A stretch of 38,064 nucleotides of DNA. Source: Desulfobacca sp. Its GTDB lineage: Bacteria; Desulfobacterota; Desulfobaccia; Desulfobaccales; Desulfobaccaceae. Made by a program: the position numbers and the translations under genes. How positions within the stretch are numbered: position 1 is the first letter of the stretch; each line of letters begins with the position of its first letter. Shown here one piece after another: positions 1 to 38,064 of the stretch. The DNA lies in contig JAQVHY010000014.1 of the NCBI GenBank assembly GCA_028695935.1, forward strand, positions 1-38,064, in the 5' to 3' direction. A model generated the notes under the pieces. It searched no databases. It saw nothing but the letters and a program-made list of their open reading frames with translations, and was not told the DNA's origin.

Positions 1-627
1 GAGCAGATCCCCCAGTTCCTCTTCCTGGGCGGCCAGATCATTGTCGCTCAAGCTCTGCCGAAACTCCTGCCATTCCTCTTCTACCTTGGCTAAGACTCCT
101 TCGATAGTGGGCCAATCAAAGCCGATCCGGGCCGCGGCTTCGCCTAGGCGTTGGGCCTGAACCAGGGCCGGTTGCCGGGAGGAAACTTCCCTAAACCGGG
201 GCTTTGCCGGGTGCTTGCCTTCCGCGGCCTTGGCCTTTTCCCAGATCGCCCGTAAATCCTCGATGGTCTCTACCTGGGCATCGCCGAACACGTGGGGGTG
301 CCGGTGGACCATCTTGGCGCTGATCCCTTCAATCACCTCGGTTAAGGAAAAGCACTCCCGTTCCCGAAAAATCTCACTCAGAAACACGATATGCAACAGC
401 AGATCGCCTAATTCCTCTTGGATTTCTTTAGGCTGGTGAGATTCCAGGGCCTCCACCAGTTCATAAGCCTCTTCCAGAACATAGGTCTTGAGGGTGTCCG
501 GGGTCTGACGGGCATCCCAGGGACAGCCGCCCGGACCGCGCAGACGACGGATAATGGTAAGAAAGTGGTTAAGCGCCGAGACCGGATCGCCGGCGCTCGC
601 GGTAGAGCTGATGACAGTAGTTTTCAT
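1..627 (-). CDS. mazG: Nucleoside triphosphate pyrophosphohydrolase MazG (3' end beyond the window)
   Basis: MazG hydrolyses (d)NTPs to NMP and pyrophosphate, cleaning the nucleotide pool. The reading frame starts at an ATG on the minus strand (complement of 625-627) and stays open for 209 codons to the left edge, so the C-terminus is missing. The N-terminal MazG domain is clear: GGCPWDARQT near residue 34, then LEEAYELVEAL (metal-binding Glu residues), EELGDLLLHIVF and HRHPHVFGD. A second MazG repeat follows near the edge (EEEWQEF, then EEELGDLL), which matches the tandem E. coli-type architecture of about 260 residues. It lies downstream of cvpA on the same strand but is separated by about 140 bp holding two hairpins, so it may have its own promoter. 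The call is firm; only the end is missing. Confidence 0.93.
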   Translation of the reverse strand, partial: MKTTVISSTASAGDPVSALNHFLTIIRRLRGPGGCPWDARQTPDTLKTYVLEEAYELVEALESHQPKEIQEELGDLLLHIVFLSEIFRERECFSLTEVIEGISAKMVHRHPHVFGDAQVETIEDLRAIWEKAKAAEGKHPAKPRFREVSSRQPALVQAQRLGEAAARIGFDWPTIEGVLAKVEEEWQEFRQSLSDNDLAAQEEELGDLL

Positions 628-629
628 TT

Positions 630-662
630 TTTCTATGTTTTCTGTTTTCTGTTTTCTGTTCT
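630..662. repeat. Short tandem repeat of a TGTTTTC heptamer
   Basis: Three to four imperfect head-to-tail copies of tgttttc lie immediately upstream of the mazG start codon, so on the mazG mRNA they form a purine-rich leader (gaaaaca repeats). Copy number could vary by slippage. Any effect on mazG translation is only an inference. Confidence 0.5.
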
Positions 663-697
663 TGGCGCCTGGGAAGCACCATATTAATATTTTATAG

Positions 698-752
698 GGT
701 GCGTCCTACGCACCATTGGCCAGCTAGCCCTGCACAGGTTACAAACCTGTGC
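698..752. repeat. Two small perfect hairpins between cvpA and mazG
   Basis: Positions 698-714 form ggtgcgt-cct-acgcacc (7-bp stem). Positions 732-752 form gcacaggtt-aca-aacctgtgc (9-bp stem). Neither is followed by a clear T run on the minus strand, so they look more like REP-type palindromes than intrinsic terminators. They sit between two co-directional minus-strand genes. Confidence 0.55.
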
Positions 753-765
753 TACCTATAAAATC

Positions 766-1323
766 TCATTCTGAGTCCTCGCCCGGATCAGCCGAACGCA
801 TGGGCTGCCCCCATTGCTTTTCCAATTGTCGGGCCTGCTGCACCAGTCCTTGTTTGAAATCGGCCGGTAATAAATTAATGGCCTGGCGAAAAAAACTTCT
901 CAGGTAGGGCGTGGTCCGCGATTCCTGCAACAGCTTGGTATCCTTGGGAATTACCACCTGGATGGCGGTAAGCAGAAACCCCATAATTATTATGCCCTTG
1001 GCCAGCCCAAACAGGCAACCCAGCCAGCGGTCTAGGCTTTCCAGATACAGGTGGACCGAGGCGCGCTGCAGCATCAGACCACCGAAACGAATCAGCCAAT
1101 AAACCGCTACCAGGATGATGATAAAACCCAACACCCGGCAATACAGGGGATTGTTGATCCAGCGGCTGAGAAGCGGGACCAGCCGGGGATAAAGATGCGC
1201 GGCCGCCAGGACCCCGCCCACTAGTCCGGCGATCACTGAAAGTTCCTGGAACAGCCCCCGATAATAACTGCGCAGGCCGACCAGGAATAAGACGACTAAA
1301 ATTCCCAGGTCTAATAAATTCAT
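766..1323 (-). CDS. cvpA: CvpA family inner-membrane protein
   Basis: CvpA proteins are small multi-pass inner-membrane proteins, named from colicin V production in E. coli and also needed for envelope robustness. Their molecular activity is not settled. Starting from MNLLDLGILV the protein has 185 residues with four hydrophobic segments (about residues 3-18, 25-45, 65-88 and 102-125) and the family features SYYRGLFQE and DRWLGCLFGLAKG. The frame extends 12 codons upstream to a TTG at 1359, but the ATG at 1323 begins exactly at the conserved N-terminus, so it is preferred. The last 60 residues are polar and charged. purC lies upstream on the same strand, but the gap contains a repeat, so a shared transcript is uncertain. 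Confidence 0.88.
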   Translation of the reverse strand: MNLLDLGILVVLFLVGLRSYYRGLFQELSVIAGLVGGVLAAAHLYPRLVPLLSRWINNPLYCRVLGFIIILVAVYWLIRFGGLMLQRASVHLYLESLDRWLGCLFGLAKGIIIMGFLLTAIQVVIPKDTKLLQESRTTPYLRSFFRQAINLLPADFKQGLVQQARQLEKQWGQPMRSADPGEDSE

Positions 1324-1424
1324 CCGACTGGCAAGGTGAGCATAATTATCTTTCCTCAACTAACAGAAAAACCGGCCCTCGTCAATCAAAAACCGGGGTC
1401 TTAGCTTATTTCCACCCGGCAATC

Positions 1425-1552
1425 CATTGTCCCCCTTCCCCCTAATCCCCTCCCACCAGGGGCGGGGGAGTTTGATGTTGAATTTAACGTCCCCCTCCCC
1501 CAACACCCTCCCATCAAGGGGGAGAGGAACGTGGGCTGGGGGGGGATGGACA
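1425..1552. repeat. GC-rich dispersed repeat, rearranged copy
   Basis: The gap between purC and cvpA contains cctcccaccaggggcggggg, the reverse complement of the left arm of the element seen at 18693-18836, followed by a right-arm-like piece (cctcccatcaagggggagag) in the other orientation. It looks like a recombined or degraded member of that family. No gene is seen in 1360-1588. Confidence 0.5.
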
Positions 1553-1588
1553 CAATTCTAGACTTTTCTTAAAAAGGTAAAGTAATTA

Positions 1589-2485
1589 TCATTCATTTGT
1601 TTGCAGTTCTTGGCCGGTGAGGCGCACCAGGGCTTCTAAATACCTCTTGCGGGTGGCCTGGATGATGTCGGGGGGCAGGTTAGGAGAGGGTGGCCGACGG
1701 TTCCAACCGATATTGGTAAGGTAATCCCGTAAATATTGTTTGTCAAAGCTATGCTGCGGGCGGCCGGGCTCATACTCGGCGCGGGGCCAGAAACGGGAGG
1801 AATCCGGAGTTAGGATCTCGTCAATCAGGATCAATTCCCCCCCACTAAGGCCAAATTCGAACTTAGTATCTGCGATAATAATCCCCTGGGGCTCGGCCTG
1901 GGCCTGGGCGCGTTGATAAATAGCCAGGCTCAGCGCGCGGACCCGCTCGGCAATCTCTGCCCCTACCTGGCTGGTCATTTCCGCGCAGGTGATGTTCTGG
2001 TCGTGGGTGCCGGCCTCGGCCTTGGTAGAGGGCGTGAAGATCGGCTCCGGGAGGCGGTCCGACTCCCGTAATCCCGCCGGTAAGGAGCAGCCACAGATAC
2101 TGCCTTGCCGTTGATATTCTTGCCAGCCGGAACCGGCCAGGTAACCGCGCACAATGCATTCTACCGGCAACGGCTGCGCCTTTTTGACCAACATGCTGCG
2201 GCCCTGCAAGATCTCCCGATATTTCTGACACGGTGTCGGAAAATCCTCAACATTTATCGAGATCAGATGATGCGGGGTCAGATCACTGATAATCTTAAAC
2301 CAGAAGGCTGAAATCTGGGTAAGAATCCGTCCCTTAGCCGGTATCGGGTCGGACAGAATGACATCAAAGGCCGATACCCGGTCGGTGGCCACCAGCAGCA
2401 GGTAGTCGCCCAGATCATAGATATCGCGAACTTTACCTCGTTTTACCCGCCCGAGCTCAGGCAGGTCGGTGTAGGTGATGATCAC
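1589..2485 (-). CDS. purC: Phosphoribosylaminoimidazole-succinocarboxamide synthase (SAICAR synthetase)
   Basis: PurC ligates aspartate to CAIR with ATP to make SAICAR in de novo purine synthesis (cytosol). The 298-residue protein carries the family's N-terminal nucleotide-binding hairpin ([25 protein letters not shown]), the [15 protein letters not shown] segment, the [17 protein letters not shown] signature, the ADTKFEFG metal/substrate loop and a closing [15 protein letters not shown]. About 300 residues is the usual length for the longer bacterial and fungal-type PurC. The ATG start at 2485 gives [11 protein letters not shown]; an aagga stretch lies a little upstream. It begins 25 bp after the stop of the SPOR-domain gene, so the two are probably co-transcribed. 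Confidence 0.95.
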
Positions 2486-2510
2486 TTTAGTTTATCCTTA
2501 TAAATCAGGT

Positions 2511-3089
2511 TTACTTAGGGGGGAGGATTTTGATCTGCCGCACCTGGGTAGTTTGACCATATTTTGTTTTAATTGACCTTGCCTCAGCCCGGGCCTGAGC
2601 TTCCTGGCGGAACGGGGCTATCCAAACCTCATACCATGCTGGTTTGCCGGGGCTGGGACTGATATAAGATTGCTTACCCTGTTTCTGAAGTTTGGCCATC
2701 AACTTACTGGCCTCCTGATAGGTGCGAAATTTGCCCACTAGCACTCCGAATTGTTTAGAATCCGAGGCAGACGAAGGTTCCTCTTTGGTCTCCTCAATCT
2801 GGACCGCTACCGGTGCCAAGGATGTAGTTCCTGGAGATGGTTGGGTCGAAGTCGAGGTATCAACTCCCTCAGGTAAAGTCTTAGACGGAGAAGCTTCTCT
2901 ATCTGCCGGAGAACTACTCTCGATGGTCCCGGTGGCGGTGGGTACGGCTGACGACGGGCTGACCGGTCTGGCCGTTTCCTGAGCAGGAGGACTCGGTTCA
3001 GATTTATTAAGATAAATATTATAACCGAAGATGCCCCCAACTAACAATGAAGCTGCCAGGCCAATTCCCCAAATAGCCTTTTTGTCCAT
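2511..3089 (-). CDS. Membrane-anchored SPOR-domain protein
   Basis: The 192-residue protein has an N-terminal transmembrane anchor (about residues 5-23, IWGIGLAASLLVGGIFGYNI). A Ser/Pro/Thr-rich periplasmic linker follows (about 30-110). A C-terminal SPOR domain (about 113-190) contains FGVLVGKFRTYQEASKLMAKLQKQG and WYEVWIAPF. SPOR domains bind denuded glycan strands at septa, as in FtsN and DedD. The overall layout resembles FtsN or DedD, but the linker has no recognisable FtsN activation motif, so no gene name is given. It is upstream of purC in the same minus-strand run. A second SPOR protein, the pseudokinase fusion, sits just upstream at 3509-5086; their SPOR domains are alike in sequence, suggesting duplication. 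Confidence 0.85.
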   Translation of the reverse strand: MDKKAIWGIGLAASLLVGGIFGYNIYLNKSEPSPPAQETARPVSPSSAVPTATGTIESSSPADREASPSKTLPEGVDTSTSTQPSPGTTSLAPVAVQIEETKEEPSSASDSKQFGVLVGKFRTYQEASKLMAKLQKQGKQSYISPSPGKPAWYEVWIAPFRQEAQARAEARSIKTKYGQTTQVRQIKILPPK

Positions 3090-3292
3090 GCTAACCCCCT
3101 ACCTCTCCACGGACGTTGTACAGTTTTCTGTATTTCTGTTGAAATACTTGATTTAATCAATGCGTTACGTGATGAATCTGTTGCATTTGAATGAAAACGT
3201 GGTATTAAACCTAAATGGCGCGATTGGTCGCGGCAATCTTTAGTCTGCGCCAAAAACGAAAAAGATTTCAGGTGCCCCCAACTATTGGTCAT

Positions 3293-3411
3293 AACTCCCC
3301 CGCTCCTGGTGGGAGGGGGACGTTAACTTCAACATATTGAGATTATATAATATTTTTTCACCCCCACCCTGACCCCCCCCTCAATGGGAAATAGAAAGCG
3401 GTTTTCCGGAT
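3293..3411 (+). repeat. MITE-like GC-rich palindromic repeat, copy 1
   Basis: This copy reads aactcccccgctcctggtgg, a shortened left arm, then the AT-rich core tcaacatattgagattatat, a cacccccaccctga right arm and the end tttccggat. The left terminal catccgg is lost. It matches 18693-18836 and 24932-25066. It fills most of the 3090-3508 gap between the two SPOR genes. Confidence 0.75.
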
Positions 3412-3508
3412 CGATACTAATTAGCCAAATAATCTCCCACCTTTGGTTAGAAATGGATAATCCTGAAGTTAAACTCCATCACCCCGAATAGCCCGAGCGG
3501 TTTAGTGA

Positions 3509-5086
3509 TCAGGGCTTCACTTTAACTATCTTCGGGACCAGGTTGTAATTAGCCTTTAGGAAGTCAGCCGCGTCTTGTGCCTGGGCCTCGGTAGGGAAAG
3601 GAGGCAACCAGACCTGATAAAAAGTCAGATTCCTACCCGGTTCTTTACGAATATAAGCCCGATAGCCCTGCTTCTGCAAATTGCCCACCAGTTTCAGAGC
3701 ATACTTGGGGCTTTGATAGGTTGCCACTAAAAGGCGATAATTTGTCTCTGTTTTTGCCGTCGCCGCCGGGGTGGTTGCTCCCGATTGCCCGGCTTTACCA
3801 GGTGGCGCAGCCGGTTCCGGGGCCAGGCGGGCTGCCGGTGATTTAACCGCCACCGTGGAATCCGATGCAGCCTTCTGGGGTGATTCAGGACTCATAAAAT
3901 TGATCCCCCCGGAAACGCCCCAGATTACGAAGTAGATCACCAATAATAAAGCGATTACTCCGGCCCCCAGTCCCAATTTATTTACTAGCTTGGGGTCCTG
4001 AAGAATTTTTACCTGGTAGAATTCCTTAACCTTGGCCCACCCTTGGTCTAAAAGTACCTTGCTGTTATCCCAGCTCTTCTGGCAAATATTTTTCAGCTTA
4101 GGGTAAAGTTCTTGAAATTTATGATAAATAGCCGTTTGGGCGGCGCGGCTGATGCGCTTTTTTTCTGGTTCACTCTCACCCTGGCTTTCGGAAATCCCGG
4201 TTTCTGAACTGGTAGTTAGGGGCCTTACCCGGTCCGACGGGGTAATCCTGAGTTCGGCTTCGCCGCCGAGTAATTCACGACTGCGATTGAGCCAGATCAG
4301 AAATTCGGCTAGATTTTGGAACCGCTTACCGGGCTCGGCGGCCAGACATAAGGTGAACACCGGTTGCAAGGCGGTGGGGATCTTGTCCAACTCCTCCGGC
4401 CGGTTATCCAATTGATAGGGTAAGCTCTGATTCTGAGTTAACGGATAAGGAAGCACCCCGGCTAGCATGCGGTAACTTAGGACCCCTAAAGAAAATAGGT
4501 TGCTGGCCGGGGTAGGAGACTGACCGCGGATTACCTCAGGGGGGATATAGGCCTTGAGTTCACGGGGCTGCGATGAGTTTTTTCCCTCCGGCGGAAAGGC
4601 AAAATTGGCCAATTTGACCCCTTCCGTAGCCGAGACCAACACATTTAGGGGATTAAAGTTCTGATGAATGATGCCCCGCTTATGGGCCAGAACCAGGCCT
4701 TTGCCCAGAACCTCAATAAAATAAAGGGCATCCGGAACACTCAGGCGTTCATGGCTGCCCAATGAGTCCAGCAGCGTAGCGCCTTCAAAAGGCTCCTGCA
4801 CCAGATAGATGCAGTCCGAGGTTTCGTCCAGATGGTGGACGCCGAGGATTTGCGGCTGGTTCAACCTTAACCCGGCCGCGGCCTCAGCCCGATAATATTC
4901 GAGATTGCGATTGAAATGCGGGTCATCGATGGATAAGACCTTTAATCCAACTTCGACGTCCAGAAGCTGATCGTTAACCAGCCATACTTCCCCGTAAGGT
5001 TCCTGCCGGACCAGGCGAATAACTTCATAGCGTTGCCCGATGATAAAACCGGGTCGGTATGCACTGGTCTGACTCGTCGCCATCAT
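3509..5086 (-). CDS. Pseudokinase-transmembrane-SPOR fusion protein
   Basis: From the ATG at 5086 the protein has 525 residues. Residues 15-270 are a Hanks-type Ser/Thr kinase fold: glycine loop VRQEPYGEVWLV, beta-3 lysine Lys49 (VGLKVLS), APE-like IPPEV and the helix-F segment NLFSLGVLSYRML. The catalytic residues are changed. HRD is HQN (141-143), so the catalytic Asp is Asn. DFG is NFA (161-163), so the Mg-binding Asp is Asn. The helix-F Asp is also Asn. Catalysis is therefore unlikely. A transmembrane helix (371-391) is followed by an Ala/Pro-rich linker and a C-terminal SPOR domain (449-525). The expected topology is a cytoplasmic pseudokinase linked to a periplasmic septal-glycan sensor. 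An upstream GTG at 5143 would add 19 unconserved residues. Confidence 0.85.
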   Translation of the reverse strand: MMATSQTSAYRPGFIIGQRYEVIRLVRQEPYGEVWLVNDQLLDVEVGLKVLSIDDPHFNRNLEYYRAEAAAGLRLNQPQILGVHHLDETSDCIYLVQEPFEGATLLDSLGSHERLSVPDALYFIEVLGKGLVLAHKRGIIHQNFNPLNVLVSATEGVKLANFAFPPEGKNSSQPRELKAYIPPEVIRGQSPTPASNLFSLGVLSYRMLAGVLPYPLTQNQSLPYQLDNRPEELDKIPTALQPVFTLCLAAEPGKRFQNLAEFLIWLNRSRELLGGEAELRITPSDRVRPLTTSSETGISESQGESEPEKKRISRAAQTAIYHKFQELYPKLKNICQKSWDNSKVLLDQGWAKVKEFYQVKILQDPKLVNKLGLGAGVIALLLVIYFVIWGVSGGINFMSPESPQKAASDSTVAVKSPAARLAPEPAAPPGKAGQSGATTPAATAKTETNYRLLVATYQSPKYALKLVGNLQKQGYRAYIRKEPGRNLTFYQVWLPPFPTEAQAQDAADFLKANYNLVPKIVKVKP

Positions 5087-5193
5087 GCCTAACCTTTGGG
5101 GATGCGATTTCTGAACGATGAGAATTGAGGCCGGTATCCCCACCGGTTTGCTGCTAGCCTGCTATTGCACAACTACCCACTTTTTCATCTTAT

Positions 5194-5260
5194 TCATTCT
5201 GAGCGCCAGGCAGAATCGCGTTTTTTAACTAGATATGATCACTGGCGGGGCTCAGGATGA
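5194..5260. repeat. Imperfect inverted repeat (tcattctgagc family)
   Basis: Left arm tcattctgagcgcca and right arm tggcggggctcaggatga are imperfect inverse complements around an AT-rich centre. The arms resemble the inner arms of the larger element at 21931-22061. The rest of the gene-free stretch 5087-5492 is AT-rich, and I see no gene in it. Confidence 0.5.
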
Positions 5261-5492
5261 TAACAAAAAGTCGTTTTTCACCAGCCTGCTAGGCAGCCGG
5301 GATACCGCCTCCGGTGTAGAATTTTATTAAGGCTAGGATAAAAGATTTTAGAAAAAAAATCAATCCTACATTTTTCCTGAAACTCCGAATATCCTCAGAA
5401 TTTTCGAGATAATGTATTGGGACCGCTATCCCGGGGAATTATGGCCGATAAACTCTTTAGGAAGGACAGATGGGCCTCCCTGTTGTCCAGCG

Positions 5493-6443
5493 TTAAATAC
5501 TCTGGAGAATACGGATCTGATCCTCAACCCCATCGGCCAAGACTTCCAAATTATAGCCGCCCTCCAGGATGCTGATCACCCGGCTGGCACAGTGCTCCTT
5601 AGCAAATTGGGCCAGAGCCTGACCCATCTGCTGATAACCCTCCCGGCTGAGATTCATATGGGCCAGGGGGTCATCGGCGTGGGCGTCAAACCCGGCGGAG
5701 ATCATCAGGCAATCCGGGCTAAACTCCGTTAACGCCGGAATAATCTTATCTTTTAGGGCCTGGAGATACTCCGCGTTGCCGCTATGGGCGGCCATCGGAA
5801 TATTTAACGTGTAACCCAGCCCCGCCCCACGGCCTTTTTCGGTTTTACGGCCGGTCCCCGGATAGCAAGTGCTCGGGTCTTCGTGCACCGAGATATAGAA
5901 CACACTGGGGTCCTCTTCAAGGAGGTGTTGGGTGCCATTGCCGTGATGGACATCCCAATCCACAATGGCAATCCGGCTCAAGCCGTGCTGTTGCTGCAGA
6001 TAACGGGCCCCCAAGGCAATATTATTGAAAAAACAGAAGCCCATGGCCCGGGCCCGCTCGGCATGATGGCCTGGCGGACGCACCGCGCAGAAAGCATTGT
6101 TTATCTGCCCATTGATCATCGCATCACAGGCCGCCAGCACCCCGCCGACGGCCAACAGGGCAATCTTATAAGAATCCCGACAGATGCCGTTATCGGCGGA
6201 TTGAAAGATGGTCTGACCCTTTTCGCAGGCTTTGCGAAACCGCTCAATATAGTCTCGCTCGTGAAGCGTTTCCACCCAAGCTAGCGGAGCTTCATGGGGT
6301 TTTATTACAACTATCTGATCTAACAGCCCTGAGGTCACCAACCGTTGGTGAATAGCCTTCAAGCGCTCCGGACGCTCCGGATGCCAGGTTCCGGCCTGGT
6401 GCAGCAGATAGCGCTCATCGTAAACATATCCAGTCGACGCCAT
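5493..6443 (-). CDS. Histone deacetylase family zinc amidohydrolase
   Basis: This is a class II HDAC-like deacetylase of 316 residues, close to the acetoin-utilisation/acetylpolyamine amidohydrolase group. These enzymes remove acetyl groups from lysine or polyamines. The catalytic set is intact: RPPGHHAE with His126-His127, DWDVHHGNGT with zinc ligands Asp164 and His166, and the third ligand in SAGFDAHADDPLA. Glycine-rich ILEGGYN ends the domain. The start is the ATG at 6443, where the mRNA has ggagaaa directly upstream; the frame extends seven codons further without better support. speD lies elsewhere in the window (35.4 kb), so a polyamine link is possible but unproven. The gene is last in a minus-strand run after the Fe-S protein. 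Confidence 0.92.
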   Translation of the reverse strand: MASTGYVYDERYLLHQAGTWHPERPERLKAIHQRLVTSGLLDQIVVIKPHEAPLAWVETLHERDYIERFRKACEKGQTIFQSADNGICRDSYKIALLAVGGVLAACDAMINGQINNAFCAVRPPGHHAERARAMGFCFFNNIALGARYLQQQHGLSRIAIVDWDVHHGNGTQHLLEEDPSVFYISVHEDPSTCYPGTGRKTEKGRGAGLGYTLNIPMAAHSGNAEYLQALKDKIIPALTEFSPDCLMISAGFDAHADDPLAHMNLSREGYQQMGQALAQFAKEHCASRVISILEGGYNLEVLADGVEDQIRILQSI

Positions 6444-6577
6444 TTTCTCTCCCTGTAACCTCATTCTTGAAACAAACCGATTTATGTTAAACCTAGCCCA
6501 AGGGGTTGTAAAGTCTTTTCTCCACCGGATTAAGATCGGGCCAAGAGAGAATTTCTGGCTTTAGTATCACTTCCTGA

Positions 6578-7099
6578 CTACTTTCCAATATGGAACTGCC
6601 CTAAATATTTTTGCAGTTGGCTTTTACTGCGCTCATCCAGTCCCGGGCAATCCTCGGGGCGGCTGCCCCCTTCACTCAACCGGGTGGCAAACACCAAGCA
6701 GGTGGGTTGACCGCATTGGCGACAGTTGGTTCGGGGCAAAATTTTCAGGATCTCCAGGATACTAGGTTTAAGCGCTACTTTAAAACTCGGTTCCAGGTCT
6801 TGCCGCCGTTCCCAGGTGTCGTTGATTTGCTGCTTAAGCCAACTCAGGATCGCCTCGGCCTCAGCTTCATCTTTGACGATGTTAATAGCAATCTGGCGAG
6901 GATAGAGGGTGATGAGCTTGCCATCAAACTTTAAGGTCAACGACGGCGTCTCCGGGAAAAATTGGTGTCCTCGGAGCACGGTATTGAGATAGGGCAGCAC
7001 CTCACTGATATCGGCCTCAAGTTGAGCCACACAGCGGAGATGCTGGGCACTCAGGTTGGGCGGGCGACAGAATTCGGTACGGTATTGTTTGATCAGCAT
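6578..7099 (-). CDS. Fe-S domain protein (four-cysteine RnfB/CODH type)
   Basis: The protein has 173 residues. Its N-terminal two thirds resemble no family I can name. The C-terminal 45 residues carry the 4Fe-4S motif NCRQCGQPTCLVFATRLSEG followed by the fourth Cys in PEDCPGL. This is the small domain found in RnfB and in the corrinoid/CODH subunits, where it binds a [4Fe-4S] cluster. A cytosolic electron-transfer or cofactor role is the reasonable guess. The ATG at 7099 has aggag seven bases upstream and is preferred over the GTG at 7102. The gene starts 36 bp after the stop of the thioesterase gene, so the two probably share a transcript. Confidence 0.8.
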   Translation of the reverse strand: MLIKQYRTEFCRPPNLSAQHLRCVAQLEADISEVLPYLNTVLRGHQFFPETPSLTLKFDGKLITLYPRQIAINIVKDEAEAEAILSWLKQQINDTWERRQDLEPSFKVALKPSILEILKILPRTNCRQCGQPTCLVFATRLSEGGSRPEDCPGLDERSKSQLQKYLGQFHIGK

Positions 7100-7135
7100 C
7101 ACTATCTCCTTCCGGCGATGCCGCGTTGCGCATGT

Positions 7136-7591
7136 TCACTGCGGATTCAGATTTTCTCGAAGGGATTTCTGATACTTTTCTAGTTTATCGGCCATCTTGG
7201 CGTTGAACCGTCCGGCATCAATGACAAAGCGCTGGTGGCTGCCCGCGGAGATCTGGTCAATGCCGTCATCGGCCTCCAAAGAGAAGGTCAGTTTACGGCC
7301 CTCGACCTTCTCCAATCTACCTTTGACGGTCACGACCATACCGGGCGGGGTGGCCGCCACATGGCTTAAATTGACATCAATACCCACGGTCTGCTCTTCC
7401 GGCCAGTTCAGATGCGGCTTGACCGCCCGGATACAGGCCCATTCAAACAGCCCTACCATAAAGCCGGTGGCCAGGACCTGGGGCATCACCTGGAATTCCT
7501 CCGCTTCCGGGTACAACTTAGGAACGGTCTTGCGCTGATTAACCTGGAAGCTAAACTCAAAACTTAGTCCGGGTTGTAATGAATCTTTCAT
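7136..7591 (-). CDS. FlK-like hotdog-fold acyl-CoA thioesterase
   Basis: The 151-residue hotdog protein resembles the fluoroacetyl-CoA thioesterase (FlK) family. It has PQVLATGFMVGLFEWACI, placing the family's Thr and Glu catalytic pair in the central helix, and NLSHVAATPPGMVVTVKG, supplying the His before a strand. FlK-like proteins in non-fluoro bacteria have mostly unknown acyl-CoA substrates. It is the first gene of a minus-strand pair with the Fe-S protein and is divergent from a LysR regulator at 7707, which may control it. Family is well supported; substrate is not. Confidence 0.82.
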   Translation of the reverse strand: MKDSLQPGLSFEFSFQVNQRKTVPKLYPEAEEFQVMPQVLATGFMVGLFEWACIRAVKPHLNWPEEQTVGIDVNLSHVAATPPGMVVTVKGRLEKVEGRKLTFSLEADDGIDQISAGSHQRFVIDAGRFNAKMADKLEKYQKSLRENLNPQ

Positions 7592-7706
7592 AGCCCACCT
7601 CCACCTCTCAGGCTAAAAATTATGGTTGTCTTGATTGAATGATCATGCTACCTTTAACATAAGTCAAATTAATAATTTTTATGTAATTAATAAATAATAA
7701 TCATAT

Positions 7707-8615
7707 ATGGAATGGCAGCAGCTGGTCGGTTTTTATCAGGTAGTCCGGTCCGGGAGTTTTACCAAGGCCGCGGAGTTAACCTTACGGACCCAATCGGCCC
7801 TCAGTCAGCAGGTGAAGGCCTTGGAAACCGAACTGGACTGCCAGCTTTTGGAACGAATCGGTAAACGTCGGCTGCGGCTTACCCCTGCGGGGGAAAAGTT
7901 ATTCAAATTTTCCCAGGCTTTGTTAGATAATTATGACCACCTAGTGGAGGAGTTGAACGAGCTTAAGGGCCGGCCCCAAGGACAGATCCGCTTGGCCGCG
8001 CCGTTTACCACCCTGTATCATCTGATTCCGCCCCATTTACAAGAATATATTAAACGATTCCCGGAGGTTGAGCTAACCATCCTCGACCGTTCACAGCCCC
8101 GGGTCCTGGAACTGGTAAAAGCTGGCGATGTCGATTTTGGCCTGGCTTTGGAATCGCTGGTGCCCCCGGAGCTGGTCAAGCTCCGCTGGCTTCAGGTGGC
8201 AACCTTTCTGATGACCCCCCTGGGCCACCCGCTGTCCCGGCTTAAACGCGTTACCCTGCGCCAGATCGCCAAATATCCGCTGATCTTGCCTCCTCCAAGC
8301 CCTGAAGCGACCGGTCGGCGGCGGCTGGAAGACCTATTGCGCCAGCGGGGCCTTGGCTACCACATCATCATGGAATCTTCCAATGTGGAATTAAGCTCCC
8401 TCTATGTGGAGATGAGGTTGGGGATTTCTTTTGCTACCATGGTCCGAGATCTATCCCGGCCGCAGCCGCGCCAGTTGGCGTTTATACCGTTGCCGCAGTA
8501 TTTCAAACCCAATTACCTTGCCCTCGTGATGAGAAAGGATAAATTCTTACCTCCTTACCAAAAAGCCTGGATAGAATTATTGCTCAGTTCCTCTTCCGGG
8601 CCTGAGGCGCCTTAG
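7707..8615 (+). CDS. LysR-type transcriptional regulator (CysB/Cbl-like)
   Basis: This 302-residue protein has an N-terminal winged helix-turn-helix (residues 1-60; SGSFTKAAELTLRTQSALSQQVKALETEL) and a periplasmic-binding-like effector domain (about 90-290). Its sequence style (Q-G-QIRLAAPFTTLYHLIP, TILDRSQPRVLELVKAGDVDFGLALES) is closest to the CysB group, which senses sulfur metabolites such as O-acetylserine. The target here is unknown. It is transcribed divergently from the thioesterase/Fe-S pair across a 115-bp AT-rich gap, the usual LysR arrangement. No clear Shine-Dalgarno precedes the ATG. A trp promoter starts only 10 bp after its stop codon. Confidence 0.9.
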   Translation: MEWQQLVGFYQVVRSGSFTKAAELTLRTQSALSQQVKALETELDCQLLERIGKRRLRLTPAGEKLFKFSQALLDNYDHLVEELNELKGRPQGQIRLAAPFTTLYHLIPPHLQEYIKRFPEVELTILDRSQPRVLELVKAGDVDFGLALESLVPPELVKLRWLQVATFLMTPLGHPLSRLKRVTLRQIAKYPLILPPPSPEATGRRRLEDLLRQRGLGYHIIMESSNVELSSLYVEMRLGISFATMVRDLSRPQPRQLAFIPLPQYFKPNYLALVMRKDKFLPPYQKAWIELLLSSSSGPEAP

Positions 8616-8624
8616 AAAAAAAGA

Positions 8625-8653
8625 TTGACATCTGCAAACCAGTAGTTTATAAG
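8625..8653 (+). promoter_or_regulatory. Near-consensus sigma70 promoter of the trp cluster
   Basis: TTGACA at 8625-8630, an exact 17-bp spacer and TATAAG at 8648-8653 make a near-perfect sigma70-type promoter. A start six to seven bases downstream falls at 8659-8660, which is the A of the leader-peptide ATG. Confidence 0.8.
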
Positions 8654-8659
8654 CAAAAC

Positions 8660-8737
8660 ATGCAGGTTTTAAAGGGACATAACTGGTGCTGGTGGCGCCT
8701 GTGGCGAATCCGTGAGGTGTGTCCACCGCTCAGTTAA
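8660..8737 (+). CDS. trpL: trp operon leader peptide, probably leaderless
   Basis: This 25-codon reading frame runs from the ATG at 8660 to the TAA at 8735. It holds four Trp codons in eight: residues 8-15 read N-W-C-W-W-R-L-W. It lies directly before two intrinsic-terminator-like hairpins and trpE, the classical layout of a translation-coupled Trp attenuator. Ribosome stalling at the Trp codons in low Trp should favour readthrough. There is no Shine-Dalgarno, and the predicted transcription start coincides with the ATG, so the mRNA is probably leaderless, as known for trpL of Sinorhizobium meliloti. It is missed by gene finders because of its size. Confidence 0.82.
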   Translation: MQVLKGHNWCWWRLWRIREVCPPLS

Positions 8738-8761
8738 ATTAAGATAACCGCTGATATTGAG

Positions 8762-8797
8762 CCGTGGCCCTTCACGGAACGGGGTCACGGTTTTTTT
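8762..8797 (+). terminator. trp attenuator hairpin 1
   Basis: ccgtggcc (8762-8769) pairs with ggtcacgg (8783-8790), with one G-U pair, and is followed by seven T (8791-8797). It sits 24 bases after the leader-peptide stop, as expected for a Trp attenuator. Confidence 0.75.
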
Positions 8798-8809
8798 ATT
8801 GGTACCTGT

Positions 8810-8842
8810 AAAAAACCGTGCCCCGATGGAGCACGGTTTTTT
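8810..8842 (+). terminator. trp attenuator hairpin 2
   Basis: aaaaaaccgtgc (8810-8821) pairs perfectly with gcacggtttttt (8831-8842) around a nine-base loop. Its left arm is also almost fully complementary to the right arm and T run of hairpin 1 (8781-8796), so a mutually exclusive structure can form that would disrupt both hairpins. Confidence 0.7.
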
Positions 8843-8868
8843 ATTCCAGCGCTAATTGAGGTTTTATC

Positions 8869-10344
8869 ATGGTTACTCCTGATTTTGATACCTTTCAGCA
8901 ACTGGCCGCCCAGGGCAATCTGATCCCAATTTATCGGGAGATTTTGGGAGATCTCGAAACCCCGGTGCTGGCTTACAAGAAGCTGCGGGGCAACTCCATG
9001 TCCTATCTGCTGGAGAGCGTCGAGGGGGGCGAGAAATGGGGGCGTTACAGTTTTTTGGGACTAAACCCGGCTCTCACCCTGACCGTGCAGAATCAAACAG
9101 TGTGGGTCCAGGACCGGCAGGAGACCAAAGTCTATCAGGAGGTCGCCGACCCCTTTGAGATCATCCGCCAGGTGCTGGGCCGTTACCAGGCGGTCGCCAG
9201 CCCCAATTTACCCCGGTTTTATGGGGGACTGGTGGGTTATTTGAGCTATGATATGGTCCGTTATATCGAGCGCCTGCCGGAGCTGACCCCGCCCGAGGAT
9301 CGGCCCGAGGCCATCCTGGTGCTGGCCGATCACCTGTTAATCTTCGACAATGTGCGGCACACCATCAAGGTGGTGGCCTTAGTCCATATCACCCCGGAAG
9401 TGCCGCTAAAAACCCTTTATGAGCAGGGGGTGGCGGGCCTGGAGGACGTGATCGAGCGCCTGCGGCAGCCGCAACATTTTCCACCCCCAAACCCGGAGTC
9501 GGCCGCGGTGACCCTGACCTCTAATCTGACCCCGGAGCGCTTCCAGGAAATTGTGCTCCAGGCCAAGGATTATATTACCGCCGGGGACGCCATTCAGATC
9601 GTCTTGTCCCAAAGGTTTCAGACCGCCCGGCAGCAGGATCCCTTCGACCTCTACCGGGCCTTACGCAGCATCAATCCCTCTCCTTATATGTTCTACCTGG
9701 ACCTGGGCGACCTGCAACTGGCCGGGGCCTCGCCGGAAGTCCTGGTGCGCCTGGAAGCCGGGTGTATTGAACTCAGGCCGATTGCCGGCACCCGCGGCCG
9801 CGGCCCGACCCCGGAAGAGGATCAGGCCCTGGAAGCTGAGCTGCTTGCAGATCCCAAAGAACGGGCCGAACACATCATGCTGGTCGACCTGGGCCGCAAC
9901 GACGTCGGCCGGGTAGCCCGGATGGGCAGCGTCAAAGTCACTGAACTGTTTACCGTGGAACGCTACTCGCACGTGATGCACATCGTTTCCCATGTGGTCG
10001 GCGACCTGGAGGAGGGTAAAGACGCCATTGATGTGCTCAAGGCCTCCTTTCCGGCCGGCACCGTGTCCGGGGCCCCCAAGGTCCGGGCCATGGAGATTAT
10101 CGAGGAACTGGAACCTACCCGCCGGGGTCCGTACGCCGGGGCCGTGGGCTACCTGGGCTTTAGTGGCAACATGGATTTTTGTATTACTATCCGTACCCTG
10201 ACCGTTAATGATGGCCAGGTCTATTTACAGGTGGGGGCCGGTATCGTCGCCGACTCGGATCCGGCCAAAGAATATCAGGAGACCGTCAATAAGGCCCAGG
10301 CCATGGTCCGGGCCTTGGAACTGGCGGCGCGAGGGTTGTTGTAA
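8869..10344 (+). CDS. trpE: Anthranilate synthase component I
   Basis: TrpE makes anthranilate from chorismate using ammonia delivered by TrpG, the first step of Trp synthesis. At 491 residues it is full length. The Trp feedback site is present (SYLLES, LLES at 47-50), as is the C-terminal chorismate-binding domain: GDAIQIVLSQRF, SPYMFYLDLG, GASPEVLVR, PIAGTRGRG, DLGRNDVGRV, SFPAGTVSGAPKVRAMEII, RRGPYAGAVGYL and GAGIVADSDP. The PIAGT and GAGIV segments fit anthranilate synthase; TrpE and PabB are hard to separate, but the Trp leader upstream decides it. The ATG at 8869 has gagg upstream. It is controlled by the attenuator at 8660-8842. The stop codon abuts a dispersed-repeat fragment. Confidence 0.96.
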   Translation: MVTPDFDTFQQLAAQGNLIPIYREILGDLETPVLAYKKLRGNSMSYLLESVEGGEKWGRYSFLGLNPALTLTVQNQTVWVQDRQETKVYQEVADPFEIIRQVLGRYQAVASPNLPRFYGGLVGYLSYDMVRYIERLPELTPPEDRPEAILVLADHLLIFDNVRHTIKVVALVHITPEVPLKTLYEQGVAGLEDVIERLRQPQHFPPPNPESAAVTLTSNLTPERFQEIVLQAKDYITAGDAIQIVLSQRFQTARQQDPFDLYRALRSINPSPYMFYLDLGDLQLAGASPEVLVRLEAGCIELRPIAGTRGRGPTPEEDQALEAELLADPKERAEHIMLVDLGRNDVGRVARMGSVKVTELFTVERYSHVMHIVSHVVGDLEEGKDAIDVLKASFPAGTVSGAPKVRAMEIIEELEPTRRGPYAGAVGYLGFSGNMDFCITIRTLTVNDGQVYLQVGAGIVADSDPAKEYQETVNKAQAMVRALELAARGLL

Positions 10345-10390
10345 ACTCCCCCGCCCCTGGTGGGAGGGGGTTGGGGGGAGGGGGAGGGAA
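10345..10390 (+). repeat. Left-arm fragment of the GC-rich MITE-like repeat
   Basis: aactcccccgcccctggtgg followed by gagggggttggggggaggggg matches the left arm of the full element at 18693. The core and right arm are missing. The fragment begins at the trpE stop codon. Confidence 0.7.
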
Positions 10391-10507
10391 GTAGGTTTGC
10401 GAGTGATTATTGATGATTACTAATTATATTTCGGGTAGGGGTCCAGGGACCACTGGCCCCTGCCCCCTCCCCGAACCCCACCCATAACCCCAAAAAGTGT
10501 GGTGGGC

Positions 10508-10597
10508 GTAGGGGCGCAATTCATTGCGCCCTAATGGGCTTGATAAATCAAGCCCCTACAGAAATACCCATTTGATTGCACTTTAATATCAGAAGTA
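10508..10597 (+). repeat. Two-hairpin dispersed repeat, copy 1 (between trpE and trpG)
   Basis: gtaggggcgcaattcattgc and its complement form one hairpin (10508-10533). gggcttga-taaa-tcaagccc (10537-10556) forms a second, followed by a conserved tail (ccatttgattgca...agtaa). Related copies lie at 15995-16060 and 18857-18912. Together with the MITE fragment it fills the 276-bp trpE-trpG gap. Confidence 0.7.
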
Positions 10598-10620
10598 ACT
10601 CAGAAATGTGGAGTTTAACC

Positions 10621-11271
10621 ATGTCAAGCACCCTCTCGTTAGCCACCGATGACTCGAAACTAGAAATTCAAAATTTGCACCTTAAAACCACTACCCCCCA
10701 CATCGCCGTTATTGATAATTATGATTCTTTCACCTATAATCTGGTGCAATATCTGGGGATTTTGGGGGCTCAGCTGACGGTCTATCGCAACGACCAGATC
10801 GACCTGGAGGGTCTGGAGCGCTTGCAGCCCAGCCACCTGTTGATCTCTCCCGGCCCCGGTTATCCCAAGGACGCGGGGCTGTCGATTGCCGTGATCCAGC
10901 ACTTTGCCGGGCGGCTGCCCATCCTGGGGGTCTGCCTGGGGCATCAGGCCGTGGCCGAGGCCTTTGGCGGCCAGATCATCCCCGCCCCGCGGCTGATGCA
11001 TGGCAAGACCTCGCTGATCTATCACGACGGCCAGGAGCTGTTTCATGGGTTACCAGTACCTTTTGAAGCCACCCGCTACCATTCCCTGATTGTCCATCGG
11101 GCGGTGCTGCCGGACTGCTTGAAGGTCACGGCCCAAACCGCAGTGGGAGAAATTATGGGCCTGCGCCATGTCGAATACGCCATCTACGGGGTGCAGTTCC
11201 ACCCCGAGTCGATCATGACCCCCGAGGGCCTCAACCTGCTGCGCAATTTTCTCAAACGCCAACGGGGGTGA
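10621..11271 (+). CDS. trpG: Anthranilate synthase component II (glutamine amidotransferase)
   Basis: TrpG hydrolyses glutamine and channels ammonia to TrpE. The class I amidotransferase is complete: IDNYDSFTYNLVQYL, SPGPGYPKDAG, nucleophile Cys105 in GVCLGHQA, and His194/Glu196 in FHPES. With the ATG at 10621 (ggag seven bases upstream) the protein has 216 residues, including about 26 unconserved residues before the usual IAVIDNYD start. The frame reaches further upstream to a TTG inside the repeat at 10576, which is unlikely to be used. A family member of about 190 residues is typical, so the N-terminal extension is mildly unusual. It may also serve PabB. Confidence 0.95.
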   Translation: MSSTLSLATDDSKLEIQNLHLKTTTPHIAVIDNYDSFTYNLVQYLGILGAQLTVYRNDQIDLEGLERLQPSHLLISPGPGYPKDAGLSIAVIQHFAGRLPILGVCLGHQAVAEAFGGQIIPAPRLMHGKTSLIYHDGQELFHGLPVPFEATRYHSLIVHRAVLPDCLKVTAQTAVGEIMGLRHVEYAIYGVQFHPESIMTPEGLNLLRNFLKRQRG

Positions 11272-11294
11272 TCACCAGATTATGTCATTGTTAT

Positions 11295-11316
11295 GGGCTA
11301 AGCCCCTGTTTTTTTT
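11295..11316 (+). terminator. Possible weak terminator after trpG
   Basis: gggc-taa-gccc followed by ctg and eight T. The stem is only 4 bp, but the T run is strong. If active it would separate trpEG from the DUF433 gene and trpD. Confidence 0.4.
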
Positions 11317-11373
11317 ATAAACAACTTTAAAGGCAAGATTATCTCTCTTAAACCCTTTATCTGGAGCTTTAAT

Positions 11374-11637
11374 ATGAAAAACACCGGCCGTGTGGTTATG
11401 AACCCCCGAGTGATGCTTGGCAAACCCATTATTCGGGGCACTCGGATTCCAGTAGAGCTCATTTTGCGCAAATTAAGCGAAGGAGCTACTGAGGCAGACC
11501 TTCTGGATGCTTATTCTGCTCTTACCAGTGAGGATATCAAGACAGCCATTGCCTACGCCGCCGATACCCTGGCCCACGAAGAGATTATTATCTTAGAATC
11601 AAGCTCAGTTAACCCTGCCATCAACAATAAATTTTAG
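11374..11637 (+). CDS. DUF433 domain protein (antitoxin-like), orphan
   Basis: The 87-residue protein matches the DUF433 pattern: NPRVMLGKPIIRGTRIPVELILRKLSEG, then an all-helical second half (ATEADLLDAYSALTSEDIKTAIAYAAD). DUF433 proteins are winged-helix-like and usually act as antitoxins beside a DUF5615/PIN-like nuclease gene that follows directly. No such gene follows here: the next frame, 48 bp on, is trpD. It is therefore either a solitary antitoxin, an anti-addiction or regulatory remnant, or a cargo gene inserted into the trp cluster. No ggag-type Shine-Dalgarno is obvious (tggagcttta is closest). Confidence 0.85.
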   Translation: MKNTGRVVMNPRVMLGKPIIRGTRIPVELILRKLSEGATEADLLDAYSALTSEDIKTAIAYAADTLAHEEIIILESSSVNPAINNKF

Positions 11638-11685
11638 ACGCTGAAAAATTTGCAAGAAATAACGGTTTCGAAAAAAGGTAAGGTT

Positions 11686-12753
11686 ATGCTCAAAGAAGCC
11701 ATTTATAAAGTAGTCACCCGGCAGGATTTAACCGAACCCGAGATGACCCGGGCCATGGAGATTATCATGAGCGGGGAGGCCACCGACGCCCAGATTGCCG
11801 CCTTTATTACGGCGCTCAGGATGAAAGGGGAGACGGTGGCGGAGATTACCGCCGCGGCGCGGGTGATGCGGGCCAAAGCCACCCCCATTCCGGTGGGCGA
11901 CCACCTGGTGGACCTGGACCGGGATGAAATCAACATCGACCGGGAAACCATTGTCGATACCTGCGGCACCGGCGGCGACGCCACCCAGACCTTCAACGTC
12001 TCCACCACTACCGCCTTTGTGGTGGCCGGGGCCGGTCTCAAGGTGGCCAAACATGGCAATCGGGCGGTGTCCAGCCGCTGCGGCTCCGCCGACGTCATCG
12101 AGGCCTTGGGGATTAATCTGGCCCTGACCCCGGCGCAGGTGGCGGAGTGCATCGCTGAGGTCGGCATCGGCTTTTTGTTCGCGCCGGCGCTGCATGGGGC
12201 CATGCGCTACGCCATCGGCCCGAGGCGGGAGATCGGCATCCGCACCATTTTCAACATTCTGGGGCCGCTGACCAACCCGGCCCGGGCCAATATCCAGGTG
12301 TTGGGAGTTTATGACCCCAACCTCACCGAACCCCTGGCCCAGGTGCTGGGTAACCTGGGCTGTCGCCGGGCCTTTGTGGTTTACGGCGAAGGTTCCTTTG
12401 ACGAATTCAGCATCACCGGCCCCAGCCGGGTCAGTGAATTCGCCGATGGCCAGGTGCGGACCTTTAGCCTCACCCCGGAGGAGTTGGGGCTGAAGCGGGC
12501 CAGGCTGGAAGATATTCGCGGCGGCGATGTTTTCCAAAACGCCCGGATCGTCCGCCAGGTGCTGGCCGGGGAAGTCGGGCCCCGGCAGGATATGGTGGCC
12601 TTGAACGCGGCCGCGGCCTTGGTGGCGGCGGGATCGGCCCCGGATTTTACTGCCGGTCTGGCCCAGGCCCAGGAGATCATCCGCTCCGGCCGGGCCTTAG
12701 CCAAACTGGAGGCCCTGATCGCCAAAAGTCAGTCCTTTGGATTACCGGCTTGA
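11686..12753 (+). CDS. trpD: Anthranilate phosphoribosyltransferase
   Basis: TrpD transfers phosphoribosyl from PRPP to anthranilate. The 355-residue protein shows the PRPP-binding CGTGGD loop (93-98), [28 protein letters not shown], the [15 protein letters not shown] segment and [10 protein letters not shown]. These are the family's nucleotide and metal sites, and the length is normal (about 340-350). The frame is open to a TTG at 11650, but the ATG at 11686 with aaggt upstream begins at the usual family start. It follows trpE-trpG with one inserted DUF433 gene. trpC, trpF, trpB and trpA are not in the window, so the pathway genes are split. Confidence 0.95.
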
Positions 12754-13055
12754 AGCCCGCCAGCGCTCGTCAGGAGATCAGTATCTGAATTGCATTAATC
12801 AGCGTTAGCTTATTACCCCTCACCCTGGCCCTCTCCCCCAAGGGGAAAAGGTGGTAGTCTGATTTGAGTATGGATAACGCTAAGTTGGACAATCGAGTAA
12901 TAAACTAGTGATCCACCGCTAACTCCCCCGCCCCTGGTGGGAGGGGGTTGGGGGGAGGGGGGCGTAGATTTTAACATGTTGAGATTATTTAATATTTATT
13001 GCCGCATCTTTAGCTCTTCCTCATAAAGGAGGAGAGGCAGGTGGTTTTCCGGATG
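12754..13055 (+). repeat. Repeat-filled gap after trpD, including MITE-like copy 2
   Basis: 12921-13055 is a member of the GC-rich element: aactcccccgcccctggtgg left arm, ttaacatgttgagattattt core, diverged right arm and tttccggatg end. Upstream (about 12818-12850) a short GC-rich piece, ctcaccctggccctctcccc, resembles an isolated right arm. No gene is seen between 12754 and the tRNA. Confidence 0.65.
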
Positions 13056-13173
13056 GACACGAGATAGTTCGAGGCGGAAACTATGAGGCCGCGGTTAATA
13101 ATACTTAACCGCTCTGATCGCTCAATTTAGATGTTTATTACTTGAGGGCCTAAGTTGCCGTGGGGAAAGGCAA

Positions 13174-13250
13174 TGGTCGGGACGACTGGATTTGAACCAG
13201 CGACCCCAGCGTCCCGAACGCTGTGCTCTACCAGGCTGAGCCACGTCCCG
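13174..13250 (-). tRNA. tRNA-Pro (anticodon CGG)
   Basis: On the minus strand the 77-nt sequence starts cgggacgtggctcag and ends with the T arm ggttcaaatcc and cgtcccg, giving a perfect 7-bp acceptor stem. The anticodon stem cagcg/cgctg encloses the loop ttcggga, so the anticodon is CGG (complement of 13214-13216) and reads CCG proline codons. Discriminator A is followed by an encoded CCA (complement of 13174-13176). Confidence 0.95.
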
Positions 13251-13354
13251 ACGAGTTAAATTTATCCAAAGCCAGGGGACTTGGCAAGGAAAATTTAATC
13301 AAGCCCTCCTCCCCGCCCTTGTCTTCTTTGGTAGTATATGGTACATGGAGGGGC

Positions 13355-15016
13355 ATGTACGATAAACAAGGAATTATCGCTTTCTCCAAGAGTATTAGCT
13401 TTGGAATAATACTGCTGCTGACGCTGCTGGCCGCGGGGTGCCAGCCCCCCGGCGAGGAACCCCAGCGTTATGGGGGACCGGATAGCGGCCCGGCCTTTGG
13501 CGACCTGCTGATTGATGGCTCCATCGGCGATGCCAGCAACCTCATCCCGCCGCTGGCCTCTGATTCGGCCTCCCATAGCATCTCGGGCCTGGTCTATAAC
13601 GGCCTGGTCAAGTATGACGGCGACCTCAACCTGGTCGGCGATCTGGCCCAGAGTTGGGAAATATCCCCTGACGGCCTGACCATTAACTTCAAGTTGCGGA
13701 AAGGGGTAAAATGGCATGACGGCGCGCCGTTTACGGCTCGAGATGTTCTGTTTACCTATCAGGTGATGGTGGATCCGAAGACCCCGACCGCTTATTCTGG
13801 GGATTATCAGCAAGTTAAAAAAGCCGAGGTCTTGGATGACCACACCTTTCGGGTCATTTATCCGCAGCCCTTTGCCCCGGCCCTGAGCAGTTGGGGGCTG
13901 GCCATACTGCCCCGCCATCTGCTGGCCGGTAAAGACATTACCCAGTCGCCCCTGAGCCGCCACCCCATCGGCACCGGTCCGTTTATGTTCAAGAAATGGC
14001 AGACCGGGGATCGCATTACTTTAGCATACAATCCGGATTACTTTGAAGGGCGGCCCTACCTGAACGGCTATATCTATATGATCATCCCGGATCCGGCTAC
14101 CATGTTCTTGCAACTGAAGGCTGGCAATATCGACCGCATGGGCCTGACCCCGCTGCAATACAGCCGCCAGACGGAATACCGCCGTTTTCAAGAGCTGTAT
14201 AATAAATATCGCTACATCTCATTTTCTTACACCTACTTGGGATATAACCTGACTGACCCCCGTTTTGCCGATCGTCGGGTGCGGCAGGCCCTCACCCATG
14301 CCATTAATAAGCAGGAAATTATTGACGGCGTGCTGTTGGGCCTGGGGCAGGTGGCTACCGGCCCCTATAAGCCCGGCACCTGGTTTTATAATCCCGACGT
14401 GCCCAAGTTCCCTTATGACCCGGAGCAGGCCAAGGCCTTGCTTGCCGCGGCCGGCTGGCACCCCAACCATCGGGGCGTCCTGGAGAAAGGCGGCCAGCCC
14501 TTCGAGTTTACCATTTTAACTAACCAGGGTAATACCATCCGGGCCCAGACCGCTGAAATCATTCAGCGCCGCCTAAAAGAAATCGGCATTAAGGTTAATA
14601 TTCGCACCGTGGAATGGGCGGCTTTCCTGAAGGAATTTATCAACCAGAAGCGCTTCGAGGCCGTGCTCCTGGGTTGGACCACGGGCCAGGATCCGGATGT
14701 CTTTGATATCTGGCATTCTTCCAAAATCCAGCCGGGGGAACTGAATTTCATCCATTATCAGAACCCGCAGGTGGACGCCTTGCTGGAAAAAGGCCGCCAT
14801 ACCTTCGACCGCCAGCAACGGCAGCAATATTACTATGATTTTCAGGAAATTCTGGCTCAGGATCAGCCTTATACCTTTTTGTTTGTCCCCGATGCCCTGC
14901 CGGTAGTGCACCGCCGCTTCCGGGGCATCAAACCAGCTCCGGCCGGAATTGATTACAACTTTATCAAGTGGTATGTCCCCCAGGCGGAACAGAAATATAC
15001 CTTTGCCCTCGACTAG
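13355..15016 (+). CDS. Peptide/nickel-type ABC transporter substrate-binding lipoprotein
   Basis: This is an SBP family 5 (OppA/DppA-type) binding protein of 553 residues. The N-terminus has a hydrophobic signal with a lipobox (LLLTLLAAGC), so it should be a lipoprotein. Family features follow: LIPPLASDSASHSISGLVYNGLVKYDGDLNLVGDLAQSW-type start, KLRKGVKWHDGAPFTARDVLFTYQVMVDP, HPIGTGPFMFKKW, RVRQALTHAINKQEIIDGVLLGLGQVATGP and PDVFDIWHSS. The start is the ATG at 13355, preceded by ggagggg; the frame runs further upstream but would overlap the tRNA. No permease or ATPase genes adjoin it, so its transporter partner is elsewhere. Substrate cannot be stated. Confidence 0.92.
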   Translation: MYDKQGIIAFSKSISFGIILLLTLLAAGCQPPGEEPQRYGGPDSGPAFGDLLIDGSIGDASNLIPPLASDSASHSISGLVYNGLVKYDGDLNLVGDLAQSWEISPDGLTINFKLRKGVKWHDGAPFTARDVLFTYQVMVDPKTPTAYSGDYQQVKKAEVLDDHTFRVIYPQPFAPALSSWGLAILPRHLLAGKDITQSPLSRHPIGTGPFMFKKWQTGDRITLAYNPDYFEGRPYLNGYIYMIIPDPATMFLQLKAGNIDRMGLTPLQYSRQTEYRRFQELYNKYRYISFSYTYLGYNLTDPRFADRRVRQALTHAINKQEIIDGVLLGLGQVATGPYKPGTWFYNPDVPKFPYDPEQAKALLAAAGWHPNHRGVLEKGGQPFEFTILTNQGNTIRAQTAEIIQRRLKEIGIKVNIRTVEWAAFLKEFINQKRFEAVLLGWTTGQDPDVFDIWHSSKIQPGELNFIHYQNPQVDALLEKGRHTFDRQQRQQYYYDFQEILAQDQPYTFLFVPDALPVVHRRFRGIKPAPAGIDYNFIKWYVPQAEQKYTFALD

Positions 15017-15079
15017 GGTAAGCCCCTTTGGTAACAACTTATGCTTGACGCTAAGTTAATTTAGAGATATCATCTAGTT

Positions 15080-15979
15080 ATGATCACTAACAGGAAAATC
15101 GCGGCGGCATTTAATCCCTCGGCAAATATTGTGGTTTTTCCGGGCGATTGTCGGCGTTTATTAAAGTCCATTCCTGATGAGACCTGGCAATTAGTCGTTA
15201 CCTCGCCCCCTTATAACCTGGGTAAAGAGTATGAAAAACGCCTTAAATTAGAGTTATATCTTGCCCAACAGGCAGAAGTGATTAAAGAATGTGTCCGGTG
15301 TCTGTCGCCTTCGGGCAGTATTTGCTGGCAGGTCGGCAACTATGTTGATCAGGGCGCAATTATTCCACTGGATACCGTGCTTTATCCGATATTTCATGAC
15401 TTAGGGTTAAAATTACGCAACCGGATAATTTGGCACTTTGAGCATGGCCTGCATTGTAGCCGCCGCTTTTCCGGCCGCTATGAAACCATCCTCTGGTTTA
15501 CCAAGACTGATAATTATGTCTTTAACTTAGATCCGGTCCGGGTCCCGCAAAAATATCCGGGCAAAAAATACTTTAAAGGGCCCAAGGCCGGGCAGTATTC
15601 TTGTAATCCGCGGGGCAAGAACCCTGGGGATCTTTGGGTTATTCCCAATGTCAAGTGCAATCATATTGAGAAGACTGAACATCCTTGCCAGTTCCCGGTG
15701 GAACTGATCGAACGCCTGGTCTTGTCGCTGACCAATGTCGGCGATTGGGTGTTTGACCCCTTTCTGGGCACCGGAACGTCCATCATCGCTGCCATTCGGC
15801 ATCAACGTAAAGGGGCCGGGGCTGAAATTATTCCTAAATATCTAGATCTGGCCAGAAGTCGGATTGAGCAGGAACTGGCCGGGACCTTAAAGACCCGGCC
15901 GATGACCAGGCCGGTTTATGATCCCAGAGCAGCAGAAAACTCTCTAACTATTGCCCCCTGGGCCGAAAATTTAAAATAA
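15080..15979 (+). CDS. Solitary DNA methyltransferase, TSPPY type (probable N4-cytosine)
   Basis: The 299-residue enzyme has catalytic motif IV TSPPYNLGKEYE at 41-52 ahead of the SAM-binding motif I DPFLGTGTS at 226-234, so the order is beta class. TSPPY favours N4-cytosine methylation, although some SPPY enzymes modify adenine. The central part (LRNRIIWHFEHGLHCSRRFSGRYETILWFTK) is typical of the family, and the region between motifs should contain the recognition elements. No restriction endonuclease gene lies beside it: upstream is an ABC binding protein and downstream a ClC channel. It is therefore an orphan methyltransferase. Recognition site unknown. Confidence 0.9.
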   Translation: MITNRKIAAAFNPSANIVVFPGDCRRLLKSIPDETWQLVVTSPPYNLGKEYEKRLKLELYLAQQAEVIKECVRCLSPSGSICWQVGNYVDQGAIIPLDTVLYPIFHDLGLKLRNRIIWHFEHGLHCSRRFSGRYETILWFTKTDNYVFNLDPVRVPQKYPGKKYFKGPKAGQYSCNPRGKNPGDLWVIPNVKCNHIEKTEHPCQFPVELIERLVLSLTNVGDWVFDPFLGTGTSIIAAIRHQRKGAGAEIIPKYLDLARSRIEQELAGTLKTRPMTRPVYDPRAAENSLTIAPWAENLK

Positions 15980-15994
15980 AGCAAAAGTCCTAAA

Positions 15995-16060
15995 GGGCTT
16001 GATAAATCAAGTGACTACAAAAAATATCCATTTGATGGCAATTTACCATAAGACGTAATG
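15995..16060 (+). repeat. Two-hairpin dispersed repeat, copy 2 (right part)
   Basis: gggcttgataaatcaag, then ctacaa and a conserved ccatttgatggca tail ending near cgtaa, matches 10537-10597. It lies directly between the methyltransferase and the ClC gene. Confidence 0.65.
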
Positions 16061-16100
16061 GCTATCATTGTAGCCCAAAATTCTGAGACCAGAGCATAAC

Positions 16101-17885
16101 TTGGGAAAAATCAGCGCATTTTTAACCAATTTCTTTAAAAACCCCGAATGGCACCGCCGCTTACGCTGGCCGTTGTTAAGCATCGCGGTGGGGGTAGTGG
16201 CGGGGATGGGCGCGATTACCTTTGACTGGCTGTTACATCTATTTTTGAAATACTTCATTCACCTCCCTACCGGCTATATTGAACCGGTGCCGATACCGGC
16301 GGGCACCCCGACGTGGACGGCCCCGCATTTTTGGGGTCGCTGGTTGCTCCTGATTGTTCCAACCTTGGGGGGACTTATCTCGGGGTTGATCGTTTTTTTT
16401 ATCGCTCCCGAAGCCGAGGGCCATGGCACCGACGCCATGATCGAATCATTCCACCAGCGGGGCGGTTTCGTACGCAAACGGGTACCCTTTATCAAAATCC
16501 TGGCCTCGGCCATTACCATTGGCAGTGGAGGTTCGGCGGGCAAAGAAGGGCCGATCGCCCAGATCGGCTCCGGTTTCGGTTCCTGTCTGGCGACGGCCTT
16601 GAAGCTTAAACCCCGGGACCGACGCATCTTGATGTTGGCCGGGGCCGCGGCCGGCATCGGCGCCATCTTTCGCGCTCCCTTGGGCGCGGCGTTGTTCGCG
16701 CCCGAGGTCCTCTATCGGGATACCGAGTTTGAGTTTGAGGCCATCCTGCCTTGCCTCACTTCATCCATCGTAGCCTACTCCATCTTTACTAATGTCTATG
16801 GACACCGCGCCATTTTCTTTCCCGGACATATCGATCTCACTTTACCGACCGAACTGTTGCCCTACTCCCTGTTCGGGGTAGTCTGTGCCTTAGTGGGCTA
16901 CTTTTATGTCCATTGGTTTTATGGATTGCGGGACAAATTTTTCAAAAAACTCCCTATCCCGAAACTTCTTAAACCAGCCCTGGGAGGGTTCCTTTTAGGC
17001 TGTGTGGCGCTGTTTTATCCGCAGATTATGGCCGGCGGCTATGGCTGGATTCAGTGGGCCCTGGAAGGGAAATTCCTCTGGCATACCATGTTTATCCTGG
17101 CCATCCTAAAGATTATTGTTACTTCCTTTACGATCAGCTCGGGCGGTAGCGGGGGGGTCTTTGGGCCGTCACTGTTCATGGGGGCGATGCTGGGCGGGGC
17201 CTTTGGGGCCTTGGGACACCAGTTGGCCCCGGAGTGGGTAATCAATCCGGCTTCTTATGTTTTGGTGGGTATGGGCGCGTTTTTTGGAGGGGTGGCCAAA
17301 GTGCCCATTGCTTCCATTATTATGTTATGCGAAATGTCCAGCAGTTATACATTACTGGTACCCCTTATGCTGGTTACGACTATCGCCTTTCTGTTTCTGT
17401 GGAATACTACCCTATTTGAAAAACAGGTGCCTACCCGGATGGCCTCTCCGGCGCATTCCCGCCGCATGGCCTCGGGGCTGCTGGAGTATATGTTTGTCTA
17501 TCAAGCCATTAATAACCGTCCGGTGGAATTGATCCCCGAATCCTTGCCTTTTGAACAACTAGTCCGAACCGTAACCAATTCTCCGGACCATTATTTCCCG
17601 GTAATCGACCATGAAGGGAAAATGACCGGCATCCTGTCGATTAACGATATCCGCGAAATACTGTTTGAAGAAGCCATTTCCCATCTGATCGTTGCCAAAG
17701 ATGTCGCCACCCCCAACGTGGTGCGGTTATTCTGGCATGAGACCCTGAAACAGGCGCTGGATAAATTTAATGCCATTAATGTGGATGAACTGCCGGTAGT
17801 TAAAGAAGATAGTCCTGATAAAATAATTACCATGTTGTCGAAGCGGGATATTATCAGCTTCTATTACCATAATATAGAGGTCTAA
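16101..17885 (+). CDS. ClC-family chloride channel/antiporter with C-terminal CBS pair
   Basis: This is a ClC chloride channel or Cl-/H+ antiporter in the inner membrane, 594 residues. The selectivity-filter segments are clear: GSGGSAGKEGPIAQIGSGFGS (141-161, gating Glu149), RAPLGAALFAPEVLYRDTEFE, and SSGGSGGVFGPSLFMGAMLGGAFG with PIASIIMLCEMS. After the membrane part, residues about 475-594 form two CBS domains (YFPVIDHEGKMTGILSINDIREIL and DELPVVKEDSPDKIITMLSKRDII) that probably sense adenine nucleotides. The TTG at 16101 is used as start; no upstream ATG is in frame nearby. The downstream deacetylase gene begins 9 bp after its stop. Confidence 0.94.
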   Translation: MGKISAFLTNFFKNPEWHRRLRWPLLSIAVGVVAGMGAITFDWLLHLFLKYFIHLPTGYIEPVPIPAGTPTWTAPHFWGRWLLLIVPTLGGLISGLIVFFIAPEAEGHGTDAMIESFHQRGGFVRKRVPFIKILASAITIGSGGSAGKEGPIAQIGSGFGSCLATALKLKPRDRRILMLAGAAAGIGAIFRAPLGAALFAPEVLYRDTEFEFEAILPCLTSSIVAYSIFTNVYGHRAIFFPGHIDLTLPTELLPYSLFGVVCALVGYFYVHWFYGLRDKFFKKLPIPKLLKPALGGFLLGCVALFYPQIMAGGYGWIQWALEGKFLWHTMFILAILKIIVTSFTISSGGSGGVFGPSLFMGAMLGGAFGALGHQLAPEWVINPASYVLVGMGAFFGGVAKVPIASIIMLCEMSSSYTLLVPLMLVTTIAFLFLWNTTLFEKQVPTRMASPAHSRRMASGLLEYMFVYQAINNRPVELIPESLPFEQLVRTVTNSPDHYFPVIDHEGKMTGILSINDIREILFEEAISHLIVAKDVATPNVVRLFWHETLKQALDKFNAINVDELPVVKEDSPDKIITMLSKRDIISFYYHNIEV

Positions 17886-17894
17886 CGCTGGTCA

Positions 17895-18611
17895 TTGGTC
17901 TCCTACTCTGCCCGTCGGTATCTGGTGTTGGTCGGCCTCGTCATCCTGTTCTGGCTGGGGTCGATACTGACCGAATACTTAACCTCCCGGCCCGACCCTA
18001 TTTACCGGCATGGGGATGAGTCGCGGCCGGTGGTGGCGCTCACCTTTGATGACGGCCCGTCATCCCGGTTCACCCCTCAAATTTTAGCCCTACTTAAAAA
18101 TTATCAGATTCACGCTACATTTTTTCTGTTGGGGCGCCATGCTCGGCGCTACCCCCAAGTGGTTCAGGCCCTAGCCGCGCAGGGCCACGAAATCGGCAAT
18201 CATACCTATAGCCACCTGCGTCTGGCTAAGGTAAACCAGGCCACTCTGGCCCGGGAAATGGATCAGACGGAGGCGGTACTGGGGCAACTGGGAGCCCGCC
18301 TTAACGGCTTGTTCCGGCCCCCGTACAGTGAGCTATCTCAGGCCGCGGTGGGGTATTTGAAACGCACCGGACGCAAAATTATCCTGTGGAATGTCGATTC
18401 CGGGGACTGGCGGGGTTACCCGGCAACAACCATTGTGGCGCGGGTGCTTAATAATCTGAAAAACGGGGCCATCGTGGTCTTGCACGACAACAACGAATAT
18501 GACAATGCCAACCGCCAGCCTACCGTTGATGCCTTGCGCCTGCTGCTCCCCCAGATGCAGAAGAAGGGCTTCCGTTGCCTGACGGTCTCTGAGCTTTTAA
18601 AGATTTATTAA
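17895..18611 (+). CDS. Membrane-anchored polysaccharide deacetylase (CE4, NodB fold)
   Basis: The enzyme (238 residues) has an N-terminal membrane anchor (about 9-29) and a NodB-homology domain. CE4 motifs: TFDDGP (50-55, catalytic base and metal Asp), HTYSH (103-107, zinc His residues), RPPYSE (141-146), LWNVDSGDW and IVVLHD (terminal catalytic His). It probably deacetylates peptidoglycan or another N-acetylated glycan in the periplasm. TTG at 17895 is the likely start, placed 9 bp after the ClC gene, so the two are likely co-transcribed. Confidence 0.93.
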   Translation: MVSYSARRYLVLVGLVILFWLGSILTEYLTSRPDPIYRHGDESRPVVALTFDDGPSSRFTPQILALLKNYQIHATFFLLGRHARRYPQVVQALAAQGHEIGNHTYSHLRLAKVNQATLAREMDQTEAVLGQLGARLNGLFRPPYSELSQAAVGYLKRTGRKIILWNVDSGDWRGYPATTIVARVLNNLKNGAIVVLHDNNEYDNANRQPTVDALRLLLPQMQKKGFRCLTVSELLKIY

Positions 18612-18692
18612 AGACCAGCAGGCTTGGTTAACAAGGAGTCCGCGCCAAATAAGGGATTATACCAAGTTGTCTTCAAAAAAATAATTAGTCTT

Positions 18693-18836
18693 CATCCGGA
18701 AACTCCCCCGCCCCTGGTGGGAGGGGGTTGGGGTGAGGGGGACGGTAATTTCAACATATTGAGATTATATAATATTTTTTCACCCCCACCCTGACCCTCT
18801 CCCATCAAGGGGGAGGGACAAGCGGGTTTCCGGATG
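18693..18836 (+). repeat. MITE-like GC-rich palindromic repeat, full copy 3
   Basis: This is the most complete copy (144 bp). It has terminal inverted repeats catccggaaa (18693-18702) and tttccggatg (ending 18836). Inside are a gtggga-type left arm, the core tcaacatattgagattatat and a right arm cccatcaagggggagggac. No ORF fits inside. It lies between convergent genes. Confidence 0.85.
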
Positions 18837-18856
18837 GATACCGATTAACTTGAACC

Positions 18857-18912
18857 GTAGGAGCGCAATTCACTCTGCCCCAAAGGGCTTGATAAATCAA
18901 GCTCCTATAATC
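18857..18912 (+). repeat. Two-hairpin dispersed repeat, copy 3
   Basis: gtaggagcgcaattcact followed by gggcttgataaatcaag (18885-18901) and ctcctataat matches 10508-10556. With the MITE copy it accounts for most of the 331-bp gap between the convergent genes (18612-18942). Confidence 0.65.
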
Positions 18913-18942
18913 AGGGTCTTACTTTTTTGTAATAACTTGGTA

Positions 18943-19275
18943 TTAGGTTTGCAGACCCAGTTCTGCCACTAGGCGATCGGCAAAACCCAAAATAAAATCA
19001 CGCTGTTGCCGGTTGGCATAATCGACATAAGGACAGCGCAGGTATAGACGGCTGCGAATCAGAAATTCAAATTTTATGAACTTATCACCTAATTCGATGG
19101 CGAAACAGAACGGTTGAAAATCCCGATGGGCATACTGCTGTTCGTTGAGCAGGTCCTCCTGCAGGTCCACCCACCAGATGCCTTCTAGTCGGGCGGGGAT
19201 GGCATGCTCATCGAGATAGGTTTTAATCCGACGGATATCGGCCTTCCCGATTTCATCCAGTAAATATTGCCGCAT
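18943..19275 (-). CDS. Conserved-looking hypothetical protein next to the SDH protease
   Basis: The 110-residue soluble protein has alternating charged and aromatic segments (GIWWVDLQEDLL, FCFAIELGDKFIKFEFLIRSRLYLRCPYVDYA) suggesting a small alpha/beta domain. I recognise no family. Its ATG follows the protease stop codon with no gap, so translation is almost certainly coupled and a role with that protease is likely. It has no signal peptide or membrane helix. Confidence 0.75.
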   Translation of the reverse strand: MRQYLLDEIGKADIRRIKTYLDEHAIPARLEGIWWVDLQEDLLNEQQYAHRDFQPFCFAIELGDKFIKFEFLIRSRLYLRCPYVDYANRQQRDFILGFADRLVAELGLQT

Positions 19276-20118
19276 TTAAGCTCCCGGGGACTTCGACCCC
19301 CGCCGTTCAAAGCGCCGCGGAATCGGCAGATATTCCACCGTGGGTTGGTGGCGCACCGGCTGGGGGTAGAGTCCCATAAGTTGTAGGATTTCCTTAGGCA
19401 TCTCGCTTCTGACGGGCAAACCCATGTCCTGGGCGGCCTTAAAGGTGATCGGATGATCGTGCGTCCATCTGCCCTCGGTAAGTAAATTGGCCAGTTCCTC
19501 GGCCTTATCAGCCTCAAACTTGTCGGCCAGCAATTCCCGGACACTGCTATGCACCTGCGCCATCGCCTTTTCCGCCTGATCGGCCAGGATCAGGGTCTGG
19601 TCGTCCACTTCCGCCACCGGCTTACGGGCGACCGCCTTCAACAAAGAGGCGGCCGGATATTGACCCAATTGCGGATCGACCGGTCCCAGCATGGCATGCT
19701 CGCACATGACAATCTCATCCGCGGCCAGGGCGATCAGCGTGCCTCCGGACATGGCGTAATGCGGCACAAAAACCGTAACCTTGCCGGGATGTTGGTGGAT
19801 GGCCCGGGCGATCTGCAAGGAGGCCAATACCAGGCCGCCCGGCGTATGCAGCACCAAATCCAGGGGGACTTCCGGGTCGGTCAGATGGATGGCCCGGATT
19901 ACTTCCTCAGAATCATTTACATCAATATAACGCATGATCGGAAAACCCAAGATGCTCATGGTCTCCATGCGATGGATCATCATGATCACCCGGGATTGAC
20001 GGGCCTTTTCTAACCGGGCCAGCAAACGTTGACGCGACATAACCAGGAACTTCTGGCGGATAATCGGTTGCAGGGCCATAATGATCAAAAATATCCAGAA
20101 GATATCGGTAGTTCCCAT
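19276..20118 (-). CDS. SDH-family ClpP-fold serine protease, membrane anchored
   Basis: The 280-residue protein belongs to the ClpP-fold SDH (serine dehydrogenase proteinase-type) family. The N-terminus is a transmembrane helix (about 5-20). The crotonase/ClpP fold follows: LDLVLHTPGGLVLASLQIARAI (91-95 HTPGG, oxyanion region), the nucleophile Ser124 in HYAMSGGTLIALAADEI, and MLGPVDPQLGQYP near 143, which supplies the acidic dyad or triad partner. Family members are cytoplasm-facing membrane proteases of poorly defined function. It is followed without a gap by the 110-residue gene and preceded 2 bp upstream by a small membrane-protein gene; the three form a minus-strand operon. Confidence 0.87.
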   Translation of the reverse strand: MGTTDIFWIFLIIMALQPIIRQKFLVMSRQRLLARLEKARQSRVIMMIHRMETMSILGFPIMRYIDVNDSEEVIRAIHLTDPEVPLDLVLHTPGGLVLASLQIARAIHQHPGKVTVFVPHYAMSGGTLIALAADEIVMCEHAMLGPVDPQLGQYPAASLLKAVARKPVAEVDDQTLILADQAEKAMAQVHSSVRELLADKFEADKAEELANLLTEGRWTHDHPITFKAAQDMGLPVRSEMPKEILQLMGLYPQPVRHQPTVEYLPIPRRFERRGSKSPGA

Positions 20119-20120
20119 AC

Positions 20121-20453
20121 CTACTCCTTGGTGGGTGGTCGCCGCGGGGTGCGAAAGGCGTCCAGTACGCTATATACCCAGACCCCTAAAAACAGACTGA
20201 GGGCGCCCAGAATCAGCGGGTGTTGCAAGATTCTCATCACCATCTCTTGAAAAACCGCTCTGGTCAAAGGGGTGGGATAAATCGCGGCGTATTCGTAGTT
20301 TAACAGGATCAGGCCACCCAGGAAGATCACCGTCACCCCTGCGGTGGCCAACAGGATCAGACAAAGACCCTTTTTCAAGTCCCGGTTATATAGCTGCCCC
20401 AGTCCCGGAAAGATCAGAGCCGAAAGCAACAGCGCGACCAGCGAGCGTTTCAT
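20121..20453 (-). CDS. Small multi-pass membrane protein
   Basis: From the ATG at 20453 (aaaggaa upstream) the protein has 110 residues. It has an N-terminal hydrophobic segment ending in the FPGLGQLYNRDLKKG motif, followed by two more membrane helices. This FPG-GQ-YN pattern is common in TM2/DUF5683-like small membrane proteins, whose function is unknown. It is first in the operon with the SDH protease (2-bp gap) and may serve as its membrane partner. The frame extends upstream to 20501, but those residues have no support. Confidence 0.7.
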   Translation of the reverse strand: MKRSLVALLLSALIFPGLGQLYNRDLKKGLCLILLATAGVTVIFLGGLILLNYEYAAIYPTPLTRAVFQEMVMRILQHPLILGALSLFLGVWVYSVLDAFRTPRRPPTKE

Positions 20454-20566
20454 CAGATTCCTTTCTGCTACCAACATAACCAAAACCACCCCAACGGTCA
20501 AGATACAAACCCGGTTGGCCGATCTTCCCCTTGGGGTCTCGGGGTTTTGATGATAAAATTAGCGGC

Positions 20567-20597
20567 GTAGGGGTGACCCGGCGGGTTGCCCCTACCA
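20567..20597. repeat. Short REP-like palindrome
   Basis: taggggtgacccggcgggttgcccctacc is an imperfect inverted repeat of a common intergenic type. It lies between divergent genes. Confidence 0.5.
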
Positions 20598-20664
20598 GAA
20601 AATTACCCAGGCGAGCGGAACAAATTTTCGATCAGATATTATACCTCAACTAAAGGATGAGCGC

Positions 20665-21339
20665 ATGGAATCTCCAGGGTTCCCCCAGTGGCCGATACAA
20701 ACCTTTGTGGAGCGCCTAGCCCAAGGCAATCCGCTACCGGGTGGCGGTTGTGCCCTGGCCCTGGCCGGGGCCTTGGCCGCGGCCCTGGGTGGCTTGGCGA
20801 CGCAATTAAGTTTAAAAAATCCTCAGCCGGAGGGTGACATCGGTTCGGTGGCGCAACTTCTGGAGGAGGTTGAAGCACAACAAGCGGCCTTCCTGGAATT
20901 GCTCGACGCAGACGCCCTGGCTTATCAGGCCGTGGTCCAGGCCCAGCGCCTACCTCGCCAGAATGCCGACCAACATCTGACCCGCCGACTGGCGCGGGAC
21001 GCGGCGTTTCTCCAGGCGTGTGAGCCGCCCCTAGAGATGGCCGCACGCGGTTTGGCACTCCTGCAGGGGGCCAGCCTGTTGGCGGCCAGGGGCAATCCAG
21101 TCACCCTGGCCGACGTTGGAGTGATGGCCTGTTTGGCCGAAGCCGTAGTCCACGGGGCCTTGATTAATGTCTTCTCGAATCTCAGCATGCTCCAGAATGC
21201 CGCCCTGAGCCTGACGGTCAGGGACCAGGCCCGGCATCTCCAGGAGCAACTGGAAGATCTCGGTCCGCGGCTAAGATCAGCGCTTTATGGCCAGGTTCTC
21301 GACCGGCCTGAACCTTCACGGCGTAATCCGCAAAAGTAA
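20665..21339 (+). CDS. FTCD/FchA-like cyclodeaminase or methenyl-THF cyclohydrolase
   Basis: The 224-residue helical protein matches the cyclodeaminase domain of formiminotransferase-cyclodeaminase: FVERLAQGNPLPGGGCALALAGALAAALGGLA at the N-terminus and a long helical remainder with DVGVMACLAEAVVHGALINVFSNLSML. Stand-alone versions (FchA) convert formimino- or methenyl-tetrahydrofolate in one-carbon metabolism of anaerobes. Which reaction applies here cannot be read from sequence. The ATG at 20665 has no strong Shine-Dalgarno (aaaggatgagcgc upstream is acceptable). The methyltransferase gene follows 13 bp downstream. Confidence 0.87.
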   Translation: MESPGFPQWPIQTFVERLAQGNPLPGGGCALALAGALAAALGGLATQLSLKNPQPEGDIGSVAQLLEEVEAQQAAFLELLDADALAYQAVVQAQRLPRQNADQHLTRRLARDAAFLQACEPPLEMAARGLALLQGASLLAARGNPVTLADVGVMACLAEAVVHGALINVFSNLSMLQNAALSLTVRDQARHLQEQLEDLGPRLRSALYGQVLDRPEPSRRNPQK

Positions 21340-21352
21340 AGGGAACTCAAGC

Positions 21353-21925
21353 ATGGAGCATCGATTCGACCCTAGCAGAAAACACGTGCTGGATAGCCCG
21401 GCCCGCCACCAGTATACCCGACCCCAGGAACTATTGGCCTGGGCCGGGATCGCCGCCGGCCAGACCCTGCTTGACTTCGGCTGCGGCACCGGTTTTTTTA
21501 CGGTTCCGGCCGCCCGACTGGTGGCGCCGGGCGGCCAGGTACTGGCCACCGACATCCATCCGGAAATGTTGGCCGCGGTCCGAGCCGCGGTAACCGCCCA
21601 GGGCCTTGATAATGTCGAAATCTTCCCGACGCCGGAAGCTGAACTATCGCTAAGCACCCCGGTGGATTGGGTGCTTTTGGCCTTTGTGTTACATGAGGTC
21701 AGCCCGCCCGGCCAGCTTCTGGCCCTGGCCCATAAACTGATAGCCCCAACGGGGCGTATTCTGGTAGTGGAGTGGCCCCGGGAACCAGCCAGCCACGGGC
21801 CGCCCCTCAAGGTACGCTTATCCCCGGAGCAGATTCTTTCCCTGGCCCGACCCTTGGGGCTGGTGGAAGTGCAACGCCAGGAACAGCCTCCCCATTACTA
21901 TGCCTTGGTACTCAAGAAATCATAA
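21353..21925 (+). CDS. Class I SAM-dependent methyltransferase
   Basis: The 190-residue protein has SAM motif I LDFGCGTGFFTVPAARLV, the acidic motif II ATDIHPEML and VDWVLLAFVLHEV (motif IV region). The N-terminus MEHRFDPSRKHVLDSPARHQYTRP and the C-terminal ALVLKKS are like UbiE/ArsM-type small methyltransferases. Substrate is unknown. The ATG at 21353, with aaggga upstream, is preferred over the longer frame that overlaps the cyclodeaminase gene. It is probably co-transcribed with that gene. Confidence 0.88.
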   Translation: MEHRFDPSRKHVLDSPARHQYTRPQELLAWAGIAAGQTLLDFGCGTGFFTVPAARLVAPGGQVLATDIHPEMLAAVRAAVTAQGLDNVEIFPTPEAELSLSTPVDWVLLAFVLHEVSPPGQLLALAHKLIAPTGRILVVEWPREPASHGPPLKVRLSPEQILSLARPLGLVEVQRQEQPPHYYALVLKKS

Positions 21926-21930
21926 GTAAA

Positions 21931-22061
21931 TGAGCTTCTTGCAAAACTCAGTTTTTCCTCTATTGTCATTCTGAGCGAAGCGAATAATCTAAGGATACTC
22001 TAAAGTTACGATCATTCACTTCGTTCCGGATGACAAAAACAACTATTTTGCAAGAGCCTCA
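21931..22061. repeat. 131-bp palindromic MITE-like element
   Basis: The outer inverted repeats are tgagcttcttgcaaaa (21931) and ttttgcaagagcctca (ending 22061). The inner arms are tgtcattctgagcgaagcga and acttcgttccggatgaca. Most of the element can fold as one long hairpin. It holds no ORF. A small hairpin gggcgcaataaatggcgccc follows at about 22109-22128; the rest of 21926-22229 shows no gene. Confidence 0.75.
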
Positions 22062-22229
22062 AATATAAAGGGATATTTTGGGAGGAGCTTAATTTAGCAA
22101 TCTCTTTAGGGCGCAATAAATGGCGCCCCTACGAGGCAAAGGAGCTAAGGCTGGCTCAGATAAGGTTGCACTCTGCACCTCGGGTAATTATTATATAAAT
22201 TAAATACCTGGGATAACGAGGAGGCTGCG

Positions 22230-23102
22230 ATGACCACAAAGTGTCTGGTGGAAGAACAGGAACATCGGGAACTGGATTCCTATGACCTGATCGAGGTCTT
22301 GGAACTGGTCAAAGATCATCGTTGGCAGGAGATTTGGAGACGGTATAATCGCCACCCGGGGGAATTCGCAACCTTAAACTTTGAGCTTTATCCGCCGCAT
22401 TATTTTGTCCAAATGACCGTCCAACAGTTGACTTCCCTGGCCTTGTCAGCCAAATACAATGTTACCCCTTATATTATGCAGGCGCTGATCCGGCGGGTGC
22501 TGTTAGGACATCGCCATGGACTGATTCTTGATAAACTATCTCGTTATGGGGTGCCGGTAGGTGCGGATGACACCATTAATCTGTCCTGTTCGATCAGCAC
22601 GGTAGGGATCGATTTAGTGGTTAGCCGGGATAAAAATGCCCCCGAATATCGTTTCCGCCGCTTTGGCACCAGTCGCGTCGAACAGGATGAACAACGTCCT
22701 CTCGACCATTATGACATGGTCGCCATTTTGCTGTCCTCTTATTTAAATCTGACCGATTGGATTTTGAACCGCTATGTGCCCCAGGAAATCTTAAACGAGG
22801 GCAGCGAGGAGGAGAAAATAGTGCGCTTCAGCAGCCCGGCCGGAGATTACCTGGTCGATTTCCTCTTCCAACACATCAAAAACGACGTAACTCGGGAATT
22901 ACCGCCGCGCGGCAATGTCTCGGTCGGCACCATGCATCAGGTCATCACCCGGCTGTTTGCCGGTCATGACCCGGCGCTGATCACCCAGGAATTAACCCGT
23001 CAGGGTATCATCATCACTGTGGAGGAAACCACCCGCGACTTCACCTTGGCGCGCTATCTGAATGACAACTACATTGAGATGCGCGGTCGCCGAACGTCCT
23101 GA
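22230..23102 (+). CDS. Hypothetical protein of 290 residues
   Basis: I recognise no family. The protein is soluble, with no signal or membrane segment. It appears to consist of two or three alpha/beta parts: an N-terminal helical part (1-85), a middle part with GLILDKLSRYGVPVGADDTINLSCSISTVGIDLVV, and a C-terminal part (200-290) with VSVGTMHQVITRLFAGHDPALITQELTRQGIIITVEETTRDFTLARYL. Translation is well supported by the gaggagg Shine-Dalgarno at 22219-22225 ahead of the ATG. It stands alone between a repeat-rich gap and the convergent uspA gene. Confidence 0.8.
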   Translation: MTTKCLVEEQEHRELDSYDLIEVLELVKDHRWQEIWRRYNRHPGEFATLNFELYPPHYFVQMTVQQLTSLALSAKYNVTPYIMQALIRRVLLGHRHGLILDKLSRYGVPVGADDTINLSCSISTVGIDLVVSRDKNAPEYRFRRFGTSRVEQDEQRPLDHYDMVAILLSSYLNLTDWILNRYVPQEILNEGSEEEKIVRFSSPAGDYLVDFLFQHIKNDVTRELPPRGNVSVGTMHQVITRLFAGHDPALITQELTRQGIIITVEETTRDFTLARYLNDNYIEMRGRRTS

Positions 23103-23140
23103 ACTTGGTCCCGGGCGACTTCCAGTAAGGTAACCGTCGT

Positions 23141-23623
23141 TCAGTCCACAATGATGACCGCGATACCCTGGGCGCGATGCACTACCTTGCTGGACACACT
23201 GCCCAAGAGAACCTTTTGGGCTCCGGTCAAGCCCCGGCGGCCCATAACAATGGTCGAATAACCCTCGGTATCGGCCTCGCGCAGGATATCTTCGGCCACT
23301 TCGAAGTACTTAGGCATAAATTTGGTGCTGATCGCCTCCGGGGTCATGCCACCTTGAACCAGCCGATCCCGGGCCTGGGCAAACAGGGCTTGCCATTTTT
23401 TTTCTTTTTCGCTTTGCCAGTTATTGATTAGATTCTGACGGGCCTGGCGTTCCTGGTTATCTAAAATATGGCCATCATCCCAAAAAGCCGGGGGCGTTCC
23501 CGCCAGGATATGCAGCAATTTAACCTCCACCCCCGGGGTCTGACCAAAGGTGTGGGCCACATATTCCACGGCCCGTTTCGACCCTTCCGAACCATCTAAA
23601 GGAATTAACAGCTTCGCCGGCAT
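23141..23623 (-). CDS. Universal stress protein UspA family
   Basis: The 160-residue protein begins with KLLIPLDGSEGSKRAVEYVA and ends with the ATP-binding signature GRRGLTGAQKVLLGSVSSKVVHRA, which fits G-2x-G-9x-G-S. It is therefore the ATP-binding (MJ0577-type) subclass. Usp proteins respond to growth arrest and stress; the target is not known. The ATG at 23623 has aaggagg upstream. It is convergent with the 290-residue gene and divergent from the GGDEF gene. Confidence 0.92.
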   Translation of the reverse strand: MPAKLLIPLDGSEGSKRAVEYVAHTFGQTPGVEVKLLHILAGTPPAFWDDGHILDNQERQARQNLINNWQSEKEKKWQALFAQARDRLVQGGMTPEAISTKFMPKYFEVAEDILREADTEGYSTIVMGRRGLTGAQKVLLGSVSSKVVHRAQGIAVIIVD

Positions 23624-23797
23624 GTCGTCCTCCTTGGTAAACTGCTAGTTGCAGTTTACCGAGGTTTGCCCATGGTCGTCAATTAATAACTAGCCTCCCC
23701 CGATTAATTCTGATCGAGCCCCGTCGTCCGGTTAGTCTCAAATATAGTTGCAATTTTCCCTTAATAAGATAAAATTTTCCCAAATTTGGGGGCAGTA

Positions 23798-24877
23798 ATG
23801 ATTAGGAGTCAAGAGTTGTTAGATTCCTTTACCGACAAAAATCAGGTCGAGCGACTGCTAACCTGTATTGAGATTTCCAAGACGCTGGTTAGCACCTTTG
23901 ATATGGAAACCCTGCTGACCGCGGTGTTGGAGCGCATCAATACGCTGGTCCCAGCCAGCAATTGGTCTCTGCTACTGTTGGATCCCGAGACCCAGGAGCT
24001 CTATTTTTCGGTGGTAGTTGGGCTAGAGATAGCCAAATTGCGCGATCTCCGCCTCAAAATCGGCGAGGGCATTGCCGGCACGGTGGCCCAGACCGGCGAA
24101 CCGATTTTTATCAAAAATGCCCGTCAGGATAAACGCTTCTGCTGCAAGGTTGACGAGCTCACCGGCTTTGAAACCCGCTCCATCATCTGTTTACCGCTCA
24201 CCATTCGGGGCGAGGTGATCGGGGTGATAGAGGTTATCAACCTGGATAATGAAAATTTCTTCCGCAAAAAATATCTGCCGCTCTTAGCTATCCTGACCGA
24301 TTATGTGGCCATCGCGGTGGACAATGTCCGCAATTTTCAAAAGCTCCAGGTCGAGTCATTTATCGATGATGTTACCGGCTATTACAATACTCGCTACCTT
24401 ACCTGGCATCTGGATCAACTGGTCTGCCAGGTCCTCCAGGAAAACTCCGAACTTTCGGTGGTATTCCTGGATCTGGACGATTTTAAAAAAGTGGTGGATC
24501 GCTATGGTCACCTAAAAGGCAGCCAGGTCCTTAAAGAAGTCGCCCGGGTGATCGGCTCCTTACTGTCTCCTGTCGATAGTCTGATTCGCTATGGGGGCGA
24601 CGAATTTATCATTCTATTGCCCAACCAGAGCAAAGAGAACGCCTTTGACTTTGTTTGCCATGTCCGGGAGGTTCTTAATCAGAGCCGCTTCCTTACGGAA
24701 GAGGGTATCAACCTGGCCCTTACTGCCAGTTATGGTATCGCTACCTTGCCTTATGATGCCACTGACAAGCAGACTCTTTTACTATTGGCCGATCAAGCCA
24801 TGTATTCCAGCAAAGACCGTGGTAAAGATACCATCGTGCTAGGTAAGCCCAGTAACAAGTTGGCTAAACCCGAGTAG
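23798..24877 (+). CDS. GAF-GGDEF diguanylate cyclase
   Basis: The 359-residue cytosolic protein has a GAF sensor (about 35-180; SLLLLDPETQELYF, KIGEGIAGTVAQTGEPIFIKNA, ICLPLTIRGEVIGVIEVIN) and a GGDEF domain (about 190-350). The active-site motif is intact (RYGGDEF, GGDEF at 266-270), with FLDLDDFK for Mg/GTP binding. It should make cyclic di-GMP. The inhibitory RxxD site is missing: the equivalent residues 257-260 are SPVD. The ATG at 23798 with ggggg upstream is preferred to the TTG at 23786. It is transcribed alone. Confidence 0.92.
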   Translation: MIRSQELLDSFTDKNQVERLLTCIEISKTLVSTFDMETLLTAVLERINTLVPASNWSLLLLDPETQELYFSVVVGLEIAKLRDLRLKIGEGIAGTVAQTGEPIFIKNARQDKRFCCKVDELTGFETRSIICLPLTIRGEVIGVIEVINLDNENFFRKKYLPLLAILTDYVAIAVDNVRNFQKLQVESFIDDVTGYYNTRYLTWHLDQLVCQVLQENSELSVVFLDLDDFKKVVDRYGHLKGSQVLKEVARVIGSLLSPVDSLIRYGGDEFIILLPNQSKENAFDFVCHVREVLNQSRFLTEEGINLALTASYGIATLPYDATDKQTLLLLADQAMYSSKDRGKDTIVLGKPSNKLAKPE

Positions 24878-24931
24878 TAATTGGTTATTAGGTTTAGTTA
24901 TTAGTTTTAATTAGTATTTTTAGTTGGTTTT

Positions 24932-25066
24932 CATCCGGAAACTCCCCCGCCCTGGTGGGAGGGGGTTGGGGGAGGGGGATGGCAATTTCAACATATTGAG
25001 ATTATATGATATATTTCACCCCCACCCTCCCCCCTCAAGGGGGAGGGAAAGACGGGTTTCCGGATA
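24932..25066 (+). repeat. MITE-like GC-rich palindromic repeat, copy 4
   Basis: catccggaaa at the left, core tcaacatattgagattatat, and right end tttccggat closely match 18693-18836. Directly downstream (25103-25136) are two copies of ccactaaccactg separated by 8 bp. Confidence 0.83.
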
Positions 25067-25143
25067 GATACTAGTTAGTAGTTGTAATCTACTGACTAGT
25101 GGCCACTAACCACTGACAACTGACCACTAACCACTGCTTTTAA

Positions 25144-26145
25144 ATGGTACCACCCAAGCAACAAAAAAGCCAGGGTCTGCTGCACTTAGCCCAGGAAGTG
25201 CTGACCATTGAAGCCGAGGGCATCTGTGGTCTGATCCACAAGTTAGACGGCAACTTCGTTCAGGCGGTAGAGTTAATCCTTGGTTCCAAAGGGCGATTGA
25301 TCGTCACCGGGATCGGCAAATCCGGCATCGTGGCCCGCAAGTTGGTGGCCACCTTTAATTCCACCGGCACGCCGGCGCTGTTTTTACACCCGGTAGAAGC
25401 CATGCACGGCGACTTAGGAATGGTTGCGGCCCCGGATGTGATGCTGGCGTTATCGAACAGCGGCGAGACCAAGGAATTAACCATCCTGCTTCCCAGTATT
25501 GAGCGTCTGGGGGTCCCCCTGATTGCCTTGACCGGGCAACCCCACTCAACTCTGGCCCGGCACAGCCGGGTAATCATCGATGTCGGCGTACCCCGGGAGG
25601 CCTGTCCTTTGGGTCTGGCCCCGACCGCCAGCACTACCGCGGCGCTGGCCATGGGCGACGCCCTGGCAGTAGCCCTGCTCACCTGCCGCGGCTTTAAATC
25701 CAGTGATTTTCGGCGCTTCCATCCCGGCGGCAGTCTGGGCGCCCGTCTGTCTCTGGCTATTGCCGAGGTCATGCTGACCGGTGATCGTCTGCCCTTAAGT
25801 CAGCCGGAGCAGTCCCTGCGTCAGGCCATTGTGGAGATAGATGACAAACGCCTGGGAACTACCCTGGTGGTGGATAATGGTCTGACTCTGAAAGGCATTA
25901 TTACCGATGGCGATTTACGCCGGGCCTTGAAAAGGTTTGATAATCTCCTGGATAAACCGGTCCAGGAGATCATGACCCGATCACCGCAAACCATCGGCCC
26001 CGAGGCCCTGGCTTCACAGGCCCTGGAGTTGATGGAGCATCAGGCCATCACCGTGCTGCCGGTGGTGGACCAAGAGCTAAAAGTGCTGGGGATCATCCAT
26101 TTGCACGATTTATTAGGCCGGGGAGAGTTTAAGTTCAACACCTGA
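25144..26145 (+). CDS. kdsD: Arabinose-5-phosphate isomerase (KdsD/KpsF/GutQ family)
   Basis: The enzyme interconverts ribulose-5-P and arabinose-5-P, the first step of Kdo synthesis for LPS. The 333-residue protein has an N-terminal SIS domain (about 40-185): GKSGIVARKLVATFNSTGTPALFLHPVEAMHGDLG, LALSNSGETKEL and LAPTASTTAALAMGDALAVALL, with RRFHPGGSLGARL after it. Two CBS domains follow (about 210-330; LVVDNGLTLKGIITDGDLRRAL and LPVVDQELKVLGIIHLHDLLG). The layout and length are standard. The ATG at 25144 lacks an obvious Shine-Dalgarno. It stands alone here; kdsA/B/C are not in view, so the name is given by family. Confidence 0.93.
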   Translation: MVPPKQQKSQGLLHLAQEVLTIEAEGICGLIHKLDGNFVQAVELILGSKGRLIVTGIGKSGIVARKLVATFNSTGTPALFLHPVEAMHGDLGMVAAPDVMLALSNSGETKELTILLPSIERLGVPLIALTGQPHSTLARHSRVIIDVGVPREACPLGLAPTASTTAALAMGDALAVALLTCRGFKSSDFRRFHPGGSLGARLSLAIAEVMLTGDRLPLSQPEQSLRQAIVEIDDKRLGTTLVVDNGLTLKGIITDGDLRRALKRFDNLLDKPVQEIMTRSPQTIGPEALASQALELMEHQAITVLPVVDQELKVLGIIHLHDLLGRGEFKFNT

Positions 26146-26208
26146 AACCTGTTCAAGGGCTGAACTCTACGATATTTTTTTCGATAGATTTAGCGGATCA
26201 ATATAAGT

Positions 26209-26214
26209 TATAAT
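26209..26214 (+). promoter_or_regulatory. Candidate -10 box upstream of the ubiquitin-like operon
   Basis: A consensus TATAAT lies in an AT-rich stretch about 105 bp before the GNAT gene. No good -35 box is found at the right distance, so this is a weak suggestion. Confidence 0.3.
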
Positions 26215-26316
26215 AATTATTACAGAGGTTATTCTACCGCGTCGGCAGCAGTCAGGACTAAGACCTAGAAAACCATCGCCAGGTGGGATCAGGTCGAAAA
26301 ACAAGAGGTCGGAGCC

Positions 26317-27135
26317 ATGACGGAGATCGAGTCTAAGAAAGCTAGCCAACCAACGGCACGGGAACGGCCCCAAGCCCTGGTGATCGAAATCCTTCCCGGG
26401 CAGGCGGCCGAAGGCCTAATCGAGATCTTCGAGCCCGGCAGTTACGAAGGTAAATCCCTGCGAAAGTTGTGTGAGGAGACCTTAAGTAAAACCGATTGGA
26501 GTATTGAAGAACAACAAATCGTCGAAGACATTAAGAGACAGCTTACGGGTGGCAAGTTACTCTGTAGAGGTAAAGAAGTAGATAACCAGGCTCGCGCTTA
26601 TGCCGAATCAGAAACCACTGAAGAAGGAGAACAATACCTCTACGTTCCGGTTCGGGCCATTAAACCTCAAGAAGGCGGTCGGCCGGTACCCAATGCCGGT
26701 GGTCACATCCGCAAGGCCACGGAAAGCGATCTGGATAGAATCATCGAAATTGACCGGCTGTCCTTCTTGGACTATTGGGAATATCATAATTTCAAACAGG
26801 CTCTAGACTGTATATTTTATGTATATGAGAATACCGAAATAATCGGCTACCTGATCGGCTGTATCTGTGAACTGGGGAATAGAGCAGTAGTCCTGAGAAT
26901 TGCCGTACATCCGGAGCACCGTGGAAAAGGTATCGCCACCGCGTTAATGGAAACCTCTATTGCTAACTTTAAACAGAGAAAAGTTAAAACTGTAGAGTTA
27001 GATGTTGAACTGGTTAAAATCGGGGCGGTAAAACTATATGAGCGCATGGGCTTTAGAATCATGAAAGTGCTTTCCCTTGACCAGGAAGGTAACAATAGCT
27101 TTTACATGATGAGATTAAACTTAAACCAAGATTAA
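26317..27135 (+). CDS. GNAT acetyltransferase with N-terminal candidate ubiquitin-like domain
   Basis: Residues 130-272 are a RimI-like GNAT domain: HIRKATESDLDRIIEIDRLSF, the acetyl-CoA loop IAVHPEHRGKGIATALM and AVKLYERMGFR. The first 121 residues are not part of GNAT. They read as strand ALVIEIL (20-26), strand GLIEIFEP (33-40), helix KSLRKLCEETL (46-56), strand GKLLCRGKEV (79-88) and strand QYLYVPVRA (106-114), then PQEGG at 117-121. This is the order and ending of a beta-grasp ubiquitin-like fold, and GKLLCRGKEV resembles the RLIFAGKQL stretch of ubiquitin. It is an inference without structure. The ATG at 26317 has ggag upstream. It is the first gene of the E2/ClpX/JAB/E1 run. Confidence 0.75.
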   Translation: MTEIESKKASQPTARERPQALVIEILPGQAAEGLIEIFEPGSYEGKSLRKLCEETLSKTDWSIEEQQIVEDIKRQLTGGKLLCRGKEVDNQARAYAESETTEEGEQYLYVPVRAIKPQEGGRPVPNAGGHIRKATESDLDRIIEIDRLSFLDYWEYHNFKQALDCIFYVYENTEIIGYLIGCICELGNRAVVLRIAVHPEHRGKGIATALMETSIANFKQRKVKTVELDVELVKIGAVKLYERMGFRIMKVLSLDQEGNNSFYMMRLNLNQD

Positions 27136-27173
27136 GCTAGTCAGATGGTCGGCGGGGCACGGAGCCGTGCATA

Positions 27174-28325
27174 ATGCAACAGTTGTTAGAATCTGCTCAG
27201 GAGATAGTTAGCGCAGGAGGTTTCATTTATCTCCCCCTGTTGTTAGATCCGGATATTGCCGGCGAGATCCAAGACCTGCCGGGCAAGCTCCGGCCGCAAA
27301 CAGATAATACCGTGATCACCATCGCCGGGCAAGCTTTTGTCAAAACCTTGAGTTTGGCTTCCCTCATTGAAAACTACGAGAAAATCCACCCGGCCCCTTA
27401 TGAGCATCTCCGGAAGACCTGTTTACAGCGATATGGCTGTGATCCGGAGGGTAATGGCACCCTGACTGACAGCCAGATCAGCACCATCGTGTTCGAGGTT
27501 TTGCCCCATTTTTTGCGGCGTAAAAGCGGCTTGGCGAGATCCGGGTTTACCGAGCCGGAAATATTGCACCTGGTCGCGGAAAACATCCAAATCTCTGAGT
27601 CTGACCTAAAACAGGCCGACCAGCTTTTAGAGCTTGAGTCGCGGCAAGCCCTCCTAGCCAGGCTGGACGCCGCGCTAACTACCCGACCCACGCCTCCTGA
27701 AGGGCGGATGAGCGCGCCCCGGCTTAAACATTGGTTCCGTCAGGCGTTAGCATGGAAAATAATTAAGCAGGAGAAAAATCGTCTCCAAGACTTACTGGCC
27801 GAACGGCAACAACTGGCCCAGCGGGGCCATTATCTGCCCCTCTTGCTGGCCCTGGCCCGGCAAGGCCGGTTGGAAGTCGAAGGCTTCGGGTTTTTTAGAA
27901 CCGGCATTGGCAATGAGTACATTATCTATAAACACACCGGAGAATACGCCCTGAAAGATTATTATGGTCGGATTTATCTGTTCCCTGATTGTCGGGTGGC
28001 AGTTTCTACCCTGAGCGGTTTACAACCTATGGTGTTAGACCAATACAAACATCCTTTTTTGTTTGGCTATGCCGCCCGGCAAAAAATCTGCACCGGAGAT
28101 TATGAGGCCACCAAGCAGTTCAATGCCAAAAACGTTATTCTGGCCTTGGAGGAAGGTATCAACGCCCTGTTTTACGGTTACAACAGCCGACGCCGCAACG
28201 GCTATCATAGTCTGGATCGCATCACCCAGCATGTTCGCACCGTTGATTTTGACGAATACCGTATTTCCACCGATCATCCCAAAATTATCTCCGGGCAGGT
28301 CGAGGTCAAAAACCAGTATCACTGA
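27174..28325 (+). CDS. Protein with C-terminal E2 (UBC)-like domain
   Basis: The 383-residue protein has a mainly helical N-terminal part (1-225) that I do not recognise. Residues about 235-345 follow the E2 ubiquitin-conjugating core: strands EYIIYKHTGEYALKDYYGRIYLF and CRVAVSTL, then KHPFLFGYA, ARQKICTGDY and a following helix NVILALEEGINALF. The HPx...ICxG pattern is what prokaryotic E2-like families keep around the catalytic cysteine, here Cys306. The usual Asn of the HPN triad is Phe, as in many bacterial E2-like proteins. It begins 38 bp after the GNAT gene (ggag upstream of the ATG) and sits in the same run as an E1 and a JAB protease, which strongly supports the reading. Confidence 0.72.
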   Translation: MQQLLESAQEIVSAGGFIYLPLLLDPDIAGEIQDLPGKLRPQTDNTVITIAGQAFVKTLSLASLIENYEKIHPAPYEHLRKTCLQRYGCDPEGNGTLTDSQISTIVFEVLPHFLRRKSGLARSGFTEPEILHLVAENIQISESDLKQADQLLELESRQALLARLDAALTTRPTPPEGRMSAPRLKHWFRQALAWKIIKQEKNRLQDLLAERQQLAQRGHYLPLLLALARQGRLEVEGFGFFRTGIGNEYIIYKHTGEYALKDYYGRIYLFPDCRVAVSTLSGLQPMVLDQYKHPFLFGYAARQKICTGDYEATKQFNAKNVILALEEGINALFYGYNSRRRNGYHSLDRITQHVRTVDFDEYRISTDHPKIISGQVEVKNQYH

Positions 28326-28326
28326 T

Positions 28327-28785
28327 ATGGCTCTGATCCAGCAATTAAGAGGGCAAAGGGCGCGACGGAAAAGCAAAACGCCATTTCGGATCACCCTCTT
28401 CACCAGGATCTGCTTTCTGGTTCAGACGTATGCTCTGGGCGCCAGTTTTATTGACCAGCTTGATAAGCCGCCGACTCAACTGACGGAAGAAATCTGGGGG
28501 CGCGATCCGGTTCCCGCTAAGGCCCCTTGGCAACCACCGCTGTTTGCCCTGGCCACTCCCGGCGAATACCAGGTAGCCATGGCGATTATCAGCAGGATCA
28601 ATAATCCTTATTTGCATTTTGTCCAGTCTCCGGCGGAGATCTTGCTGTGTCAATCACTGTTTGAATTAAACCCGGATATCAGCCCCGAGGTGCTGGCCAC
28701 TTACCATTTTGCCGCCCTCTGGCAGCGCCAGCTCGCCCGGCCGCAGAACCCCTCGGGCACGATAGGAAAGGCAGGAGGTATTTAA
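28327..28785 (+). CDS. Unknown 152-residue protein of the ubiquitin-like operon, ends Gly-Gly-Ile
   Basis: No family is recognised. The N-terminus is very basic (RGQRARRKSK). The body contains hydrophobic helices (ITLFTRICFLVQTYALGASFIDQL; EILLCQSLFELN) and a Pro/Trp-rich stretch (WGRDPVPAKAPWQPP). The last residues are GKAGGI. The ATG at 28327 begins one base after the stop of the E2-like gene, so translation should be coupled. The same frame is open further upstream, but there it overlaps that gene. It could be an adaptor or a substrate of the system. The Gly-Gly codons coincide with an aggaggt string, so the di-glycine may be fortuitous. Confidence 0.65.
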   Translation: MALIQQLRGQRARRKSKTPFRITLFTRICFLVQTYALGASFIDQLDKPPTQLTEEIWGRDPVPAKAPWQPPLFALATPGEYQVAMAIISRINNPYLHFVQSPAEILLCQSLFELNPDISPEVLATYHFAALWQRQLARPQNPSGTIGKAGGI

Positions 28786-28828
28786 AACGATAACCTAACC
28801 AAAAGGTTAAAAATAACTATGGTGAACC

Positions 28829-29932
28829 ATGTTTGATAGATTATCCGAGGAAAGTCGGCGCCGCATCCAAGAAAAAATTGAACAACAACGGGAAGCCCAA
28901 GCGGCGGAGGCCATAGCGCGGATCGTTGAATTTGACCAGACCCCGGCTGATCTCAAGGCCTATTTAGACCGATTTGTGATCGGCCAGGAAAATGGCAAAA
29001 AGATTATCGCCACCGCCATCGCCTTCCACTATAAACGCTTAGGTAATGCCCTGAAACAGACCTTGGTGGACGAGGGCGGCGATGTCAGCGCGGCCCTGCG
29101 CCATACCCGCACTCCCAAAGCCAACCTGTTAATGATCGGGCCTACCGGCTGCGGTAAAACTTACACCTGTGAAACGGCCTCGGGCTTGGTCGGGGTGCCT
29201 TTTGTGGTCGAAGACCTGACCAAATTCAGCGAAACCGGCTACGTGGGCCAGAATACCAGTGATATTCTGGTAGATCTATTGGTCTCGGCGGGCGGCAACT
29301 CCCATTTAGCGCAGATGGGCATCGTCTATCTCGATGAAATCGACAAGATCGCCACCGAGAACGTCGCTTACCGGGATGTGTCAGGCCGGGGGGTGCAGAA
29401 AGGGCTGTTAAAGCTGGTCGAAGGAGTCGAAAATACCATTGAAATGGGCAAGGAAAGGATTGCTTTGTCCACCAAGCACGTGCTCTTTATCGCTGGCGGG
29501 GTGTTCGATAAGCTTGACAGTATTGTCGAAAAACGCATGGAGCGCCACGGGTTTTCCGGGACCTGGCAAGACCACCTCCTGACCGAGGACCTGGTGGTCT
29601 TTGGCATGGAACGGCAACTGATGGGCCGGTTTCCGGTCCGGGTGGTCTATGAATTATTAACCACGCAAGAACTACAGGACATCCTGGTCAGAAGTGAGGA
29701 CAGCCCGCTCAGGGCCTATATCAACGACCTGAAGGCCTGGGATATCGACCTGACCTTTGCCGATGAGGCGCTCAAGGCCATCGCCCAACGGGCCAAACAA
29801 GAGCGCACCGGGGCCCGCGGCCTGATCAGTATTATCCATCGGGTGCTATTTGAGGACATGTTCCGGCTGCCCGGCAGCCATACCGGCCCGCTGGCGGTCG
29901 ATGAACGATATGTGCGGATGCGACTGAATTGA
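28829..29932 (+). CDS. ClpX-like AAA+ unfoldase lacking zinc domain and ClpP-docking loop
   Basis: This 367-residue AAA+ protein aligns with the ClpX core: Walker A GPTGCGKT (104-111), pore-1 loop GYVG (137-140), Walker B IVYLDEIDK (165-173), RDVSGRGVQKGLLKLVEG (182-199), FIAGGVFDKL, LVVFGMERQLMGRFPV (256-270, with the arginine-finger region) and sensor-2 ERTGARGL (325-332). Two parts of true ClpX are missing: the N-terminal Cys4 zinc-binding domain, replaced by a charged helix (1-35), and the IGF loop that docks on ClpP (here the segment reads RHGFSGTW). It is thus a divergent unfoldase that probably works with another partner, plausibly the JAB protease, whose TTG start overlaps its stop codon (TTGA). 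Confidence 0.9.
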   Translation: MFDRLSEESRRRIQEKIEQQREAQAAEAIARIVEFDQTPADLKAYLDRFVIGQENGKKIIATAIAFHYKRLGNALKQTLVDEGGDVSAALRHTRTPKANLLMIGPTGCGKTYTCETASGLVGVPFVVEDLTKFSETGYVGQNTSDILVDLLVSAGGNSHLAQMGIVYLDEIDKIATENVAYRDVSGRGVQKGLLKLVEGVENTIEMGKERIALSTKHVLFIAGGVFDKLDSIVEKRMERHGFSGTWQDHLLTEDLVVFGMERQLMGRFPVRVVYELLTTQELQDILVRSEDSPLRAYINDLKAWDIDLTFADEALKAIAQRAKQERTGARGLISIIHRVLFEDMFRLPGSHTGPLAVDERYVRMRLN

Positions 29933-30726
29933 GATTTAAGAGCCTGTCACAACTGAAGCGTCCGGCCGCGATCGAAGTGGTCCTGGATTCCTTGCCCCAA
30001 GCGATTCGGATGACCGCCTACGCCCGGGCCAAGGCCTTTAAAATCAATGAATTGGTGCGGTCCATCTATGAGCTGAGCTATGAATGGTATGGCTATACCC
30101 TGGCCCGGCGAGATGATCCGGACCTCATCAGGGATATCGGCTTGCCGAAAAATGAGCAAAATGTCCTGGAATATACCAGTATTGACCCGGAGAAGATTGC
30201 CAGCTACCAGGAGTCGTTAGCCCCCGACTGCTTCATCAATGGTTGGATTCATTCGCATGGCGACCTGGATTTTCATGTCTTCTCGGCCACCGATGAGCAG
30301 AATCACCTCACCGTGCTCGATTATGTCACCGCCCTCTATAAAAAACCCATCGCCAAGAAGGAAATCGTCATCAAAGACTTAAACCTGTTGGTGGCCGGGC
30401 AATTCACCGACCAGGACCTAAAAACCGGCAGCGCCTGTCTGATTACCGATGTGCCGGTCAGCCAGGCCCGGATCCTGGAAACCATCTATGGCGGCTTCTG
30501 CTACGGCATCGTTATCGGCGACCAGGGCTGGCACCAGCAGGAAATCTATTATAAGCAGCGGGCCATCCTCTCAGGCCAGACCACTATCAGCCATAACCCC
30601 GCTGACATCGTCCTGGTGGACACCGGCCAGTCCCTGGCGGCCGCGGAACTCGCGGCGTTGGCCGCCGAAGTTAAAGACAAGATCAATCCGATTACCTATA
30701 AGCTCGAAAAGCTTGAAATTTTGTAA
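29929..30726 (+). CDS. JAB/JAMM (MPN+) metalloprotease
   Basis: The 265-residue protein contains a JAB1/MPN metalloprotease core. The JAMM residues are visible: candidate Glu52 (YEWYGYTLAR), His108 and His110 in GWIHSHG, Ser119 and Asp122 in FSATDEQN. The spacing is HxH-x8-S-x2-D, one residue longer than the canonical x7. JAB enzymes of this kind cleave isopeptide or C-terminal bonds of ubiquitin-like proteins. It starts with TTG overlapping the ClpX-like stop codon (4 bp) and ends 5 bp before the E1 gene. It should remove or process the ubiquitin-like modifier, or act as the peptidase of the ClpX-like ring. Confidence 0.88.
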   Translation: MRFKSLSQLKRPAAIEVVLDSLPQAIRMTAYARAKAFKINELVRSIYELSYEWYGYTLARRDDPDLIRDIGLPKNEQNVLEYTSIDPEKIASYQESLAPDCFINGWIHSHGDLDFHVFSATDEQNHLTVLDYVTALYKKPIAKKEIVIKDLNLLVAGQFTDQDLKTGSACLITDVPVSQARILETIYGGFCYGIVIGDQGWHQQEIYYKQRAILSGQTTISHNPADIVLVDTGQSLAAAELAALAAEVKDKINPITYKLEKLEIL

Positions 30727-30731
30727 TCATC

Positions 30732-31973
30732 TTGGCCACCGCAAGACTTGATCGACAACTACGCATCCCCGGTTGGAATCAGCAGAGTTTAGCCCACGCC
30801 CGGATCGGCATCGTCGGCGATGCGGACCGCCTGGCCTCATTGTACATCGTGTCGGCCGCGGCTTTGGGCCTGAACCAGTTGGTGGTCATCGCCCCCCGTC
30901 TGGATCCGGCCCTGATCGACACCGCCCACCAGGTTAATCCCGACCTTCACCTGGTGCATGTGGAAGGATTTTTCACCCACCCGGTACTGGAGGACGTCTT
31001 TACCGGCTGCCAGGTGCTGGTGGATCTCAGCCAGTATGGCCTGGCCAATAAATTATTGCTGGCGCAAGGCAGCCGCGCCCACCTGCCGGTGCTACGCGGG
31101 TTCGTTCACGTACTAGCTGATCAGCAAGGCTTCAAAATCTTTACCTATTTGCGAGGTCGCGAATGGCAGGAACTGGAGCAGTTGGTGTCCCCGCACAACC
31201 TACCCGGCCAGCCCTTGGATGACGGCGTCCTGGACATCATCGTGGCCGGGATCGTCCTGGAAGAAACTAAAAATCTCCTCATGGGGCAGCCGGTATCGAC
31301 CGAGGTGATCGCCTATCAGCGGCCGTTCCTGCCACCGCTGCTAAACCATCCGCGCATCTGTGTCGTGGGAGCCGGGGCCTTGGGCAATTTTATCGGACTG
31401 GGGCTGGCCTTTGCCGGCGCGACAGATATTACCTTCGTGGATTTTGATGTCGTGGAGCTGACCAACCTCAACCGGCAGGTATTTCTGGTGGACGCCCTAG
31501 GGCACAACAAAGCCGAGGCCTTGTCAGCCCGGCTGAACCAACTGTTCGCCCTGCGCAGCCGGGCCTGGCCTGTAGCCTGCGACCGCGATACCGATTTCTC
31601 ACCCTACCACATAATTTTTGATGGCGTCGATAATTTCGAAACCCGAATTATTTTAAGCGAAAAATGTCAAGCCCAGCAGAAAATCCTGATCAGCGGCGGC
31701 AGCGATGTCGCGGCCGGGCAGGTGGTGGTCTATGATCCGGCCCAACCGGGGCCTACCCCGGCCGAATTACTGGGACTGGCGGGGATTGTCGGTCGGCGGC
31801 GGACTAAGCCAAACCTGCACCCCCGGGCCTCTTGCCAATACCGGCCCGATCCCGCGGTCATCATGACCAACCAGATCATTGCCGGGTTTATGGTGGAGGC
31901 TTACCGCCGGTTGCTTAATGGTGACCAGCCCGCCAACATTTTCTATGAATCAAGCAGGGAGAAGAAATTCTAA
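30732..31973 (+). CDS. E1-like (ThiF/MoeB/UBA) activating enzyme with two Rossmann-like halves
   Basis: The 413-residue protein has two halves. Residues about 5-190 form a degenerate Rossmann-like half (RIGIVGDADRLAS, LNQLVVIAPRLDP; no intact nucleotide or metal motifs). Residues 205-400 form an active adenylation domain: VVGAGALGNFIG (211-222), VDFDVVELTNLNRQVFL (236-252, ribose- and ATP-binding Asp and Arg) and DGVDNFETR (297-305). A cysteine at 368 (RASCQY) is a candidate catalytic or structural residue. This inactive-plus-active layout echoes eukaryotic E1 heterodimers in one chain. It should adenylate the C-terminus of a ubiquitin-like protein. TTG start; last gene of the operon, followed by a hairpin pair. 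Confidence 0.9.
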   Translation: MATARLDRQLRIPGWNQQSLAHARIGIVGDADRLASLYIVSAAALGLNQLVVIAPRLDPALIDTAHQVNPDLHLVHVEGFFTHPVLEDVFTGCQVLVDLSQYGLANKLLLAQGSRAHLPVLRGFVHVLADQQGFKIFTYLRGREWQELEQLVSPHNLPGQPLDDGVLDIIVAGIVLEETKNLLMGQPVSTEVIAYQRPFLPPLLNHPRICVVGAGALGNFIGLGLAFAGATDITFVDFDVVELTNLNRQVFLVDALGHNKAEALSARLNQLFALRSRAWPVACDRDTDFSPYHIIFDGVDNFETRIILSEKCQAQQKILISGGSDVAAGQVVVYDPAQPGPTPAELLGLAGIVGRRRTKPNLHPRASCQYRPDPAVIMTNQIIAGFMVEAYRRLLNGDQPANIFYESSREKKF

Positions 31974-31995
31974 CGAAGCGAGATCTTGGTTTATA

Positions 31996-32056
31996 CGTGC
32001 CCAAGTACAACTTGGGCACGAGGGTAACCTCTCGTTCCCTTGTACTTGGGAACGAG
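31996..32056. terminator. Tandem hairpins between convergent genes
   Basis: cgtgcccaagt-aca-acttgggcacg (31996-32020) is a perfect 11-bp stem. ctcgttccc/gggaacgag (32031-32056) is a second 9-bp stem. They lie between the convergent E1 and histidine-kinase genes. No T run follows, so they may be REP-type palindromes that act as a transcription barrier. Confidence 0.5.
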
Positions 32057-32078
32057 GTAATCAGCCGGGGAGACGGTT

Positions 32079-33416
32079 TCAGGTTATTTTAGGAGCTCTT
32101 TCGACATTTAGGACCGGTAAGACAAAATAAAAATCATTGCCCTCCGTGGTCGGGTTATAGCCGACCTGGCCGCCGTGGGTCTCGATGACGTTGCGCATAA
32201 AATAGAGGCCGCGTCCGGTCCCCACTTCTCCCTCTATATTGCTGCCCCGATAGCCCTCATCGAAAATGTGATCGAGGTCTTGGGGCGGCACATGCGGTCC
32301 GGAGGAAAAGACATTAAACCTGATGCCATCCTGGCCGGGACCGAAAAAATCATTGACCAGTTGCCGACCGAAAGAGATGTATTTCCGGCCGGAAGGGCTG
32401 GTACGGGTATATTTCACCGCATTCGAAAAGAGATTGGCATAGACCTGGGCCATTAGTCCTTTATCTACTGATAGAGACAGGTCCTCTTCCGGCACGCCAC
32501 CCAGGCTTTCGTCGATTTCGATCTGGCGTTCCCGGAGCTTAGGCAAAAACAGTTCCAACTGCGGGGCGATGATCTCGCTACGGACGTTACAGGTCCGGCG
32601 CCGGAGCACAAAATGACCTTTTTCAAAATGGCTGGGGCGAAATAAGGACTCCAGATAGAGGCTGATGCCCTGATAATGTTTTTCCAGGTTGTGAAAATCC
32701 TCCTCGATGCCGCTGGTGATCTCCTGTAGGGCAGGCGCAGCTTCAGGGGTGGCAGTAGTCAGACCGGTGGCCAAGTTATGCAACGAATTTATCTTTTTCT
32801 TTAGATGGCGCAGGTAGAGCATCAGGGTAATATTGGGGGTGATAACATTATGTTCGATGTCGGCTACCAGGCTATTGATAAACCGGATATGCTGAATGTT
32901 TTGCCAAAGAACGATTTTGTTATTTAAACAGTAGCCCAGGCGGTTGGTATATTTTTCAAAGAAAAACTTGTCGGCCTCGGACAGTCCGTCCACCGGGAAA
33001 ATTTCCAACATGCCGATTACTTGATCCTTGGCAAAAAACGGCAGTCGATCGACCAACAAGCGATTGCCCCGGATCGGAATAACCCAGGAGGAACTTACTT
33101 CATAAGTCATGCTAGAAAGGTAGATATACGGGGGGGGAAGGGTCTTCTCGGGTTGGAGGCCGGTTAAGCTATCGCAGACAAACTCCATCAGACCTTCGTT
33201 GCTGGTCAACAAACAGAGGCGGCTATCCCGGCCAAAAAACTCTTTGATGACCGTGATACAGACGCGATAGAGGTTTTCCAGGGTCTCATATTCTTGGGAC
33301 AGGTCGAAAAAGGTCTTTATCGCATCATCCTGCAACCGCCCAAAATTATATTCCTGGAAGGTTTTTTGCTTTTCCCGGACGCGCTGGCGTACTATTTCCA
33401 GATCAGTCGTTTCCAT
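32079..33416 (-). CDS. GAF-like sensor histidine kinase
   Basis: The 445-residue cytosolic protein has a GAF-like sensor (about 45-195), a dimerisation/phosphoacceptor region (about 200-270) and a GHKL ATPase domain (about 295-440). The N-box LFSNAVKYT and the G2 box GTGRGLYFMRNVIETHGG are clear. The G1 box is NVFSSGPHVP rather than DxGxG, as in some other kinases. The putative phospho-histidine is in VADIEHNVITPN, a noncanonical H-box in which Glu after His is Asn. No membrane helix is present. No response regulator adjoins it. The ATG at 33416 has ggaatc upstream. It converges on the ubiquitin-like operon and need not belong to it. Confidence 0.85.
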   Translation of the reverse strand: METTDLEIVRQRVREKQKTFQEYNFGRLQDDAIKTFFDLSQEYETLENLYRVCITVIKEFFGRDSRLCLLTSNEGLMEFVCDSLTGLQPEKTLPPPYIYLSSMTYEVSSSWVIPIRGNRLLVDRLPFFAKDQVIGMLEIFPVDGLSEADKFFFEKYTNRLGYCLNNKIVLWQNIQHIRFINSLVADIEHNVITPNITLMLYLRHLKKKINSLHNLATGLTTATPEAAPALQEITSGIEEDFHNLEKHYQGISLYLESLFRPSHFEKGHFVLRRRTCNVRSEIIAPQLELFLPKLRERQIEIDESLGGVPEEDLSLSVDKGLMAQVYANLFSNAVKYTRTSPSGRKYISFGRQLVNDFFGPGQDGIRFNVFSSGPHVPPQDLDHIFDEGYRGSNIEGEVGTGRGLYFMRNVIETHGGQVGYNPTTEGNDFYFVLPVLNVERAPKIT

Positions 33417-33473
33417 GGGCTGATTCCTTTAGTGAGGCACTCACAAGTTTCCGCCGGTGGTTATTGCCTAAAA

Positions 33474-34028
33474 TTAACGCGCGTATTTCTTGACCCCTTC
33501 TTCATAAAGATCATGGCCCTGGCAGTCATTGATCACGATGGTGGGAAAATCCTCTACTACCAGCCGATGAATGGCCTCCGGCCCTAAATCCTCATAGGCC
33601 AGCACCTGCGCCTCTTTGATGGCCTGGGAAATCAAGGCCCCGGCCCCGCCGGTGGCGCCCAGATAAACCGCCCGGTATTTGATCATGGCGTCAATTACTT
33701 CGGGGCTACGTTTGCCTTTGCCGATCATGGCCTTAAGCCCTCGGGCCAGGAGTTGGGGAGTATAAGGGTCCATCCGATAGCTGGTCGTCGGGCCGGCGGC
33801 GCCGATGGCCTGACCGGGCCGGGCCGGACTGGGACCGACGTAATACATCACCTGGCCCTGAATTTCTATAGGTAACTCCTGGCCGGCGTTCAAGAGGTCG
33901 ATCAAACGCTTATGAGCCGCGTCCCGGGCCGTATAGATAACGCCGCTAAGCAATACCTTATCGCCAATCCGTAAACCGGTTATCTGCTGGTCATTTAACG
34001 GGGTAGTAAGTTTAACTGTTTTGGACAT
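33474..34028 (-). CDS. Class I fumarate hydratase, beta subunit
   Basis: This is the C-terminal (beta) part of the two-subunit class I fumarase or L-tartrate dehydratase. It is 184 residues from the ATG at 34028 (gaggag upstream). It shows VLLSGVIYTARDAAHKRL, YVGPSPARPGQAIGAAGPTTSYRMDPYTPQLL, IGKGKRSPEVIDAM and GATGGAGALISQAI. It partners with the alpha subunit, whose stop codon lies 10 bp upstream. The frame continues upstream into the alpha gene, but that start is not plausible. In anaerobes it serves the TCA or reductive branch. Confidence 0.93.
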   Translation of the reverse strand: MSKTVKLTTPLNDQQITGLRIGDKVLLSGVIYTARDAAHKRLIDLLNAGQELPIEIQGQVMYYVGPSPARPGQAIGAAGPTTSYRMDPYTPQLLARGLKAMIGKGKRSPEVIDAMIKYRAVYLGATGGAGALISQAIKEAQVLAYEDLGPEAIHRLVVEDFPTIVINDCQGHDLYEEGVKKYAR

Positions 34029-34038
34029 TAACGGCTCC

Positions 34039-34878
34039 TCATAATACCACTTCTTGGTGGCGACTGGCATGGCACTGGACGTTAACCGCAACCGGCAGGC
34101 TGGCAATATGACAAGGCATCAGGTTGATATGGACGGCCAGGGAGGTAAAACGACCCCCCAACCCCTGGGGGCCGATCCCCAGATTGTTGATCATAGTTAG
34201 CAGTTCTTGCTCCAGAGCCGCCAACTCCGGGTCGGGGTGCTGACTGCCCACCTCCCGCAACAAGGCCTTTTTGGCTAACAACGCCGCCTGCTCAAAGGTG
34301 CCGCCGATGCCCACTCCAATGATGGTCGGCGGGCAGGGATTGGCTCCGGCGTCGCGCACCGTTTCCACCACCTTCTCTTTGATCCCGGCCAGGCCCGCGG
34401 CCGGGCGCAGCATAAAGACCCGACTCATGTTTTCACTGCCGCCGCCTTTAGGGACTACCATGAGCTTTAGCTGGTCGCCAGGCACGATGGTAGTATAGAT
34501 CACTGCCGGGGTGTTGTCGCCAGTGTTCTTCCGAGTCAGGGGATGGCACAGGGATTTGCGCAGATAACCGGCCTGATAGCCCTGCCGCACTCCTTCCTGG
34601 ATGGCTTCATTAAAATCGCCCCCCACTAGGTGGACCTCTTGTCCGAGTTCGGCAAAGACCACGGTCAAACCGCAGTCCTGGCAGATAGGGATCCGTTTTT
34701 CCCGAGCAATGCGGGCGTTTTCCAATAGTTGCCGGAACACCTCTTGCCCGGCAGGTGATTCTTCCTCCCGGGCGCCTTTTTCCAAGGCCCGGAGCATATC
34801 TGCCCCCAACTCAAAATTCGCCGTCATCGCCGCCTGTTTGACCGCCGCGGTAACTTCTTGAACGTTGATTTCTCGCAT
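34039..34878 (-). CDS. Class I fumarate hydratase, alpha subunit
   Basis: The 279-residue subunit carries the [4Fe-4S] ligand set of class I fumarases: Cys66 in PICQDCG, Cys182 in NPCPPTIIG and Cys256 in MPCHIAS. It also has GGGSENMSR and TRKNTGDNTPA. The cluster makes the enzyme oxygen sensitive, which fits an anaerobe. It catalyses hydration of fumarate to malate with the beta subunit just downstream. The ATG at 34878 follows gaagaggaaa. A tartrate or mesaconate dehydratase cannot be excluded from sequence. Confidence 0.94.
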   Translation of the reverse strand: MREINVQEVTAAVKQAAMTANFELGADMLRALEKGAREEESPAGQEVFRQLLENARIAREKRIPICQDCGLTVVFAELGQEVHLVGGDFNEAIQEGVRQGYQAGYLRKSLCHPLTRKNTGDNTPAVIYTTIVPGDQLKLMVVPKGGGSENMSRVFMLRPAAGLAGIKEKVVETVRDAGANPCPPTIIGVGIGGTFEQAALLAKKALLREVGSQHPDPELAALEQELLTMINNLGIGPQGLGGRFTSLAVHINLMPCHIASLPVAVNVQCHASRHQEVVL

Positions 34879-35363
34879 TTTCCTCTTCCAGATCTATAGC
34901 TCCGTTAGGTTAGCCAGATATTAGTATTTATCAAAACTCAGCTTTAAGCTACTCTAACTATTTTTTTGAAATAACCCTTCCCCCGGACTGCGGTTACCCC
35001 TTCAGGCCGCGACTTGTGGTATTAAGGCATCTGGTCTGATAATAGCGTGTAAAGGTAATCTGCTTCAGATCTCAATAAAATAATATACATCCGAAAAGGC
35101 CGCCGGACAAGTAGTTTGGCAAAATCGGTAAACTTTGTAAATAAAGCAGAATAATGCCGCCCGCGGTTCCTGAGCTTAACATGATCACCCGGACCTCCGG
35201 CCCAAACCTTATCATAACCCAACTCCAGGGAGGTTTTTAGTTGACTTGGAGACTGATTTGCGGTAAAAAATCCTCTATTTGGTTCCAGAGATGGGATAAT
35301 GCTCGAATTTTTTAAATGTTTGCCTAACCGTAGTCTAATTAGACCAGCGAGGGGGTGGCAAAA
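34879..35363. other. Long gene-free stretch between fumarase and speD
   Basis: About 500 bp with no convincing gene. A frame of 66 codons at 35022-35222 (minus) lacks a Shine-Dalgarno and any family resemblance. The stretch should hold divergent promoters for the fumarase genes and speD and possibly an unrecognised RNA. I see no known riboswitch in it. Confidence 0.5.
35241..35269 (+). promoter_or_regulatory. Possible speD promoter
   Basis: TTGACT (35241-35246), a 17-bp spacer and TAAAAA (35264-35269). The -35 is good and the -10 is weak. Confidence 0.3.
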
Positions 35364-35395
35364 GGGGAACCCTTGAGGTTCCTCAAAAATTTTTT
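35364..35395 (+). terminator. Hairpin with T run in the speD leader
   Basis: gggaacc-cttga-ggttcct (35365-35383) followed by caaaaatttttt. It ends about 18 bases before the ATG, so it could be an attenuator or translation-control hairpin of speD rather than a terminator of an upstream gene. Confidence 0.45.
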
Positions 35396-35413
35396 AAGAA
35401 GGAGGGCTTGGCC

Positions 35414-35797
35414 ATGAAAAGGGAGCTCTTGGTCCAAAATCCGCGGCCAGACGGATACCATTTAATGCTGGAGCTTTATGGCTGCGATACGGAAAAGATT
35501 AATTCCCACCGATTCCTCCAGCGAGCCGTTAAGAATGCCGTCAAGAATGTCGGATTAACCAACCTCGGCTCCCGATACTATCAGTTTAAACCCCAAGGGG
35601 TTACTGGCTTTACGCTCCTGGCTCAGTCCCATATTTCCCTCCATACCTGGCCGGAATACGGCTATCTGGTTCTAGATATCTTCACCTGTGGCGACGAGAT
35701 TCAGGCTAATCAGCTTGAACACCATATATTGGCACGTATAGGCCCCTGTGAAGTCAAGCGTCGTGTGGTTCGTAAGGGTTATCAATACCATAAATAA
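35414..35797 (+). CDS. speD: S-adenosylmethionine decarboxylase proenzyme (prokaryotic class 1B)
   Basis: SpeD decarboxylates SAM to supply aminopropyl groups for spermidine. The 127-residue proenzyme should self-cleave before Ser72 to form the pyruvoyl group. The active-site arrangement is intact: SHISLHTWPE (72-81), His77 five residues after Ser72, and Cys92 (FTCG) twenty residues after it, as in Thermotoga enzyme numbering 63/68/83. The residue before the cleavage Ser is Gln71 rather than the more usual Glu. The ATG at 35414 has an excellent aaggaggg upstream. The HDAC-like gene at 5.5 kb could act on acetylpolyamines, but no link is shown. Confidence 0.94.
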   Translation: MKRELLVQNPRPDGYHLMLELYGCDTEKINSHRFLQRAVKNAVKNVGLTNLGSRYYQFKPQGVTGFTLLAQSHISLHTWPEYGYLVLDIFTCGDEIQANQLEHHILARIGPCEVKRRVVRKGYQYHK

Positions 35798-35934
35798 TTC
35801 CCAAGTGTTCTCTGCCTCTGACCGAGTCCGGGTCTTGGCCGACATAAAAAAAGCCATTGACGACCAACGCCCGGATGAGGATAATAAAACATTAGGGTAA
35901 GGACTCAAGAATACTTGTTTGGGGGGGCACGGAT

Positions 35935-36540
35935 ATGTCCAGACTGTGGGCCGGCCTGGTGATTATTATCCTGGTCGGGGCTGGTTGTGGCGGTCCTGAG
36001 GTAATCGAAGATTACCCTCTGCCTAAGGTCAAATATCAGCCGTACCAGGTAGAACCAGGGCTTAGAGGTGATGACCGCGTCCTACTCGACGAAGCCCTTA
36101 ATCGCCAGGTATTATCGACTGAAGAGGTTATTGCCTTGACCGACCGCCTCTTGCGTTATCAGAATCCACCCATCCAAGATAAGGAAACTCTGGAGAAATT
36201 ACAAGTTCTGCTGCTCAGAAGTTTACAGGATAAATCCAAAGACCATCATCCCCAGGTCCTGCGAAATTTAGGGATTGTCAACTATCAACAGCAGCAGTAC
36301 AACAATGCCCGGCAAGCGCTGCAGGCGTCCAGCGAGTTGAATCCCCGTGATGGTTTGACCCATTTCTATCTGGCCTGTATCTATGCCCAACAAAGCAAAC
36401 TCCATAATGCCCAAGGGCAGAAACGCAAGTCCGCGGCCCAATATAAACGGGCCCTGATTGAGTTAGAGCAGGCCCGTAAGCTGGAGCCTTCCAACCCCTT
36501 GTTCCGTCAAGATCTCAAGCAAGTTACGGAGATGGATTGA
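35935..36540 (+). CDS. TPR-type lipoprotein
   Basis: The 201-residue protein has a lipoprotein signal (LVIIILVGAGCGG, Cys at 18) and a helical body with TPR-like repeats. HPQVLRNLGIVNYQQQQYNNARQALQASSELNPRD (about 102-136) is a TPR, followed by THFYLACIYAQQSKL and QYKRALIELEQARKLEPSNP. TPR lipoproteins serve as scaffolds in outer-membrane or envelope complexes; the partner is unknown. It overlaps by 4 bp, or abuts closely, the zinc-ribbon gene that follows, so these are a two-gene unit. Confidence 0.85.
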   Translation: MSRLWAGLVIIILVGAGCGGPEVIEDYPLPKVKYQPYQVEPGLRGDDRVLLDEALNRQVLSTEEVIALTDRLLRYQNPPIQDKETLEKLQVLLLRSLQDKSKDHHPQVLRNLGIVNYQQQQYNNARQALQASSELNPRDGLTHFYLACIYAQQSKLHNAQGQKRKSAAQYKRALIELEQARKLEPSNPLFRQDLKQVTEMD

Positions 36541-36545
36541 GCCGG

Positions 36546-36761
36546 ATGCGAATTGTTTGCCCCTATTGCGGCAACGATAATGACTTCTATGAAGTAGCGG
36601 AAGAGGTCACCATTACCACTTTTTATGTGCAGAATGAGGATGGCAGTTTTACCGCTACCAGTGACGAGTCGGAAATTTTAGGGGGAGTCCATTTTTATTG
36701 CGGCGAATGTCACCAAGAACTTAAAGAATACCACGATCACTTCTTACAAATGCTTTTCTAA
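36546..36761 (+). CDS. Small zinc-ribbon protein
   Basis: The protein (71 residues from the ATG at 36546) has paired CxxC knuckles: CPYCGN (5-10) and CGEC (about 54-57), which should bind one zinc. The middle is acidic (NEDGSFTATSDESEIL). An alternative TTG at 36537 overlaps the upstream stop codon (TTGA) and would add three residues. I recognise no specific family, and nucleic-acid or protein binding is only a guess. Confidence 0.75.
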   Translation: MRIVCPYCGNDNDFYEVAEEVTITTFYVQNEDGSFTATSDESEILGGVHFYCGECHQELKEYHDHFLQMLF

Positions 36762-36799
36762 AAACCAGATGCCCATGCCCTAAAAATTTTTCCCGAGCA

Positions 36800-38064
36800 T
36801 CATTCTTTCTTATATAGATCCTTATCCTGTTGAGTGCGGCTAAATAGGGCCATGTACTCTTCCTGCATATTTTTGGCGTCGTTTTCGGCTTGGTGCAAGC
36901 GCGTTTCTAACTGCCCTACCATGCGGGCCTGCTGTTGATAATGCTCCAGCTCTTGGCGCAGTTCCTGTTGTTCCGTGGCGTTCTGGACTTTGGTCAACTT
37001 CATCTCCTCTTTCAATGCCTGGTTGGCAGCCTCAATCTGGGCCAACGCTTCCTTGAGGCTCATCACCTGGGCTTTGAGGAGCAGGTTTTCTTTTTCTAAA
37101 GGCAAACTGACTTCGTCACTACCGGAGATGGGCGAGGCTGGTGATAAGCGACTTCGCCGCTGCCAGAACCGGAATAATAATACCGTGAGCCCAGCCAGAA
37201 CTAATAAGGTAATAAGGCCGACGGCCAGCCCGATGATCAGACCAGAGCGCCCCGGGGGGCTAATCCGGTCGGCAGGTTTTGATTGCCTGGCCAGCCCCGC
37301 CGGAACCTCTACGGCCACCACGGGGGAGCGGAGCAGTAAAGGACGGCCTTGGTCGGTGGTACCGGAAAGCTGTAAGGTAACCTCATAAGTCCCGGAGACC
37401 GGAGGCTGAAAATTAAACTGAAAGTCTTTAAGCTCCTCTAAGTTTAATCGGCTGGTCTGAATCTGTCCGGAGGGATTTTTTACGCTTAGCCAACCTTCCA
37501 GCCCTTGGGCCTGACGACCCGTTGCCGCCGTGAACTTAATGGTAACCTGACCCTCCGGCTTTTCGGGCTGTACCTGCGGGACAAACCAGGGCGAAATTAT
37601 TGGCAAACTAAAATTTTGCTGCCGTTGCCAGGTCTTTCCTAAAGCCTGGATACTCAGATGCCAAAGTGCGGCGCCTTCCAGGGGCGGCAGCCGCCCCACG
37701 CGCAAGCCCTGAGGCCAGGAACCGGGCAAACCGAGGCCGGTGGCCTGCAAGGGACAAACAAACTTCTGCTTGTGGTCCGAGCTTTCTAAGGTAGCGCTGA
37801 AAGTGGTGGTCTCTAATAATGGTTTGGTATGCATCAGAGTCTGACGCTGCGCCAGACCCGCAGCAATGATGATTTCCTCATCCTGCCCCGCGGCATACGG
37901 TAAAAACGGACATTGTAATTGCACATCAGTGACTAGAATGACCCGATGGCCGCGGCTCTTGTGGCCCACCAGATGCCAGCGGCCCGGCGTTGGTTTAGGT
38001 ATGGTCACCAGGTCAAAGTTATCGGCGGCAAACCACTTTATCGGCGGTCGGGCACTTTTAAAGG
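36800..38064 (-). CDS. C-terminal part of a large membrane-anchored protein with coiled coil (5' end beyond the window)
   Basis: The frame is open to the right edge with no need for a start at 38008, so the true N-terminus lies outside. The visible part (about 421 residues) is beta-rich and probably extracytoplasmic at first (FDLVTIPKPTPGRWHLVG; VTDVQLQCPF; FQPPVSGTYEVTLQL, immunoglobulin-like). It then has a transmembrane helix (GLIIGLAVGLITLLVLAGLTVLLFRFW). A long coiled coil follows (ENLLLKAQVMSLKEALAQIEAANQALKEEMKL to the end). The beta region after VTIP resembles parts following a von Willebrand A domain in some proteins, but that is uncertain. It is convergent with the zinc-ribbon gene. 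Confidence 0.75.
   Translation of the reverse strand, partial: FKSARPPIKWFAADNFDLVTIPKPTPGRWHLVGHKSRGHRVILVTDVQLQCPFLPYAAGQDEEIIIAAGLAQRQTLMHTKPLLETTTFSATLESSDHKQKFVCPLQATGLGLPGSWPQGLRVGRLPPLEGAALWHLSIQALGKTWQRQQNFSLPIISPWFVPQVQPEKPEGQVTIKFTAATGRQAQGLEGWLSVKNPSGQIQTSRLNLEELKDFQFNFQPPVSGTYEVTLQLSGTTDQGRPLLLRSPVVAVEVPAGLARQSKPADRISPPGRSGLIIGLAVGLITLLVLAGLTVLLFRFWQRRSRLSPASPISGSDEVSLPLEKENLLLKAQVMSLKEALAQIEAANQALKEEMKLTKVQNATEQQELRQELEHYQQQARMVGQLETRLHQAENDAKNMQEEYMALFSRTQQDKDLYKKE

Follow-up and report, generated by a model that had tools for sequence, protein, structure and literature searches.

A conserved six-gene operon of Desulfobacterota encoding a putative ubiquitin-like conjugation system with its own AAA+ motor

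A six-gene operon located in the stretch of Desulfobacca sp. DNA that was analyzed here (38,064 nt; the window) probably encodes a reversible ubiquitin-like protein-conjugation system equipped with its own AAA+ motor. The motifs of the proteins, the co-occurrence of the genes, the precursor pattern of the ubiquitin-like protein (UBL) and the ClpX features missing from the motor are read directly in the sequences, and from them we infer every biochemical step of the pathway proposed below. It may well be that the UBL cascade is dedicated to the pair formed by the AAA+ unfoldase and the JAMM protease, and that this six-protein unit, inherited as a whole in Desulfobacterota, is a self-contained counterpart of Cdc48 or of the proteasome regulatory particle, acting on UBL-tagged proteins without a proteasome.

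Most of what is known about ubiquitin-like conjugation in prokaryotes comes from plasmids and defence operons. In the present case, the complete conjugation set is accompanied by an AAA+ motor and resides on bacterial chromosomes with no sign of defence, and in the literature and the family libraries that could be searched we have found no description of a UBL/E1/E2/JAB set with its own unfolding motor. The question of whether tag-and-unfold arose before the proteasome becomes testable in a small reconstituted system, and the operon also supplies three protein families without a Pfam model, i.e., the UBL, the E2-like protein and the product of gene 3.

Gene content and conservation of the operon

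The operon comprises six co-directional ORFs separated by gaps of 38, 1, 43, -4 and 5 nt (Table 1), an arrangement described in an earlier note on this DNA and borne out by an ORF check. Pfam recognized a GNAT domain in gene 1 (Acetyltransf_1, 8.6e-19), a ClpX-type AAA domain in gene 4 (AAA_2, 1.1e-18), a ThiF domain in gene 6 (1.5e-29, residues 204-399) and, under the cut-off, a Prok-JAB domain in gene 5 (0.0027). The NCBIfam ClpX model matched gene 4 with 8.8e-81, yet below the cut-off of that model. No family match in Pfam or NCBIfam was obtained for gene 2, for gene 3 or for gene 1 upstream of its GNAT domain. The E1, JAMM, ClpX and HP...IC motifs are present as the earlier note described them, with two corrections that concern the JAMM spacing and the scope of the GNAT fusion. 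The neighbours of the operon in the window look like ordinary chromosomal genes.

Table 1. Coordinates of the operon and its features in the window (Desulfobacca sp. contig JAQVHY010000014.1).
Feature	Position	Strand	Description	Basis
Six-gene operon	26317-31973	+	Genes 1 to 6	
Gene 1	26317..27135	+	UBL precursor fused to GNAT acetyltransferase, 272 aa	
UBL domain	26317..26679	+	Residues 1-121, ending in RAIKPQEGG	Alignment, AlphaFold2
Gly120-Gly121	26674..26679	+	Predicted end for conjugation and site of JAB cleavage	PQEGG invariance
GNAT domain	26701..27132	+	Residues ~129-272, RimI/Ard1-like	Pfam, Foldseek
Gene 2	27174..28325	+	E2-like protein, 383 aa, ~200-aa N-terminal extension	
E2-like active-site stretch	28050..28091	+	His293-Pro294...Cys306, candidate catalytic Cys	Alignment
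Gene 3	28327..28785	+	152-aa protein; ATG at 28327, stop ends at 28785	
Gene 4	28829..29932	+	ClpX-like AAA+ unfoldase, 367 aa; zinc-binding domain and IGF loop missing	
Walker A (gene 4)	29138..29161	+	GPTGCGKT	Alignment
Aromatic pore loop (gene 4)	29237..29248	+	GYVG	Invariant in all members
Gene 5	29929..30726	+	JAMM/JAB metalloprotease, 265 aa, 4-nt overlap with gene 4	
JAMM Glu52	30082..30084	+	EWYG	Invariant
JAMM core	30250..30294	+	H108-S-H110...S119-x-x-D122	Alignment
Gene 6	30732..31973	+	E1, 413 aa; N-terminal adenylation domain degenerate, C-terminal one active	
Inactive adenylation-like domain	30741..31163	+	RLDRQLRIPGW arm kept, nucleotide motif lost (GDADRLA)	
Active adenylation domain	31341..31928	+	GAGALGN, TNLNRQ, K260, D297xVD300	
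Cys368 (gene 6)	31833..31835	+	Candidate E1 catalytic cysteine (putative role)	

The synteny that the earlier note had proposed to search for extends far beyond the window: the six genes are found as a group in dozens of genomes of Desulfobacterota, i.e., sulfate reducers and their relatives, and on one Methylomirabilota contig. The operon occurs in two gene arrangements, and most of the related loci, spread across several orders and embedded in unrelated flanks, share the same one. The trio of JAB, ClpX-like and E1 genes singled out in the note co-occurs strictly. In seven genomes, picked as carriers of gene 2, the operon is split, and a genome-wide check of five genes showed that the UBL, ClpX-like, JAB and E1 genes are kept beside gene 2 as members of the gene complement in 7/7, with the ClpX-like and JAB genes adjacent in all of them; among the order-mates without gene 2, the JAB gene was absent in 12/12 and the ClpX-like gene in the 9/9 that were checked. 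All genes, including the UBL and GNAT parts of gene 1, are under purifying selection (dN/dS 0.07-0.22). Co-occurrence of the six genes within unrelated flanks, together with purifying selection, points to more than chance; they form a conserved system and not a chance cluster. No other gene family recurs widely beside the six in the 43 loci compared, and the distribution is patchy within some families. The carriers of all six genes include a named isolate, Desulfoferrobacter suflitae DRH4, and a one-contig genome of 3.28 Mb.

The putative conjugation proteins

As anticipated, a UBL with a C-terminal Gly-Gly is encoded in every homologous locus for which a gene 1 sequence was available: the PQEGG motif is invariant in the 44/44 relatives of the main survey. 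Five of these proteins stop at Gly-Gly, and the others continue into a tail of variable, non-conserved sequence or into the GNAT domain. The GNAT/UBL fusion highlighted in the earlier note is real in the genus of the window (3/3 genomes), but the other relatives encode a free UBL of ~121 aa, and a place of the GNAT in the core of the system is not supported. Because the GNAT follows Gly-Gly only there, the gene 1 product looks like a predicted precursor for cleavage by the JAB protease.

The AlphaFold2 model of gene 1 has a pLDDT of ~90 over residues 20-115 and a flexible Gly-Gly end, and its order of elements (strand-strand-helix-helix-strand-strand-strand) fits that of a beta-grasp; this predicted order and the Gly-Gly are the basis for the putative assignment to the UBL fold. 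The best Foldseek matches of the model were Ard1/RimI N-terminal acetyltransferases, and the UBL was invisible in this search because GNAT matches filled the lists. The acetyl-CoA motif RGKGIA can be read in the GNAT sequence. A member-by-member Pfam scan of the UBL gave only noise, and its profile had no significant match in a profile search against the PDB.

The best PDB matches of the gene 6 protein are UBA1, Uba4 and MoeB, and Cap2 structures were also matched. Its Cys368 is invariant in 36/36 proteins, and R5, D7, R8 and Q9 are invariant in the alignment. Residues 4-144 are similar to the ThiF of the same genome (hhalign probability 94%, E 1.1e-7), and the direct comparison of the N- and C-terminal halves gave a weak signal (3%). 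From its sequence, gene 6 carries a second, putatively inactive adenylation domain, i.e., a pseudodimer of the UBA1/BilD type.

The HP...IC stretch noted earlier in gene 2 is strictly conserved, with H293, P294, Q303, I305 and C306 invariant in 49/49 members. The His-Cys spacing is 13 in gene 2 vs. 10 in UbcH5b. The predicted fold weakly resembles UBC: in the AlphaFold2 model (mean pLDDT 84.7), the top Foldseek match was Ube2g2 and 20 of the top 50 matches were E2s, although with non-significant E-values (best 0.6, all > 0.5). No Pfam family was found across the 49 members scanned one by one (noise only), nor any significant match of the gene 2 profile in the PDB profile search. The Prok-E2_D model (PF14460) had no match anywhere in 198 genomes, and since its controls were equally silent, this search carries no information. 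A stop-codon readthrough at the 3' ends of gene 2 homologues, suspected from profile matches crossing stops, was rejected, as nothing homologous lies beyond the stops. Gene 3 is a constant neighbour of gene 2, with a single split genome as the exception (gene 2-gene 3 adjacency in 43/46 loci), and its 47 members gave no Pfam match other than noise. No E3 was recognized in the gene set.

Could the UBL be a sulfur carrier like ThiS or MoaD, serving a biosynthetic pathway, with other functions for the E2-like and ClpX-like proteins? The E1 belongs to the ThiF/MoeB superfamily, and Gly-Gly UBLs of bacteria are often sulfur carriers. Pairs of JAB and UBL are found in sulfur-transfer operons (Iyer 2006, PMC1779556). 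Nevertheless, an unfoldase and gene 2, whose HP...C is invariant, belong to the gene set. At 121 aa, the UBL is also larger, and it has no Pfam match. Moreover, as no further gene family recurs widely, there is no sulfur-pathway gene as a standing partner, and we consider this role very improbable.

The AAA+ motor, the JAMM protease and the proposed mechanism

In gene 5, H108, H110, S119 and D122 are invariant in 38/38 members, as is E52, which confirms the JAMM motif reported earlier except for its spacing: the second His and the Ser are separated by 8 residues, not 7, in all relatives, the loop being one residue longer than canonical. Prok-JAB was matched by 15/38 members, and the profile search against the PDB gave nothing significant.

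Gene 4, which is 35% identical to the ClpX of the same genome, shares with ClpX the AAA+ core and the GYVG pore loop, and its Walker A/B, GYVG and GARGL motifs are invariant in the alignment of members. It differs from ClpX as follows: the zinc-binding domain is missing from all aligned gene 4 proteins, the IGF-type tripeptide for ClpP docking is found in 0/31 of them, its loop being shortened, and the RKH loop is also shortened. The true ClpX of the window genome has the tripeptide.

These losses bear on the possibility, raised in the earlier note, of regulated proteolysis. In a ClpP-dependent form of it, the motor would recognize UBL-tagged proteins and feed them to the ordinary ClpP of the genome, and the JAB protease would recycle the tag, in analogy to the ubiquitin-proteasome system. 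Clp-protease-family matches were obtained in 29/29 genomes searched, nearly all with a full-length ClpP (the window genome also encodes one). Gene 4 has kept its ATPase motifs and its pore loop, and translational coupling links the ATPase gene to the JAB gene, with an overlap of 1-4 nt in 32/35 relatives. However, since the ClpP-docking loop is absent, a ClpP route should not be assumed by default, and the operon has no recurring peptidase gene; we consider such a route unlikely.

We propose instead a tagging and unfolding cycle. The JAB protease (gene 5) would cut the gene 1 precursor after Gly121, releasing the free UBL and, in the genus of the window, the GNAT. The E1 (gene 6) would adenylate the Gly-Gly end and load the UBL onto Cys368, from which gene 2 would take it on Cys306 and transfer it to target lysines, perhaps with the help of gene 3. 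A gene 4 hexamer placed beside the JAB protease would then pull the conjugated targets through its pore while the protease strips the UBL, as in Rpt/Rpn11. Without a loop for ClpP docking, the motor would probably unfold or extract its targets (a Cdc48-like remodelling) and not feed ClpP directly. The predicted coupling of the motor and the JAB protease is well founded genetically, because the two genes remain neighbours also in the genomes with a split operon. In summary, from the combination of UBL tagging, ATP-driven unfolding and JAB cleavage put forward in the earlier note, the UBL, the synteny and the strict co-occurrence have gained support, the E2 fold has gained it weakly, and the defence role and the GNAT as a core part have gained none.

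Relationship to known systems

Like the operon described here, Bil operons (BilABCD, bacterial ISG15-like) gather E1, E2, JAB and UBL, and the BilD E1 has inactive plus active adenylation domains, as in gene 6 (PMC11354881). They differ in that BilA has two UBL domains and here there is one of 121 aa, in that the ClpX-like motor and gene 3 are added, in that genes 2 and 5 have no significant similarity to any PDB chain, and in the lack of any sign of defence context. Bub operons, which are bacterial ubiquitination-like and whose defence role is unproven (PMC13373217), can be likened to the six-gene set by description only. Type II CBASS (Cap2/Cap3), as well as 6A-MBL, shares the E1 domain superfamily and a JAB partner, but E1 and E2 are separate here and fused in Cap2, and neither a CD-NTase nor an effector was found.

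The earlier note named defence as one possible role; it would be an anti-phage function like that of Bil or type II CBASS, with the UBL conjugated to phage proteins or to a sensor. Bil and CBASS Cap2/Cap3 follow the same E1-E2-JAB-UBL logic, the gene 6 E1 matches CBASS E1-E2 models and Cap2 structures, and the patchiness within some families would also suit a defence system. Nonetheless, neither gene 2 nor gene 5 was matched by PADLOC, the loci showed no cyclase, no effector and no defence gene as a recurring neighbour, genes 2 and 5 had no plasmid match, and gene 2 and the UBL had no viral-contig match. Considering also the uniform purifying selection and the ordinary chromosomal look of the window neighbours, defence appears improbable.

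The PRTRC cassette, taken as class 6d of Iyer 2006 (Ub-like, JAB, E1-like, E2-like and helical protein), also has separate genes for UBL, E2-like, JAB and ThiF-type E1 proteins, plus an extra protein. The gene 6 E1 is similar in profile (98.8% probability), gene 5 is weakly similar to PRTRC A (hhalign), and an HxP...C pattern is seen by eye in PRTRC B. The operon differs from PRTRC by the extra degenerate adenylation domain of its E1 and the added ClpX-like motor; moreover, there is no ParB gene among the widely recurring genes (43 loci), and genes 2 and 5 lack plasmid matches. Membership of the UBL, gene 2 and gene 3 in PRTRC (vs. C, B and E, respectively) was rejected, with hhalign at background for five PRTRC plasmid loci. 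A Shinella locus with ThiF and GNAT neighbours was also discarded as a relative, having no relation beyond ThiF.

The pairing of an AAA+ motor with a JAMM isopeptidase recalls the base and lid of the 26S proteasome (Rpt ring and Rpn11), although the motor is of the ClpX and not the Rpt type and no 20S-like peptidase is encoded in the operon; this is an analogy of logic and homology is not claimed. Likewise, the ubiquitin-ribosomal protein fusions resemble the UBL precursor, which is extended at its C-terminus, in this case by the GNAT.

Components of the six-gene operon

The six ORFs lie on the forward strand at the positions claimed in the earlier note, as confirmed by their coordinates (see table) and by the gaps of 38, 1, 43, -4 and 5 bp that separate genes 1 to 6.

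Features of the operon and its surroundings
Feature	Position	Strand	Product or description
gene 1	26317-27135	+	ubiquitin-like protein (UBL) with GNAT
gene 2	27174-28325	+	E2-like protein
gene 3	28327-28785	+	152-aa protein
gene 4	28829-29932	+	ClpX-like AAA+
gene 5	29929-30726	+	JAMM/JAB protease
gene 6	30732-31973	+	E1
hairpins	31996-32054		two adjacent palindromes
upstream gene	19276-20118		serine-protease-like

The family scan placed GNAT in the C-terminal half of gene 1, ClpX-type AAA+ in gene 4, a sub-threshold Prok-JAB match in gene 5 and ThiF at residues 204-399 of gene 6. Neither Pfam nor NCBIfam yielded a family for the N-terminal half of gene 1 or for genes 2 and 3, and their homologues scanned singly (46, 49 and 47, respectively) gave only noise. 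The hairpins directly downstream of gene 6, one pair with 15-nt arms that are 93% complementary, may be REP-like or an operon terminator. The serine-protease-like gene located 6 kb upstream shows weak Clp-protease-family similarity (1.9e-5), and its relatives do not recur widely near other operon copies.

Outside the window's genus, the gene 1 product stands alone, at about 121 residues. PQEGG is present in each of the 44 copies from the scan and is followed by GNAT in one (window's genus) and by 0 to about 35 non-conserved residues in the others; five end exactly at GG, and the median tail among tailed copies is 7 residues. Given this invariant motif and the variable tail or GNAT behind it, it is natural to infer that gene 1 encodes a precursor matured by JAB, as ubiquitin is likewise made with extensions. 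GNAT follows GG and a short linker in all three genomes of the window's genus, and both parts are under purifying selection (dN/dS 0.10 and 0.16; 0.11 and 0.09); GNAT may be merely co-expressed or may acetylate targets. The AlphaFold2 model (pLDDT near 90 for residues 20-115) has the order strand-strand-helix-helix-strand-strand-strand and a disordered Gly-Gly end. Foldseek matches to this model were filled by GNAT proteins (Ard1, RimI), masking the UBL part.

Among 36 gene 6 proteins, R5, D7, R8, Q9, the GxGxxG stretch, NLNRQ, K260, D297/D300 and C368 are invariant, and the active domain best matches the structures of UBA1, Uba4 and MoeB. The first 140 residues can be aligned (94% probability) to a ThiF protein encoded by this genome and have lost the nucleotide motif, so gene 6 encodes an inactive adenylation domain in tandem with an active one, an architecture in common with that reported for BilD of the Bil system (PMC11354881). 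The nucleotide-binding motif of the genome's only other full-length ThiF-family gene (L080, G000:C153:7490-8179) is interrupted by an in-frame TAG, through either an assembly error or pseudogenization.

H293-P294 and C306 of gene 2 are invariant (n = 49). Its model shows the order helix, strands, HP...C and long helix, and 20 of its 50 best structure matches are E2 enzymes, each individually non-significant. In gene 5, E52, H108, H110, S119 and D122 are invariant, and the JAMM spacing before Ser is one residue longer than usual. Walker A, Walker B, the GYVG pore loop and GARGL of gene 4 are essentially invariant. The genome's own ClpX, encoded next to ClpP, has a zinc-binding domain and an IGF-type tripeptide, whereas gene 4 lacks such a domain and the tripeptide is absent from 31/31 gene 4 proteins.

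Distribution and co-occurrence

Scanning about 85,000 prokaryote genomes gave 46 loci, a lower bound because exact peptide patterns were used. Nearly all belong to Desulfobacterota (Desulfobacca, Desulfobacterales, Syntrophobacterales, Desulfarculales), with one Methylomirabilota contig. Of 40 relatives, 17 carry gene 2, as do 20 genomes in an even sampling of 395 from the phylum; seven families are represented. The synteny of the JAB, ClpX-like and E1 genes, which the earlier note had counted as potential support, is found elsewhere: profile searches recovered two arrangements, 1-2-3-4-5-6 (22 loci) and 6-1-2-3-4-5 (nine loci), and contig ends interrupt most of the remainder. Of 35 loci, 32 have genes 4 and 5 overlapping by 1 or 4 nt. 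As to a seventh partner, every other gene family is confined to 8 or fewer of the 43 non-redundant loci. A gene of about 117 aa adjoins gene 6 in locus L015 (3592-3942) and recurs near the operon in L030, L057 and L066.

In seven genomes the operon is split. Whole-genome searches found JAB, E1, UBL and the ClpX-like gene kept in 7/7, the ClpX-like and JAB genes being adjacent in every case; all seven contain gene 2 by selection, as they were found through it, and gene 3 adjoins gene 2 in 6/7 (gene 2 neighbourhood only). The UBL copies show the same PQEGG and tail pattern. Conversely, JAB is absent from 12/12 order-mates lacking gene 2, and in the nine of these searched for gene 4 the scores on the gene 4 profile stayed at the level of ordinary ClpX (at most 262 bits versus more than 610 bits). 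This shared presence and absence is the strongest evidence that the genes form one system. One genome (G407) has an E1 C-terminal remnant beside UBL (C1:2119047-2119196) and an intact E1 beside genes 2-3 (2868320-2869546), a visible trace of operon rearrangement. A second ClpX-like paralogue, with a frame of about 600 aa (G015:C90, G016:C76, G019:C74 and others), outscores canonical ClpX on the gene 4 profile and occurs both where the operon is present and where it is lacking.

A defence role, an option of the earlier note, seems unlikely: genes 2 and 5 each fit no PADLOC model, a plasmid search with both gave no match, 2.9 million viral contigs contain no relative of UBL or gene 2, and no flanking gene family recurs widely around the loci.

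Proposed mechanism and known ubiquitin-like systems

In the reading that we favour, JAB would mature the UBL precursor, E1 and then the E2-like protein would transfer UBL to protein lysines, and the ClpX-like motor and JAB would act together on the conjugated proteins. Direct degradation of these by ClpP is conceivable, but the loss of the ClpP loop in gene 4 counts against it and points to remodelling or extraction as the probable outcome. Gene 3 lies beside gene 2 almost everywhere; our guess is that it may act as an adaptor or E3-like factor.

The nearest gene list is that of PRTRC, which we take to be the present annotation of class 6d of Iyer and colleagues. This class comprises UBL, JAB, E1-like, E2-like and helical proteins (PMC1779556). 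Profile comparison related the E1 clearly and JAB weakly, and no other component: the PRTRC UBL, E2-like protein and protein E could not be linked to the operon UBL, gene 2 and gene 3, and we have rejected membership for these three. PRTRC also differs in having ParB and a single-domain E1. A ClpX-type motor is absent from the operon classes of PMC1779556 and from Bil, Bub and CBASS as described in the literature searched (other than the primary Bil and Bub reports). A recent description of a motor-containing operon may exist elsewhere.

A tightly ordered Shinella plasmid cluster (L124:4917-9070) encodes a ThiF protein, GNAT and three unnamed proteins; it was rejected as a relative, since profile comparison links ThiF only. 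In 8 of 43 loci (e.g., L044:8564-9841), the operon has in its vicinity a gene that, judged by eye, may encode a metallo-beta-lactamase fold; such genes also neighbour class 6a operons (PMC1779556).

Follow-up and report, generated by a model that had tools for sequence, protein, structure and literature searches.

Among the described bacterial systems, the closest to the operon studied here are the type 6d operons, the PRTRC systems, Bil, CBASS and the Bub operons. The PRTRC systems are taken here to be of the same group as type 6d, and Cap2 of CBASS is a fused E1 and E2 that acts on a CD-NTase. In type 6d operons the E2-like protein lacks the upstream histidine and has a conserved downstream one (Iyer et al. 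2006, PMC1779556, rows 6a-6e). In the anti-phage system Bil (BilABCD), a ubiquitin-like (UBL) precursor undergoes JAB-type processing, one half of the E1 is inactive and the other active, and the E2 is separate; BilA contains two ubiquitin-like domains, and the Bil E2 carries a CEHH motif (PMC11354881). Hundreds of bacterial Bub (bacterial ubiquitination-like) operons, ubiquitin-like and of unproven function, have also been reported (PMC13373217). Finally, there is a proposed precedent for UBLs that reside within larger proteins until a JAB enzyme releases them (PMC7159879).

Here we analyzed a window of 38,064 nucleotides, the whole stretch of Desulfobacca sp. DNA under study (contig JAQVHY010000014.1), in which a UBL fused to a GNAT acetyltransferase precedes an E2-like protein, a small protein, a ClpX-derived AAA+ ATPase, a JAB peptidase and an E1-like enzyme. 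Our best reading is that this operon works like the bacterial UBL conjugation operons and is set apart from type 6d, PRTRC and Bil by the features tested. As in type 6d and PRTRC, a small stand-alone UBL carries a conserved C-terminal glycine, E1, E2-like protein and JAB each have a gene of their own, and a further helical protein is encoded. The operon differs from type 6d in that the E2-like protein has an invariant upstream His293-Pro294 and no invariant histidine after Cys306, and from both type 6d and PRTRC in always including a ClpX-derived AAA+ protein. None of the PRTRC models matched at the cut-off, the only one to register being PRTRC_ThiF (45.5 bits vs 144.75).

Similarly, the operon resembles Bil in combining a precursor UBL with a JAB enzyme, an E1 with a probable degenerate and an active half, and a separate E2-like protein. 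Unlike in Bil, however, the UBL consists of one domain of about 100 residues, an AAA+ gene is present, and instead of CEHH the E2-like protein carries His293-Pro294 and Cys306, conserved Glu/His being absent at +6, +8 and +13 from the cysteine. The E1 core belongs to the same superfamily as in CBASS Cap2/Cap3, and the PADLOC E1-E2 models match the ThiF core only; in contrast to CBASS, the genes are separate, the UBL is dedicated, and no CD-NTase was seen in the list of open reading frames of the window. The likeness to Bub operons is drawn from their general description only. We found no paper in the open literature with a ClpX-type member in such an operon, and the operon may already be described in closed literature. 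If our reading is correct, the locus is a complete UBL cassette, unnamed in the resources searched, in which modifier, enzymes and AAA+ unfoldase are encoded together.

Operon organization and co-inheritance

Most loci identified in the searches described below share one arrangement, in which the UBL gene is followed by those for the E2-like protein, the small protein, the ClpX-like ATPase and JAB, with the E1 gene either last or first (Table 1). The order UBL-E2-small-ClpX-JAB-E1 is found in 24 loci and E1 comes first in eight, while many others are interrupted by contig ends. Of 297 genomes of the phylum, 15 are matched by the UBL profile, and the E2-like and JAB profiles match precisely these 15, which means that the three are inherited together or absent together, and that the distribution is patchy. 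This co-inheritance and the E1, E2-like and JAB genes alongside agree with the original prediction that the UBL supplies the modifier of the operon. The conserved operon, its co-inheritance, the predicted fold, the invariant Gly-Gly and the invariant catalytic residues were all computed directly.

Neither Pfam nor NCBIfam has a family for the small protein, whose conservation is the lowest among the aligned operon proteins (mean column identity 33%); a role as an E3-like or adaptor subunit would be a guess. The families found most often in the flanks look like chromosomal genes (one of them, judging from the sequences, is succinate dehydrogenase) and not like defence genes. PADLOC returned generic ThiF, AAA+ and one weak match only.

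Table 1. Positions of the operon features within the window, and the evidence for each.
Feature	Position	Strand	Evidence
UBL-GNAT fusion gene, 272 aa, ATG start	26317-27135	+	Open reading frame; fusion also in G001, G002
N-terminal tail, residues 1-20, variable, probably disordered	26317-26376	+	pLDDT 43-62; poor conservation
Ubiquitin-like domain (fold supported, not proven), residues 21-121, PQEGG end	26377-26679	+	AlphaFold model; VIA-align rows; PQEGG invariance in 50 loci
Gly120-Gly121, predicted mature C-terminus and predicted JAB cut site	26674-26679	+	Entropy at and one position after PQEGG
UBL/GNAT linker, residues 122-130, fast-evolving	26680-26706	+	dN/dS against G001 (nine codons only)
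GNAT acetyltransferase domain, residues 131-272	26707-27132	+	PF00583; dN/dS
E2-like protein, 383 aa, His293-Pro294 and Cys306 (codon 28089-28091)	27174-28325	+	Invariant residues; AlphaFold model; VIA list
Small operon protein, 152 aa	28327-28785	+	In-frame part of the open reading frame ending at 28785; relatives in 42 loci
ClpX-derived AAA+ ATPase, 367 aa, without zinc domain or ClpP-docking loop	28829-29932	+	NF003745; alignment to own ClpX
JAB/JAMM peptidase, 265 aa, with a TTG start that overlaps the AAA+ stop	29929-30726	+	Invariant motif; Prok-JAB among relatives
E1-like enzyme, 413 aa, Cys368 (codon 31833-31835)	30732-31973	+	ThiF 103.3 bits; invariant residues; E1 structures by profile

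Predicted fold of the UBL

The AlphaFold model of the UBL, built on a 49-row alignment, has a pLDDT of about 94 over residues 21-115. Its DSSP assignment consists of strands at residues 21-27, 34-38, 80-83, 97-100 and 106-115 and helices at 48-57 and 63-76, followed by a coil tail. The original prediction, which spanned positions 26368-26679 (residues 18-121) and so ended exactly at Gly120-Gly121, had described a strand-strand-helix-strand-strand pattern; the order is as described, but two helices rather than one lie between strands 2 and 3. The stretch GKLLCRGKEV, singled out earlier for its resemblance to ubiquitin, forms strand 3 and the next turn, with G78, G79, L81 and G85 invariant or nearly so. 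The N-terminal tail (residues 1-20) is weakly conserved across the alignment.

Neither Pfam nor NCBIfam contains a family that matches residues 1-133, and the same holds for the 48 aligned relatives apart from chance-level matches. A sequence search of solved structures detected no relative of the UBL profile, and a Foldseek search with the model gave nothing significant, its top row being a ubiquitin-like protein (E 0.31). Realignment of the model with VIA-align yielded Z values of 5.7-6.7, where according to the tool's own note a Z below 8 may mean merely a common arrangement. The 50 rows obtained are, as read, ubiquitin, SUMO, ISG15, FERM or similar beta-grasp domains, and in several of them the Gly-Gly is in register, such that residue 121 of the model corresponds to ubiquitin residue 76 (5hpl) or SUMO-2 residue 92 (2ckh). 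Structure prediction, proposed at the outset as the check for a beta-grasp fold with an exposed tail, thus returned a topology that resembles the beta-grasp and ends in a flexible tail with the Gly-Gly. Since the VIA-align Z values lie below 8, a ubiquitin-like fold for residues 21-121 is supported by the model, not proven.

The Foldseek result and the failure of profile searches to find any ubiquitin family would also suit some other small alpha+beta fold that merely resembles a UBL, in which PQEGG would be a structural motif. We consider this very improbable in view of (i) the order of strands and helices, (ii) the VIA list composed entirely of ubiquitin-type domains, (iii) conservation that ends exactly at the Gly-Gly, and (iv) the exact co-inheritance of the domain with the E2-like protein and JAB, beside an E1 gene.

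Conservation of the Gly-Gly terminus

A whole-genome search of 99 related genomes identified 17 UBL relatives besides the window gene, two chance-level matches being left out. In this unbiased search, 14 of the 17 are stand-alone UBL proteins, typically of about 121 residues, which end exactly at PQEGG (L006, L015, L016 and L017), one residue beyond (L014), or, in the remainder, after a short divergent tail. In L011 the UBL continues into a long tail that is not GNAT sequence, and among the 17 relatives and the window gene a GNAT domain follows the UBL only in G000, G001 and G002, all of one genus. The earlier view of the acetyltransferase as the fused partner is therefore correct for this genus but not as a general rule, most relatives being stand-alone with an absent or a short and variable tail.

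Scanning a species-wide collection gave 49 UBL loci, mostly from Desulfobacterota, and together with the window PQEGG is present in 50 of 50 places. Because part of PQEGG was included in one of the patterns used for the scan, of which there were two, a bias was conceivable; we rejected an artefact of the search pattern because nine loci lacking that pattern, caught by the N-terminal one, still have PQEGG. In addition, a separate profile search of 297 genomes of the phylum retrieved 15 UBLs, every one of which aligned to model position 121. Homologues had been suggested as a check on the Gly-Gly, and they retain it without exception. In the 48 non-GNAT loci, the five positions of PQEGG have zero entropy and the next position has 3.5 bits, and the tails past the Gly-Gly range from 0 to 48 residues (median 5.5). 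Invariance of PQEGG with a drop in conservation directly after the Gly-Gly is the pattern expected of a processed ubiquitin-like precursor.

The fused acetyltransferase

The GNAT domain originally predicted behind the UBL is confirmed by PF00583, which matches residues 152-246 with 68.4 bits against a cut-off of 20.7. For ACETYLTRANSFERASE, the UBL shows a dN/dS of 0.09-0.10 within the genus and the GNAT domain one of 0.07-0.15; the linker, when compared with G001, reaches 0.71, a value resting on nine codons. Both modules are under purifying selection, and the maintenance of both while the joint between them drifts fits a cleaved fusion. No unfused GNAT relative turned up in the other loci. 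We also considered that it could be the RimI of this genome, and rejected this since a better RimI is encoded on another contig.

As all three genomes of the genus keep the fusion and conserve both of its parts, it is alternatively conceivable that the UBL stays on the acetyltransferase as an uncleaved domain for docking to the operon proteins, its role as a modifier being lost or reduced. However, the Gly-Gly and the UBL core are conserved at the low dN/dS given above, the adjacent E1, E2-like and JAB genes are intact, and the linker behind the Gly-Gly drifts, and we judge uncleaved docking to be unlikely. On the cleavage reading, the fusion is a naturally occurring case in which the probable cleavable tail of a bacterial UBL precursor is an enzyme.

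E2-like, JAB and E1 proteins

Residues His293, Pro294 and Cys306 are invariant in 47 sequences of the E2-like protein. The His-Pro motif precedes the catalytic-type cysteine with a His-to-Cys spacing of 13, the corresponding spacing in classical E2s being about 10. The AlphaFold model of the protein has a mean pLDDT of 85, and E2 enzymes dominate its VIA list, with Z values of 5.0-6.3 that are within the tool's common-arrangement range. Foldseek found no significant match to this model, Pfam and NCBIfam hold no family for the protein, and a sequence search of solved structures detected no relative of either the E2-like or the JAB profile.

In the JAB protein, Glu52, His108, Ser109, His110, Ser119 and Asp122 are invariant in 39 sequences. 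Its H-x-H ... S-x2-D metal site has one extra residue before the serine, the spacing of the usual JAB motif being one residue shorter. Prok-JAB scores 18.0 bits on the protein of the window, below the cut-off of 25, and matches 17 of the 39 members with a best E of 1.7e-4.

In the E1-like enzyme, NLNRQ, Lys260, Asp300 and Cys368 are invariant, and its profile matches solved E1/MoeB/ThiF structures in the sequence search. The first 190 residues open with an E1-like RLDRQ, and profile comparison of the first half with the second gave a global P of 1.1e-5, with a local probability of 2% and E of 0.024. Taken together, these sequence comparisons moderately support an E1 in which the first half is a degenerate adenylation domain and the second an active one of the ThiF type.

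An E1 of the MoeB/ThiF type would also serve a sulfur carrier like ThiS or MoaD, and JAB domains accompany sulfur-carrier genes in some bacterial operons (PMC1779556). The E1 would then adenylate the UBL, a sulfur donor would convert it to a thiocarboxylate, JAB would only trim it, and proteins would remain unmodified. This fits poorly with an operon whose fixed members include an AAA+ protein and an E2-like protein in which His-Pro and Cys are invariant. Among the commonest families in the flanks we recognised no gene of sulfur metabolism that recurs; a sulfur carrier thus appears improbable to us.

The ClpX-derived AAA+ ATPase

The ClpX model NF003745 matches the AAA+ protein with 271.9 bits, under its cut-off of 359. 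Like ClpX, the protein retains Walker A (GPTGCGKT), Walker B (YLDEIDK) and the GYVG pore loop; unlike ClpX, it lacks the zinc-binding domain and has a shorter ClpP-docking region. The reference for this comparison was L087, the genome's own canonical ClpX, in which the zinc motif and the MGF loop are present: in all 39 aligned operon members the zinc domain is absent and the ClpP-docking region comprises 24-26 residues vs 37. The operon protein is 40-44% identical to the genome's own ClpX-type proteins. Because the zinc domain and the ClpP-docking loop are missing, the protein probably unfolds substrates without passing them on to ClpP, and its sequence suggests ClpP-independent action. A further ClpX-like protein in the same genome, L086 (G000:C100:26756-27796; a 619 aa open frame), is 44% identical to the operon protein and keeps an IGF-like loop.

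Proposed mechanism

We consider it likely that the UBL precursor is matured by JAB, activated by the E1 and conjugated via the E2-like protein, and that a ClpP-free unfoldase acts downstream. The precursor of the UBL (residues 21-121) would carry a C-terminal extension, which in most relatives is a short tail or none, and in this genus an in-frame acetyltransferase that is probably freed as a separate enzyme; eukaryotic ubiquitin is likewise made fused to ribosomal proteins. The JAB of the operon probably cuts past Gly121, leaving the Gly-Gly end exposed. The E1 would adenylate this end and take the UBL on Cys368, and the E2-like protein would receive it on Cys306 and hand it over to target proteins. 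JAB may also strip the UBL off its targets, reversing the modification, and the ClpX-derived ATPase probably acts on modified proteins without ClpP, unfolding them or pulling them apart. Cleavage after Gly121, conjugation, the modified target proteins and the unfoldase role are what we infer.

More tentatively, the operon might tag proteins so that the ClpX-derived ATPase, devoid of ClpP docking, extracts or unfolds the tagged ones, in parallel with ubiquitin and Cdc48, which we regard as possible rather than probable. The likeness of the AAA+ protein to Cdc48 is an analogy of role and not homology. The operon makes it directly testable whether bacterial UBL tags steer proteins to ATP-driven unfolding.

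Genomic distribution and neighborhood

Outside Desulfobacterota, the 49 loci include one in a Methylomirabilota MAG and one in a MAG labelled Nanoarchaeota (L068, JAHIUF010000029.1); the latter has the operon with a UBL 46% identical, and mis-binning or transfer are both conceivable. No UBL relative was found in the viral contigs searched, no E2-like match in the plasmids and no JAB match in the phages, so there is no sign of mobility in those collections. CP070843.1 contains two UBL copies, L046:9980-10378 and L050:9974-10357, where L050 is accompanied by the full operon and L046 by a fragment resembling the E2-like gene only. At L022:9765-12359, the UBL adjoins the ClpX-like and JAB genes, the E1 is represented by a fragment only, and the E2-like and small genes were not found; this operon is possibly decaying or reduced.

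In L025, L035, L039, L043, L045, L046, L049, L050 and L066, the gene immediately upstream of and codirectional with the UBL encodes an ArsR-type regulator (HTH_5, 40.7 bits in the one tested). Its gene ends about 20 bases or less from the UBL match, and 65 bases from it in L045, whose match begins at residue 21. With their own upstream ArsR-type regulator, expression in these nine loci may be stress-controlled.
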